52,088 nucleotides of DNA. It comes from Methanolinea sp. Its GTDB lineage: Archaea; Halobacteriota; Methanomicrobia; Methanomicrobiales; Methanospirillaceae. A program made the translations under genes and the position numbers. The stretch is from assembly GCA_024518585.1 (NCBI GenBank), contig JANIHI010000014.1:1-52088 (forward strand). Reading direction: 5' to 3'. The stretch's first letter is position 1. Each line of letters opens with the position of its first letter. The notes beneath the pieces are model-generated. The model saw only the letters and a program-made list of their open reading frames with translations, did no database searches and had not been told where the DNA came from. Positions 1 through 52,088 of this stretch are shown here, piece after piece.

Positions 1-246
1 TGGGACGATTCAATCCTTGAAACGAACTGCAAGAGGATACAGAAATACCGACAATTTCATCTCCATGATTTATCTTAGGTGTGGCCATCTTGAATTTAAT
101 TTACCCACTTGAAATGACGAAGAGGGAAAAAAATGAGGTTTCGTGGTACTCCCGTGAAACCAGAATGGTGGTGTCGCAAGCTAACAGGGGAGGGAATCCT
201 GATGCCCTTTCATCGGAAAGATAGGGGGCAAAGGGAGGAATAATCC
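1..246. other. Leading intergenic stretch with a repeat end
   Basis: I see no gene here. Bases 101-126 are identical over 26 nt to 9110-9135 and resemble the reverse complement of about 29236-29254, so this is the outer end of a dispersed repeat described separately. The sequence just before base 247 has a purine-rich ribosome binding site for the next gene. Confidence 0.6.
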
Positions 247-765
247 ATGGAAAGGTCTTGTCTCGTCGTTCTCATCGTATCCCTGGCGCTTGGGTTTCTG
301 TCCGTCCAGGCCGCCGCAGGACACATTTCGTTTTCTGGTCCTGATAACGGAAGAACTGTCACTGTCGTTCCCGGTGACAGTCTGTCGGTATCTCTTTTCG
401 AAAACCCCACGACGGGTTACCACTGGGAGGTGGAAACGTCCGAGGGAATAGCCCTGACGGGGAGCACCTTCCTTCCATCCCGCTCCGGTCTCATCGGGGC
501 AGGGGGGACCCATACATGGTACTTCGTCGTTCGCGGAGGGGGGCAGCAGACGATCTCGGCCATTTACCGGAGGCCCTGGATGCCCCCGACAGGGGATGAA
601 GAAAGGTACACGCTTTTTTTGATGTCCCGGGAGATCAACGCGGGGGACTTTCCAGGCAGGGTCACCCCGCACCCATTTCCTTTCAAAAAACCGGTCATAC
701 CACCCGTTTTCCCCAGGAATAACGCATTCATGTTCCTTTTAGGGACCTTCCTCCTCTCCCGATAA
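247..765 (+). CDS. Secreted chagasin-type cysteine peptidase inhibitor (family I42)
   Basis: A 172-residue protein with an N-terminal signal peptide (hydrophobic residues about 5-24, ending in an Ala-rich cleavage region). Three conserved loops of the chagasin fold are visible: NPTTGY at 53-58, the Gly-rich loop GAGGTHTW at 84-91 and RPW at 109-111. In the family these loops insert into the active-site cleft of papain-like peptidases. It should act outside the cell or at the envelope. The ATG follows a GGGAGG-type ribosome binding site about 8 nt upstream. The roughly 35 residues after the inhibitor domain are Pro- and Phe-rich with a short hydrophobic end and are not part of the usual domain. 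The family call is secure from the three loops; the peptidase target is unknown. Confidence 0.88.
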   Translation: MERSCLVVLIVSLALGFLSVQAAAGHISFSGPDNGRTVTVVPGDSLSVSLFENPTTGYHWEVETSEGIALTGSTFLPSRSGLIGAGGTHTWYFVVRGGGQQTISAIYRRPWMPPTGDEERYTLFLMSREINAGDFPGRVTPHPFPFKKPVIPPVFPRNNAFMFLLGTFLLSR

Positions 766-850
766 CCGGGAAAAAAAATATCCCTTTGAACGGACACTCA
801 CCCGGACTTTTTTTCGGGGTGAAAAAAGGGAGCAAGGTCACGGGGTTGTG

Positions 851-1369
851 TTACCCGTTGAGGACCCAGATCGTGTACGTGAGGAAAGACGCGAAAGTGA
901 CCCAGAGGAGGTAAGGGACGAGCAGGTAGGCTGCTGCCGGTTTTATGCGGAAGAAAAGGACGACGGTCGCGACGATGCAGGCCCAGAGGACACAGATTTC
1001 AATGAGTCCGAGGAAAGGTGACTGCAATCCGAAGAAGAGGAATGACCAGAGGGTATTGAGCCCGAGCTGGGCGCCGAAAAAGACCAGGGCCACCGTGGTC
1101 TTCTTCCCCGCGAGAGACTCCATCCAGACGAGGTAGAGGGAGATCCCCATCAGGATGTACAGCGTGGTCCATACCGGTCCGAAAACGAAGTTCGGCGGTG
1201 AAAACGATGGTTTGACGAGGCCCTGGTACCATGACCCCGGACCTGTCACCGTTACGAGGGAGCCAACGAACCCGGCCATGTTGCAGAGAATGATTGCGGC
1301 AAGGAGCCGGGCGGGAGACTGTATCCACCTCCCCTTTCCGTTCCTGACCTCTGTTCCCGATGGTTCCAT
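851..1369 (-). CDS. tspO: TspO/MBR family membrane protein
   Basis: A 172-residue integral membrane protein with five hydrophobic segments, the family's normal layout. Family marks are the WYxxLxKPxFxPP stretch, directly followed by VFGPVWT, and a late WVTFASFL segment ending in a Leu-Asn near the C-terminus. TspO proteins bind porphyrins and related tetrapyrroles and have been linked to stress responses and tetrapyrrole handling, which is plausible in a cell making F430, haem-like compounds and cobamides. The first 20 residues are hydrophilic and could be an extension; an internal start is possible. It converges with the chagasin gene and is not obviously in an operon. Confidence 0.9.
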   Translation of the reverse strand: MEPSGTEVRNGKGRWIQSPARLLAAIILCNMAGFVGSLVTVTGPGSWYQGLVKPSFSPPNFVFGPVWTTLYILMGISLYLVWMESLAGKKTTVALVFFGAQLGLNTLWSFLFFGLQSPFLGLIEICVLWACIVATVVLFFRIKPAAAYLLVPYLLWVTFASFLTYTIWVLNG

Positions 1370-1427
1370 GGTGGGGTATCGGTTTTATTTCTATAAGAGC
1401 ATGCCTGTTTGGACCATTTTTTTAAAT

Positions 1428-2042
1428 TTAGCTCTCCCGGTTACCGGAAAATCTTACTCCCGGATATTTTTCCCCCCGATGTCCCTCCGAAAGTCTCATC
1501 GCGCCCCTTGCCACCAGGCGGGCAACACGGAGCGGTTCGGGGACCTTTCCCTCCAGGGTATAGTCCCTGCACAGGATGGATGCCTCTTTCAACCCGATGC
1601 CAAAAGGGCGAACATAGAGCACGTGGCCATCCGCGAGAGCCACAGGACTCCTCTCTCCGAGCCGGTCGTACCGGGAGAGGCGATCCCCATCGCCGGGAAA
1701 TAGGTCGGTGATGTTTGCACGGATCCCGGGGGACTCGCGGTACGTAATGGCGATCACGGGCAATCCGGAACACCGGGCCACTTCCGCGGGATCGATGATA
1801 TTGTACCAGGCAATGATGCAACCGCCAAGGAAGATGCAGTTGATGTCCCTGCGGTTCAACTGGTGATAGATCGACAGCACACCATCGGTTGCATCCAGGC
1901 CCCCGACAGAAATCCTCGCAAAGGCCACCCCGTCGATGCGGAGATCCTTTCGCATCACCACACCGGCAAGGATGGATGTCTCACGGGAAGAAAAGCTCTC
2001 GGCAATGCCAAGCACCCGGAGGCCTTTCTTTGCGACGTGCAT
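1428..2042 (-). CDS. DUF99 (UPF0215) family protein
   Basis: A 204-residue soluble protein. The opening (LRVLGIAES), the central VxxIYHQLNRRDINCIFLGG region and the GLPVIAITYRE segment match the archaeal DUF99 family, which has been related structurally to endonuclease-V-like folds. No catalytic function is proven for it here. The start ATG overlaps a GCATGC palindrome and follows an AAGG element. It is divergent from the aglJ-like gene with only about 39 nt between starts, so the two share a compact AT-rich promoter region. Length agrees with the family. Confidence 0.85.
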   Translation of the reverse strand: MHVAKKGLRVLGIAESFSSRETSILAGVVMRKDLRIDGVAFARISVGGLDATDGVLSIYHQLNRRDINCIFLGGCIIAWYNIIDPAEVARCSGLPVIAITYRESPGIRANITDLFPGDGDRLSRYDRLGERSPVALADGHVLYVRPFGIGLKEASILCRDYTLEGKVPEPLRVARLVARGAMRLSEGHRGEKYPGVRFSGNRES

Positions 2043-2081
2043 GCAAGACCTTATGAACGAGGATTTTAAAATTATATCCCG

Positions 2082-2996
2082 ATGTCGATCTCCCGGGACC
2101 AGGTCTGTGTCCTGATCCCTACCCTCAACGAGGCCCCGACCATCGGCCCGATCATCCGCGAGTTCCGGGAGAGGGGTTTTTCCCGTATCCTCGTGATCGA
2201 CGGCAAAAGTACCGACGGCACCCGGGAGATTGCCGAACGGGAAGGAGCCCGTGTCGTGGTCCAGTCAGGGAAGGGAAAGGGAAATGCCCTTGTTGAAGCC
2301 TTTTTGCTGATAGACGAGCCGTATATCCTCATGATCGACGGGGATGGCACCTATTCGCCCAGCGATGCGGAGAGGCTGGTCCGGCCCCTGGAGGAGGGGT
2401 ACGACCACGTTATCGGGGACCGGTTGACCGATGAGAACCGGTCCGCGTTTTCAGGTCTCAACCTGTTTGGGAACTACCTCATCAACCGACTCTTCAAAAT
2501 CGCCCATTCTGCCTACCTTTCCGATATCCTCTCGGGGTATCGTGCCTTCACCCGTGGATCTGTCATGCACATGAACCTCCGGGAAGTGGGGTTTGGCATA
2601 GAGACAGAGATATCGGCCGAAGCTGTACGGAAGAGGCAGAAAATTGCCGTGGTCCCCGTCAGTTACAGGAAACGTCCAGGTACCCCGACCAAGCTCAACC
2701 CTTTCCACGATGGCCTCAAGATCGTTGCGACAATGGTCCGGCTCGCACGCATGAACAACCCCCTCTTCTACTTCGGGTTAATCGGCCTCCTTATCATGGC
2801 GGCAGGACTGTTCACGGGCGTCTATGTCATCCTCGAGTGGCTGCGCCAGGTCGAACACCTCCCCCTGACGATCCTCACCGTCCTCCTGGTCATCGCCGGG
2901 TTCCAGATATTCATGTTCGGTATCCTCTCTGACATGATGCTTGCACTCCACCGCGAGGTCATGAGCGAGATCAATGACCTGAAAGGGAGAAAATAG
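2082..2996 (+). CDS. aglJ: AglJ-like family 2 glycosyltransferase (dolichol-phosphate sugar transferase)
   Basis: A 304-residue GT-A fold glycosyltransferase with two C-terminal membrane segments (about 227-247 and 258-280). It starts with PTLNEAPTIG (13-22), has the metal-binding DGDGT at 86-90 and the SGYRAFTR acceptor-side motif common to DPM1/AglJ enzymes. In archaea AglJ charges dolichol phosphate with the first sugar for N-glycosylation of S-layer and archaellin proteins, so it should act at the inner face of the membrane. The gene has an A/T-rich TATA-like tract (ATTTTAAAATTATA) right before the ATG, suggesting a leaderless or very short-leader transcript. AglJ is the best fit, but DPM-type mannosyl or glucosyl transferases are close relatives. 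Confidence 0.8.
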   Translation: MSISRDQVCVLIPTLNEAPTIGPIIREFRERGFSRILVIDGKSTDGTREIAEREGARVVVQSGKGKGNALVEAFLLIDEPYILMIDGDGTYSPSDAERLVRPLEEGYDHVIGDRLTDENRSAFSGLNLFGNYLINRLFKIAHSAYLSDILSGYRAFTRGSVMHMNLREVGFGIETEISAEAVRKRQKIAVVPVSYRKRPGTPTKLNPFHDGLKIVATMVRLARMNNPLFYFGLIGLLIMAAGLFTGVYVILEWLRQVEHLPLTILTVLLVIAGFQIFMFGILSDMMLALHREVMSEINDLKGRK

Positions 2997-3142
2997 GAAC
3001 AGGGGGGGATGAGTGCGGGATTTGTCACGAGTGATATAAACAAGAGGGAATGCACTGCCCCCGAATCCCCCAGCAATCAGACCGGCAATAAAAATAACCT
3101 TTATCTCGAACAGCAGCGACATGTATGTGCGATATTTCTCAA

Positions 3143-3213
3143 GCGATAGTAGTCTAGCGGCAGGACAGGGGCTTCCCAAGCCTCTAACCCGGGTTCGATC
3201 CCCGGCTATCGCA
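3143..3213 (+). tRNA. tRNA-Gly (anticodon CCC)
   Basis: A 71-nt cloverleaf: acceptor GCGATAG pairs with CTATCGC, the anticodon stem GGGGC/GCCTC closes the loop TTCCCAA with anticodon CCC, and the T arm carries GGTTCGATCC. No intron and no encoded CCA. A TATA-like CCTTTATCTC lies about 35-40 nt upstream. Its 3' end is only 8 nt before the ATG of the next gene, so the two are probably co-transcribed and the tRNA is cut out of the messenger. Confidence 0.97.
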
Positions 3214-3221
3214 TTCCTGAA

Positions 3222-3902
3222 ATGGATGACCAGGATAGAGATCTCTTTGCCCTCCGCATCATAGCACAGAACGAGAAGGGCGTCCTGCGCGATATTGCTA
3301 CTGTTGTTGCCGGGCACAACGCAAATATCCTCATGATCCACCAGGAGATATTCGATTCGGGCCCATGGAACGGGATGGCAGAGCTGTACATGGAATTCGA
3401 CGGGTGTCCCGATACCGGCGAACTGGTCCGGCACCTCCTCGCACTCCCATCCGTCAAGGAAGCAAACGTCGTTGAACCTTTCAGCCACATATTCGGGACG
3501 CGTGTCATCATCATCGGCGGGGGGGCCCAGGTCGCCCAGGTGGCTCTCGGGGCGGTCAACGAGGCAGACCGCCACAATATCCGGGGCGAGCGCATATCGG
3601 TGGACACGATACCCCTCGTCGGTGAAAAGACCGTCGCCCAGGCTGTCGATGCAGTCGCACGCCTCCCCCGGGCCGCTATTCTCGTCCTTGCAGGGTCCCT
3701 GATGGGGGGAGAGATATCCCGGGCGGTGGACAGGGTACGGGAGGCGGGGATACCGGTCATTGCCCTCAAGATGGCAGGCAGCGTCCCCGAGCATGCTGAC
3801 ATGGTCGTAACCGACCCGATCCAGGCCGGTGTCTTTGCCGTGATGCACGTCAGCAGCAAGGCCGTTTTTGACATTAACAGGGTCAGGGGAAAGGAATTCT
3901 AG
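3222..3902 (+). CDS. ACT domain plus DUF5612 protein
   Basis: A 226-residue soluble protein. Residues about 5-80 form an ACT-like small-molecule binding domain (ALRIIAQNEKGVLRDIATVV is the typical first strand and helix). The remainder matches the archaeal DUF5612 region, with a Gly-rich IIIGGGAQV and a QAVDAVARLPRAAILVLAGS segment suggesting a nucleotide- or effector-binding Rossmann-like half. In related archaea such proteins are taken as amino-acid-responsive regulators, but no ligand is known. It sits 8 nt after tRNA-Gly and 2 nt before sua5, so it looks like the first protein of a tRNA-led operon. It has no room for its own promoter. Confidence 0.8.
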   Translation: MDDQDRDLFALRIIAQNEKGVLRDIATVVAGHNANILMIHQEIFDSGPWNGMAELYMEFDGCPDTGELVRHLLALPSVKEANVVEPFSHIFGTRVIIIGGGAQVAQVALGAVNEADRHNIRGERISVDTIPLVGEKTVAQAVDAVARLPRAAILVLAGSLMGGEISRAVDRVREAGIPVIALKMAGSVPEHADMVVTDPIQAGVFAVMHVSSKAVFDINRVRGKEF

Positions 3903-3904
3903 AG

Positions 3905-4486
3905 ATGAACATGCTGGAAGCGGCCGCCCGGGTCATCAGGCAGGATGGCCTCGTTGTCTACCCGACAGATACTATCTACGGCCTTGGCGGCGACGCCCTC
4001 TCCGACGAGGCGATCCAGAAGGTCTTTGAGGCCAAGAGACGGCCCTTTTCCCAGCCCATCTCTGTTGCAGTGGCAGATATCGAGATGGTCTTTGGGATCG
4101 GGTACGTCGACGAGACGGCGCTCGCGTTCATCGAGAGGTTCCTGCCGGGACCGGTCACGGTGGTCATCCCGGCCAGAAACTCAGTCCCCGAATCCCTGAC
4201 GGGCGGCATGGGCATGATCGGGATCAGGATACCCGATCACCCGGTGGCACTGGAACTCATCGGCCTCGTCGACACGCCAATCACCGCGACCAGTGCGAAT
4301 ATCCATGGTGCACGCGACCCTGTCATGCCAGACGAGTGCCATGTCCCGCACGACATCCTCCTCGATGCAGGGAGGCTGCCCGGGACACCGAGCACCGTCG
4401 TTGACCTGACCACCCGGAAGATCATCCGGAAGGGTGCGATGGTGGCAGAGGTGGTCGCATTCCTCCGGGAACTGGGAGAGGACTGA
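3905..4486 (+). CDS. sua5: L-threonylcarbamoyladenylate synthase (Sua5/YrdC, short form)
   Basis: A 193-residue YrdC-domain protein. YPTDTIYGLGGDA near the start and KRRPFSQPISVAV form the substrate pocket that joins threonine, bicarbonate and ATP into threonylcarbamoyl-AMP, the first step of t6A37 synthesis in tRNAs reading ANN codons. The long-form Sua5 C-terminal domain is absent. It is translated in a tight cluster, 2 nt after the ACT/DUF5612 gene and 2 nt before the nucleotidyltransferase gene. Its place in an operon opened by a tRNA gene fits a tRNA-modification role, although the leading tRNA-Gly is not itself a t6A substrate. Confidence 0.93.
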   Translation: MNMLEAAARVIRQDGLVVYPTDTIYGLGGDALSDEAIQKVFEAKRRPFSQPISVAVADIEMVFGIGYVDETALAFIERFLPGPVTVVIPARNSVPESLTGGMGMIGIRIPDHPVALELIGLVDTPITATSANIHGARDPVMPDECHVPHDILLDAGRLPGTPSTVVDLTTRKIIRKGAMVAEVVAFLRELGED

Positions 4487-4488
4487 CA

Positions 4489-5418
4489 GTGGCAAAACCC
4501 ATCAGGCTGCGTGATTTCATCGAGGACGGGGATGGCTGGCTCTATGCCGTCTCGACGTACGATAACAGCGAGAGGGCCGGCTGTACGTTGCGTTACGTCC
4601 CGGACGAGCGGGGTGACCGGGTAGCGGGGGATGGGAGGCGGTACCGGAAGGTCGACTTTGACGAGGCGTATTCCCTGGTCGCACGGGAAAAACCAGGCTA
4701 CCTGGACGTTTTCCATCGGGTCCCCCTCTCTGATATCCGCAGGGTATACAAGCCGGAGGAGGAGATCGATCGCATCGCGAGGCGGGACTCACGGGTCAGG
4801 AGGATCCTGGCGCTCTTATCCCTCCCTCACGGGACCGTGGGGTGCACGGGTTCATTGCTCTGCGGCCTTGCAAACGAGGCCTCAGACATCGACCTCGTTG
4901 TCTACGGGGATGAATGGTTCCGGGCGGTGGAGAGACTCCGGGATGCAACCGGACGGGGGATCCTCGAGCCAATCGACGAGGCGACGTGGAGGAGGATATA
5001 CGAAAAGAGGAACCCGGACCTCAATCTCGACGAGTTCCTCCTCCACGAGAAGAGGAAATGGAACCGGGGCAAGGTTGGCACGACCTACTTTGATATCCTC
5101 TATACCCGGTCCTACGCTGATGCAACAGGTGTTCTCCATGCGAAAGGTCGCGTCCTTGGAAAGCGGACGATCGAGGCGAGGGTTACCGATGCCCGGTTCT
5201 CCCACGACAGCCCGGCCGTCTACTACGTCGACCATGAAGAGGTCACGTCTGTCCTCTCCTTCACCCACACGTACAGCGGGCAGGCACGCGAGGGGGAGGT
5301 CATCGAGGCCCGGGGAGTCCTCGAAGAACATGGAAAAGAGCTCTGGCTCGTCGTGGGGACCTCCCGCGAGGCACGGGGTGAGTTCATCCGGTCATTAACC
5401 CTCCTTGGAGAGGATTAA
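4489..5418 (+). CDS. Nucleotidyltransferase-domain protein (polymerase-beta fold)
   Basis: A 309-residue protein starting with GTG two bases after the sua5 stop. The centre carries the minimal nucleotidyltransferase signature GSLLCGL (121-127) followed by the metal-binding DID at 133-135, as in polymerase-beta-like enzymes. The N-terminal 80 residues (RLRDFIEDGDGWLYAVSTY) form an accessory domain found in archaeal homologues, and the C-terminal part after about 215 looks like a small beta-rich domain. The substrate is unknown; position behind sua5 and a tRNA gene hints at a role in tRNA metabolism, which is inference only. Confidence 0.78.
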   Translation: MAKPIRLRDFIEDGDGWLYAVSTYDNSERAGCTLRYVPDERGDRVAGDGRRYRKVDFDEAYSLVAREKPGYLDVFHRVPLSDIRRVYKPEEEIDRIARRDSRVRRILALLSLPHGTVGCTGSLLCGLANEASDIDLVVYGDEWFRAVERLRDATGRGILEPIDEATWRRIYEKRNPDLNLDEFLLHEKRKWNRGKVGTTYFDILYTRSYADATGVLHAKGRVLGKRTIEARVTDARFSHDSPAVYYVDHEEVTSVLSFTHTYSGQAREGEVIEARGVLEEHGKELWLVVGTSREARGEFIRSLTLLGED

Positions 5419-5656
5419 AAAACCCTGTCCTCGCTCTCTCCCTTTGACGACCCCTCCATCCTTTCCCCGACAGACCTGCATTCACCCCGACCTTCCGGAT
5501 ACAGGGTACCACCCCAACTGGCTGTACCGGACTGCCTCACCACCTCCACCTTGTCCCGGGACTTTTTCCGCGACGCGGGACCCGGTTTTTCCCGGGGGAC
5601 AGCGATTCCATCTTCTTCCGGAATGGGGACCTGTCCCTGCAAGCCAGGTGATATTT

Positions 5657-6352
5657 TCAGAGGATGTCCGAGAGCCTCTTTCCCATGGGAAAACAGGTGG
5701 AATACGAGGGGCACGACCTGCATCGGGGGCCGGGTACCCGTCCCGGCTCTTTCCCCGAGAAGATCTCGCGTGCACTCCGGAGGGCCTGCAGGAAACGCCG
5801 CTTATCTATCGGGTGGGGAGAATACGTTCGCGATACACCGGACGGGATGTACTCGACCGAGCCACAGGTCGCGTCCATCCCTGCTGCATCAGAGAGGAGG
5901 AGCATGTACCCAAAGACCCGCAATCTGTCAGACCCCGCCACTCCCGCCGGGGGTGCGGGGCGTGCGCGCACGATGGCAAAGGGTGGATCCGAATCAAAGA
6001 TCTTGTCGACGTTCCCATAGAGGCCGTACCTGTCCGAGTGGAGCGGGACATCGGACTCGCGGGGAAGGGCCCAGGGCCCGCCTTCATTGCACCGGGCGAT
6101 GCAGTTTTCAAGGAACGCCCGCATGAGAGGGTCTATACCGGGATCGATGGCAAGGACCTCGTCCCACAGGGTCCCAGCATCCAGTGGCTCCCCGAGGTGG
6201 GACGCTATCTGCCTGCAAATCGTATATTCAGACCCCTGCGTCCGGGCAATTCCCGAACGTCTCTCGAGGAACAGCCTCATCGGGCAGAACGATGCAGTGA
6301 TCACAGCCGAGACAGGGACCGCCACCAGACTGCCCCTTCCCCCGCCAGCCAT
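5657..6352 (-). CDS. Cas4-like / RecB-family iron-sulfur nuclease, standalone
   Basis: A 231-residue protein if read from the internal ATG at 6352, the point where family similarity begins (VSAVITASFCPMRLFLE). One Cys at 23 and three near the end (211, 214, 220) give the four-cysteine iron-sulfur cluster layout of Cas4 and Dna2-type nucleases. GNVDK is the first catalytic Asp region. The usual ExK motif reads VEYIPSG, so the Lys is not in its normal place; either a variant active site or lost activity. There is no CRISPR array or cas1/cas2 nearby, so a general DNA repair role is more likely than adaptation. The reading frame stays open about 100 codons upstream but that part overlaps the next gene antisense. 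Confidence 0.72.
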   Translation of the reverse strand: MAGGGRGSLVAVPVSAVITASFCPMRLFLERRSGIARTQGSEYTICRQIASHLGEPLDAGTLWDEVLAIDPGIDPLMRAFLENCIARCNEGGPWALPRESDVPLHSDRYGLYGNVDKIFDSDPPFAIVRARPAPPAGVAGSDRLRVFGYMLLLSDAAGMDATCGSVEYIPSGVSRTYSPHPIDKRRFLQALRSAREIFSGKEPGRVPGPRCRSCPSYSTCFPMGKRLSDIL

Positions 6353-6490
6353 CATGCGCCACCCGGGTCTCGGGATAAACCCTCGGAACGGCAACAGGGG
6401 GCCTCTCTTCTCCGCAGTGATCCTGCAGGACAGGTTATTTCCCAACAGTGCCGGAAAGGGTTTTTCCTTCGCGTGCCGAACAGTATACCC

Positions 6491-6787
6491 ATGACGTCCC
6501 ACGAGATTGCCGTCAATATCCCCAACACCCTGGACCCTGTCTACAGCAATATGATCCAGATCGCTTATAAGGAAGACGAATTCACCTTCGTTTTCCTCCA
6601 CCAGATTCCGGGTGTGAACCAGGCACGGGCAAAAGCCATCGTGAGTATCACCCCCCAGCATGCAAAGACTCTCCTTGCGGTCTTTTCAAAGACCATGGCC
6701 GATTACGAGGCGAAGTTCGGCAAAGTCGAGTCCGCGGGGGGAAAGCAGGAGGGAGAGAGCGTGACGACGATCCGCGGGTACTCGTAA
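6491..6787 (+). CDS. DUF3467 family small protein
   Basis: A 98-residue soluble protein beginning MTSHEIAVNIPNTLDP. The pattern of a short strand, VYSNMIQIAYKEDEFTFVF and a conserved late helix (THAKTL-like PQHAKTLLAVF) matches DUF3467, a small family present in many archaea and bacteria without assigned function. The frame is open far upstream, but that part lies antisense to the Cas4-like gene and has random composition, so the ATG at 6491 is chosen. Divergent from the Cas4-like gene with about 138 nt between starts. Confidence 0.8.
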   Translation: MTSHEIAVNIPNTLDPVYSNMIQIAYKEDEFTFVFLHQIPGVNQARAKAIVSITPQHAKTLLAVFSKTMADYEAKFGKVESAGGKQEGESVTTIRGYS

Positions 6788-6940
6788 GAGAGGCCCGGTG
6801 TCCCCGGGGCCCCCGCTCGGGCATATCCGCGGACGCGGGACACATGCGGACCCCGCAGGGATGGCACCAAAAGGGGGTAACCTCTGACCGCACCCGTCCG
6901 AACTTTCATATTTCAGCACGTCGACATTACTGGGTATCCT

Positions 6941-7012
6941 GCCGCCATGGCTTAGCGGTATAGCGGCTGATTCGTAATCAGCAAGTCGGGGGTTCAAGTC
7001 CCCCTGGCGGCT
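6941..7012 (+). tRNA. tRNA-Thr (anticodon CGT)
   Basis: A 72-nt cloverleaf: acceptor GCCGCCA/TGGCGGC with discriminator T, D arm GGCTTAGCGG, anticodon stem GCTGA/TCAGC around TTCGTAA (anticodon CGT, reading ACG), and T arm GGTTCAAGTCC. No intron, no encoded CCA. A TATA-like TTTCATATTTC lies about 30 nt upstream. The accessory patch with the toxin-antitoxin pair starts right after it, a common situation for tRNA genes used as integration targets. Confidence 0.97.
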
Positions 7013-7566
7013 TTCCAGCACATAACTCCGTATCCCCCCGTTTGGGTTTACCATACTCATGCACTCGACTTTTTTGTATGATGCCTTCCACATCTGTGAA
7101 TCAGCAAGAGCATTTTGGGTGTATCAAATCAGAATATGGCGACACCGCAATAATCCCGGCACTTGCAACCGGCCCGATAGACCGCCAGGATGAAGCTCTT
7201 TTAAGGGAATGTATTGCCAAGAGACGAGAACCGGCTGGAATCAGAACCGGCCGGGGTGCTGGCCGGCGAGATCGTACCAGTCCTGCTGATTTCGAATGGT
7301 ACTCAGGTGGGAGTGACGAAGCGATCGGTATTAGGGAAGGCGATGAACGTCTGGGTTGAGCCGTTCCTGTCTCCACTTCGCCACTGGCGAGGGTGATGGA
7401 TGTGCTGGAGGGGAGGGCGAGGAAGGCGGCGGTGTTTGTGGGGAGGAAGGGGGGGAGGGGCAGGAGTGAATACCATGTGCTCTCTATCCCCATTGCGGGG
7501 AATCTTGGAGAATCGCTTCCGATACACTCGTTGCTCTTTTATGAGAATGGATATGCCGCTGGATTT
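7013..7566. other. Gene-poor stretch, possible remnants
   Basis: Several short open frames exist on both strands, none recognisable and none with good coding character. Around 7395-7465 there is a G-rich tract (repeated GAGG and GGGG runs). It may hold decayed gene fragments between tRNA-Thr and the toxin-antitoxin pair, but I cannot name a source. Confidence 0.4.
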
Positions 7567-8004
7567 TCAGGAAATGATAAATCCCCTATCCCTGACGAGT
7601 GTTTTGATGCGGTTAATAATTCTCTCTGCATCATGCAATGCAGATTCTGCATCTGTATGAGAGATTGCCCCAACCCGATCATATACCGAATTGTGCCGCT
7701 TTTTCCTCATCCGGGAAAAGATTGTAATATCATTTCTGTCAAGAAAATGGCTTAAAAACAATTCGACAGAATAGTGGTGCTCTCTTCCTTCCGGGCGATA
7801 TCCATGGGTATGCATCAGGCACGTCCCGGCCTGGAGCAGTGCGTTGTAGGCGATGTTATACGCCCATTCGTCATCACGTTCCTGAAAATTCCGTTTTGCC
7901 GAAGAGAGGTCACGGTCGGCAATTTCCATGAGCCGGCTGACGGTGTCCGCGTCCACTGGGACTCGCTTAATCTTTCCCTGGCTCTCCAAGTTCTTCAAGC
8001 TCAT
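7567..8004 (-). CDS. HEPN-domain toxin of a HEPN/MNT module
   Basis: A 145-residue all-helical HEPN protein. The conserved tail is RMRKKRHNSVYD (about 98-109), an R-x5-H form of the HEPN RNase motif followed by the Tyr seen in HepT-type toxins. The middle AYNALLQAGTCLMHTHGYRP is the typical HEPN helix pair. HEPN proteins of this class cut RNA or are held inactive by AMP addition from their partner nucleotidyltransferase. The gene starts 38 nt inside the end of the upstream antitoxin gene, so the two are translationally coupled. Small, paired and in an AT-rich accessory patch: a typical mobile toxin-antitoxin set. Confidence 0.85.
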   Translation of the reverse strand: MSLKNLESQGKIKRVPVDADTVSRLMEIADRDLSSAKRNFQERDDEWAYNIAYNALLQAGTCLMHTHGYRPEGREHHYSVELFLSHFLDRNDITIFSRMRKKRHNSVYDRVGAISHTDAESALHDAERIINRIKTLVRDRGFIIS

Positions 8005-8560
8005 GGTGCCCTGTTATCACGATTTTTGGTTCTCTTAACACGTTCATGATGAATGGGTCTCTTTTATGAATTCTCTCCATGAATTCTTCCTTTCTCAAGA
8101 GGGTGTAATTGATCTCGCGGCCTAATTGCAGCTCAGTATCGGTGATGCTTGCGATGAGATCATCATTCTCGATCTCTCCCACAACAAAGAGATCGATGTC
8201 GCTTCTTTCATGTGCTTTCCCGGCTGCAAACGATCCATAGATAAAGAGTATCTCAATTGCCTCATTGTTGGAAAATCTCCCGACCAGCACTTGTGCGATC
8301 CCTTCGGTCTTCAGGATGAGTTTCTGGAGGTCTTGATAGAGATAGTGGGTCTCATTGACCCGGTAGTGCTTCTGGTTCCCCACTCGTTCACTCTTCAGCA
8401 GCCCGATGGATTCGAGGTTTGCCAGCTCTTTTCGCAGAGGCGCTATGTCAACATCGATGAGCCGGCTGATCTCGCGGACGTAATACTGTCTCCCGGGATT
8501 CATGAGGAAAAGGGTGAGCAATGAGACTCTCGTCTTTGACCCGATGAGCGACTCAAGCAT
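7967..8560 (-). CDS. Winged-helix / MNT nucleotidyltransferase antitoxin
   Basis: A 197-residue two-domain protein. Residues 1-80 are a winged helix-turn-helix (ISRLIDVDIAPLRKELANLE as the recognition region), and 95-180 are a minimal nucleotidyltransferase with GS at 109-110, ten residues, then DID at 121-123, the GSx10DxD signature. In HEPN/MNT systems the nucleotidyltransferase neutralises the HEPN toxin, in studied cases by adding AMP to it. The fused DNA-binding domain is well placed to repress its own operon: three phased palindromes lie 34-84 nt upstream of the start. The ATG has a weak GGT-type ribosome site. It overlaps the toxin gene by 38 nt. Confidence 0.87.
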   Translation of the reverse strand: MLESLIGSKTRVSLLTLFLMNPGRQYYVREISRLIDVDIAPLRKELANLESIGLLKSERVGNQKHYRVNETHYLYQDLQKLILKTEGIAQVLVGRFSNNEAIEILFIYGSFAAGKAHERSDIDLFVVGEIENDDLIASITDTELQLGREINYTLLRKEEFMERIHKRDPFIMNVLREPKIVITGHHELEELGEPGKD

Positions 8561-8593
8561 ATCAGATGATTACCACTTTTGAAATAAAAAATG

Positions 8594-8644
8594 TTTCAAT
8601 TGAAACTATAAATGTTTCAATTGAAATCTGGAATGTTTCAATTG
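8594..8644 (-). promoter_or_regulatory. Three phased palindromic operators with embedded TATA box
   Basis: TTTCAATTGAAA, a perfect 12-bp palindrome, occurs at 8594-8605 and 8615-8626, and a three-quarter copy TTTCAATTG at 8636-8644. Each is preceded by ATG, and the spacing is exactly 21 bp, two helix turns, placing all sites on one DNA face. Read towards the antitoxin gene, TTTATA lies between sites one and two, about 50 nt before the start codon. Binding would therefore block the promoter. The natural regulator is the winged-helix antitoxin itself (inference). Confidence 0.8.
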
Positions 8645-8665
8645 TGGGGTGGGAGTTGTGTGTAC

Positions 8666-8688
8666 GTTGTCAAGTATTTTTTGACAAC
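8666..8688. repeat. Inverted repeat hairpin GTTGTCAA...TTGACAAC
   Basis: Perfect 8-bp arms around a 7-nt T-rich loop, followed by CTGCCTTTTG. It lies just outside the operator array. It could be a second regulator site or a terminator-like hairpin; no clear owner. Confidence 0.5.
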
Positions 8689-8699
8689 TGCCTTTTGAT

Positions 8700-8960
8700 T
8701 GTGAAATCCTGAATTTAGTTTACATATAAAACCACTCCTTTACATAACCCAGGATTCGTTCAGGAGGTAACCGATACCAGAAGGCATGATTTGGTTCATC
8801 GTAATCAAGATATATATTCTCCTTCGATTACAATCAATTTTACAATTTATTCTTGCTTATTTTTTGATTTTGAGGTTTTTCGAAATGTATTTTTACACTC
8901 GGACCATGAATTTCGGCTCTTCGCTATTTTGAGTGGGTGGACGGGAACTGAAGTGGGGGC
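8700..8960. other. AT-rich gene-free stretch
   Basis: Visibly richer in A and T than the surrounding genome, with many short A/T runs and no convincing coding frame. It lies between the toxin-antitoxin operators and the dispersed repeat copy at 8961-9135. Likely acquired DNA (inference from composition by eye). Confidence 0.45.
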
Positions 8961-9135
8961 TGGTCGCCCCCACACCCCCACATGGGGATAGACCCGCCGC
9001 CCCCGAAGGGCGCCCCGGCGGCGGTTTCACCATTCATTTCGCATTAAGTCGATATTTTTTTGGATTAACCAGCTCAATCCAGCGAGAGGCTATAACCCAT
9101 TCATACAACTTACCCACTTGAAATGACGAAGAGGG
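8961..9135 (+). repeat. Dispersed repeat, copy A, with GC hairpin
   Basis: About 175 bp that align with the reverse complement of 29236-29406. Shared landmarks in order: a GC-rich TCGCCC...CCCCA..GGGGA part, a strong hairpin with arms CCGCCGCC/GGCGGCGG (8994-9024), GGTTTCAC, then TTTTTTGGATTAACCAG, CTCAATCC, CATACAAC and CACTTGAAATGACGA. The last 26 nt recur at 101-126. The pattern of conserved hairpin plus conserved flanks suggests a small mobile or RNA-coding unit rather than a gene fragment. No open frame is conserved between copies beyond about 8 codons. Confidence 0.75.
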
Positions 9136-9383
9136 TGAATTTCTTTGGAATAAAAGATTGAAACATATCACATGCAATTTAGTGGGCTGCAAAAGAAGGG
9201 GGCTATGTTTACAATGTTTGGCTTTTTCCCCATTTCGGTCGGGTGAATGGGGACCCGCAACAACCACAGTCTTTACTCCCCCGTGTCGCAACCCGGTTCA
9301 GCTCCCTGTCCACGGCCATGATACCGTCATTCCGTCTGGAAACAGGGTATTTTCTGCCTGGAGCACCAGCTGGTGCCTTTCAC
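9136..9383. other. Intergenic tail after repeat copy A
   Basis: No gene seen. It contains a small hairpin, CCCCATTT with AATGGGG around about 9228-9252. It is the downstream region of the leftward DUF2298 gene. Confidence 0.4.
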
Positions 9384-11414
9384 TCATAGAACACGGTAGA
9401 CCGCGGTATCATTTTGGCAAAAAACAAGCGAGATGCCGCTGGAGCGGGTCAGGTCATCAAGGTCCGACCCGTACTTCTTCCTCTCGGTCTCTCCTACGAA
9501 GACGTATTTTACGTTGTATTTCTTAAAAAGGGCAGCAGTATCACTTCCCCCGGTATACATGCGGTCCACATCTGCACAGCGGAAATCGACATCCGGCCAT
9601 TCCCTGCCCCACATGATCTCGTGGGTGCGCCATCCTATGACGGTCGGAAGCCCAGTAAATGCCGGTACCCGCGACGAGTAGGTATACGCATCACCGGGAG
9701 CTTCAAGGACAACGTCACCGCCGGTGGCCATTTCACCGAGCCGGCAGAGTGCCGCGTAATCATCGGGCTTCTGCTCCCTGAGCCAGTCTGTCCCGTCGAG
9801 CGACAGGTTCTCCGTCCTTCCCATGAAGTCCGCGTGAGGCATGGCAATGACCGAATAGAGGGGGTGGACAGCCATGACGGCGACCAGGATGACTGCCCCG
9901 GCGACGAGGGCCCGTTTTTGGATTCGGGAGAAGAAATAGACACAGGCAATTCCCCATAGCACCCAGGCCTGGAGATAGAACTTCAGGATGGTGTTCATGC
10001 GTTCGGCCGGCGGGCCGTAGGGGTCGTTGACGAAGAAGATTTCACAAGAGAGGACGAGGAGAAGTGCGAGACCGGCAAATACCGCGGGATATTCCTGGCG
10101 GACCCATGCCCGGGCAAAGAAGGGGATGGCAAAAAGTGCGAGGAGTGCCAGCGGAAAATGGAGTGAGAACGAGATGACCGCGGCAACGACGACCCCGCCG
10201 GCGAGAGGGATATCTTCCCGGGAAAACCTGTGGGAATCTGCAAGGTAGAAGAGAGATAAGACGGCAAAACCACCAAATATCAGGAGGAAAGCGGACATTC
10301 CCGTCTTCTGTTCCGGGTCTGCGATGCCTATTCCCCCCTCGGAAAGGAGTGCCAGGAATGCACAGCACTCCAATGCAATCAGGGAGAGGAATCCATTCTT
10401 CCTTGTTGCATAGTACCCCGTCAGGGCGAGGACAGTGAGAGAGACGGGCAGAGTCCAGGCATTGATACCGGCAAGAAAGCAGGCGAAAAGGATTGTAACA
10501 GAGAATGCGGGGAGAGAAAATTTTTCCGACAGCGCAAGGCACAGACCTGCAAAGGCGAGGAAGAAAGGGATCGAGATGAAGTGGGAGTGCAGGTCTCCCT
10601 GGAGGAAGGTGTAAAACGGGTAGAGGGTGATTGAATGGGGTATCACGCACGATGCCGCCGTAAAGTCAAACGAAACGAGCCACTCGGAAAAAGGCCCCGT
10701 GTAAGCATGGAACTGCATGATGTCGGTTTGTGCCAGGTATGCAAGGAGCTGGACGAACCCGGCTGGAAAACCCAGAATCATGACGAGGAGGGCCGAAAGG
10801 ATCCCATAGACCCGCTTCCCCGCCATGTTTGTCCCAATCCCGAAGGCTGCCTGTACCCCGACGGCAAAGAACGCGGCGACAGCAAGGTTGTACCCGACTC
10901 CAGCCTTTATCCCGGAGAGAATGACAAGGCCCGCCGCGGCCAGGTGCCCGAAGTAATAGTAGGGGAGGGCTTTTCCGGCAAACCAGGGGTCGTGGAGCGG
11001 GAGGTACCCCGCACGAAGGATCGACTGGAGAAATGCAGAATCCATGAAATCTTCGGAGTATGCAAAGAAAATCTCGGGTTTGTACATGAGGAAGGCGGCC
11101 GCGAGGATGAATGCCGAGATGAATACTCCTTCCTGTATTATCGCATCGTGGCTTAGTCTCCAGCCACGGGGGCTGCCCCTGATGAGAAAGACTGCCATGG
11201 CGCCGAGGACGAGCAGTCCTGCAAACATACCCGGTCCGAGCGGGAGCAGGTGGAGGGAGGCAAGGGCCCAGGCGACAAGGGAAATGCACATGATCCCGAG
11301 GGGGCGGGCAAAAAAGTACCCCCCATCGCGGAGATGGGGGGCAAAGAAGCGTGCAAGTGGGAGAGAGAGCAGACCGATTACCTCGAGGACGAGAAAAAAG
11401 GCGGGAAAGTCCAT
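9384..11414 (-). CDS. DUF2298 (archaeal YYY-type) polytopic membrane protein
   Basis: A 676-residue protein with a dozen or more hydrophobic segments. The family hallmark PYYYFGH lies near residue 150, after a DPWFAGK stretch, and QGDLHSHF lies near 273; both are typical of the DUF2298 family, which resembles membrane glycosyltransferases of the GT-C kind with conserved acidic and aromatic residues in the first outside loops. The last 150 residues form a soluble domain (TDWLREQKPDDYAAL, then VVLEAPGDAYTYSSRV and KKYNVKYVFVGETERKKY) also seen in GT-C proteins. A role in transferring lipid-linked sugars outside the membrane is plausible but not shown. Stands alone. Confidence 0.85.
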   Translation of the reverse strand: MDFPAFFLVLEVIGLLSLPLARFFAPHLRDGGYFFARPLGIMCISLVAWALASLHLLPLGPGMFAGLLVLGAMAVFLIRGSPRGWRLSHDAIIQEGVFISAFILAAAFLMYKPEIFFAYSEDFMDSAFLQSILRAGYLPLHDPWFAGKALPYYYFGHLAAAGLVILSGIKAGVGYNLAVAAFFAVGVQAAFGIGTNMAGKRVYGILSALLVMILGFPAGFVQLLAYLAQTDIMQFHAYTGPFSEWLVSFDFTAASCVIPHSITLYPFYTFLQGDLHSHFISIPFFLAFAGLCLALSEKFSLPAFSVTILFACFLAGINAWTLPVSLTVLALTGYYATRKNGFLSLIALECCAFLALLSEGGIGIADPEQKTGMSAFLLIFGGFAVLSLFYLADSHRFSREDIPLAGGVVVAAVISFSLHFPLALLALFAIPFFARAWVRQEYPAVFAGLALLLVLSCEIFFVNDPYGPPAERMNTILKFYLQAWVLWGIACVYFFSRIQKRALVAGAVILVAVMAVHPLYSVIAMPHADFMGRTENLSLDGTDWLREQKPDDYAALCRLGEMATGGDVVLEAPGDAYTYSSRVPAFTGLPTVIGWRTHEIMWGREWPDVDFRCADVDRMYTGGSDTAALFKKYNVKYVFVGETERKKYGSDLDDLTRSSGISLVFCQNDTAVYRVL

Positions 11415-11697
11415 TCTAATCAGTCCACCTCACTTCCGGCCGGGAACAAAAGGTTGGAGATGCCGGCACCATTGCCGGGCAACCATAGCCAGAGGGGGAG
11501 ATGTTCAGGATAACCGTCATTTTTCGAGGCCCAACCCGCAGAGTGATGAGAGACCTCCCCCGTCCATCCACTACATCTGCCATTTTTCATACGCTCATGG
11601 GGGGATATTTTTCAAATAAAGGGGTTTCTCCTGCAGGTAGTAATCCCTTTCAGGAGTGAAATAGTAAGGGTGCCGTCCGAAACCGCCCCAAAAAATT

Positions 11698-12480
11698 TCA
11701 CGGGACATGTCTCCCTCCCCTCACCTCTGCCGACCGCAAGTCCCAGCCGCAGGCATCCAGTTCCTGCAGGGCTTTGACAATGGCGTTTACCAGGACCTCT
11801 TTCATGAAAAGACCTTTTTCCCGCGAAGCCTTCGTCGGGTCTCCGGATGCACCGGTGTTGGTAATCTCCGAAAAAAGCCACTTGACATCGAGATGCGGTG
11901 GGAGACTGGGGACGACTCCCCGGGCATCTTCCGGCCTGCAAAGCCCGGGAAAAAGGGCAAGCGCGATCGAGAGCTCTCCCTCGCCGCCATGGCCAAGGCC
12001 TCTTTCGACCTCAAAAAAGTTCTCCGGCAGGAGGTCCCCTATTGTATTCCACCAGGCATCAAGGCCGACAATGACGAGGTCGGGGTGGGCAACCTTTACC
12101 TCCCGGGCGGCAATCTCGAGGGAGGGGATGTTGCCGTCGTGCCCGTTCATGAGGAAGACGTGCCGGATCCCCTCCCGGTAGAGAGATTCGAGGATATCGC
12201 GGATGACGGCGGTCTCGGTCTCGGGCTTTAACGACACCGTGAAGGGGAAGTCACGGTAGTGCTCACTCATGCCGTAGTTGAGGGGCGGCAGAACGGCAGT
12301 GCCCGGTACGTGGGCGGCGACCTCGAGGGCGATCTCATACGCTGTCAGGGTATCGGTCCCCAGCGGCAGGTGGGGCCCGTGGCTCTCGAGAGATCCGAGG
12401 GGCAGGATAACGGTTGAAAACGGCCTTTTGGAGTAATCTGCCGCAGTGAGGTGCTGGACGAGGAGGGGATTTTTTTCCAT
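11698..12480 (-). CDS. Creatininase family amidohydrolase
   Basis: A 260-residue enzyme of the creatininase fold. Metal ligands are visible: LGSLESHGPH with Glu32 and His34, GTD with Asp43, NGHDGN at 112-117 and GHGGEGE at 163-169, whose final Glu is a ligand. Archaeal members include 3-dehydro-type and Fapy/FAPy-hydrolase enzymes such as ArfB (2-amino-5-formylamino-6-ribosylaminopyrimidinone 5'-phosphate deformylase) in riboflavin and F420 synthesis. ArfB activity is therefore an attractive guess for a methanogen, but the exact substrate cannot be read here. The gene is monocistronic with a start ATG 35 nt before a TATA-poor GC-rich region. Confidence 0.82.
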   Translation of the reverse strand: MEKNPLLVQHLTAADYSKRPFSTVILPLGSLESHGPHLPLGTDTLTAYEIALEVAAHVPGTAVLPPLNYGMSEHYRDFPFTVSLKPETETAVIRDILESLYREGIRHVFLMNGHDGNIPSLEIAAREVKVAHPDLVIVGLDAWWNTIGDLLPENFFEVERGLGHGGEGELSIALALFPGLCRPEDARGVVPSLPPHLDVKWLFSEITNTGASGDPTKASREKGLFMKEVLVNAIVKALQELDACGWDLRSAEVRGGRHVP

Positions 12481-12764
12481 GCGGGATCATACTCCCCGGG
12501 ATGTCCCCGGAAGGCTCGCCTTCGTGATTGTCGCCAAAAATGGGGTACTGCCGGAAATATCATGATGCCGGGAATTTTCAGTCATGGGAAGTCCACACTC
12601 CTGGTGTTTTTCTGCCCCTATAAAAACACCGGGGATGGGGGGAACCTCTCGGGGGTCTTTCCGATACCCTGTTCCCGGGAATTGTGCATTCTGCTTCCCT
12701 CATCCCGGCAGTAAAAGCATATATTGATGAGAGCCTCCGGTTCACATTCTCTGTCAGGACTTCA

Positions 12765-13325
12765 ATGACTGACTTTTCTCTCATCGTCCCCCTCATCATT
12801 CTTGTCGCCCGGATTGTCGAGACGAGCCTCGAGACAATCCGGACCATTTACATCAACCGCGGACACACGAACCTTGCCGCAGGTATCGGCGTCGTCAAGG
12901 TGGCAATATGGTTGCTCTCCACCGGACTCGTTTTTTCAAACCTGCAGGACATCCTTGGCCTCGTGGCCTATGTTGCCGGGTATGCCATCGGGACGGTGAT
13001 CGGTATGCGCATCGAGGACTGGATCAGCATCGGCAGTGTCATCGTCCGCGTCTTTTGTCCCGGTGACCCGGCCCCCCTGGTCAGGCGGTTTGGGGAGATG
13101 GGTTTTGGCATCACCCGCCTTGATGGAACAGGCTACCTCTCGTCCCCGGTTGCGGTCCTCTTCATGGTTGTCCCGCGGGCAAACCATAAAGATCTCCTCT
13201 CGATCCTTGACACCGACTATCCCCGCCTCATTTATACTGTCGAGGATATCCGGAAGGGAAGTGACGTGAAAAGAATCTTCCACGGCGAGAGAAAATCCTG
13301 GTGGGAACGTTTCCTTGGTTTCTGA
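12765..13325 (+). CDS. DUF2179/DUF5698 membrane protein (UPF0316 type)
   Basis: A 186-residue protein from the ATG at 12765, which has a CAGGA ribosome site 8 nt upstream; an in-frame start 81 nt earlier is less likely. Three membrane segments cover about 1-100, with the family features ARIVETSLETIRTIYINRG and GYAIGTVIGMRIEDW. The C-terminal half is a small soluble domain (GFGITRLDGTGYLSS, then LLSILDTDYPRLIYTVEDIRK) of the DUF2179 type, which often folds like PII-type or ACT-like ligand sensors. Function unknown. A good TATA element (CTATAAAAAC) lies near 12617. Confidence 0.82.
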   Translation: MTDFSLIVPLIILVARIVETSLETIRTIYINRGHTNLAAGIGVVKVAIWLLSTGLVFSNLQDILGLVAYVAGYAIGTVIGMRIEDWISIGSVIVRVFCPGDPAPLVRRFGEMGFGITRLDGTGYLSSPVAVLFMVVPRANHKDLLSILDTDYPRLIYTVEDIRKGSDVKRIFHGERKSWWERFLGF

Positions 13326-13721
13326 CCACAAAAAAAACATGGAGGGATGGGAAGTCAATCCCTGCTCTTCCCCTTCACTCCCCTCTCAATGCGAATACCT
13401 TCTGCAGGCCCTGACCCGACGGGCGAATCCCGGTCTCTTCCGGTCCGGGCTGTAGGACCTTGCCCGCATGCCGAACGTGCGCCTCACGTGTGTCATCCGC
13501 ATCTTTCCTCTCCTCCCGGCAGGGGATCAGACCTCCCCCTGACAGCGATGATGTGGCATCCGGATCCCATATATTGAGAGGGTTGCATTCGTCCCGGATC
13601 CCACTTATGCCTTGAACTATCGATCCGGGTGGTTCAATGATATGGTATGGCGGGGTCCCCACCGGGGATATGAAAGGCACGGGGAAGAGATACTGGGCAA
13701 GGGGGTATGGGACGGTGTCGT
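13326..13721. other. Gene-free stretch
   Basis: Open frames on both strands are short and of poor composition. A partial inverted repeat ATCCGG...CCGGAT appears around 13560 and 13597, with a TATA-like CATATATT between. No RNA gene recognised. Confidence 0.4.
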
Positions 13722-14549
13722 TTACCCGATTTTCTCGAACCATTCCCGGATGATCTCACGGATTACGCCGTTGAGTTCTCCCACCCGCACCCGGTCTGCA
13801 AGTGACCCGGTCGTGGGGCTTGAGTCCTCCCGCTCGTAGAGGGACCTGTTCATCTCAAGCTGGATCCAGGGGATCCCGGTGTGCCAGAAGTGTGCATTGA
13901 CGATGAACCCGCCATGGAAGGGGTGGTTGATCTCGACCGGTTGCGGCCCGGGAAAATAGTGCCTGATGGTCTTTGCCAGCACCTGGATCCATTCCGCAGG
14001 GCAGGTCGGCAGGGCGCCCGGCCGGGCTGATCCCAGCCGGTCGCCATTGTTGGAGAGGCAGAAAAGCGGCCTATCCTTTCCCGCGTCCGGCTGGCCGGGG
14101 AGTCCCCGGGATACCATGGTGTGGCAGTCCAGGGCAACGGTAACCGTGCCGGATAAAAGGATCCGGTCAATCTCGGCGTGGTACGGGAAGTAATGACGGA
14201 GGAGGAGGGCATGGATGCAGGAAAGGTCAGGTACTTGCCCCTCTTTCCAGACCGGGAGACCAAGGGAGGTCATCGTCTTGACGACGCCGTCAGGGTACCG
14301 GGGAGGGAGGTGATAGGGCGGCCTGTTGAGGTCGACGATAACCCGTGAAACCGGAGTTGTAACCGTTGCCGTTGCCATTTCCCCGAGGTCATAGAGATAC
14401 AGGGAAAGGGGGTCACTGTAGTATGAAAGCGCCCTTGCGTCCAGCCTTGTCCTCTGCCTGACCACGTCCGGCACCTCTGTCCCCCCATGCGGGATTGATA
14501 CCAGGATCGGTAACCGCGGGGTCCCTTGGTTCTCCTTTTTGAACTCCAC
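13722..14549 (-). CDS. N-formylglutamate amidohydrolase family protein
   Basis: A 275-residue protein from a GTG at 14549 with AGGA about 7 nt upstream; the frame is open to an ATG at 14645 but the extra residues look non-coding. VSIPHGGTEVP near the start and VALDCHTM in the middle are the zinc-binding His/Glu and Asp-x-His regions of the N-formylglutamate amidohydrolase (HutG/FGase) family. NAHFWHTGIPWIQLEMNRSLY near the end is the other conserved block. The enzyme class releases formate from N-formyl amino acids. No histidine degradation genes are nearby, so the natural substrate is open. Confidence 0.82.
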   Translation of the reverse strand: MEFKKENQGTPRLPILVSIPHGGTEVPDVVRQRTRLDARALSYYSDPLSLYLYDLGEMATATVTTPVSRVIVDLNRPPYHLPPRYPDGVVKTMTSLGLPVWKEGQVPDLSCIHALLLRHYFPYHAEIDRILLSGTVTVALDCHTMVSRGLPGQPDAGKDRPLFCLSNNGDRLGSARPGALPTCPAEWIQVLAKTIRHYFPGPQPVEINHPFHGGFIVNAHFWHTGIPWIQLEMNRSLYEREDSSPTTGSLADRVRVGELNGVIREIIREWFEKIG

Positions 14550-14740
14550 GCCTTTTCCTGTAGCAGTGTGGTCGGGCTGTCCATATGAATATTGAGACCG
14601 GACTACAGGATCACGGGACAAGCCCCATGCCCATGATGAGATCATTCCACCGGTCCGGCAAATACCCGCAAGGGTTTGTCCCGGTGCGAAAAAACATTAT
14701 AACCCTGGTTGTATGATCCAGTACGGGATAGGCACAAAGG

Positions 14741-15229
14741 ATGGGACCAGATTTGTATCAGCGCTGGGTGGTTCTTGCGGCGCTCGGAGGATGCTCGGCG
14801 ATCCTGGGATATTTCTCTATTTTCGTCTCCATCGGGTCAGCCGTGGTCTTTGATCCCCGCGATATCCTCGTTCTCCTTGCGGGAGTCCTGACAGGTCCCC
14901 TGGGGGGTCTGGTGGCTGGTCTCGTCGCCGGGCTCCCGGGACAGGACCGGGTACTCCTCCTCCCACTCTTCGTCGTGGCAGGATTGGCGGGAGGCCTTAT
15001 CGCACGCTACGGGGGGCCAGGGCAGTTTCCGTTACCGGCCGCTGCGCTGGGACTCGGCGGAGGATACCTGTGTGCCGGAGCAGTCGCCATGGTTATGGGG
15101 CTGCACGGAGAGATCGCGTCCCTTGCATTCCGTTCCCTCGTCATGCAATATACCTGTATCCTGGTCCTTTCCATCATCGAGTCCGTCGGACCGTTCCGCG
15201 TGCGGTGGGACACCCAGCCTTGCAACTGA
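14741..15229 (+). CDS. Predicted 5-6 TM membrane protein, LytS/5TM-like or transporter S-component-like
   Basis: A 162-residue, almost entirely hydrophobic protein with about five membrane segments and Gly-rich turns (LLAGVLTGPLGGLVAGLVAG). The short loop DPRDILVLLAG followed by GGLVAG is reminiscent of the LytS-type 5TM receptor domain and of ECF transporter S-components; no signalling domain follows, so it is a membrane-only version. A TATA-like CATTATAACC lies near 14695. Start uncertain because AAAGG directly abuts the ATG. Function unknown. Confidence 0.6.
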   Translation: MGPDLYQRWVVLAALGGCSAILGYFSIFVSIGSAVVFDPRDILVLLAGVLTGPLGGLVAGLVAGLPGQDRVLLLPLFVVAGLAGGLIARYGGPGQFPLPAAALGLGGGYLCAGAVAMVMGLHGEIASLAFRSLVMQYTCILVLSIIESVGPFRVRWDTQPCN

Positions 15230-15682
15230 CCCCCAGACCAGGGATGAGGGAACACCAAAAAGCCCCGTGATGCCAGGGATCGATCCGGGATACTGACAAA
15301 AAAAAACCTTCATATTCCCTGACCGGGGAGGAGCATTTTTTCCGGGTTGCATTTTTTACCGGAGGAAGAAAGACAAATCGAGGACAGGTCACGAAAAGCC
15401 AGAGGTCATCCTGGTATCGACCGCGAGGTACCCGGTGCGGTCTTTTGGGGAGTTGATACCGGATGACCAGGCCATTCAAGGCGTGGAGGGCTGCAATACC
15501 GTCCACATGGAGGGTGCCAGACAAGAAATGAGGGATACAGTCATCCTGCACCGTACCCCTGTCTAGCATGGCACATATCGCGTGCAACAAATATAAAGAT
15601 TATGTCCCGGGTACTGCAGCCTCCCGGCGGGAAGATGCCATCCCGCGGTAAAGGGGAGATAAAGACAAAAGGACTCCTTTTA
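15230..15682. other. Gene-poor stretch with promoter
   Basis: No convincing gene on either strand, though a leftward frame of about 139 codons (15174-15590) stays open. AAATATAAAG at about 15587-15596 is a good TATA element for the following small gene. Confidence 0.4.
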
Positions 15683-15931
15683 ATGCCGGATTACATGTTA
15701 TCCCACGGTCCGGGGAAAAGTGACTTCATGACAGGCAGCGATGTACTCTGCGTGGACCTGAGGGATGGACCAGACAAGAGGTGTGATATCTGCGGTGCCC
15801 ATGCAATCGGCATCCAGGTTATGGGCTGCTGTGGATTTTTGGTCTGTGAAGAACACGCGGATCCCCAGTTAAAGTCCCTTTCTCCCGGAGAGAAAAGGGA
15901 ATGGGGGGCATGCTATTTTTACCGGTTCTGA
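15683..15931 (+). CDS. Small zinc-ribbon-like protein
   Basis: An 82-residue protein with CDICG in the middle, then GCCGFLVCEEH: a CxxC pair, a second CC..C..H group and an EEH, the pattern of a single zinc finger. No family recognised. The start is chosen at 15683 because the TATA element near 15590 would place transcription start after the upstream in-frame ATG at 15602; an ATG at 15635 is also possible. A GGA-type ribosome site lies 10 nt before. Such small zinc proteins in archaea often act as protein or nucleic-acid adaptors. Confidence 0.6.
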   Translation: MPDYMLSHGPGKSDFMTGSDVLCVDLRDGPDKRCDICGAHAIGIQVMGCCGFLVCEEHADPQLKSLSPGEKREWGACYFYRF

Positions 15932-15954
15932 TGGAGGGGCTGACCACCCGACTC

Positions 15955-16524
15955 CTATACATGGTTCATCCATACCTTTTCCTCTGGTATATGGCGGCTC
16001 CTCCCGTAATACGTCAGGAATACCTCCTGGAAAATCCACGCGGCAAGCTCAAAATCCCCTCCCCCGTAACTCGAACCTTCTCCCAGGACGGGGAGGATGA
16101 TGGCGTGGGATGAACCCCCGAAAAGGGGCCCCTCCCGTGCAGCCGTGATAGCAAAGCAGGATGCACGGGCAGACCGGGCCTTTTCCATGAAATGGAGGAC
16201 TTCTTCCCTGGCCCCCGAACGGGAGACGAGGATGACAAGGTCACCTTCCCTGATGGGGTCCCGGACACTGTCACCCAGCCAGAACACCTGTTTATCAGGT
16301 GCAAGGAAATGGCGGAGACGGATGGCCAGGGCGAGGGCAGCAGTCCCGCTCCTCCCAAAACCAAAGACATGGACTGCCAGGGCCCCGTCAACCGATCGCG
16401 CGAGTACGTCTGCGTCGAGTCTCCCGTTTTGGAAGTCTGCAAGCAGTTCCTGGATATACCCCTGGTACATCAAAATCGGTTCTTTTATCTGGTCCATAAT
16501 CGTGTTACCGGCCTCCTGGTCCAC
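15955..16524 (-). CDS. SIS-domain protein, 6-phospho-3-hexuloisomerase-like
   Basis: A 189-residue SIS (sugar isomerase) protein, the usual length for PHI. VFGFGRSGTAALALAIRL is the first phosphosugar-binding loop, LVILVSRSGAREE the second with its Ser-rich turn, and the C-terminal ALLDE-equivalent region carries EEKVWMNHV. PHI converts 3-hexulose-6-phosphate to fructose-6-phosphate, working in archaea backwards with formaldehyde release to make ribulose-5-phosphate. No hexulose-phosphate synthase gene is adjacent, so the PHI call rests on the fold and length. An internal ATG nine codons in is a possible alternative start. Confidence 0.78.
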   Translation of the reverse strand: MDQEAGNTIMDQIKEPILMYQGYIQELLADFQNGRLDADVLARSVDGALAVHVFGFGRSGTAALALAIRLRHFLAPDKQVFWLGDSVRDPIREGDLVILVSRSGAREEVLHFMEKARSARASCFAITAAREGPLFGGSSHAIILPVLGEGSSYGGGDFELAAWIFQEVFLTYYGRSRHIPEEKVWMNHV

Positions 16525-16584
16525 TACAAGCTTGTTGTCAGGGGTTTATGAAGACCGGGGTAGGAGCAGAAAAATGAAAGAAAG

Positions 16585-16656
16585 CGCCCCAGCCGGGATT
16601 TGAACCCGGGTCGGAAGCTCCGGAGGCTCCCAGGATGTCCACTACCCTACCGGGGC
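16585..16656 (-). tRNA. tRNA-Arg (anticodon CCG)
   Basis: A 72-nt cloverleaf on the minus strand: acceptor GCCCCGG pairs with CTGGGGC, anticodon stem GGAGC/GCTTC holds the loop CTCCGGA (anticodon CCG, reading CGG), T arm GGTTCAAATCC. No intron or CCA. A TATA element (TTTATATAAG) lies about 45 nt upstream and a perfect palindrome CCTGCCATGGCAGG (16684-16697) lies between TATA and gene. Confidence 0.97.
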
Positions 16657-16826
16657 ACTCAGCACGAATCGCCGGAACCATGCCCTGCCATGGCAGGACT
16701 TATATAAATGGCCCTTCCTTTCGTAAATAGGTTTGTCCCTGCCCGGCCGCTGGCTTGAACAGGCAGGGGAGGGAGGTCTTTGGAGGTGATTGAGGTAAAT
16801 TATCGATTATCATGGCGACCGTCCCG

Positions 16827-17462
16827 TCATCCCCCTTTCTTGGTCGGGGGGAAATTGATCCGGGCGATACACTCGTCAGCTTCCCGGGTCCTCCCCATCT
16901 GGCGCAACGTGAGAGACTTCTGGTAGATGACAAATGCATTGATGGCATTGAGCTCGAGGGCACGGTCGAAGCATCTCAGTGACTCTTCAAGTCTCCCGAT
17001 CTCCCTGGCTGCAATGCCTCTGCTGGCAAGCACCCGAATATTCCGGGGACTGAGGGCAAGGGACCTGTCAAAACAGGAGATGGCCTCGGTGTACCTCCCG
17101 AGTTCATTGAGGCAGTATCCCTTGTCATTCAATGCATACAAAAAGTCAGGGTTGAGGGAGAGGGCCCGGTTAAAACAGAGGAGGGCTTCCTCGCACCGGT
17201 GGATCTTTCGCAGGGTATAACCTTTCTTGTAGAGGAGGAGGAGGTTTTCGGGATCTTCCCTGAGGGCCCGGTCATACATCGCGAGTGCCTCGGCATGTCT
17301 CCCGAGCTCATAAAAAATGTCTGCCATCTCCTCCATGACTTCCCTGTTGCGGGGATCTCCCTCGAGGGCCTTTTCAAATGCCATGATCGCTTCTTCGAGC
17401 TTTCCCAGTTTCTTTGCCTTTTCGGCCTTCTCGATCCAGGGGTTTTCTCCCATGAGTCTCAC
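16827..17462 (-). CDS. TPR-repeat protein
   Basis: A 211-residue protein made of about five tetratricopeptide repeats, each with the W/LxxLGxxxxAxxxxxxAL...P pattern, for example LGRHAEALAMYDRAL and LGRYTEAISCFDRSL. TPR arrays bind partner proteins. It has no signal peptide or membrane segment, so it should be cytoplasmic. It starts 6 nt after the stop of the upstream 168-residue gene and the two probably form an operon; the partner may be the client. Start is either of two Mets three codons apart. Confidence 0.88.
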   Translation of the reverse strand: MRLMGENPWIEKAEKAKKLGKLEEAIMAFEKALEGDPRNREVMEEMADIFYELGRHAEALAMYDRALREDPENLLLLYKKGYTLRKIHRCEEALLCFNRALSLNPDFLYALNDKGYCLNELGRYTEAISCFDRSLALSPRNIRVLASRGIAAREIGRLEESLRCFDRALELNAINAFVIYQKSLTLRQMGRTREADECIARINFPPTKKGG

Positions 17463-17468
17463 CTCTCC

Positions 17469-17975
17469 CTATGACTGGCGGGTGCCCGGGGTGGGCTTTT
17501 CTCCCGAAGGGATGATGGTCTTGAGAAAGGCGATCCCTATCGCCCCCTGGCTCACGACAGCCTGAATGGCGCGGTCAAGGTCCTTGACGGAGAAATCATT
17601 ATAAAACGGGTAGATGTAGCGGGAGATGGTAAACCCGACCACGCGTCCGCTCTCGAGGATCCGTGAAAAACCCGTGAGCGGGGAAGTAAATGCGCGGGTC
17701 AACTCGTAGATGAAGTTTGCATCCCCCTGCTGGTAGTAGGAATTGAGGGCTTCCACGTCAGGACCTTCGGGGAGGGTGACCTGGAAGGCGACGATATAGT
17801 AACTTTTACCCTTCTGGTTCTCGAGGAGGATGGGGAAGTCACCGAACCGCACCCAGAACCCATTGAACTCCCCTTCATCAAACTCCCTGATGATCGTGAC
17901 ATCGATCTCCTGGAGATACTGCCGGAGCTCATCTTTCACGAGGGCCTCTTCTTTCCTTGCAACCGGACCTGCCAT
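17469..17975 (-). CDS. Uncharacterised protein, chaperone-like fold possible
   Basis: A 168-residue soluble acidic protein. I do not recognise a named family with certainty. The sequence alternates strands and helices (FNGFWVRFGDFPILLENQKG, then SYYIVAFQVTLPEGPD) in a way seen in YbjN/type-III-chaperone-like folds, and ends in a Gly/Ala-rich helix. It precedes and is probably co-transcribed with the TPR protein, so the two may work together. Confidence 0.6.
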   Translation of the reverse strand: MAGPVARKEEALVKDELRQYLQEIDVTIIREFDEGEFNGFWVRFGDFPILLENQKGKSYYIVAFQVTLPEGPDVEALNSYYQQGDANFIYELTRAFTSPLTGFSRILESGRVVGFTISRYIYPFYNDFSVKDLDRAIQAVVSQGAIGIAFLKTIIPSGEKPTPGTRQS

Positions 17976-18191
17976 ACGTGTGGAGTTAAAACGTCAGTTC
18001 TTGTAATCCTTTTGCATGGGAAATGGGGGATCCATCAAACCCGGGGGTTCAATGACTATATATACCTGGTTTGCGTATCTCTCCCTTGGCGCCATCAGGA
18101 TACAATGTATCCCGAATGCCGCCCGGAAAAAGCAGGGTCCCCTCTCCAGGGGGCCGGAAAGCTGCTGTGTTCCGACTGCAAAATGTAGGAG

Positions 18192-18605
18192 GTGAAAGCT
18201 ATAGGAGATCAATGGCCCTGGAAAACCTTGCTCCCCGGGATCATGATAGCATGCATGGTCCTTCTCCCCTCTGCAAGTGCCGGCCAGGACCAGATCCAGG
18301 GGGGAAATCTCATGTCCAGTTCATACCTTATGTCCCTTATTTCCCCCGATGGTATCCCGAACATTGAGACAGCCTCTCTCCCTGCAATAACGGATAGTCC
18401 CACGACCACTCCCGGTGGCGAAGACGGTCCGGCACCTGCATCTCTCATGGTTCCCTCTGCCCAGGGGACGGTGTCTGCCTGGGTCAGGGGAACCTCGTGG
18501 GAGGGCTATGGAAGCAGGGGAGTGTCCACCATACAATACACCCAGAGGGTGACCGCAAGCGGCATAATTCAGAAATTTGAGTTCTCTGCCAGCTACAGGT
18601 CGTAA
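18192..18605 (+). CDS. Hypothetical secreted protein
   Basis: A 137-residue product from a GTG at 18192, or 120 residues from ATG 18243. There is a signal peptide (LLPGIMIACMVLLPSASAG, cleavage after the ASA), followed by a low-complexity Ser/Thr/Pro/Gly part and a possible beta-strand end (TIQYTQRVTASGIIQKFEFSA). The GTG overlaps the AGGAGG ribosome site, which argues for the ATG or for a short frame problem at the front. No homologue recognised. Confidence 0.5.
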   Translation: MKAIGDQWPWKTLLPGIMIACMVLLPSASAGQDQIQGGNLMSSSYLMSLISPDGIPNIETASLPAITDSPTTTPGGEDGPAPASLMVPSAQGTVSAWVRGTSWEGYGSRGVSTIQYTQRVTASGIIQKFEFSASYRS

Positions 18606-18635
18606 GAGGCCGGTTCCCACGGCTGGGGGGACCCC

Positions 18636-19763
18636 TTACCCTCCCTGTTTTTCCCCGAAATCCCCGATGGTCTTTTGGCTCCGGCCCCGTGAGACGAGGG
18701 AGGAGAGCCGAACCCCGGCCAGCCTGACTTTTTTCCCGGTGAAGAGCGGGGGGGAGATGCCAATGACGACCTTTTCCAGTACAACCGGGTCCCTCGTGGG
18801 GTGTGCCAGGGTATGGGCCCTTGTCCTCGTGATAAATTCACTGGAGCGTATCTTGACAGTAACTGTCCGTGCAAAAAGGTCCTGCTCTGCGAGTTCCCTA
18901 CAGAGTTCGACACAAATCGCCCTGAGCGTGGCGAGAATCATGCCTGCGTCTGAACAGTCATCAAAAAACGTGTGTTCCCTGCTGAAAGACCGGGCGGGGA
19001 GATTCTCCGTGAAGTCTGACTGGTCACATCCCCGTGCGAGCTGCTGGTACCAGATGGCACCCCTGCCGAGAATGTCGATGAGTGGCTGGATATCGGCCGT
19101 CGCGAGATCGCCGATCTTCTGGATTCCGGCTTTTCCGAGGAGGGTTGCCGTTTTTGGTCCTATGCCCGGTATCTTCCCGACCGGGAGGGGCGCGAGGACT
19201 TCCGTGACCCTGTCGGGCGGGATGACGACGAGGCCCCCGGGTTTCCCGAGGTCGGATGCAATCTTTGCAACCACCTTTCCCGGCCCGATTCCAATGGAAC
19301 ATGTCAGGCCCTCGCGGGAAAAGACCTCACTCTTGATGCGGGAAGCGATCGTTTCTGCCGTACGAAAGTCCCTGCAGGACGTCAGATCGATCGAGGCCTC
19401 GTCTATACTGACCTGCTGGAACCGGTCCCCGTACTGCCGCAGGATCTCCATAACCCGTTCCGATGTTTCCTGGTAGAGGTGGTGGCGGGGAGGAAGAAAG
19501 ATTGCATCCGGGCAGAGGCGGAAGGCCCGGCTGACCGGCATCGCGGAATGGACACCGAACTTCCGTGCCTCGTAGGTACATGTCAGGACAACGCCACGTC
19601 CCTGGCCCGATGACGGGTCAGGACCGATAATGACCGGTTTTCCGGCAAGGTCCGGGTGCGATCTCACCTCGACAGAGGCATAAAAACTGTCCATGTCGAC
19701 GTGGAGGATGATGCGGGTGGCCGGGTTCTCTTGCCCGCTCCCGGTGACCTTGTTCTCTTCCAT
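18636..19763 (-). CDS. dinB: DNA polymerase IV (Y family, DinB)
   Basis: A 375-residue Y-family polymerase of normal length. HVDMDSFYASVE near residue 21 holds the first catalytic Asp and the steric-gate aromatic; SIDEASIDLT holds the catalytic Asp-Glu pair, with Ser where Tyr is common. A helix-hairpin-helix (GKIPGIGPKTATLLGKAGI) marks the thumb, and the little-finger domain covers the last 120 residues. It copies past damaged bases. The C-terminus lacks an obvious clamp-binding motif. The gene is alone, with a 356-nt gap before the next, divergent gene. Confidence 0.95.
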   Translation of the reverse strand: MEENKVTGSGQENPATRIILHVDMDSFYASVEVRSHPDLAGKPVIIGPDPSSGQGRGVVLTCTYEARKFGVHSAMPVSRAFRLCPDAIFLPPRHHLYQETSERVMEILRQYGDRFQQVSIDEASIDLTSCRDFRTAETIASRIKSEVFSREGLTCSIGIGPGKVVAKIASDLGKPGGLVVIPPDRVTEVLAPLPVGKIPGIGPKTATLLGKAGIQKIGDLATADIQPLIDILGRGAIWYQQLARGCDQSDFTENLPARSFSREHTFFDDCSDAGMILATLRAICVELCRELAEQDLFARTVTVKIRSSEFITRTRAHTLAHPTRDPVVLEKVVIGISPPLFTGKKVRLAGVRLSSLVSRGRSQKTIGDFGEKQGG

Positions 19764-20119
19764 GGCTCGGTGGTTATTTTTATGATCGGGCAGACTTTAA
19801 ACCACCCATCATCCCATTCTGTTCCCGGAAGGGTGGTGAGGCCCCCTCCTGATCCTCTCTGGTCCGATTGGAACAAAAAAATCCGTCTGTATCCGTGCCA
19901 GGGGCGAAAAAAAGCCGGTTCCCACCTTTCACACGAAGGAAAAAAGATCCAGGAAACAGGAGCCGGGCAATCCCTACCTCTCCCGGTTGAAAAATCGCCG
20001 GCAGCCGGCTGGCGGGCCGCTCCCTGCATCCCACCGCGGCAATTTCTCGTGCCTTTTTCCTTTCACCATTCCCCACATCTCCGATACCCTTGTAAACCCC
20101 TGGATAAAAACACTATCCC
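19764..20119. other. Intergenic region between divergent genes
   Basis: No gene seen. A TATA-like GGATAAAAAC at about 20101-20110, only about 10-18 nt before the ATG at 20120, suggests a very short or absent leader for the rightward gene. Confidence 0.45.
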
Positions 20120-20494
20120 ATGAAACCGAGCCCCCAGACCACTCTCCAGGTGCTCGATACGATTGATCTGTTCCTGCGACACCTGCACCAGGGTGAGATG
20201 CAGGAGGCCCTCTCCCTCCTTGACGCCAACGCATCAGTCATCGGGATGGCGGAGAGGGGAATCCTGAGGGGACTTTCCGGGATCTCACAATACCTGGAAA
20301 GGAACTCTGCCCGGCTCCGGGGAATCGAGTTCCAGGACATCCAGGTGGACGCCGTCGGCACGATCGCATGGGCTTTTGGACACTTCTCGATCGGGCCGGG
20401 GTCGGAGGGGAGGGTGTCTGTTGTCCTCAAGGGCACAGGCCACGCATGGGCAATCGTCCACATCCACCTCTCGTACCCCGTCCCTCCCGGATGA
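20120..20494 (+). CDS. SnoaL/NTF2-like domain protein
   Basis: A 124-residue protein with the cone-shaped NTF2-like fold pattern: a first helix pair (QVLDTIDLFLRHLHQGEMQEALSLLD cut in two parts), the strand DANASVIGMAERGILRG, and three later strands ending in WAIVHIHLSY. Proteins of this kind bind small molecules or act as ketosteroid-isomerase-like enzymes. No catalytic residue set can be recognised. It converges tail to tail with the agmatine gene. Confidence 0.7.
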   Translation: MKPSPQTTLQVLDTIDLFLRHLHQGEMQEALSLLDANASVIGMAERGILRGLSGISQYLERNSARLRGIEFQDIQVDAVGTIAWAFGHFSIGPGSEGRVSVVLKGTGHAWAIVHIHLSYPVPPG

Positions 20495-20503
20495 GATGGC
20501 TCT

Positions 20504-22396
20504 TTAAGGGGAAGGAAACTGTTGCGAGATGCAGTGGATTGCACCAAAGCCCCTCACCATTTCCGAACAGTTAACACCTGCAATTGTCCGGCCGGGAAAG
20601 ACCCTGGCAAGGACCTTTCGTGCCTGCCTGTCCGCCGGGTCATTGAACTCCGGGAAGATGACGATGCCGTTTCCGATGTAGAAATTCGTGTAACTGGCCG
20701 GCAGAACATCGTCCATTTTTCCCGGCATGGGAAGGTCGACGACTTCAAGGGGCCTTCCATCAAAGCTCCGTGCAGCCTCGAGTATGCTGTGGTTCTCCCA
20801 AAGGACGCGGTAGTTTTCGCTCCCTCTGTCTTTCTCGACCGCACAGACAACGGTGTGGGGGTTGACGAACCGGGCCACGTCATCGACGTGACCGTCCGTG
20901 TCATCACCCGCTATCCCGCCTTTCAGCCAGACGATGCGGGCAACACCCAGGAAGTCCCGGAGTCTTGCCTCGATATCAGACCGGGAGAGGTCGGGGTTAC
21001 GGTTGGGGTGAAGGAGGCACTGTTCGGTCACGAGCAGGGTACCGTGACCGTCCGTATCGATCGATCCTCCTTCAAGGACCATGCCAGGGAAGAAAGAGGG
21101 AATTCCCAGGTAATTCGCGAGAAAATCCGGGATTTTGTCGTCCGCGGTGAGCTCGGGGTACTTTCCTCCCCAGGCATTGAATGTCCAGTTGACCATCGCG
21201 ATCCGGGGATCTTTCCGGTGGACCAGGAATATGGGGCCATAGTCGCGGAACCAGACATCGGCGTACCGGTACCGGACGAAGTGGACCTGCCAGGCGGCGA
21301 TCCCCACGCGCGAAAGCGTGTCCCTCACCCGCTTCTCCATCTCCTCATCCCTGACGAGGAGGTAGACCCTCTCTCTCCCCGAGAGTGCCCTGATGATCTT
21401 TCCGTACGCCTTCTCCACGCAGGAGAGATCGGGGAAAGTGTCGTTCTCATACGGCCACGAGAGCCAGACACCCTGGTGCGGTTCCCATTCGGCGGGCATC
21501 CGGAACCCCGCAGCAGCAGGCGTCGTTCCGGTGAACGGGGGACACGACCGTGTGATCAGGGAATACGTATCCGGGCGCCGGTTGGAGAGAAAACCCCATC
21601 CCTCCCGCACGTGGCGGTTCATGGAGAGGTCAACATCAGCGATCAGCACCTGGTCTTTGTCCCCGGCACGTGCGACCACGTTTCCAAACGCGTCACAGAC
21701 AAATGACCTGCCGAAAAAGGTGATATCGCCTTCCGTCCCGACCCTGTTGACAGCAGCGACATGGATGCCGTTTCCAATGGCGTGCCCCCTCTGGACAGTC
21801 TCCCATGCCCGGGCCCAGTCTCCCTCGAGGGGGTCTTCCATGCCCCGGATCGTGCCGAGGGCAGTGGGGTAAAAGATGATATCGGCGCCCATGAGGGTGA
21901 CGACCCGGGCCGCCTCGGCAAACCACTGGTCGTAGCAGATGAGAACGGCGACCCGGCCAAAGGGAGTCTCCTGGACGGCGTATCCCGAACCCGGCGAGAA
22001 GTATTCTTTCTCGTAGTAGAGCGGGTCCTCGGGAACGTGCACTTTGCGGTAAACTGTTCCGGGAGTGCCATCCGGCATGATGGTGATTGCAGAATTGTAA
22101 AATGTCCCCCCCTCTCCCGCCTCAAAGAGGGGGAGGATGATGACTGCTCCATGCTCGCGGGCAAGCGGGGAGAAAAGGGCAGTCACCTTTCCCGGGACCT
22201 TATCCGCGTAATTCTCAACCGGGAAACGGTGAAACTGGGGGAAGTATGGCGTTGCGAAGAGCTCCTGCAGGCACACGATCCGTGCCCCCTGGGCAAGGGC
22301 CGACCGCGCAAGCTCAAGGTTCCTCTCCAGGTTCCTGGCCGTGTCGGGACCTGCCGATGTCTGGATAAGCCCTATCCGAACGATGCCGGTTTCCAT
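20504..22396 (-). CDS. Fused N-carbamoylputrescine amidase - agmatine deiminase
   Basis: A 630-residue fusion of two enzymes that normally are separate. Residues 1-290 are a carbon-nitrogen hydrolase of the AguB type with the catalytic triad Glu45 (LQELFATPYF), Lys117 (YRKVHVPED) and Cys153 (ICYDQWF). Residues 300-630 are an AguA agmatine deiminase with WFRDYGPIFL, LEGGSIDTDG, GDDTDGHVDD and the catalytic Cys622 in IHCISQQ. Together they turn agmatine into N-carbamoylputrescine and then putrescine, ammonia and carbon dioxide. Each half has full length and all catalytic residues. The gene may be co-transcribed with the HDAC-like gene, 59 nt upstream. Confidence 0.93.
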   Translation of the reverse strand: METGIVRIGLIQTSAGPDTARNLERNLELARSALAQGARIVCLQELFATPYFPQFHRFPVENYADKVPGKVTALFSPLAREHGAVIILPLFEAGEGGTFYNSAITIMPDGTPGTVYRKVHVPEDPLYYEKEYFSPGSGYAVQETPFGRVAVLICYDQWFAEAARVVTLMGADIIFYPTALGTIRGMEDPLEGDWARAWETVQRGHAIGNGIHVAAVNRVGTEGDITFFGRSFVCDAFGNVVARAGDKDQVLIADVDLSMNRHVREGWGFLSNRRPDTYSLITRSCPPFTGTTPAAAGFRMPAEWEPHQGVWLSWPYENDTFPDLSCVEKAYGKIIRALSGRERVYLLVRDEEMEKRVRDTLSRVGIAAWQVHFVRYRYADVWFRDYGPIFLVHRKDPRIAMVNWTFNAWGGKYPELTADDKIPDFLANYLGIPSFFPGMVLEGGSIDTDGHGTLLVTEQCLLHPNRNPDLSRSDIEARLRDFLGVARIVWLKGGIAGDDTDGHVDDVARFVNPHTVVCAVEKDRGSENYRVLWENHSILEAARSFDGRPLEVVDLPMPGKMDDVLPASYTNFYIGNGIVIFPEFNDPADRQARKVLARVFPGRTIAGVNCSEMVRGFGAIHCISQQFPSP

Positions 22397-22455
22397 CCCT
22401 CTCCCAATGGGGGTTATTTTCCCTTATTGGTTGCCATCATCCCGTTTGGTGGGCA

Positions 22456-23538
22456 TCAGAAAGAAAAGCACTCCCAGTAGGGGGCAAGTGTTTCCCTGAG
22501 CGTATCTGCCATCCTGCAGACCCTCTGGTGTGCAGACGGGTCCTGTGCTTTGAGTAGCCAGTCGGCGAAGACCTCCGGCTCCCTGATATTTTCGAGGTCA
22601 AGGCCTGCCAGAGCAGCTGCGATCCCAAGGTTGGTATAGGGCAGACCCCCCTCGACGCTGTATCCTCCCTCGAGGACCGCGACAAGCCTCCCCCCGCACA
22701 CCTCCCCTGCAAGCTGCCGGGCCTTTCGCACCAGCTCTGCATATCCCCTGGCCGTGACCGCAAGGCCCGCCAGCGGGTCGGTAAAGTGCACGTCCTGGCC
22801 TGCAGAAATGGCAATGAAGTCCGGGGCAAACTCCCGGGCAAGGGGTGCGATGATGGTGTCAAAGAGGTAGTGGTAACTCCCGTCCCCCGTTCCCGGCGGG
22901 ACCGGCATGTTCACGGTATACCCCATCCCATCCCCCTCCCCGATCTCTGACGTGTCCCCGGAACCAGGGTAGAGGGGCCGCTGGTGGATCGATGTGAAAA
23001 GGACGGACGAGTCCCCGTAAAAGATCGACTGCGTCCCGTCACCATGGTGGGCATCCCAGTCGAGTATCATCACCCGCCGGATCCCCTGCTGCTGGATCTC
23101 GCGCACTGCGATCGCCATATTGTTCAGGTAGCAGAACCCGGCACCCGTCCCTGCCCGGGCATGGTGCCCCGGGGGTCTCACGAGCGCAAACGCATTTTCT
23201 CCGTCGCCCCGAAGGACTGAGAGAGCTGCCCGGATCGCTCCCCCGGCGGCGAGGAGGGCCAAAGGCAGGAGTCCCCTGGGCACGACGGTGTCAAAATCGA
23301 TAAAGCCACCCCGTGTACTGGCCTCTTTGAGGAAACTGATGTACTCGGGCAGGTGCACCCTCGCCACCTGTTCCTGGGTCGCTTCGACCGGAAAGACGTG
23401 CCGGAAGGAGGGGTGGTCAAAGATGCCATCCTCCCGCAACTGGTCGAACGTGTAGGAAAGCCTCTCCCTCCTCTCCGGGTGGTCGGGGGACTGTTCATGG
23501 CGGAGGTACGCCTCGTCAAAGACGATCACTGTTGTCAT
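22456..23538 (-). CDS. Histone-deacetylase-superfamily hydrolase (possible acetylpolyamine amidohydrolase)
   Basis: A 360-residue zinc hydrolase of the arginase/deacetylase fold. Motifs in order: HPERRERL, PGHHA at 123-127, DWDAHHGDGT at 160-169 with zinc ligands, and SAGQD where most relatives have SAGFD. LEGGYS with its Gly-Tyr follows. This superfamily includes histone deacetylases, AcuC and acetylpolyamine amidohydrolases. Standing between a putrescine-forming enzyme and a hydantoinase-family gene, and overlapping the latter by ATGA, an acetylpolyamine substrate is attractive, but bacterial-type protein deacetylase remains possible. Confidence 0.85.
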   Translation of the reverse strand: MTTVIVFDEAYLRHEQSPDHPERRERLSYTFDQLREDGIFDHPSFRHVFPVEATQEQVARVHLPEYISFLKEASTRGGFIDFDTVVPRGLLPLALLAAGGAIRAALSVLRGDGENAFALVRPPGHHARAGTGAGFCYLNNMAIAVREIQQQGIRRVMILDWDAHHGDGTQSIFYGDSSVLFTSIHQRPLYPGSGDTSEIGEGDGMGYTVNMPVPPGTGDGSYHYLFDTIIAPLAREFAPDFIAISAGQDVHFTDPLAGLAVTARGYAELVRKARQLAGEVCGGRLVAVLEGGYSVEGGLPYTNLGIAAALAGLDLENIREPEVFADWLLKAQDPSAHQRVCRMADTLRETLAPYWECFSF

Positions 23539-24980
23539 CGTGCCTCCACGGTGATGCCGGGTGCGACCTGGACGACGATATCGGTGATCCGGGACCGCCG
23601 GAAAGCCCCCCGGACAACGTCGTAGGAACTGCAGGTAAGGACCCTGATCTCATCAAGGTCCCGGGGATGGGCACCGGCTTCCAGTGCCTGCCTGCGCACT
23701 TCCTGGCGGCATGACTCCACCAGTTCATCCTCATCCCCCATCCGCTCCATCCGCCTGACCTCCCCATTTACCACGGACCGGCCCCTGACACCATCAAAAT
23801 GGGCTACGAGAGTCAGGCTGACCCGGGAGACGGCCACACCGATGGCATTGGCACACTCGGCGTGGGGAGGGATGGAGAACTGCCTGCCTGCCTCACGGGC
23901 AATTTCAGGAACGAGGAATGGCGCCAGGTACCCGCACCCTGCAATCCGGGGACTATCGAATCCTTGAACCGCTTCCGCCACTTTCCTGCAGTATTCGTCG
24001 ACGACCTGCTCCGCCAGTCTGCGGTCAAGTCCCGACGACGCATGATAATCCCCGATCTCAAAGCCGGTCCTGTTGAGCGCGTCGGTAAGCGTCGGCCCGC
24101 TCCCCCCGAACGCCAGTGCATTGCCCTCCCTCCAGGGCATCAGGCCGTCCCTGATGACCGAATCACCCCCGAAGGGGAGGGAGTGGGCCCGCACGACGTG
24201 TGTGGCCGTCCGTGTCCCCTCGTGGACCAGGACCTCGGGGATGGGCATCCCGGATTCGAGGGGGACAAGGTCTGTCGTTGTCCCCCCGACGTCGATCACG
24301 AGGCAGTCACGGAGACCTGTCAGGTAGGAGACCCCCAGTCCCACCGCAGCAGCACTCGAGTTGGTGAGGACGGAAGGGTTCCGGATGACGTCTCCGGGCG
24401 GGGAAAGCCCGGCGTCTCCCCGGAAGAAGAGGAAGGTATTCCGTTCTGATTCGACAAGTTTTGTTATCCGAAAGACCTCTTCCTTGAGAGAGGCATTGAG
24501 ACGAGTCGTTGCCACCCTCGCGGGGAAACCCAGGACTGCAAGGGGGTGGCTTAGGCAAATCCTCTCGTCCGGGTAAAACCCCCTCGCATATTCTGCAACT
24601 TTCTGCTCGAGCGCGGGGTTCCGGACCGAGAACTTGCCGATGACCGCCAGCGCATCGGCAGGGTGCGAGGCTAGGAAAGAGGTAACTTCCTCCCTGTCGA
24701 CCTCTTCCACGATGTCCCCGCAGTGGTTGACCGCGCCCTTCACTCCCCCAGGCCACCGGAGCCCCGGGCCGGGTATCAGGAGAGATGTGACCTTCCAGTC
24801 CCTCCGTGTCAGGAGGTGGTTGAGGGGCGTTGATGTGCTGACCGCAAGCCTTCCCGGCCCCCGGACATGGTGCAGGACATCCGCAATCCCCCTCGTGTTG
24901 GGGACCTTGAGAGATGAGATACCATCCTCCACCACTGCCAGGTCCGTGTTTGTCCCCCCGACATCCATCCCGACCAGCAT
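23535..24980 (-). CDS. Hydantoinase/oxoprolinase family protein
   Basis: A 481-residue protein with the ASKHA-like nucleotide-binding start DVGGTNTD (6-13) and a second LVIDVGGTTTD phosphate loop about residue 217, as in hydantoinase A subunits. At 481 residues it is shorter than full HyuA (about 700) and lacks the B subunit gene. Archaeal relatives are annotated as hydantoinase/oxoprolinase, but their substrate is unsettled. It has a good GGGTGGGAAG ribosome site, and its stop overlaps the start of the HDAC-like gene, so they are co-translated. Confidence 0.82.
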   Translation of the reverse strand: MLVGMDVGGTNTDLAVVEDGISSLKVPNTRGIADVLHHVRGPGRLAVSTSTPLNHLLTRRDWKVTSLLIPGPGLRWPGGVKGAVNHCGDIVEEVDREEVTSFLASHPADALAVIGKFSVRNPALEQKVAEYARGFYPDERICLSHPLAVLGFPARVATTRLNASLKEEVFRITKLVESERNTFLFFRGDAGLSPPGDVIRNPSVLTNSSAAAVGLGVSYLTGLRDCLVIDVGGTTTDLVPLESGMPIPEVLVHEGTRTATHVVRAHSLPFGGDSVIRDGLMPWREGNALAFGGSGPTLTDALNRTGFEIGDYHASSGLDRRLAEQVVDEYCRKVAEAVQGFDSPRIAGCGYLAPFLVPEIAREAGRQFSIPPHAECANAIGVAVSRVSLTLVAHFDGVRGRSVVNGEVRRMERMGDEDELVESCRQEVRRQALEAGAHPRDLDEIRVLTCSSYDVVRGAFRRSRITDIVVQVAPGITVEAR

Positions 24981-25036
24981 GTCTTCCCACCCTCACTCAC
25001 TTTACTAGTCACCATTTTTACCCATAATAGCCCTCC

Positions 25037-25055
25037 CCTCCTCCCGGGGAGGAGG
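25037..25055 (-). terminator. GC hairpin between two leftward genes
   Basis: CCTCCTCCC and GGGAGGAGG pair around a single base, a very stable 9-bp stem in the gap between the CoA-ligase gene and the hydantoinase-family gene. It is a candidate attenuating structure; archaeal termination usually relies on T tracts, and only a weak one is present. Confidence 0.4.
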
Positions 25056-25124
25056 CACCGGGTTGCACCCGCGATACGGGAACCCGGAATAAAAAAACGG
25101 CAGATCCTATTTCCGGGTAAAAAT

Positions 25125-27161
25125 TCAGCGACGGGGACGGGGGTACCCGATGGAGGAGAGGCTCTCGGCTATTTCCGAGAGGACTGCCGGGTCCTCGATC
25201 GTCGGTGGGAGGGAATAGGGCTGGCCGTCTGCGATCTTCTTCATCACGCCGCGCAGGATCTTGCCGGAACGGGTCTTTGGGAGTCGCTTGACGACGACGG
25301 CGACCTTGAAAGACGCGATCGGCCCGATGCGGTCGCGGACCATCTGGACAAGTTCGGGTATTACCTCTCCATTGTCCCTCTGTTTCCCTGCCTTGAGCAC
25401 GACGAAACCGAGGGGGATTTCACCCTTCACGTCGTCCGAGACCCCGGTGACGGCGCATTCTGCGACATCAGGGTGGGAGGAGAGGACCTCCTCCATTGCA
25501 CCCGTGGATAGCCGGTGACCTGCGGTGTTGATGATGTCATCTGTCCTGCCCATGATCCACAGATACCCGTCCCCGTCGATGAACCCGGCGTCACCGGTCA
25601 GGTAGTAGCCCGGGTATGCCGAGAAGTATGTCCGGATGCACTCCTCGTCTTTCTGCCAGAGTGTGGTGAGGCAACCGGGAGGGAGGGGGACCTTGATCAC
25701 GATATTTCCAGTTGTCCCGGGAACGACCTCCCGCCCGTGCTCGTCGAGGACATGCACGTCGTAGCCGGGCATCGCGCGCGTGCAGGACCCGGGCTTGACA
25801 GGAAGCATCGATATACCGACGGGGTTTGCCCCGATTGCCCACCCTGTCTCTGTCTGCCACCAGTGGTCGATCACCGGGATCGAGAGCCGGGTGCCCGCCC
25901 AGGCAAGGGTATCGGGGTCGCACCGCTCGCCGGCGAGGAAGAGGGTCCGGAGGGACGTGAGTGGATATTTCCGGATATACTCCCCTTCCGGGTCTTCTCT
26001 CTTGATCGCCCGCAATGCCGTAGGGGCGCAGAAGAGGACGTTGACCCCGTGTGCAGAGCACACCCGCCAGAAGGCCCCGGGATCCGGTGTCCCCACTGAC
26101 TTGCCCTCGTAAAGGATGGTCGTGCAGCCGTGTGAGAGCGGTCCATAGACAATGTACGAGTGCCCGACGACCCACCCCACGTCTGAAGCCGCCCAGAAGA
26201 TCTCCCCGGGGGAGACACCGTAGAGGTTTTTCATGCTCCAGAGTAATGCCACGAGATGCCCGCCGTTGTCCCTGACCACGCCCTTTGGTATACCCGTTGT
26301 GCCGGATGTGTAAAGGATATAGAGGGGGTCGGTTGCCCCGACAGGGACGCATTCTGCGGGGACGGCTGTGTCCATGAGACCGGTCCATTCCCTGTCCCGC
26401 CGGGAAGAAAGCTCTGCATTGCACTCAGGTCTCTGGACGATAACGCAGAAACCGATATCGATCCCTGATAGTGCAATTGCCTCGTCGATGAGGGGCTTGT
26501 AAGGGATGATACGGGTCACTTCGATCCCGCAGGATGCAATCAGGACAACTTTGGGGGCTGCATCGCGGATGCGTGACGCGAGTTCCCGGGGGGCAAAACC
26601 TCCAAAGACAACCGAGTGTATCGCTCCTATCCGTGCACACGCAAGCATGCTGATGACTGCCTCGGGGATCATCGGCATGTAGATGACGACGCGGTCACCC
26701 TTCCCGACCCCCAGGGCCAGAAGTCCACCGGCACACCGCGAGACCAGGTCCCGGAGTTCGCGGAAGGTATACTTTGTAATGGTCGCCGTCACGGGGCTGT
26801 CGTAGATCAGTGCGACCTGGTCTCCTTTCCCCCCTTCCACGTGGCGGTCAAGGGCATTGTAGCAGGTGTTGAGGACGGCCCCGGCAAACCACCGGGAGAA
26901 AGGGAGAGCGGTTTTATCGAGCACCGTGTCCCACCGGCGCCACCAGCTGACATCAGCCGCAGCATCTGCCCAGAACTGTTCCGGTTGTTCGAGGGACCGG
27001 CGATAGATCTGGTCATAGGAGTTTTCGGGAATAACAGACCCCCCATGCCATGCTATGGCAGAACATGGGAAGAGGTCTGCGCATGGTGTCAAATAAGTTT
27101 CCGTTTCGCAGGCAGGCTCGGGCTGGAGGAAGAAGGGGGGGCCTCCCATCAGAGCCATCAT
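25125..27161 (-). CDS. AMP-forming propionyl/acetyl-CoA synthetase
   Basis: About 678 residues from the ATG at 27161; further Mets at 27158 and 27149 are alternatives and family similarity begins at ENSYDQIYRRS, some 40 codons later. Motifs: YTSGTTGIPKGV (AMP-binding P-loop), GKSVGTPDPGAFWRV and DHWWQTETGW, both more like PrpE than Acs, TGDAGFIDGDGY and the catalytic Lys in RSGKILRG. It activates a short-chain acid with ATP and CoA. In Methanomicrobiales acetate is a required carbon source for many strains, so uptake of acetate or propionate is the likely role. Its start lies only 30 bp from the divergent mntP start. Confidence 0.85.
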   Translation of the reverse strand: MMALMGGPPFFLQPEPACETETYLTPCADLFPCSAIAWHGGSVIPENSYDQIYRRSLEQPEQFWADAAADVSWWRRWDTVLDKTALPFSRWFAGAVLNTCYNALDRHVEGGKGDQVALIYDSPVTATITKYTFRELRDLVSRCAGGLLALGVGKGDRVVIYMPMIPEAVISMLACARIGAIHSVVFGGFAPRELASRIRDAAPKVVLIASCGIEVTRIIPYKPLIDEAIALSGIDIGFCVIVQRPECNAELSSRRDREWTGLMDTAVPAECVPVGATDPLYILYTSGTTGIPKGVVRDNGGHLVALLWSMKNLYGVSPGEIFWAASDVGWVVGHSYIVYGPLSHGCTTILYEGKSVGTPDPGAFWRVCSAHGVNVLFCAPTALRAIKREDPEGEYIRKYPLTSLRTLFLAGERCDPDTLAWAGTRLSIPVIDHWWQTETGWAIGANPVGISMLPVKPGSCTRAMPGYDVHVLDEHGREVVPGTTGNIVIKVPLPPGCLTTLWQKDEECIRTYFSAYPGYYLTGDAGFIDGDGYLWIMGRTDDIINTAGHRLSTGAMEEVLSSHPDVAECAVTGVSDDVKGEIPLGFVVLKAGKQRDNGEVIPELVQMVRDRIGPIASFKVAVVVKRLPKTRSGKILRGVMKKIADGQPYSLPPTIEDPAVLSEIAESLSSIGYPRPRR

Positions 27162-27191
27162 ATCGGATAAAAGTACATACCTGGGGAGAGC

Positions 27192-27755
27192 ATGGAGATC
27201 CTCCTCGTCGTCCTCATCGGGATATCCCTTGCAATTGACTGTTTTGCAGTCTCGATATCTGCCGCATCCTCCTGCCCCGGGAAAAAAATCCCCCTCTCCC
27301 TGGTGCTCGGGACTTTTTTTGGGGTCTTCCAGGCGGGAATGATCCTTGCCGGTTATTTTGGGGGATCTTCCCTCGTGGGAGTGATAGGAGGGTTTGACCA
27401 CTGGGTCGCCTTTGGTATCCTCTGCCTTGTCGGCGGAAAGATGGTATACGAGGGTCTCTATGGAGAGGAGGGGGTGAGAAAAACAGATTTCTTTTCTCTT
27501 CCAACACTTGGCGTCCTCTCCCTTGCCACGAGCATGGACGCCCTTGGCGTCGGGCTTTCCCTTGCTTTCATCGCCGATGGAATTTTCCTCGTTGCCCTCG
27601 GTGCCGGTCTCATATCATTTTTATTTGCCATAAGCGGGGTTGCGCTCGGGGATCGGCTTGCCCTCCACTATGGAAAGAGGTTCGAGGTCATTGGCGGCCT
27701 GATACTGGTCGCCATCGGGATACGAATCCTGACCGGGCACCTGGCACCCGGATGA
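27192..27755 (+). CDS. mntP: Manganese efflux pump MntP family
   Basis: A 187-residue protein with six membrane segments. Both acidic marks of the family are present: AIDCFAVSIS in the first helix and TSMDALGVGLS in the fourth, the paired Asp motifs of MntP that carry manganese out of the cell. A TATA-like GATAAAAGTAC lies 20 nt before the ATG, pointing to a leaderless or nearly leaderless transcript. No metal riboswitch can be seen in the 30-bp space to the divergent gene. Confidence 0.92.
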   Translation: MEILLVVLIGISLAIDCFAVSISAASSCPGKKIPLSLVLGTFFGVFQAGMILAGYFGGSSLVGVIGGFDHWVAFGILCLVGGKMVYEGLYGEEGVRKTDFFSLPTLGVLSLATSMDALGVGLSLAFIADGIFLVALGAGLISFLFAISGVALGDRLALHYGKRFEVIGGLILVAIGIRILTGHLAPG

Positions 27756-27902
27756 TCGCCGTTTCGGGGGTGCACGGCTGACCCGATCGGGTCTTTTTTT
27801 GCATCGCGAAGTGACGGGGGAAGACTCTTCACGGGGGATCTTCACAATATTTATTTTCCCCCGTTGAGTAACCATTCTAGTAATTGAGGGGGGAATTCTC
27901 AA

Positions 27903-28271
27903 ATGACAGATATATACCACTCGATTTACCAGAAAATGAAAAAGATGGGTGTCCTTGATGTCAAGCAATATGCCGTCATCGAGAATCCCCCTTACGTCCC
28001 CCTGTGCATCGACCGTCTCTCCCCTGACACCTTCGCCCTCTCCCAGAACCCCGTCGTGGAGGGTTTGATGGTCGCTGACCCTGATATCGAGGTCCGGGTC
28101 AATTTTGGAGAGGAGACGGCAGAACCCCTGGCCTACCAGTCAGGAGAGAACCGCAAAGTCGTCTACCCCTCGGCCGGGAAAGTGAACCTGGTGGTAAAGA
28201 ACGAACTGTCAGAATTCCTTGACCGCTGGCTTACAGAACTCATTTCCCAGGGGTTCCTCCGGTACCAGTGA
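27903..28271 (+). CDS. Uncharacterised small protein
   Basis: A 122-residue soluble protein with a clear ribosome site (GGGGGG) 10 nt upstream and a TATTTATTTT element about 50 nt before. A helical start (IYHSIYQKMKKMGVL) is followed by a strand-rich middle (YAVIENPPYVPLCIDRLS, DPDIEVRVNFG) and a C-terminal helix. I do not recognise a family. Followed by a strong hairpin, then the DUF5591 gene in the same direction. Confidence 0.65.
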   Translation: MTDIYHSIYQKMKKMGVLDVKQYAVIENPPYVPLCIDRLSPDTFALSQNPVVEGLMVADPDIEVRVNFGEETAEPLAYQSGENRKVVYPSAGKVNLVVKNELSEFLDRWLTELISQGFLRYQ

Positions 28272-28324
28272 ATGCGGGACAGGACATGGGCGTCTCGGTG
28301 GAGAGGTTATTACCAATCCCAAAA

Positions 28325-28351
28325 GACCAGAAGGGGCATTTTTTTCTGGTC
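28325..28351 (+). terminator. Hairpin between two rightward genes
   Basis: GACCAGAA pairs perfectly with TTCTGGTC around an 11-nt T-rich loop, and the flanking AAA/TTT extends the stem. It lies between a 122-residue gene and the DUF5591 gene, so it may end or weaken transcription between them. Confidence 0.5.
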
Positions 28352-28389
28352 CTTTCCAAAAAGAGATAGGACAGGCAGGGAACTTTGTG

Positions 28390-28986
28390 ATGCGGCCCCT
28401 CCTTACAGAGACTCCCTTTTTCCTGCCGGAATTTGAGGAGGCATTCACCTTCATCATCAACGACTACGAGATCCGACCCCGGCATGTTGCGATTTTCATC
28501 CCTTGTGCTCTCAAAAAACCCTACAGCCAGAGTCCAAGCCACACGTTGTTCCGAGGGATCATCGATTCTGTCTTCTGTTCCGGCGAATACCACATCGTTG
28601 TCTTTGGGACATGTGGCGTTGTGCCTGCCGAACTGGAACTGATGTTTCCTTTTGCCCACTACCACTACATGCTGGGAAAGTGCAATGATCCAAGGACCCG
28701 CGAGGACTTCCTCGAGATCGAGACATTCCGACTCTCTGCATACCTGGAAAAAACGAGAGACACCTATGAGAAGAGGGTTGCCTATTCGATAGGGATCTTT
28801 AGGGAGGCGATGGTCCGGGCCTGCGAGAGGACGGGAATTTCCCTTGACCTCCTCCTTCCCCGGGCCTCAACGATAGAGACTGCACGGAACCCCGACTGTC
28901 CCTTTCCCGAGGGTTCCCTCTCCATGGACCAGTACCTGCAGGAATTCAAATCGGGGTTATGCAGCCTTAAAGGCAAAAATCCCTGA
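28390..28986 (+). CDS. DUF5591 protein related to the C-terminal part of archaeosine synthase
   Basis: A 198-residue protein from the ATG at 28390 (GGGA ribosome site about 9 nt upstream; the frame is open further 5' but without sense). PCALKKPYSQSPSHTLF and later GTCGVVPAELE followed by FPFAHYHYMLG match the DUF5591 core of ArcS, the enzyme that converts preQ0-modified tRNA towards archaeosine. The PUA and transglycosylase-like domains of full-length ArcS are absent, so this is a single-domain relative. Whether it acts in archaeosine synthesis, perhaps with another subunit, cannot be told here. Confidence 0.75.
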   Translation: MRPLLTETPFFLPEFEEAFTFIINDYEIRPRHVAIFIPCALKKPYSQSPSHTLFRGIIDSVFCSGEYHIVVFGTCGVVPAELELMFPFAHYHYMLGKCNDPRTREDFLEIETFRLSAYLEKTRDTYEKRVAYSIGIFREAMVRACERTGISLDLLLPRASTIETARNPDCPFPEGSLSMDQYLQEFKSGLCSLKGKNP

Positions 28987-29114
28987 GATTTTTTTCTATT
29001 CCGCGTGCCAGACCGCCCTGAATATTTCAAAAGGTTTAATTATTATCGCTTTCCATGTTATAGCAGGTGTATTAGTGTCCAACTAAGTCACCGACTGAAC
29101 GTTTCAATCCATGG

Positions 29115-29140
29115 CAGAAACCCTGTCCCCCGGGACAGGG
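29115..29140. repeat. Hairpin CCCTGTCCCCCGGGACAGGG
   Basis: A near-perfect inverted repeat with arms CCCTGTCCC and GGGACAGGG touching through two bases. It is preceded by GTTTCAATCC. Part of the structured region 29.0-29.85 kb; strand unknown. Confidence 0.6.
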
Positions 29141-29170
29141 CGGACGCCTCCTTGTGGAATTCTGTTCTCT

Positions 29171-29230
29171 GGAAAGTATCCTTCTGGAAAGTATCTCCCC
29201 ACGAAGTATCCTTTTGCACAGTACCTTTCT
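29171..29230. repeat. Four-unit 15-bp tandem repeat
   Basis: Units begin at 29171, 29186, 29201 and 29216, with core GGAAAGTATCCTTCT: the first two are nearly identical, the others drift at three to six positions. The period is a multiple of three, so it could encode five-residue repeats in either direction, but no bounded gene with a start and ribosome site covers it. Confidence 0.65.
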
Positions 29231-29235
29231 GCCGC

Positions 29236-29406
29236 TCGTCGTCATTTCAAGTTGGTGCGTTGTATGAACGGGTAATAGTATCTCGTGGATTGAACTGGTT
29301 AATCCAAAAAATTTCGATATTATACGAAACGAATTGTAAAACCGCCGCCGGGACGCCCTTTTAGGGGCGGCGGAACTGTCCCCGTTGGGGAGTGCGTGGG
29401 CGCCCA
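29236..29406 (-). repeat. Dispersed repeat, copy B (inverted relative to copy A)
   Basis: Its reverse complement aligns with 8961-9135 along its whole length, with the hairpin CCGCCGCC/GGCGGCGG at 29342-29373 and the shared GGATTAACCAG, CATACAAC and ACTTGAAATGACGA blocks. Substitutions are common in the spacers but the hairpin arms are unchanged. Confidence 0.75.
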
Positions 29407-29434
29407 GTCCCCCGGGCATGACTCCCGGGACAGT
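29375..29434. repeat. Nested hairpins
   Basis: ACTGTCCC at 29375-29382 pairs with GGGACAGT at 29427-29434. Inside lie GGGGAGT paired with ACTCCC and the perfect palindrome TGGGCGCCCA (29397-29406). It adjoins repeat copy B and the three-unit array. Confidence 0.55.
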
Positions 29435-29500
29435 ACCGGGAAAAATGATCCACCCAAAGGGAGAGAAACTTCCAAAAGGGAGTGCCCCGTGAGGAGTTCT

Positions 29501-29800
29501 GGAAACACTTGTTCGGCCCTGTGATACCTCTTCTCTGTCACCTGCACCTCTTTCGCCGTTTTGAAGTGCAGATTCGGGGTATCTCAGCATCATGTTCCTT
29601 GAACATACTTCTCCGGCCCCGATGATACCACGTCTTTTGCGTCCATGGCCTTTTTCGCCGTTCTGGGCCATGGTCTCATGGTATCCCGGAAGTATGTTAC
29701 CTGAACATTTGTTCGGCCCCACGGCAAATGTCTTCTTCGCCCCTGTACCGTCCTGCCGTTTTGATACAGGGACTCATTTGACCGTGGCAGGTATCCCCAG
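29501..29800. ncRNA. Three tandem structured units of about 100 nt (candidate RNA)
   Basis: Units begin near 29501, 29601 and 29703. Each has an outer stem, a TCGGCCC or CCGGCCC joint, a second stem, a pyrimidine-rich TCTTCT-type internal loop and an inner hairpin with loop CGCCGTTTTG or close to it. The stems differ in sequence but pair in each unit: second stem GATACC/GGTATC, GATACCA/TGGTATC and CCACGGCAAATG/CATTTGACCGTGG (one bulge); inner stem CTGCAC/GTGCAG, CCATGGCC/GGCCATGG and CCCTGTA/TACAGGG; outer stem in unit two AACATACTT/AAGTATGTT. Such compensatory change with fixed loops points to a functional RNA, or to DNA folding. The active strand is unknown; no family recognised. Confidence 0.6.
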
Positions 29801-29989
29801 TTAGTTCCTCACTGAGGCAATCATGAGATAGCTTTCATTGTATATATAATTTTTGAAAATACCATCCTTATATACTCCTTATAAGCGGGAGAGGAAACGC
29901 CGGCGCGCATCCCATGATGATCCCCTTTCCCATCTCCCGGGTTCTCCCGGAAAAGGGGGAATTGTCTCCCATTCTCCCCGGTTGCCCCC
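29801..29989. other. AT-rich intergenic segment
   Basis: Contains TATATATAATTTTTG (29841-29855) and TTATATACTCCTTATAAG (about 29867-29885), both TATA-like, but no gene follows on the plus strand before the oppositely directed symporter gene. They could drive a short RNA or act for the leftward structured array. Confidence 0.4.
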
Positions 29990-31495
29990 TCAAACGTTCC
30001 GTCGCAGGAAGGGGCCGGTCTCGGTCTCTTCGAGGATACGCGCCTCGGTGGGAGGGGTCAGGAGGCTCACCACGACCATTGCAGCGACCGAAAGAATGAC
30101 ACCGTACATGCTGAAATGGACCGGCAGGGGGACCACCTTGAAATAGGTGAGGCCTCCGAAGAGGCAGGATGCGGCAAGCCCGATGGCCATTGATGCCAGG
30201 GCTCCCTGGCTCGTTGCCCTCCTCCAGTAGAGACCGGCGAGGAGGGGCACGGCAAAGGTGGCGAACATGATCCCGATCCCCGCCCATATCAACCAGACGA
30301 GCATTGCCGGCGGGTCGAGTGCCATGATCACGGTCACGGCCGCTGCGACGCCGACGGCAACCCTGCTGACGAGGAGGACCTGCCTGTCAGATGCACCGGG
30401 CCGGATGATGTTTTTGTAGATATCCCAGGAGAAATAGGTCCCGATAGTGAGCATGAGGCGGTCGGTGGTGGACATCACGGCCGCGAGGACAACGACGGCA
30501 AAGATACCCCACACCGCGATGTGCGGTATTGCTGACTGGATACCATAGATGAAAACGAAGTCCCCGGCGTTCTTGACGGGGGGGAGGGTGATGAGACCTT
30601 CTTTCACGAGGACAATTCCTGCAAAACCTCCGAATTTGAGGAGGAGCATCACGAGGCCGTATATGCAGAACGCGATGAGGGGGGCCCACCGGAAGAACCG
30701 CGAGTCCCTGACCGCCAGGATGTTATTGATGACATGCGGTGCGCATGCAAGCCCGATCATGAGGAGCAGGGAGAAGGAGACGATGTAGGCAGGCGTAAAG
30801 AGGCCGCTTTCCACCCAGGGTCTGACAAAGTCCGGGTTGGATGCTGCCATCACCTCGTTGATGTGGGAAAAACCCCCGGCCTTCATGATGACGAGGGGGG
30901 CCATGACCAGCACCCCTCCAATGAGAATGAGGCCCTGGATGAGCGTCGTCCACGTGACTGCATAGAGACCCCCGATCACGGTGTAGATTGTCACGATGCA
31001 TGCCCCGAGGAGGAGCGCCAGCCAGTGGGGAAGGGAGAATATCCACATGAGGACGATACTGACGGCTGTATATTGACCGGCCAGGTAGATCATGGACACT
31101 ACGATCCCTGATAGGGCCGAGAGTGACCGGAGAGCACGCGGGCTGTTGTACCGGTGCACGAGGTAGTCCTGCACAGTGAGGTATTTCCATTTCCGGGCCA
31201 GGCCATGGATTTTAACGCCAAAGAACACGATGCAGAACGCGATCGAGAGGGGGACAAAAATCTGCTCCCAGATAGTCGGCCACCCGAAGGTATACCCAAG
31301 GCCGGAAACACCCAGGAGGGACATCCCGCTGCAGACGGACCCGATCATGAGCATGGTGAAGAGCCAGAACCCAAGGGAGCGGCCCGCCAGGACGTAGTCG
31401 TTCATATCATGGACCTTTCGCGAGGCCCAGACCCCGATTCCAACCAGGATAACGAAATACAGGGAGACGATGGCCAGGTCAAGGGGGTCTATCAT
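29990..31495 (-). CDS. Sodium/solute symporter (SSS family)
   Basis: A 501-residue protein with about 13 membrane segments, standard for the SSS family. Start at ATG 31495, which overlaps the stop of a tiny upstream gene as ATGA; the frame is open further upstream but not coding. Features: NDYVLAGRSLGFW early, and AVVVLAAVMSTTDRLMLTIGTYFSWDI in two parts, the helix 8 sodium-site region with Ser/Thr residues. Substrates in this family range over acetate, propionate, proline, pantothenate and others; with a short-chain acyl-CoA synthetase 2.6 kb away, a carboxylate is worth considering. A divergent promoter region separates it from the ATP synthase operon. Confidence 0.9.
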   Translation of the reverse strand: MIDPLDLAIVSLYFVILVGIGVWASRKVHDMNDYVLAGRSLGFWLFTMLMIGSVCSGMSLLGVSGLGYTFGWPTIWEQIFVPLSIAFCIVFFGVKIHGLARKWKYLTVQDYLVHRYNSPRALRSLSALSGIVVSMIYLAGQYTAVSIVLMWIFSLPHWLALLLGACIVTIYTVIGGLYAVTWTTLIQGLILIGGVLVMAPLVIMKAGGFSHINEVMAASNPDFVRPWVESGLFTPAYIVSFSLLLMIGLACAPHVINNILAVRDSRFFRWAPLIAFCIYGLVMLLLKFGGFAGIVLVKEGLITLPPVKNAGDFVFIYGIQSAIPHIAVWGIFAVVVLAAVMSTTDRLMLTIGTYFSWDIYKNIIRPGASDRQVLLVSRVAVGVAAAVTVIMALDPPAMLVWLIWAGIGIMFATFAVPLLAGLYWRRATSQGALASMAIGLAASCLFGGLTYFKVVPLPVHFSMYGVILSVAAMVVVSLLTPPTEARILEETETGPFLRRNV

Positions 31496-31599
31496 TCGCC
31501 CATCCTCCCGTACAGGTATCCCCAGAGGAATAACAGGACTATTACCAGGGCAAATGTACTTGCGACAACAATAAGAGTCAATGTGAACTGGTCGTCCAT
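31492..31599 (-). CDS. Small accessory membrane protein of the symporter
   Basis: A 35-residue peptide starting MDDQFTLT, with one membrane helix (LIVVASTFALVIVLLFLWGY) and a short basic tail. It ends in the ATGA shared with the symporter start, so the two are translationally coupled, as in the known pairs where an SSS transporter is preceded by a tiny single-helix protein. Too short for routine gene calls. Its role is likely assembly or stability of the symporter (inference from the pairing). Confidence 0.75.
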   Translation of the reverse strand: MDDQFTLTLIVVASTFALVIVLLFLWGYLYGRMGE

Positions 31600-31779
31600 T
31601 GTTCGATCCCTGATACGTGGACGGGGAAAAGAGATAATGGATTCGAAACGCAGCAGGGGTCCCCTGTTCGGGAAAATGGATTCTCCTGCTGCACCAGGTT
31701 AACCCCCTGTCCGATTCCACAAGGCTAATTACAGGGGATCCTCTATCCCTTATCAGGAAAGGGAAGGTTTCCATCCACC

Positions 31780-32139
31780 ATGGCCATCGAAGAGATCGCG
31801 CTGCTGAAAGAGGCAGAGAAAAGAGCTCTTGACACCATCGCACAGGCAGAGAGGGAGGCAGGGGAAATCCTTTCCCGTGCCGAAGAGGAAGCCAATCGCC
31901 TGGTGGCACAGGCCGTGGCTGAAGCGGGAGCGATCCGCGACAGGGAAAGGGAGCGGGAGGTTGCGAAGGCACGAGAAGAAGGGGAAGCGATCATCAGTTC
32001 CGCTCAAAGGGAGGCAGACAGGTTACGGGAGAGGGCACTGGAGCAGAAAGGCCAGGCTGTCCTGACCATCCTCAATATCGTTTCCGGAGGCAAGTATGTT
32101 TTACCCCGCCAGGATGCAGAAGGTCACGATCGGCCTTGA
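31780..32139 (+). CDS. ahaH: A-type ATP synthase subunit H, operon 1
   Basis: A 119-residue, nearly all-helical protein with long coiled coil (Ala/Glu/Arg heptads). In A-type ATPases H pairs with E to form the peripheral stalks that hold A3B3 against the membrane part. It is the first gene of operon 1 and overlaps the I gene by 44 nt, an unusually long overlap; its last 15 residues are therefore read from I-gene DNA in another frame. The real H domain probably ends before that. Confidence 0.82.
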   Translation: MAIEEIALLKEAEKRALDTIAQAEREAGEILSRAEEEANRLVAQAVAEAGAIRDREREREVAKAREEGEAIISSAQREADRLRERALEQKGQAVLTILNIVSGGKYVLPRQDAEGHDRP

Positions 32140-34072
32140 TAACACTGCCCGCGACAGGGGCATCGAGGCACTCCACGAGGAAGGAGTCCTCCAGGTCGTG
32201 CCACTCCGGGAAACTCCTCATCCCTTCCAGGAGATACTGCAGCCAGGGGAGCGCGACCCCCTCGGGGATCGCTGCGCAGAACTTCGGGTCAGGATTGACC
32301 GTATCCTCGAAATTTTCCAGGCGAACTCCCCCGGCACGGGCAATGCATTAAAAGACCTCTTTGCCCCGGTCCCGACCACGCCCGTGACCCTCCCCCCGTA
32401 TTCCCTTCCCCGCCTCTTTGACGAGATTGAGGAGGCCCTCCGGTCTGGGGAAGAATCACTCTATGTCGCGTCCGAGATCCGGAAGACAGAAGACAGGATG
32501 ACAACCCTGGAAAAGGTCGCAACTGACGTTTCCCTGCTTGGCCTTCTCCCCTTTGACCTCTCTCTACTGGAGGATTCCCGCTTCCTCTCGGTCAACGCAG
32601 CCCTCCTCACAAGTGAAAAATACACAGAGCTCGAAAAACGCCTCCGGGAGACGTGCGGGGAAGATCTCTTCCTTTGTTCCTGCCGGAGAGGGGAGGATAC
32701 TGTTGTCGTCATCGCATCGCATGCAAGCCATGGCGACGCCATAAAAGCGGTCCTGCGCTCCCTTGGAGCATACGAGATCAGGGCTCCCGGCTACACGGGC
32801 CTGCCAAAAGATGTCCTCCGGGAGATCGAGAGGGAGACCGGAGACCTCGCGTCGCGGAAGGAGACACTCCGGCGTGAACTTGCCCGTCTCCGGGACGAGC
32901 ACGAGCAGAAGCTCCTTGCACTCCGGGAAGAACTGATGATACGGAGGGAGGAGATAGATTTACTCCCCCGCTGCGGGAGCACCCGCACCGTGACTGTTGT
33001 CATGGGATATGCCCCCTTCCACTCCGTGGAAGGGCTCCGCGAGAGAGTCACCCGCGCCACGGAGGACCTCTATTTCATCCGGACCGATGCACCCGACCCG
33101 GAAGACGAGTCTGTTCCCGTTGATTACCATAACCCCCCCTGGCTTGCGCCCTTCGAGTTCCTCACATCGATGTTTGCGCGACCGCGGTACAACGAGATCG
33201 ACCCGACGCCGTTTATCGCCCCTATTTTCCTGGTATTTTTCGGCCTGATGCTCGGGGATGCAGGGTACGGGATTTTAATTGCCCTGGTTGGTTTCCTCCT
33301 CTACCGGGGGGCAGGGAGGGTGAGCAGGACCATGCATGACTTAAGCTTCATCCTGACCCTCTGCGGGATCTCTGCCATTGTCTTTGGGGCGATCCAGGGC
33401 GGGTGGTTTGGAGACCTCCCCCAGAGATTCCTTGGCATCAGCCCGCCATTCGTCCTCATCGAGCCATTGCGGGACCCGATAGCCTTCTTCCAGATCTCGC
33501 TTCTCCTCGGCATACTCCATATCAACCTGGGGCTGGCTCTCGCCTTCTTCCAGAACTACAGGAAGAAACGTTACCGGGCATGTATCTTTGAGCAGGGAGT
33601 CTGGTATATCATCCAGACATCGGCCGGTATCCTGCTGACCGAGTTCTTTGGGTGGGCCCCCGTCCCCCGCCTGCTCCACTTCCTCGCCCTTGCCGGGGCC
33701 GCCATCGGCATAGGGCTGATCTTCTACTCCCACGGCCCCATGGGATTCTTCAGCCTCACCGGTTTTCTCGGCGACTGGCTATCCTACGTTCGTATCCTTG
33801 CCCTGGCCCTTGCAACGGGCGGGATTGCAATGACAGTGAACATCCTGGCCCAGATTATCGGGAGCGCCGGAGCACTCTTCTTCCTGCCCGCCCTCGCCGT
33901 CCTCCTGGGGGGGCAGGCCTTCAACCTGGTCATCCAGACCCTTGGAGGAGTGATCCACGCGATAAGACTGCAATACATCGAATTTTTCGGAAAGTTTTAC
34001 CAGGGAGGGGGACGCACGTTTACTCCCTTTACAGTCGAGAGGGTATATTCCCGGAGAGGTGACGCGAGATGA
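32096..34072 (+). CDS. ahaI: A-type ATP synthase subunit I (a), operon 1
   Basis: A 658-residue protein: a soluble N-terminal half with coiled coil (about 230-290), then a membrane half with about eight helices. LSYVRILALALATGG carries the conserved Arg that meets the rotor carboxylates during ion movement. It starts with ATG preceded by GGAGG at a good distance. The stop overlaps the K start by ATGA. It is the stator ion channel, and its channel residues must match the unusual six-hairpin K that follows. Confidence 0.93.
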   Translation: MFYPARMQKVTIGLDNTARDRGIEALHEEGVLQVVPLRETPHPFQEILQPGERDPLGDRCAELRVRIDRILEIFQANSPGTGNALKDLFAPVPTTPVTLPPYSLPRLFDEIEEALRSGEESLYVASEIRKTEDRMTTLEKVATDVSLLGLLPFDLSLLEDSRFLSVNAALLTSEKYTELEKRLRETCGEDLFLCSCRRGEDTVVVIASHASHGDAIKAVLRSLGAYEIRAPGYTGLPKDVLREIERETGDLASRKETLRRELARLRDEHEQKLLALREELMIRREEIDLLPRCGSTRTVTVVMGYAPFHSVEGLRERVTRATEDLYFIRTDAPDPEDESVPVDYHNPPWLAPFEFLTSMFARPRYNEIDPTPFIAPIFLVFFGLMLGDAGYGILIALVGFLLYRGAGRVSRTMHDLSFILTLCGISAIVFGAIQGGWFGDLPQRFLGISPPFVLIEPLRDPIAFFQISLLLGILHINLGLALAFFQNYRKKRYRACIFEQGVWYIIQTSAGILLTEFFGWAPVPRLLHFLALAGAAIGIGLIFYSHGPMGFFSLTGFLGDWLSYVRILALALATGGIAMTVNILAQIIGSAGALFFLPALAVLLGGQAFNLVIQTLGGVIHAIRLQYIEFFGKFYQGGGRTFTPFTVERVYSRRGDAR

Positions 34073-35514
34073 CGATAGGACTGGGCACCGCGCTCCTTGC
34101 CATCGGTGCCGGGATAGCGGCAGGGTTCTCTGCTGTCGGGGCAGGGATAGGGGTCGGGATAACGGGGGCAGCATCTGCCGGGGTCACGGCCGAACGCCCC
34201 GAGAAGTTTGGCGTCGCCCTCATTTATTCAGCTATCCCACAGACCCAGGCAATTTACGGGCTGCTCGTGGCAATCCTCATCCTCCTCTCGGGGGGATTTC
34301 TCGGGGGCCTCGCGGGGGATGTGCCCCTCCCGATTGGCCTTTCAGCCGTCGGGGCGGGCCTGGCCGTCGGGCTTGCAGGGCTCTCCTCGATCGGCCAGGG
34401 CATCGCGGCCTCCTCTGCCGTGGCAATGACGAGTGAACGCCCCGAGATGTTCGGCAAGGGGGTCGTGTTCTCAGTGATCTGCGAGACGCAGGCCATCTAC
34501 GGGCTCCTCGTTGCCGTGCTCATCCTGGTTTTCTCAGGCCTTCTCTCCGGGAACTACATTGCAACAATTGCGAGCGGCCTTGCGGGGATCGGGTGTGGTC
34601 TCTCCATCGGGCTTGCCGGAGTCTCAGCCATAGGCCAGGGTATTGCCGCCTCTGCCGGGGTGGCTGCAACGGGCCAGCACCCGGACCTGTTTGGGAAGGG
34701 TGTGGTCTTTGCCGCCATCTGCGAGACCCAGGCGATCTACGGGCTCCTCGTTGCCATCCTCATCATGTCGTTTACCGGCATGTTCTCCGGCAACCTGGTC
34801 ACAACGCTTGCATCCGGCGTGGTTGCGATCGGGTGCGGGCTTGCGACCGGTTTTGCAGGGTTCTCTGCGATAGGCCAGGGAATCGCTGCAGCGTCGGGTA
34901 TCGGGGTGACCGCAGAAAAACCGGGACTCTTTGGCAAGGGTGTAGTCTTTGCCGCCATCTGCGAGACCCAGGCCATTTACGGGCTCCTCGTTGCTGTCTT
35001 GCTGATGTCGTTTACAGGCCTCATCTCGGGAGATACCTCACTTACCCTTGCCGTCGGGTTTGCCGCGATTGGTGGTGGCCTTGCCGTCGGCCTCGCCGGA
35101 CTCTCGGCCATCGGGCAGGGTATCGCGGCCTCGGCAGGTATTGCCGCAACAAGCGAGAAGGAAGAGATGTTTGGAAAGGGTGTCGTGTTCTCGGCTGTAT
35201 GCGAGACGCAGGCGATCTACGGGCTCCTTGTCGCCATCCTCCTGATGGCATTCACCGGGATGATCACGCAGAACTTTGTGACAACCGTTGCCGTCGGGAT
35301 AGCAGCGATCGGAGCAGGGATTGCCGTCGGGCTCGGAGGTTTCTCTGCGATCGGGCAGGGGATCACATGTGCATCCGGGATTGCGGCAACGGCCCGCCGA
35401 CCGGATGCGATGGGGAGGAGCCTCGTCTTTGCCGCGATGTCCGAGACCTTTGCCATCTTTGGCCTGCTGGTCGCCATCCTCATCCTCTTTGGCCTGGGTA
35501 TTTTCCATGTCTGA
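34069..35514 (+). CDS. ahaK: A-type ATP synthase rotor subunit K, six fused hairpins, operon 1
   Basis: A 481-residue proteolipid of 12 membrane helices, six hairpins in one chain with an 80-residue period. Hairpins two to six each carry SxIGQG with a helix-1 Gln (110, 190, 270, 350, 430) and CETQAIYG or SETFAIFG with the ion-binding Glu (139, 219, 299, 379, 459), the Gln/Glu/Thr/Tyr set of sodium-binding rotors; hairpin six has Phe for Tyr. Hairpin one reads PQTQAIYG with Gln58 for Glu and Ala25 for Gln, so it cannot bind an ion. DNA of hairpins three and four is very similar, pointing to recent duplication. Usual archaeal K is one to two hairpins. Confidence 0.95.
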   Translation: MTIGLGTALLAIGAGIAAGFSAVGAGIGVGITGAASAGVTAERPEKFGVALIYSAIPQTQAIYGLLVAILILLSGGFLGGLAGDVPLPIGLSAVGAGLAVGLAGLSSIGQGIAASSAVAMTSERPEMFGKGVVFSVICETQAIYGLLVAVLILVFSGLLSGNYIATIASGLAGIGCGLSIGLAGVSAIGQGIAASAGVAATGQHPDLFGKGVVFAAICETQAIYGLLVAILIMSFTGMFSGNLVTTLASGVVAIGCGLATGFAGFSAIGQGIAAASGIGVTAEKPGLFGKGVVFAAICETQAIYGLLVAVLLMSFTGLISGDTSLTLAVGFAAIGGGLAVGLAGLSAIGQGIAASAGIAATSEKEEMFGKGVVFSAVCETQAIYGLLVAILLMAFTGMITQNFVTTVAVGIAAIGAGIAVGLGGFSAIGQGITCASGIAATARRPDAMGRSLVFAAMSETFAIFGLLVAILILFGLGIFHV

Positions 35515-35541
35515 CCATCAGTCACCGGGGTGGAAAGCAGC

Positions 35542-36159
35542 ATGAGCGTCGAGAGGATCGTTGACAGGATCACGCACGATGCCGAGAGTGAGGCCGAAAG
35601 GATCGTGGGCAGGGCTCGGGAAGAGGCGGACCGCCTGCGTGCACTGGCAGCCGAGGAGGGGAAAAAGAAGGGGACCCAGATCCTTGGTGCCGGACGCGAA
35701 GAGACGACCCGGCTGTGTGCCCATATCCTTTCCCAGTCCCGGTTGAACGCCCGCAAAATTCTGCGGGAGGCAAGGGAAGAGGCGATCCGGGATGTCTTGG
35801 ACGAGGCCAGGAGACAGCTCGAAAAAATCCGGGATAGTCCCCGGTACCCCGAAATCTTTGAGGAGCTTGCGACCGAGGCCCTCAACCTCCTCGGGCGCGA
35901 TAGCGCAGAACTGGTCATCGACAGCCGCGACCAGGCCCTTGCAGAATCCTTCGTGTCGGGCCGGGGAAAGAAAATACCCCGGTGTACAATTTCCCGGGAA
36001 AGGACGGTCTCGGCTGGTGGTGCAACCGTTTCGTCCCCCGACGGGATGGTATGGGTAAAAAACACGGTTGAGGCCCGCATGGAGCGGTTGGAGAGGGAGA
36101 TAACGGGACAGGTGTCACGCATCCTCTTTGGAGACGGAGGGGTGTCCAATGGCAGTTGA
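35542..36159 (+). CDS. ahaE: A-type ATP synthase subunit E, operon 1
   Basis: A 205-residue peripheral-stalk subunit from ATG 35542 (GGTGG ribosome site upstream; an in-frame GTG at 35530 is possible). A charged coiled-coil N-terminal half (ESEAERIVGRAREEADRL) is followed by a globular C-terminal domain that binds the top of subunit B. It overlaps the C gene by 11 nt. Pairs with H. Confidence 0.88.
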   Translation: MSVERIVDRITHDAESEAERIVGRAREEADRLRALAAEEGKKKGTQILGAGREETTRLCAHILSQSRLNARKILREAREEAIRDVLDEARRQLEKIRDSPRYPEIFEELATEALNLLGRDSAELVIDSRDQALAESFVSGRGKKIPRCTISRERTVSAGGATVSSPDGMVWVKNTVEARMERLEREITGQVSRILFGDGGVSNGS

Positions 36160-37348
36160 CGAGATCTTTTCCCTCCTCTCGAGCCTTGCAGCGGGGATTG
36201 GGATTGACCCGGGGATTCTCGCAGTCGTAATCCTGGCCTTTCTGCTTATCCTCATCCTCGTGGTCGTGACGTTTATCGGGTACTTTCGAACGCTCTTACT
36301 TATCGCCCAGTTTGCATTCCCGGTTGCACGGGTCAAGGCGATTGGAAACCCGTTCGTCCGGCACGAGACTGTGTCCCGCCTCCAGGACCTCCACTCACCC
36401 TACGAGGCCACCACCGTTGTCCAGGAGGCGGGGGCGGGCATCGAGATTCCCCTCGACGTCCCGCCAGAGAGACTTGACATGATCCTGGACGAGTGGTACA
36501 CGAGGGAATTCCTTGCCCTCCTCGAGACCGTTCCCGACGGGATAGCCCCGTTTTTCCACGCGTTCCAGGGGGTCCTCGAGGTCGAGCAGCTGGTTCGCGT
36601 GGTCCGGGCAGTCCATGCCCGGCAGGGCGGGAGCAGCCGGGTCTTTCCCGTGATCCCCATCGGCACCCTGACTCCCGGACGGATCAGGGAACTGGAGGGG
36701 CAAAAGACACTCCGGGAGATCGCTGCTCACCTGAAGGACACGCCGTACGGCGAGGTCATGTCAGCGGCACTCACCGAATACGACCAGACGAAACTCCTCC
36801 TTTTTGTTGAAAATGCCCTCTGGAAGCATGCCCTCCAGCAGTTGCACCTCTCGCGCCAGCACGTTGACCCCTCGCTCCTCCCCTCCGTGGCAGGGTTCCT
36901 CGGTCTCTCCATCGATGTTACCAATATCCTTACACTCCTGCGTGCAAAGGCAGCCGGGATACCTTCCGAAATCGTCAGCGGCTGGTTCATCCCGGGCGGG
37001 GCCGTCTACGAGGAATGGCGCCTGGGACAGATCTACGAGGCGAGGGGACCCCGCGATATCATCGCGCAGCTCTCGGGGACTGAGTACTACACTGTCCTCT
37101 CTCCGGCTCTTCCTCCCGGGGAAGATGTCGACATATCACGTGCCGAACTGGCACTCGACAGGCTCCTCCTTGCCAGGGTCACAACTATCTCCCAGGTCCA
37201 CCATCTCCAGGGAGGACCACTGATCAGGTTCGCCATCGCGAGGAAGTACGAGAAGAGGAACCTGCGTGTCATATTCCACTCCCTCCTCCGCGGAATTCCC
37301 ATGCCAGAAGCAGGGCAATGGCTGGTCGTGGAAGGTGATGTGCCATGA
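36149..37348 (+). CDS. ahaC: A-type ATP synthase subunit C with N-terminal membrane anchor, operon 1
   Basis: A 399-residue subunit C (V-type d homologue), the funnel-shaped central part between rotor ring and stalk. Start ATG 36149 has GGAGGGG 8 nt upstream. Unlike the operon 2 copy (349 residues, soluble), this one begins with about 50 extra residues including a strong membrane helix at about 22-46 (ILAVVILAFLLILILVVVTF). The rest follows the normal repeated helical domains. Anchoring of C could hold the central stalk on the ring more firmly. Stop overlaps the F start by 4 nt. Confidence 0.9.
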   Translation: MAVDEIFSLLSSLAAGIGIDPGILAVVILAFLLILILVVVTFIGYFRTLLLIAQFAFPVARVKAIGNPFVRHETVSRLQDLHSPYEATTVVQEAGAGIEIPLDVPPERLDMILDEWYTREFLALLETVPDGIAPFFHAFQGVLEVEQLVRVVRAVHARQGGSSRVFPVIPIGTLTPGRIRELEGQKTLREIAAHLKDTPYGEVMSAALTEYDQTKLLLFVENALWKHALQQLHLSRQHVDPSLLPSVAGFLGLSIDVTNILTLLRAKAAGIPSEIVSGWFIPGGAVYEEWRLGQIYEARGPRDIIAQLSGTEYYTVLSPALPPGEDVDISRAELALDRLLLARVTTISQVHHLQGGPLIRFAIARKYEKRNLRVIFHSLLRGIPMPEAGQWLVVEGDVP

Positions 37349-37644
37349 GAGCTGCCGTGGTTGGCCCGGCGCGGATGGTCCGCGGGTTTGCCTTGGCAGG
37401 GATCAAGGACACCTGCATTGCGAACGATGCCGGTGAGGCAAGGGAGGCCGTTTTACGCTGGCTGCGTGATACCGGAATCGGCATCATCATCACCACACCC
37501 CCCATCAGGAAGGGACTCTCGGCGGAGATTGGGCTTGCAGGCGCGGGGAAAAACGCGTATCCTGTCATCATCTCCCTCCCGGGAGGCAAGGATGACGAAG
37601 AGGACGAGGTCGAGGACTACCTGAAGGTGACCGGGTTGGAGTGA
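37345..37644 (+). CDS. ahaF: A-type ATP synthase subunit F, operon 1
   Basis: A 99-residue protein of the CheY-like F subunit fold, including GIIITTPPI and a Pro/Gly loop late. F sits on the central stalk with D and helps couple it to the catalytic head. Overlaps C by ATGA and leads into atpA with 7 nt between. The C-terminal end is acidic (DDEEDEVEDYLK), which the operon 2 copy is not. Confidence 0.87.
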   Translation: MRAAVVGPARMVRGFALAGIKDTCIANDAGEAREAVLRWLRDTGIGIIITTPPIRKGLSAEIGLAGAGKNAYPVIISLPGGKDDEEDEVEDYLKVTGLE

Positions 37645-37651
37645 ATTGGTC

Positions 37652-39427
37652 ATGGAAAGGCAAGAGGGAAGGACGGGAAGGATCATCCGGGTCACCGGCC
37701 CGGTGGTCCAGGCCGACGGGATGTCGGGGGCACGGATGTTTGAGATCGTGCATGTCGGCGAGGAGTCCCTCATCGGCGAGATCATCGCCCTTGAAAGGGA
37801 TCTCGCGACAATCCAGGTGTACGAGGAGACAAGCGGGATAGTCCCGGGAGAACCGGTCCGGGGAACCGGAAGGTCGCTCTCCGTGGCACTCGGCCCTGGC
37901 CTCCTCGGCAAGATCTTTGACGGAATAGAACGGCCCCTCGCCGAGATGCACGAGCGTGCAGGTGACTTCATCCGCCGTGGCAGCAGCATCCCCGCGATTT
38001 CACCGGGTACACGGTGGGACTTTGTCCCCCGTGTGACGCCGGGGGACAGCGTGACGGGGGGAGATGTCATCGGGGTCGTCCAGGAGAGGCCCTCCGTCCC
38101 CCACCTGATCATGGTCCCCCCCGGTGTCCAGGGCACGGTTGTCTCGGTTGTCCCCGAAGGGCAGTACCAGGTCAGCGAACCGGTCGCCCACCTCCGCACC
38201 CGGGAGGGAGAACTCGACCTGTCCATGATCCAGTACTGGCCGGTCAGGGAAGGACGCCCCATCAGAGAGAAACGTGACCCGGTCGAACCGCTGATCACGG
38301 GGCAGAGGGTCATCGACCTCCTCTTTCCGATCGCCGTCGGTGGGACCGCGGCAATACCCGGGCCTTTCGGGTCGGGAAAGACTGTGGTCCAGCACCAGCT
38401 CGCGAAATGGGCGAATGCCGACATCATCATCTTCGTCGGGTGCGGTGAGAGGGGAAACGAGATGGCGGACGTGCTGACCGAGTTCCCGCGCCTGGAGGAC
38501 CCCCGGACAGGTCTCCCGCTGATCAACCGCATGGTCCTGATCGCAAACACGAGCAACATGCCGGTTGCTGCCCGTGAAGCGTCGGTGTACACGGGAATGA
38601 CCATTGCCGAATATTACCGGGACATGGGTTTCCGCGTCGCCCTCATGGCCGATTCAACATCGCGATGGGCAGAGGCCATGAGGGAGATCTCGGGGAGACT
38701 CGAGGAGATGCCGGGGGAAGAGGGGTATCCCGCGTACCTCGGTTCGCGCCTTGCCGATTTCTACGAGAGGGCGGGCAGGGTCCAGACCCTGGGGAGACCG
38801 GAGAGGGAGGGGTCCATCTCTGTCATCGGTGCGGTCTCGCCACCCGGGGGAGACTTCTCCGAACCGGTGACACAGAACACGCTCCGGATCGTGAAGGTCT
38901 TCTGGGCGCTGGACTCTGACCTTGCATACCGCCGCCACTTCCCTGCCATCAACTGGCTCTCGTCCTATTCCCTGTATTCCGGGGTCGTGAACGGGTGGTG
39001 GCACGAGAATGCAGGACCGCGGTGGGAGGAGATGAAATCAGAGATCATGGCCATTCTCCAGAAGGAGAACGAACTCGAAGAGATGGTCAAACTCGTTGGG
39101 CCAGAGGTCCTCCCCGAGGCGGACCGGCTCACCCTCTTAAAAGCCGAAGTCATCCGGGAGAGTATCCTCATGCAGTACGCGTTTCACCCCCACGACACCT
39201 ATACGTCTCCCCAAAAACTCTACCGGATGGCAGAAATGGTCTTTACATTATTTGCCCTCGCGCAGGAAGCCCTCTCGGCCGGAACCCTGACAGAGGAGAT
39301 CCGTGCCCTCCCGGTCAAGTCCCGCCTTGCCCGCTTGGGGGCTGTCCCGGAGAAGGACTTTGAGACTGTTTGCACGGAGATACGGGCCGATATGGAGAGA
39401 GAGTTCCAGGACTTGAGGAGGCGCTGA
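37652..39427 (+). CDS. ahaA: A-type ATP synthase catalytic subunit A, operon 1
   Basis: A 591-residue catalytic subunit from ATG 37652 (a TTG two codons earlier is in frame). P-loop GPFGSGKT at 237-244, the family's standard form. GERGNEM and the characteristic inserted non-homologous region (about 110-200) follow the A/V pattern. [11 protein letters not shown] near residue 400 is conserved. Three copies form the ATP-making sites with B. Compare the operon 2 copy: same length class, a different P-loop. Confidence 0.96.
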
Positions 39428-39428
39428 A

Positions 39429-40826
39429 ATGACCACGGGAGCACGGGAGTTCCGGTCCATCACGCACATCCATGGGCCGATCATGGTCGTTGACGGCGTC
39501 TCCGGGGTAGCCTTCGGCGAAGTGGTCGAGATTACGCTTCCTACCGGCGAAAAGAGGCTGGGGCAGGTGCTTGAATCCCGGACCTCCCGCGCCATTGTCC
39601 AGGTCTTCGGTTCGACGCGGGATCTGGATACCCTCGCGACCACTGCGCGGTTCACGGGAAAGACGATGCATATTGCCGTCACCGACGAGATGCTCGGGCG
39701 CGTCTTTGACGGGATAGGCCGTCCTCTGGACGGCGGAGCGCCGCCCCTCGGGGGAGAGGAACGTGACATCCACGGGTCTTCCATCAACCCCCATGCAAGG
39801 GAACACCCCCGCGACTCGATCCAGACCGGGATATCGGTCATCGACGGGATGAATACCCTTGTCCGGGGCCAGAAGCTCCCCCTGTTCAGCGGTGCAGGCC
39901 TGCCCCACAACCTCCTTGCCGCCCAGATCACGCGGCAGGCGATGGTCAGGGGACAGGAAGAACGGTTCGCCGTCGTCTTTGCTGCCATGGGCATCACGCA
40001 CGAGGAGGCTGCATTCTTTTTATCCGACTTTTCCCGGACCGGTGCACTGGAACGTGCGGTTGTCTTCCTGAACCTGGCCGACGACCCCGCGATCGAGCGC
40101 ATCATCACCCCCCGGCTCGCCCTCACCACGGCAGAATTCCTGGCATTTGACAGGGGGATGCACGTCCTCGTTATCCTGACCGACCTGACCAATTACTGCG
40201 AGGCACTGCGGGAGATATCGGCGGCACGCGAGGAGGTGCCGGGCAGGAGGGGATATCCCGGTTACATGTATACCGACCTTGCCAGCATATTTGAACGTGC
40301 CGGGCGCATAAAAGGCCGTACCGGGTCCATTACCCAGCTCCCCATCCTGACGATGCCGGATGACGACATCACCCACCCGGTCCCTGACCTTACCGGCTAC
40401 ATCACGGAGGGGCAGATCGTTCTCTCGCGGGACCTCCACCGGAAGGGTATCTACCCCCCCATCAACCCGCTCCCCTGCCTCTCGCGCCTCATGCAGGGCG
40501 GGATAGGGCCGTCCCGGACACGCGAGGACCATGCCCAGGTCAATAACCAGCTGTATGCCGCGTACGCCCAGGGGATCAAGTTAAAGAGCCTGGTCGCGGT
40601 GGTCGGAGAAGAGGGGCTATCAGACACCGACAGGGCGTACCTTACCTTTTCGGAACGGTTCGAACGGGAATTCGTCGCCCAGCAGCCCGACGAGAACCGT
40701 TCCTTTGAGGCGACCCTGGACAGGGCATGGGACCTCCTCGCCATCCTGCCGGAGGGAGAACTCAAGCGTATCGACGAGGGCCTCATCAGGAAGTACCACC
40801 CGGCCTCCAGGGGGAAGACCGCGTGA
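39429..40826 (+). CDS. ahaB: A-type ATP synthase regulatory subunit B, operon 1
   Basis: A 465-residue non-catalytic partner of [14 protein letters not shown] stands where a P-loop would be, so it binds nucleotide weakly or not at all, the family norm. Other marks: [23 protein letters not shown] and [20 protein letters not shown] (each at most 20 residues as shown). Its last codons overlap the GTG of atpD. Confidence 0.96.
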
Positions 40827-41461
40827 CCGCCCAGGGGAGGAGCGGGATCCGTCCCACGCGGATCGAGCTCCTCCGGTTGAGAAAACAGGAGACACTTGCC
40901 CAGAGAGGACACGACCTCCTCGAGGAGAAACTCGATGCCATGGTCGTTGCCTTCCTCGGATACAGGCAGGCATACCTCGAGCAGAAATACCGTGTGAGGG
41001 AGGCCTACCGCTCGGCACGTGCCGCCCTCGACCGTGCCGAGATGGTCGCGGGAACCGTGACCGTGGATGAAGTGGCACAGTCATCCCCTCCCCTGCCCGA
41101 GATCCCCCTCGGGACCCGTCTCGTGATGGGAGTCCGTGTCCCCTCCCTCCCTGCCGGGCCCCTCCCTGTCCACCAGCAGGGCTACGGTCTCCTTGGGACT
41201 TCCTCGACGATCGACACTGCGTCCCGGAAGTTCGAGGAACTCACACGTGAGATCATCGTGCTCGCGGAGCGGGAGGGGACGGCAAGAAGGCTCTCCCAGG
41301 AGATCCAACGGACCCGGAGGAGGGTGAACGCCCTGGAGAGGATCCTCATCCCACGCCTCCAGGCAACGCGGAAATACATCGAGATGCACCTGGAGGAGAG
41401 GGAGCGCGAGGACCAGTTCCGGCGCAAGCGTATCAAGCACATCAAGGCAGAAAATCCATGA
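40823..41461 (+). CDS. ahaD: A-type ATP synthase subunit D, operon 1
   Basis: A 212-residue coiled-coil central stalk subunit starting with GTG within the B gene end (GTGA). The N-terminal [12 protein letters not shown] and C-terminal [13 protein letters not shown] are the two long helices of the rotating shaft. Its stop forms ATGA with the following small gene. Confidence 0.93.
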
Positions 41462-41622
41462 ATGCACCCATCAGGGATCAATGGATGGAGAGATTTCTCC
41501 GTCGGCCGGAGACACGGTGCATGGTCTCCCGGATCTTTCTCATCCTCCAGCTTGTCATCTACCTCTCGCTCCTTCTCGGCACCATCCTGTTTTTCTTTCT
41601 CGTCATGACGCGGCCACGCTGA
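41458..41622 (+). CDS. Small membrane protein at the end of ATP synthase operon 1
   Basis: A 54-residue product whose ATG overlaps the atpD stop (ATGA), so it is translated with the operon. It begins with a basic N-terminal part (WMERFLRRPETR) and one membrane helix (IFLILQLVIYLSLLLGTIL and on), ending in TRPR. There is no counterpart after operon 2. It meets the end of the oppositely directed stress-protein gene with a 20-nt overlap. Possible roles: an extra rotor-ring or stator partner, or an assembly factor like the small i/UncI proteins of F-type operons (inference). Confidence 0.65.
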   Translation: MNAPIRDQWMERFLRRPETRCMVSRIFLILQLVIYLSLLLGTILFFFLVMTRPR

Positions 41623-42520
41623 TATCGCCCGGGACCTTATGGGTTTTCGTTCCCGTTTCACGCACGACAAGGACGGGCCTTGCAGCGATCTTTGCAACCT
41701 CCTGGGCAGTGCTCCCGGGGATGATCCCGCCGAGCCAGCCCCTCCCGTGGGAACTTAACGCAACGAGCGATACGTCCTCCTCGTCTGCGCAGAGGGCGAT
41801 TTCCCTTGACGGGCTGCCCACTTTTACGATGTACCGCGACCGGATCCTCCGGCCGGACAGGAAGAGTGTGTCTCTCTCCATCTCCCTGATGGCCTCTTTC
41901 TCCTGAATCGCGATCTCTTCCTCGTTCTCTCCGCTTTCGATGACGTGCAGGAGGATGACCTCCGAGAGTCCTTTGAGGGGAGCTATCGTGGCAAGGGCCT
42001 GCCGTGCCGGCGGTGAAAAATCGGTTGGGCAGAGGACGCGGGAAAGAATCCGGGGGCAGAACTTCTCAAAAGCCCTCCCCTTCAGGCCCTCGACTATCCT
42101 GTGCTTCATGATCAACACGTTGGAGGGACTGTACCGGAGGACGTAACTTGATACGCTCCCGAGGAGGATGTCCCGCAGGATGCCCTTCCCCCGTGCACCC
42201 ACGAGGATGAGGGACGGGGCTTCCTCGCGTGCAACCGCAATCACCATCTCCCCCACGGGCCCATGGGGAATTTCCTTGAGAACTGCCCGGGCACTGATTC
42301 CCTGGGCACGCAGGGTCTCGCATTCACTCTGCAGCTGCTTCCTCGCCTGCTCCTTGACCATCTCGATACCCCACCGGGCAAAGCCCGGCCGTGACGTGTC
42401 GACGACATGAAGGAGAATGACTTCTTTTACGTCGGGAAATCCCGCGATGCACTCGAGAGCCTTCTTGGCGTGCTCCGAAAAGTCGGTGGGAAAGAGTATC
42501 CGGGAAAACACCAGTGACAC
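41603..42520 (-). CDS. Two-domain universal stress protein
   Basis: A 305-residue fusion of two UspA domains. The first has the ATP-binding GARGKGILRDILLGS (GxxGx(9)GS type), the second SSHGRGWLGGIIPGS with the same spacing. Both look able to bind ATP. Tandem UspA proteins are common in methanogens and may respond to energy or redox stress. It sits alone between the two ATP synthase operons and ends by overlapping the small operon 1 protein by 20 nt. Confidence 0.93.
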   Translation of the reverse strand: MSLVFSRILFPTDFSEHAKKALECIAGFPDVKEVILLHVVDTSRPGFARWGIEMVKEQARKQLQSECETLRAQGISARAVLKEIPHGPVGEMVIAVAREEAPSLILVGARGKGILRDILLGSVSSYVLRYSPSNVLIMKHRIVEGLKGRAFEKFCPRILSRVLCPTDFSPPARQALATIAPLKGLSEVILLHVIESGENEEEIAIQEKEAIREMERDTLFLSGRRIRSRYIVKVGSPSREIALCADEEDVSLVALSSHGRGWLGGIIPGSTAQEVAKIAARPVLVVRETGTKTHKVPGDISVAAS

Positions 42521-42636
42521 CTCTGCTCCAGTTCATGGAGTATGACCGCCGTGATGTAATACATTTCTGCGCGGAATGAAAGACCCACGCAGGGAACAAG
42601 CGAATTTTTTATAGGGGTCCACGGGGGAAGGTGGAA

Positions 42637-42653
42637 AAGCTTTATATTTTATT
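42637..42653 (+). promoter_or_regulatory. Promoter of ATP synthase operon 2
   Basis: AAGCTTTATATTTTATT, a strong archaeal TATA with purines in the BRE position just before it, 50 nt upstream of the small leader gene at 42703. A TATA for the leftward stress gene (CTATAAAAAATT on the minus strand) lies near 42603-42614. Confidence 0.65.
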
Positions 42654-42702
42654 AAAACATTAATATCACCGACCTCAGATATGGAGGCCACAACCCGGGA
42701 TC

Positions 42703-42861
42703 ATGAATCCGATTGAGAACGAAGCAATAGAAAAACTGAAAAAAATCGCTGTGACGCGATGCATGGAGCGCATAGAGAGAGCCAAGGCTATGAAAAGGGA
42801 GGCAGTTCTGCCTGCTTCACCCGGGATTACCCGCCTCCTCAAATCACGCCATGGTCTCTAG
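42703..42861 (+). CDS. Small basic protein before ATP synthase operon 2
   Basis: A 52-residue, strongly helical, basic peptide (EAIEKLKKIAVTRCMERIERAKAMKRE). Its stop lies 13 nt before the AhaH ATG and it follows the operon promoter, so it is the first reading frame of the transcript. No family recognised. It could be an assembly factor or a small regulator. The ribosome site is weak (GGGATC), so translation is not certain. Confidence 0.5.
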   Translation: MNPIENEAIEKLKKIAVTRCMERIERAKAMKREAVLPASPGITRLLKSRHGL

Positions 42862-42874
42862 GGATGGGTTGACA

Positions 42875-43201
42875 ATGGAGCCGGAATCTTCACTCCTCGA
42901 GAGGGTCAGGGTCAAGGAGATTGAGCTCAAGGCCCAGATAGATGCTGCGTCCAGGAAGGCAGATGCGATGATCGAAGAGGCCAGGGCGCGGGCAGATGAG
43001 ATCATCAGGGAAGCAAGACAGAAGGGAGAGGCCGATGCTGCCCGGTATACCGGGGAACAGGAGAGGTTGCTTGCGGGAGAGGTCCAGGAGATGCAGAAGA
43101 GATCCCGCCATGAGAGGGAACAGCTGGCCTCGACTGCCGGCCAGCGGGTCGGGCAGGCCGTCAGCGAAGTCATCAACCTGGTTCTGGCAAAGGATGGCTG
43201 A
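42875..43201 (+). CDS. ahaH: A-type ATP synthase subunit H, operon 2
   Basis: A 108-residue coiled-coil stalk subunit from ATG 42875 with GGGATGGG before it (an ATG at 42851 is in frame but lacks a ribosome site). Ala/Glu/Arg-rich (ARARADEIIREARQKGEADA) throughout. Its stop overlaps the I start as TGATG. Confidence 0.86.
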   Translation: MEPESSLLERVRVKEIELKAQIDAASRKADAMIEEARARADEIIREARQKGEADAARYTGEQERLLAGEVQEMQKRSRHEREQLASTAGQRVGQAVSEVINLVLAKDG

Positions 43202-45117
43202 TGCTCCAGAAGATGGTCAATATCCTGGTAGTCGGGCCGAAGAAAGACTACCAGCAGATCGTCGATGTCCTCTACCAGGAGGGGACAGTTCACCTCCAGG
43301 ATGTCCCCGTATCCCTGGATGACCCTGTCTTTACGCCGATGGACACCGGCAAAACCGAGGAGGTATCGGCGGTCCTCCTCAAGCTCCACGGCATTGCACA
43401 GATCCTCCCGGGGAGACCGGGGGAAGGGGGGCCGGCAGAGGAACGCGCACGGGAACTTTCTGGCAAGCGGACTGAGGACCTCTTATCAGAGGCAAAGGAG
43501 ATTGTCCAGTTGCTTGAATCAAAGGTCCGCGACCTTGCAACGAGGAAGAGCGAGCTTGAGCTCTCCCGGACGACCCTTGACAAGTACGCACGGATCATGG
43601 AGAAGATCCAGCCCCTCGAGAGCAAGCTCCCCATCCTCGAAGGCTTTGAAGTCACAGTCCTGCTGATCCAGAAGGAGTACCGCGATGTCCTCGACCTCAT
43701 CCGCCCCCAGCTGAAGGCAATAACGCGGAACCAGTTTGAATTCATTGCCGCCGACCTGGACGAAAACACGACGGCCGCAATAACTGTCTTTAACAGGAAG
43801 TATTCCGAGGAAGTCCACTCATTCCTCTTTTCCCAGAACGTCAACGAGGTCCGCGTTCCCCAGGAATATGCAAACATGCAGCTCCGGGATGCACTTGCCC
43901 TCATCGAGGAGAAAAAGTCAGAAATCTCCCGGGAGATGGAGCAGATTGACAGGGAACTCCTTGCACTCTCGGAGAAGTGGCAGGGAGACCTCGCAATCTA
44001 TACCCGCCTCCTCGAGGACCGCCTGGAAGAACTCCGCTCCCTCAATAAGTTCGGCCAGTCGGCCCACACGATCCTGATCAAGGGATGGATCCCAAAAAAA
44101 TTCATCAAAAAAACCCGGGAGGCACTCAGGCGCGCCTTTGGGGACCGGGTTGTCCTGACCGAACTGCCGCTGTCGCCTGAAGATCTGGAGAATGCGCCCA
44201 CTTTTTACGACAACCCACGGATTGTCAAGCCTTTTGAATTTTTCATGCGCCTCGTGTCTCCCCCCCGGTACAGGGAGATCGACCCCAGTCCCCTCCTGGC
44301 GATCTTCTTCCCCATCTTCTTTGGGATCATCGTGGGGGACATCGGCTATGGCCTGTGTATCCTTGGTTTTGGCATTGTCATGAAGTGGAAGTTCCCAAGG
44401 ATCGACTGGATGCAACAGCTCATGAATATCATGATCATTTCATCGTTCCCCACAATCTTCTTCGGTTTTCTCTTCGGGGAATTCTTCGGGGACTTTGGAG
44501 AGAAGATCGGGCTAACCCACCCCGTCATGTTCCTCGGCGTCACCTGGAACAGGGTGGAGGCCATGATCCCCCTCCTCGTGCTTGCCATTGCTATCGGTGT
44601 CATCCACGTTTTTGTCGGGCTCTCCATTGGTATTTTGAACGCTTATGCCCGGCACCACAAGAAACACCTCTGTGAAAAGGCCGGGATGATGGGGGTCGTT
44701 GCCGGGATCATCCTCCTGCTCGCCTCCCTAACCGGGGTTCTCCCCTCGTTCATGATGATCGGTGCTGCCGTCATTCTCGTCGCCTTCCTCCCGCTGCTCG
44801 TGTACGGGGGAGGTACCATGGGTGTGATCGAGGTCATGAGTACCATCGGAAACATCCTCTCCTATGCAAGGATCATGGCAATCGGCATGGCATCTGTCAT
44901 CCTCGCCATGGTGGCCAACGAACTCGGGGGAGCTGTCGGTGCCCTCGTCGTTGGGATCGTCATCGCCGCACTCCTCCATGCCCTCAACATTATCCTCGCC
45001 ATGTTCAGTCCCTCCCTGCATTCCGTCCGTCTCCATATCGTGGAGTTCTATTCAAAGTTCTACGAGGGCGGGGGGACAGAGTACAGGCCGTTTGGACGGG
45101 AGAAAAAGACTGATTGA
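43201..45117 (+). CDS. ahaI: A-type ATP synthase subunit I (a), operon 2
   Basis: A 638-residue stator channel: soluble half with coiled coil, then about eight membrane helices from about 360. NILSYARIMAIGMAS holds the conserved channel Arg. It differs from the operon 1 copy along its length, including around this Arg, consistent with serving a different rotor. Followed by a 160-nt gap with its own promoter before K. Confidence 0.93.
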   Translation: MLQKMVNILVVGPKKDYQQIVDVLYQEGTVHLQDVPVSLDDPVFTPMDTGKTEEVSAVLLKLHGIAQILPGRPGEGGPAEERARELSGKRTEDLLSEAKEIVQLLESKVRDLATRKSELELSRTTLDKYARIMEKIQPLESKLPILEGFEVTVLLIQKEYRDVLDLIRPQLKAITRNQFEFIAADLDENTTAAITVFNRKYSEEVHSFLFSQNVNEVRVPQEYANMQLRDALALIEEKKSEISREMEQIDRELLALSEKWQGDLAIYTRLLEDRLEELRSLNKFGQSAHTILIKGWIPKKFIKKTREALRRAFGDRVVLTELPLSPEDLENAPTFYDNPRIVKPFEFFMRLVSPPRYREIDPSPLLAIFFPIFFGIIVGDIGYGLCILGFGIVMKWKFPRIDWMQQLMNIMIISSFPTIFFGFLFGEFFGDFGEKIGLTHPVMFLGVTWNRVEAMIPLLVLAIAIGVIHVFVGLSIGILNAYARHHKKHLCEKAGMMGVVAGIILLLASLTGVLPSFMMIGAAVILVAFLPLLVYGGGTMGVIEVMSTIGNILSYARIMAIGMASVILAMVANELGGAVGALVVGIVIAALLHALNIILAMFSPSLHSVRLHIVEFYSKFYEGGGTEYRPFGREKKTD

Positions 45118-45228
45118 CCGGGACCACTCACCTCCCGGAGATAACCCCTCCCGGGATCCGGCCACGCCGTATGCTGCCACCGTTTGGTGATTCGAGCCTA
45201 ATAGAAATTTTTAATGTTGTTGAGGTAT

Positions 45229-45249
45229 CGATTTTATATATTATAAAGA
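45229..45249 (+). promoter_or_regulatory. Internal promoter before atpK, operon 2
   Basis: CGATTTTATATATTATAAAG gives two overlapping TATA boxes about 30-45 nt before the K start codon at 45278, in the only sizeable gap inside either ATP synthase operon. It would let K be made in excess over H and I, as its stoichiometry requires. Confidence 0.65.
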
Positions 45250-45277
45250 TTATGTTACAGGTGTAGGAGATGCATAC

Positions 45278-45496
45278 ATGGCTGGATGGGAAATTCCACT
45301 GGGTGCAGCAATCGCGTTTGCTGCGGGAGCAATCGGGACGGCCTGGGCACAGTCCAAGATCGGTTCTGCGGGTGCAGGGACGATTGCCGAGAGGCCCGAG
45401 ACGTCAGGTTCGATCATCGTGCTGGAGGCAATCCCGGAAACCCTTGTCATTCTTGGTTTCGTGGTCGCATCCATGATCATCATCATGGTGGAGTGA
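45278..45496 (+). CDS. ahaK: A-type ATP synthase rotor subunit K, single hairpin, operon 2
   Basis: A 72-residue proteolipid of two helices. Helix 1 contains AIGTAWAQSKIG and the loop AERPE, helix 2 carries the ion-binding Glu54 in PETLVILG. The Tyr and GQG Gln of the sodium set in operon 1 are absent; this is the form typical of other methanogens and haloarchaea. TAGGAG lies 9 nt before the ATG. Followed by a strong hairpin. Confidence 0.93.
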   Translation: MAGWEIPLGAAIAFAAGAIGTAWAQSKIGSAGAGTIAERPETSGSIIVLEAIPETLVILGFVVASMIIIMVE

Positions 45497-45509
45497 GAGG
45501 CGTCTGGTG

Positions 45510-45568
45510 CCCCGAACCCTTTAAGCAGGGACCCTGGAGAGTTCCTGCGCTCTTCAAGGGTTTTGGGG
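45510..45568 (+). promoter_or_regulatory. RNA hairpin between atpK and atpE, operon 2
   Basis: CCCCGAACCCTT (45510-45521) pairs with AAGGGTTTTGGGG (45556-45568), 11-12 bp with one bulge, enclosing a second small stem GCAGG/CCTGC. No T-run follows, so it is more likely a cleavage or messenger-stability element than a full terminator. It would leave K messenger more abundant than E to D. Confidence 0.65.
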
Positions 45569-45601
45569 CGGGAAGAACCCAAGGCAAAGGGGAGATTGGG
45601 A

Positions 45602-46186
45602 ATGACATACGAGGACCTCTTGCAGTCCATGGAGGCCGGGGCACGCGAGAAGATTACGGAGATAGACGAGAATGCCCGTCGACAGAGCGATGATATTATC
45701 CGTGATGCAGAAGAGAGGGCAGGCGCCATCCAGCGCGAGATCATGGCGCAGGCCATGGCAGCAGTAGCAGATAAGCGGAACCGTTCACTATACAAGGTAC
45801 GACAGGACGAAAAAGCTGCAGATATCCAGCAAAAGGAGGAGATCGTCAACCAGGTCTTCCAGGAAGCTGCCGCAAGGCTGAAGGAATTCCGCACGTCGGG
45901 AGAGTATCCTCTGCTCTTTTCCCGGTTGCTCCGGGAAGCGCTCCATGACATGGGCCAGGAGAAGGCCATCGTCCACGTGGATCCGCGGGACGAGCCTCTC
46001 TGCCAGGAAGCACTGAGGGGTCTTTCAGGGAACCACCAGGTGGTCCCCGACCTGACGACGTGGGGGGGAGTGGTCGTCTCTTCCCCGGACGAAAAAGTCA
46101 GGATTCACAATACCCTTGAGTCGAGGCTCGAGAGGGCGAGGCTCCTCTCCAAGAAAGACGTCTGTCACATTCTCTTTGGAGACTGA
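45602..46186 (+). CDS. ahaE: A-type ATP synthase subunit E, operon 2
   Basis: A 194-residue stalk subunit from ATG 45602 (GGGGAGATTGGG before it). N-terminal charged coiled coil, then a globular end with GVVVSSPDEKVRIHNTLESR, the typical E subunit close. Separated from C by 2 nt. Confidence 0.9.
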   Translation: MTYEDLLQSMEAGAREKITEIDENARRQSDDIIRDAEERAGAIQREIMAQAMAAVADKRNRSLYKVRQDEKAADIQQKEEIVNQVFQEAAARLKEFRTSGEYPLLFSRLLREALHDMGQEKAIVHVDPRDEPLCQEALRGLSGNHQVVPDLTTWGGVVVSSPDEKVRIHNTLESRLERARLLSKKDVCHILFGD

Positions 46187-46188
46187 CA

Positions 46189-47238
46189 ATGGACTACGGG
46201 TATATCAATGCGCGGGTCAGGGGGATGCACAGTCGCCTGCTCGGGAAAAAGGCGTTTGATGCACTCCTGGTTCAGCAGGACATCCCGTCCCTTGTCGGTG
46301 AGCTCGAGAAGACCCCCTACAGGGCAGAAGTGCAGGAGGCAGCCGTCATCTACCCGGGTCTGAAGGGGATCGAGGCTGCCCTCCGCATGAACCTCGTCCG
46401 CACGTGCCAGAAAGTACTCTCCCTCGTCCGGGGGAGCGATGCTGAGACCCTTGTCGGGGTCATCCTGGGGCGGTGGGACATCCATAACATCAAGACGGTG
46501 CTCCGGGGCAAACACCTCTTTACGGCTCCCGATGAGATCAGGGAATGCCTCATCCCGGCTGGAACGCTGGGAGAACCCCTCCTGCTCGAGCTGATCAAGC
46601 AGCCCGATGTCAGGGCAGTGGTGGACCTTCTCGCAACCTGGGACGTTGTCTACCATAAACCACTGACCCCCCACCTCGACGAGTACGCCAAGAATCGGGA
46701 CCTGTCCGTGCTCGAGTATGCCCTCGACCGGTTCCATTACCACAATGCCATGTCCATGCTCAAGGAGGGGCGACCAGACCATGACGTGATGAGGGGGCTT
46801 ATCTGCCTTGAGATAGACTCCCTGAACCTGAAGAATGCCCTCCGGATGAACCGGGACAGGGTCGACCCCGATACGGCACGCGAGTATTTCCTCCCCGGAG
46901 GAGCCCACATAACGGAGGAGAAATTCCTAAAGATCGTCGGGATCGTCCACGTCGATGACATTGCCGGCACCATCGCGGGGACACCGTTCTCGTTCCTCGT
47001 CCCGTTCATCCCGGACGCTCTGCGCACCGGGGCGTTCTCTGTCCTTGAAAAGGAACTGGACATCTACCTGACCAGGAAAGGTGTGGGAGTCTTTCGCACC
47101 GATCCCCTGGGGGGAGCCGTTGTGATCGGTTACCTGTGGGCGAAGCAGAACGAGATCATCAACATCCGCATCATAGCCCGGTGCAAGGATGCCCGTATCT
47201 CTGATGCAGAACTGGAAAAGGAGCTGCGATATGTATAA
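46189..47238 (+). CDS. ahaC: A-type ATP synthase subunit C, operon 2
   Basis: A 349-residue soluble subunit C of usual length with the three-repeat helical funnel pattern (for example LGRWDIHNIKTVLRGK). No membrane helix at the front, unlike the operon 1 copy. Overlaps the F start by 8 nt. Confidence 0.94.
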   Translation: MDYGYINARVRGMHSRLLGKKAFDALLVQQDIPSLVGELEKTPYRAEVQEAAVIYPGLKGIEAALRMNLVRTCQKVLSLVRGSDAETLVGVILGRWDIHNIKTVLRGKHLFTAPDEIRECLIPAGTLGEPLLLELIKQPDVRAVVDLLATWDVVYHKPLTPHLDEYAKNRDLSVLEYALDRFHYHNAMSMLKEGRPDHDVMRGLICLEIDSLNLKNALRMNRDRVDPDTAREYFLPGGAHITEEKFLKIVGIVHVDDIAGTIAGTPFSFLVPFIPDALRTGAFSVLEKELDIYLTRKGVGVFRTDPLGGAVVIGYLWAKQNEIINIRIIARCKDARISDAELEKELRYV

Positions 47239-47551
47239 GTTCATGGTCGTGACCGATCCCGATACAGCAGCCGGTTTCCGGCTGGCAGGGGCCGAGGTCA
47301 TCGAGGCTGCCGATGCCCAGGAGGCAAAGAAGGTCATCCCGCCCCTCCTTCACAGGGATGACACCGGGATCATCGCGGTAAACGAGGATTACCTGCAGGT
47401 GCTCGACGAGAAGCTCATGAACAGGATCGAGCGGACCTATCGGCCTATCATCATCCCCATTCCCCGAAGGGCCCGGACGGGGGGTGGACCGGGGTACCTG
47501 GAGAACCTCCTGCGCAGAGCAGTCGGGTATAACATCGTTGTGAGGCGGTAA
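47231..47551 (+). CDS. ahaF: A-type ATP synthase subunit F, operon 2
   Basis: A 106-residue F subunit from the ATG at 47231, inside the C gene end. [17 protein letters not shown] at the front and [14 protein letters not shown] near the end match the CheY-like F fold. Leads directly into A. Confidence 0.92.
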
Positions 47552-47552
47552 C

Positions 47553-49292
47553 ATGATTCAAGGGTCAATTGCCCGAATATCCGGTCCCGTCGTGATCGCA
47601 GACGGGATGCGCGGGTCAAAGATGTACGATGTCGTGCATGTCGGGACACTCGAACTGCCCGGGGAGATCATCCGGCTCGAAGGAGACCAGGCCGTCGTCC
47701 AGGTCTACGAGGACACAACGGGGCTCTCCATCGGTGAACCCGTCACCAACACGGAAAAACCTCTCTCCGTGGAACTGGGGCCGGGGCTCATCTCCTCGAT
47801 ATTCGACGGGGTGCAGCGACCCCTCCCGGAACTTGCAAAGAAGAGCGGGTCGTTCATATCGAGGGGCATTTCAGCCCCCGGCCTCTCCCGGGACACGCTG
47901 TGGGACTTTGAACCAAAGATCACCGAGGGGACTCCCGTGAAGGGGGGAGAGATCCTTGGTTCTGTCAGGGAATACCATTTTACCCACCATATCCTTGTCC
48001 CCCCGGGGGTCACGGGGACTGTCGAGCGGGTCAGGCAGGGAAAATTCAAGGTGACCGATGTCGTCTGCGAACTCGACAACGGGCAGCACCTCACGCTCCT
48101 CCAGAGGTGGCCGGTCCGGAAGGGGAGGCCTTATGCGCGGAAGCTTGACCCGGCCATCCCCCTGATCACCGGGCAGAGGATATTTGACTGCCTCTTCCCC
48201 CTGACCAAGGGGGGGACCGCGATGATCCCGGGGGGTTTTGGCACCGGCAAGACAGTCTCTGAACAGACGCTCGCGAAGTGGGCCGATGCGCAGGTGATCA
48301 TCTACATCGGGTGCGGAGAACGCGGGAACGAGATGACCGACGTCCTCTCCGAGTTCCCCGAGCTCGTGGACCCGAGGACAGGCCTTCCCCTCATCCAGAG
48401 GACGATCCTGATCGCGAATACCTCCAACATGCCGGTGGCTGCCCGCGAGGCTTCCATTTACACCGGTATAACGATGGCCGAGTATTACCGGGACATGGGA
48501 TACGACGTCGCACTCATGGCCGACTCCACGTCCCGGTGGGGGGAGGCATTGCGGGAGGTATCGGGGCGGCTCGAAGAGATGCCGGGCGAGGAGGGGTACC
48601 CCGCCTACCTTGCAACCCGGCTCGCCGCGTTCTACGAGCGTGCAGGGAGGGTCATCTGCCTCGGTCCCGAGGGCCGGGCCGGGTCTGTCACCATCGTCGG
48701 GGCAGTCTCGCCACCCGGGGGGGACTTCTCGGAACCCATCACGCAGAATACCCTCCGCATCGCCGGGACCTTCTGGGCCCTGGACACGAGCCTTGCGTAC
48801 AGGCGACACTTCCCCTCGGTGAACTGGATCAAGAGCTATTCCCTCTACCTTGACAGTGTCGAGGGATGGTTCTCGGAGAAGATGGCCCCTGACTGGAGGG
48901 CGCTGCGGGACCGGACCATGTACCTCCTCCAGAAGGAGGTCGAGCTCCAGGAGATCGTCCAGCTCGTCGGTCCGGATGCACTCCCTGAGAGCGAGAAGGC
49001 CATCCTCGAGGTGACGAGGATGATTAGGGAAGACTTCCTCCAGCAGAGTGCCTACAGTGATACGGACTCCTTCTGCCCCCTCGAGAAGCAGTACTGGATG
49101 CTCTCGACGATTTTGTCCTATTGGGAGGCCTCAGAGGAGGCCATGACGCGGGGGGTCTCCCTCAAGCAGATCTCTGCCCTCCCGCTGAAGGCAGAGATTG
49201 CACGCATGAAGGAGGCTGCTTCCATTGACCAGATCAGGGATCTTAAGGAGAAGGTCCATACCCAGATCGGTGCCCTGGAGGTGGAACGATGA
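47553..49292 (+). CDS. ahaA: A-type ATP synthase catalytic subunit A, operon 2
   Basis: A 579-residue catalytic subunit. The P-loop reads GGFGTGKT (227-234), with Gly and Thr where operon 1 and most archaeal A subunits have Pro and Ser. The key Lys-Thr is kept. GERGNEM and [11 protein letters not shown] are present. The start overlaps nothing; its stop overlaps the B start as ATGA. Confidence 0.96.
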
Positions 49293-50689
49293 TGCGTCCC
49301 GTTCCCCTGATCGAGCGCGAGTTCAGGACGGTCAGTTACGTCTCCGGGCCGCTCATCTTCGTCGAGAGGCCGAAGGGAGTGTCGTTTGGTGAGACGGCGC
49401 GCATCACCCTGCCCGACGGGGAGGTCAGGAACGGCCAGGTCCTTGATATCTCGCGGGACCTTGCCGTGGTCCAGGTCTACGAGGGGACGAGCGGCGTGGA
49501 CAACAAGGCAACGCAGGTCAGGTTCACGGGCCAGTCCCCTTCCATCGATGTCTCCATCGACATGCTCGGCAGGGTCTTTTCCGGTGTCGGGAAGCCGCGG
49601 GACGGGAGGCCCGATATCATCCCTGAGGACACCGTTGATATCTCGGGGATGCCGATTAACCCCTATTCCCGCGATAAGCCCTCTGACTTCATCCAGACCG
49701 GGATGTCTGCGATCGATGCGCTCAATACCCTCGTGCGCGGCCAGAAACTTCCCATATTCTCAGGGTCCGGCCTGCCGGCCAACAAGCTCGCGGCCCAGAT
49801 CGCCCGCCAGGCAAAGGTCCTGGGCAAAGAGGAATCGTTCGCCGTGGTCTTTGTTGCAATGGGGATCACGCACAAGGAGGCATCCTACTTCATGAACGAG
49901 TTCGAGCGGACGGGGGCCCTCGAGCGGGTGGTCTTCTTCCAGAACCTCGCGGATGACCCCACGATCGAGCGTATTGCAACGCCGCGGTGCGCCCTCTCTG
50001 TCGCTGAGTTCCTTGCCTATACCCACCACCTCCACGTGCTCGTCATCCTGACAGACATGACGAACTACTGCGAGGCCCTCCGCGAGATCTCCACTGCACG
50101 CGAGGAGGTCCCGGGGAGGAGGGGGTACCCGGGGTACATGTACACCGACCTTGCCTCAATCTACGAGAGGGCAGGACGTATCAAGGGGACGACCGGTTCG
50201 ATCACGCAGATCCCCATCCTCACGATGCCGGACGACGATATCACCCACCCTGTCCCTGACCTCACCGGGTATATCACCGAGGGCCAGATCGTCCTCTCCC
50301 GCGACCTCTTCCGGAGGGGCGCAGACCCGCCGATCGATGTACTCCCCTGCCTCTCCCGCCTGATGAACCTCGGTATCGGGCCCGGCAAGACCCGCGAGGA
50401 CCATCGGAACGTGGCAGACCAGCTCTATGCCTCCTATGCCTATGGCCGCGACCTCCGGCGTCTCGTTGCCATCGTTGGCGAGGAGGCTCTCACCGAACTG
50501 GACAAGGTCTACCTCTCGTTTGCCGACGATTTCGAGAAGAAGTTCATCACGCAGGGTGATGCCAACCGGAACATCGGCGAGACCCTTGACCTCGGGTGGG
50601 ACCTTCTTGCAAAACTGCCGGAAGACGAACTCAAGAGGATCAAGATCGAGTTCATCCGGAAGTACCACCCGGCATACCGGGCACGGTGA
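49289..50689 (+). CDS. ahaB: A-type ATP synthase regulatory subunit B, operon 2
   Basis: A 466-residue subunit B with [13 protein letters not shown] at the degenerate nucleotide loop and the conserved [18 protein letters not shown]. Very similar to the operon 1 copy in layout, less so in N- and C-terminal residues. Confidence 0.96.
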
Positions 50690-50695
50690 GTCTGC

Positions 50696-51346
50696 ATGGA
50701 ACAGGTCAACCCCACCCGCATGGAACTCATCAGGAAGAGGGGCCAGATACGGCTTGCTGAGCAGGGCCGCGACCTCCTGCGCGAGAAGATGGACGCCCTC
50801 ATCCAGGAATTTTTCCGGATCATGGGGACTGTATCGCGCTCCCGGGACGAGCTCGAGGCAGTTGCAGAGGATGCATACCGGGCCCTCCTCATCGCCCAGG
50901 CAGTCGACGACCCTGTTACCCTCCGGTCCGTCTCTTTTGCAACGCGCAAACAAATTTCACTGGATATCGGGGGCAAGAACATCATGGGCGTCCCTGTCCC
51001 CATCATCGAGAAAAAGAGGGTCTCCCTCCCCTCCCTGGAGAGGGGTTACAGTATCCTGGGGGTGAGTGGCAGGATCGACGAGACGGCCGAGAGGTTCGAG
51101 TCGGAGATCGACTTAATCATCGGGCTTGCAGAGACCGAGACAGCACTCCGCCGCCTGGGCCAGGAGATCCAGATGAACCGCCGGAGGGTCAATGCCCTCG
51201 AGCAGGTCCTGATACCGGAGCTGAAACGGCAGGCGAAATTCATCAAGATAACGATCGAGGAGAGGGAGCGGGAAGACCTCTTTCGGTTGAAAAAGGTCAA
51301 GAAAATACTCAATCGTAAGAAGAGGTCGCAGGTGCGGTCACCGTAG
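50696..51346 (+). CDS. ahaD: A-type ATP synthase subunit D, operon 2
   Basis: A 216-residue central shaft subunit: PTRMELIRKRGQ start helix and [16 protein letters not shown] end helix. Ends the operon with a basic tail (KKVKKILNRKKRSQ). No small membrane gene follows, unlike operon 1. Confidence 0.94.
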   Translation: MEQVNPTRMELIRKRGQIRLAEQGRDLLREKMDALIQEFFRIMGTVSRSRDELEAVAEDAYRALLIAQAVDDPVTLRSVSFATRKQISLDIGGKNIMGVPVPIIEKKRVSLPSLERGYSILGVSGRIDETAERFESEIDLIIGLAETETALRRLGQEIQMNRRRVNALEQVLIPELKRQAKFIKITIEEREREDLFRLKKVKKILNRKKRSQVRSP

Positions 51347-51569
51347 CAGACCGGGGAGGATGGGGGGTTACCTCTCTCTCTTCTTCTCGCTGACCCTTTC
51401 GCAGACGTCGATCAAGGTCTTCAGCGAGGTGTCCTTCCCCATGTCGTGCCCGTTCCTCATTGTGACAAGGACATGACGGAGATGGCGATATGCTTTCACG
51501 ATTTCACTCTTTTTCCCCGGAGGAAGATCTTTTTTCTCTCCCCCGGGTATCTCTTGCTAAATTGAACAT
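51309..51569 (-). pseudogene. Small leftward gene, probably frameshifted
   Basis: A strong TATA (TTTTTTATATACG on the minus strand) and GAGGAGG ribosome site precede the ATG at 51569, but that frame ends after 21 codons. One frame over, from an A-run at about 51527-51532, a good-looking sequence follows (KAYRHLRHVLVTMRNGHD, then TLIDVCERVSEKKRE). Removing one A from the six-A run would join them. So this is either a broken gene, a sequencing slip, or programmed shifting. No family recognised; the end overlaps atpD. Confidence 0.45.
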
Positions 51570-51666
51570 GTCCTCCTCAACGTATATAAAAAAGTGCATG
51601 GCAGTCCTACCAGCATTCCACCGGTCCTCCATGGGGCGGAAAAAAGGCTTATTGCTTCCTCTCCCC

Positions 51667-51996
51667 TCAAAGGGTCTTGTGAAGTATCCGGGATGTTTTC
51701 TCGACCGCTGCCCGCTGGTCAATCTCCTTTGCCCGCGATTCTCTGCCAATGGCGACGAGGTCGAGGAGGTCACGTCTCGTGAGCCGGGAGAACGAGATCT
51801 TCTCCCATGCGTCCCTCTCGATGATGACCCAGGCATCCCCCAGCGCGTGTTTCAGAAGCTCTATCTCCTCCTGGGAAAACTCCTTCCACTCGTCTCCCAG
51901 GCTCTTGCGTATCTTTTCAAGTGCCTGTTCAATGTTTTTCTCCTTCTGGAGGGAAAACAGTCTCCTCCCAATCTCTGTCCTGGATACATCTGGCAT
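51667..51996 (-). CDS. Uncharacterised small acidic helical protein
   Basis: A 109-residue protein, all helix by pattern (IGRRLFSLQKEKNIEQALEKI, cut in two turns, then SQEEIELLKHALGDAWVIIERDAW). A GGGAGGG ribosome site precedes the ATG. I do not recognise a family. It lies upstream of the frameshifted small gene on the same strand with about 97 nt between. Confidence 0.65.
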   Translation of the reverse strand: MPDVSRTEIGRRLFSLQKEKNIEQALEKIRKSLGDEWKEFSQEEIELLKHALGDAWVIIERDAWEKISFSRLTRRDLLDLVAIGRESRAKEIDQRAAVEKTSRILHKTL

Positions 51997-52088
51997 GGTC
52001 GTGCCCTCCCGCTGAAACCGATGTCAGGGTAACGGGTAGTACACCTCCTGACGGATAAGTGTTTTCCCGGGTTCCCCTTTCCTGCCGG

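Follow-up and report, generated by a model that had tools for sequence, protein, structure and literature searches.

A six-hairpin rotor subunit with five sodium-type sites and one dead seam in a Methanolinea A1Ao ATPase, and a possible link between chain length and ions per ATP

Introduction

How much energy an ATP costs depends on the number of ions moved per turn of the rotor ring, a number that usually has to be taken from the structure of each individual ring. In the archaeon M. jannaschii, a carboxylate is reportedly present on only two of the three hairpins of rotor subunit K, as Ruppert et al. are said to have found in 1999. K proteins of three and of 13 hairpins as well as the loss of ion ligands after hairpin duplication are already known (PMC2359735), the 13-hairpin chain being that of Methanopyrus kandleri, in which all hairpins are complete. 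In the E. hirae rotor subunit NtpK, the ion is bound between two hairpins: hairpin 1 contributes Thr64, Gln65 and the carbonyl of Leu61, hairpin 2 contributes Gln110 and Glu139, and the Glu is braced by Tyr68 (PMC2359735). An A/V-type ring of 12 hairpins is known from Thermus (24 helices; PMC6199243) and the E. hirae ring has 20 (PMC6199243), so ring size varies across the wider family. For Methanomicrobiales, the ProAD study (PMC11738941) describes a set of two H+ ATPases plus one Na+ ATPase, and the M. hungatei JF1 paper (PMC4704411) three A1Ao clusters.

Here, a contig of 52,088 nucleotides from Methanolinea sp. (JANIHI010000014.1, assembly GCA_024518585.1; this whole stretch is referred to as the window) is analyzed, from which a K subunit with six hairpins in a single chain can be deduced. 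With 94% protein identity to Methanolinea sp. Yes46-04, the host is a Methanolinea-like methanogen.

Results

The K gene and its operon

The K gene lies within a complete A1Ao operon (operon 1), in which a weak H-like gene and the genes for subunits I and K are followed by those for E, C, F, A, B and D. The stop of the subunit I gene and the start of K overlap by four bases.

31780..32139, forward strand: subunit H-like peripheral stalk, weak (TIGR02926 AhaH, E=3e-5, below cut-off)
32096..34072, forward strand: subunit I (a), stator half-channel subunit (NF004428, 486 bits; PF01496)
34069..35514, forward strand: subunit K, six hairpins, 481 aa (ORF translation, profile matches, predicted fold)
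35530..36159, forward strand: subunit E (profile match)
36152..37348, forward strand: subunit C, rotor cap, with N-terminal hydrophobic helix (PF01992)
37345..37644, forward strand: subunit F (profile match)
37646..39427, forward strand: catalytic subunit A (profile match)
39429..40826, forward strand: subunit B (profile match)
40727..41461, forward strand: subunit D, homology from about 40841 (profile match)

The K reading frame (34069-35514, forward strand) runs through 481 codons without interruption. The six hairpins in one chain previously proposed for it are borne out by the Pfam search, which returned six separate matches to PF00137 (ATP-synt_C) at 63-70 bits each (cut-off 24), amounting to 332 bits over the whole protein, and the NCBIfam profile NF004913 scored 516 bits (cut-off 211). 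The AlphaFold2 model consists of six consecutive hairpins (pLDDT 91.4, pTM 0.90), with chain A of 2BL2, the E. hirae rotor subunit, as the top structural match in the PDB (1.7 A rmsd over 150 columns). When searching the PDB by sequence and by fold, no chain with more than two hairpins of K type was found, except for c''-type subunits with an extra helix. The hairpins are arranged as follows:

34081..34290, forward strand: hairpin 1, residues 5-74; without Glu and without Gln110, Thr59, Gln60 and Tyr63 kept
34240..34242, forward strand: codon of Gln58, the dead-site position; Gln in 81/81 tabulated chains
34327..34533, forward strand: hairpin 2, residues 87-155; Gln110, Glu139
34567..34773, forward strand: hairpin 3, residues 167-235; Gln190, Glu219
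34807..35013, forward strand: hairpin 4, residues 247-315; Gln270, Glu299
35047..35253, forward strand: hairpin 5, residues 327-395; Gln350, Glu379
35287..35493, forward strand: hairpin 6, residues 407-475; Gln430, Glu459, with Phe461/Phe464 in place of Gln/Tyr as the other half of the dead seam

The spacing of 80 residues given in the earlier note holds throughout except between hairpins 1 and 2, where it is 81. At the DNA level, the inner hairpins share 63-71% mutual identity and the longest exact repeat is 29 bp. An assembly or repeat-collapse artefact is ruled out by this divergence and by the equal length of K in many genomes, single-contig ones included.

Ion sites and the dead seam

The translation places Glu at 139, 219, 299, 379 and 459 and Gln at 110, 190, 270, 350 and 430, exactly as claimed before. 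Across 23 hexahairpin chains from several lineages, the alignment shows no variation at any of the five Glu or at the Gln positions other than Gln270, which is itself nearly invariant. Hairpins 2-5 follow the pattern Gln..Glu-Thr-Gln..Tyr, hairpin 1 reads Val(or Ala)..Gln-Thr-Gln..Tyr and hairpin 6 Gln..Glu-Thr-Phe..Phe. Gln58 replaces Glu in hairpin 1, as had been stated, but the accompanying Ala25 for Gln is obtained only when aligning from the N-side, the residue being Val29 from the loop side, and neither alignment yields a Gln; the ambiguity is due to four extra residues in hairpin 1, as in E. hirae NtpK. Overlooked so far were Phe461 and Phe464 in hairpin 6, at the positions held by Gln and Tyr in hairpins 1-5.

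When aligning K to 2BL2, the ligand residues of NtpK pair directly with K counterparts, and an NtpK-type site, composed of the equivalents of Glu139, Gln110, Thr64, Gln65 and Tyr68 across two hairpins, is present at five of the six positions. Judged from the sequence, each site is common to two neighboring hairpins, with Glu and Gln110 coming from hairpin n and the Thr, Gln65-type and Tyr68-type residues from hairpin n-1. Considered hairpin by hairpin, the defects of hairpins 1 and 6 seem unrelated, while the cross-hairpin reading places both on one site. The dead site then lies at the chain end, where Phe461/Phe464 of hairpin 6 meet a hairpin 1 that has Gln58 and lacks the other Gln. Hence, the total of five complete Na+-type sites and one dead site per chain stands, but the latter cannot be ascribed to hairpin 1 by itself, as the earlier note had it; it sits where hairpin 6 meets hairpin 1 of the next chain, and both sides of this junction have lost residues.

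The same pairing was counted in distinct complete chains of at least three hairpins, which are related sequences and hence not independent: Glu of hairpin n and Gln/Tyr of hairpin n-1 are both present at 322 sites, both absent at 77, these being the seam positions, and split at only four. A site contained within one hairpin was rejected, as same-hairpin pairing fails in all 77 seam cases. Four chains from deep-sea Thermoplasmata lack Gln65/Tyr68 of hairpin 3 along with Gln110 of hairpin 4, a joint loss that is predicted by the cross-hairpin model and accounts for the split pattern. The Gln at the dead position, invariant in all tabulated chains, appears to be kept by selection.

Relatives and chain lengths

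The relatives compared here come from genome contigs and from six-frame searches that covered Methanomicrobiales, Thermoplasmatota, Thermococci and Hydrothermarchaeota, among other genomes. Counted as distinct sequences, the complete chains have one (n=14), two (n=54), three (n=12), four (n=18), six (n=45) or 12 hairpins (n=3); hence, complete chains of at least three hairpins in the searched genomes only show lengths of 3, 4, 6 and 12. Two-hairpin K proteins of other archaea bear end signatures similar to those of the long chains, namely PQTQ in the first and SETF or AETM in the last hairpin. An apparent five-hairpin chain (L035) was discarded, as its ORF is cut by an indel at a contig end; it is continued by L041, to at least eight hairpins. 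The metagenome-assembled genome G153 apparently encodes eight hairpins over two overlapping contigs.

Of 232 Methanomicrobiales genomes, 35, including several single-contig ones, encode full-length six-hairpin K, which is absent, like multi-hairpin K in general, from some nearly complete genomes of the window's own genus. As multi-hairpin K occurs in 57 of the 232 genomes but a PF00137 rotor gene in all 46 sampled Methanomicrobiales genomes, the operon 1 enzyme is an accessory second or third ATPase. The single-hairpin ORFs listed for these 46 genomes occur both without a long K and, in the six-hairpin genomes covered by the list, in addition to the six-hairpin gene.

Two of the 12-hairpin chains (L017 and L020) show hairpin i to be closest to hairpin i+6 at most positions and bear the full seam signature between hairpins 6 and 7; they are fusions of two six-hairpin genes with the dead junction kept inside. 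The third (L028) lacks the i+6 pattern and so grew by amplification of inner hairpins, yet ended at 12 as well. A single order represented by 16 genomes holds four- and six-hairpin chains and both 12-hairpin types. The clustering of inner hairpins by lineage makes at least three separate origins of the six-hairpin form probable, although gene conversion instead of independent amplification could be behind it. On a weakly supported tree of the two end hairpins, about 15 changes in chain length can be traced, landing on 2, 3, 4, 6 or 12.

Other A-type ATPases and the subunit C helix

Downstream of operon 1, the window holds a second A1Ao set, and a third A-type ATPase of the genome is encoded on another contig (C16).

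42851..51346, forward strand: operon 2, second A1Ao set (H, I, K, E, C, F, A, B, D), with A/B 57-65% identical to operon 1
45278..45496, forward strand: operon 2 K, single hairpin with PETLVILG, without Gln65/Tyr68, assigned as H+-type from the sequence motif

The K proteins of operon 2 and C16 are both single hairpins and both lack the Gln65/Tyr68 pair. As had been expected in the earlier note, the operon 2 ring, with single-hairpin K and a predicted H+-type site, should differ from that of operon 1.

Subunit C sits on the ring. In operon 1, it starts with a hydrophobic helix (19-residue mean hydropathy of 3.57) which is absent from subunit C of operon 2. Such a helix is found at 56 of 57 six-hairpin, 22 of 25 four-hairpin and all five 12-hairpin loci, compared to one of nine single-hairpin loci, this one with a truncated K fragment; there is some redundancy among the loci counted, and several of the exceptions are ORFs read in the wrong frame. 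A true exception to the association with multi-hairpin K is the three-hairpin Hydrothermarchaeota locus L062. Given the position of subunit C, this helix might plausibly extend into the ring lumen.

Discussion

Proposed ring size and gearing

In our favored reading, which we consider probable, K is a Na+-type A1Ao rotor subunit that would form a ring of 12 hairpins from two chains, with ten sites live and the two dead seams lying opposite each other. What we infer here are the size of the ring, its use of Na+ and the number of ions moved per ATP. Each Glu would take up Na+ at one half-channel of subunit a, carry it round and release it at the other, while at the seam the neutral Gln58 would go past subunit a without an ion. 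A full turn, corresponding to three ATP, would then move ten Na+, or 3.3 per ATP. A ring of 12 is favored because 12 is the least common multiple of the lengths 3, 4, 6 and 12, and the ten-site ring of 12 hairpins proposed earlier is in line with these lengths and with the natural 6+6 fusions, albeit its size is deduced indirectly. Assuming seven independent events with endpoints from 3 to 12, the chance of hitting only 3, 4, 6 or 12 would be 0.4^7, about 0.002, as a rough guide. If a common ring size is assumed, 18 hairpins can be dismissed as not divisible by 4 or 12 and 20 as not divisible by 3, 6 or 12. The apparent eight-hairpin chain of G153 speaks against a 12-hairpin ring, as it would not divide 12, and the 13 hairpins of M. 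kandleri are a known exception to the rule. AlphaFold2 modeling of a 12-hairpin chain, with an alignment of four sequences, resulted in a pLDDT of 41 and a pTM of 0.46.

If each chain contributes a dead seam, a 12-hairpin ring would keep 12 live sites minus one for every seam. Four three-hairpin chains would thus give eight sites, three four-hairpin chains nine, two six-hairpin chains or one 6+6 fusion ten and one 12-hairpin chain 11, and we infer 2.7, 3.0, 3.3 and 3.7 ions per ATP for three-, four-, six- and 12-hairpin chains, respectively. Whether archaeal rotors of the K family generally have a fixed 12-hairpin ring with the gear set by 4, 3, 2 or 1 fused chains is, in our view, evenly balanced. 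If so, one ion site would be lost per chain boundary, resulting in 8, 9, 10 or 11 Na+ per turn, and the ion-to-ATP ratio could be obtained directly from sequence via the chain length.

The same divisibility is shared by a ring of 24 hairpins, in which four six-hairpin chains would provide 20 live Na+ sites and 6.7 ions per ATP; the eight-hairpin chain of G153 would even suit 24 but not 12, and V-type rings are as large as 20 hairpins in E. hirae (PMC6199243). However, 24 would exceed that size, the two routes to the longest chains stopped at exactly 12, the length required for one chain to close a 12-ring, and having one site per hairpin is closer to Thermus-type rings than to NtpK, so we regard the larger ring as quite unlikely. 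Also unlikely, in our judgment, is that chain lengths merely reflect descent and chance duplication, with ring sizes differing by lineage (13, 18 or others) and no ten-site ring implied. The 13 hairpins of M. kandleri (PMC2359735), the weak support of the seam tree and the variable sizes of F-type c-rings would fit such a history, whereas the 15 length changes on that tree leading only to 2, 3, 4, 6 and 12, barring one truncated ORF, and the grouping of inner hairpins by lineage do not.

Of a different kind is the possibility, doubtful but to be taken seriously, that the dead seam has no gearing role and is a structural closure device derived from an NtpK-like two-hairpin ancestor, which agrees with the favored reading on what the ring is and differs on why. 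The end signatures of the two-hairpin K proteins (PQTQ first; SETF/AETM last) would be explained in this way, as would the retention of the seam in the fused 6+6 chain, where there is no chain end. On the other hand, a site without Glu should move no ion, whatever its origin, and in M. thermautotrophicus both hairpins are live (PMC2359735), indicating that closure does not need a dead seam. As for the coupling ion, characterized c-rings show an intrinsic selectivity for H+, with Na+ being used only if present in large excess (PMC3692424), which would allow for protons occupying the sites in vivo. Nevertheless, the full Na+ ligand set is conserved at five sites across lineages, and cytochrome-free methanogens make a Na+ gradient, with nearly all of their A1Ao enzymes bearing the Na+ motif (PMC5754280), rendering proton use very unlikely. 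A Na+-coupled enzyme would suit organisms generating this gradient at Mtr (PMC5754280), and the sequence is compatible with either direction, ATP synthesis or Na+ export.

Under the favored two-chain reading, the ions moved per turn seem to follow from the length of the chains and the number of seams, and related organisms would offer 8-, 9-, 10- and 11-site versions of seemingly one ring. With such a natural series, the question why organisms choose a certain ion-to-ATP ratio becomes directly testable. Moreover, with a seam frozen inside a single chain, the 6+6 fusion may be regarded as a natural cross-linking experiment on subunit stoichiometry.

Comparison with known systems

In the open-licence literature as far as it was accessible, we found no account of chains with four, six or 12 hairpins, none of the chain-length rule and none that treats the seam as a single shared site, and the available parts of the M. 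hungatei (PMC4704411) and ProAD (PMC11738941) papers mention neither six-hairpin chains nor seam nor rule. As far as described there, the Methanomicrobiales set and that of M. hungatei JF1 resemble the genome studied here in having two neighboring operons and a third one apart from them, with one ATPase of Na+-type and two of H+-type; Methanospirillum K, however, has three hairpins compared to six here. The three-hairpin K of M. jannaschii (220 aa) shares the profile family (NF004913) and the tandem hairpins, but the present K has six hairpins, 481 residues and five live sites, the inner hairpins having been amplified in its lineage. Methanopyrus kandleri K is likewise a long chain of Na+-type hairpins and a deduced rotor (Lolkema and Boekema 2003, via PMC2359735). 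However, all of its 13 hairpins are complete, a dead seam is missing and 13 is no divisor of 12, whereas the K described here has one dead seam in six hairpins; it is thus not a monomeric rotor of the Methanopyrus type, in which one chain with only complete hairpins closes the ring. With E. hirae NtpK (PDB 2BL2), K shares the ligand set and the cross-hairpin site, while NtpK has two hairpins and one site per chain in a 20-hairpin ring, compared to six hairpins and five sites. Fewer live sites than hairpins are already known in principle from M. jannaschii, E. hirae NtpK and the hybrid c-ring of A. woodii (PDB 4BEM; PMC7793690). The latter, with fewer live sites than hairpins, 10 Na+ sites and 3.3 Na+ per ATP, matches what is proposed here and makes this value physically reasonable, although it is an F-type ring which, unlike that of K, is composed of one double-hairpin and several single-hairpin subunits.

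Variation in rotor ion sites and chain length

At one locus (L199, contig C1 of genome G674, about 81677-82600), a single A-type operon carries two genes for the membrane rotor subunit K, an arrangement present in 1 of 392 genomes. The longer product has 244 residues and three hairpins, all three with Gln in place of the ion-binding Glu and lacking Gln110, and the adjoining gene encodes a single hairpin of 77 residues with a complete site. If this 3+1 repeat closes a 12-hairpin ring, three sites would result and hence one ion would be moved per ATP.

At L029, L032, L130 and L131, Gln65, Tyr68 and Gln110 are jointly lost at one inner site (hairpins 3 and 4). Since Glu is kept there despite this joint loss of ligands, the sequences suggest a Na+ ring containing one H+-type site.

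In genome G153, K appears to run to eight hairpins or more, divided between contigs (L035 and L041), and related assemblies (L064, L069, L157 and L158) break within the same K repeats. This chain is possibly an exception to the proposed 12-hairpin ring divided by chains of 3, 4, 6 or 12.

Additional domains and neighboring genes

In L020, L024 and further K proteins of halophilic Thermoplasmata, hairpin 1 is preceded on its N-terminal side by a PKD-like domain, so that the rotor would bear an extracellular domain. A hydrophobic N-terminal helix on the rotor cap, subunit C (36152-37348 in the window, and at other multi-hairpin loci), accompanies multi-hairpin rotors and is absent with single-hairpin ones. 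Two further genes lie in the window:

20504-22396, minus strand: 630-residue apparent fusion of carbon-nitrogen hydrolase and agmatine-deiminase-like domains, as read by eye from the sequence
41603-42520, minus strand: tandem universal stress protein with two Usp domains, located between both ATPase operons on the strand opposite to theirs
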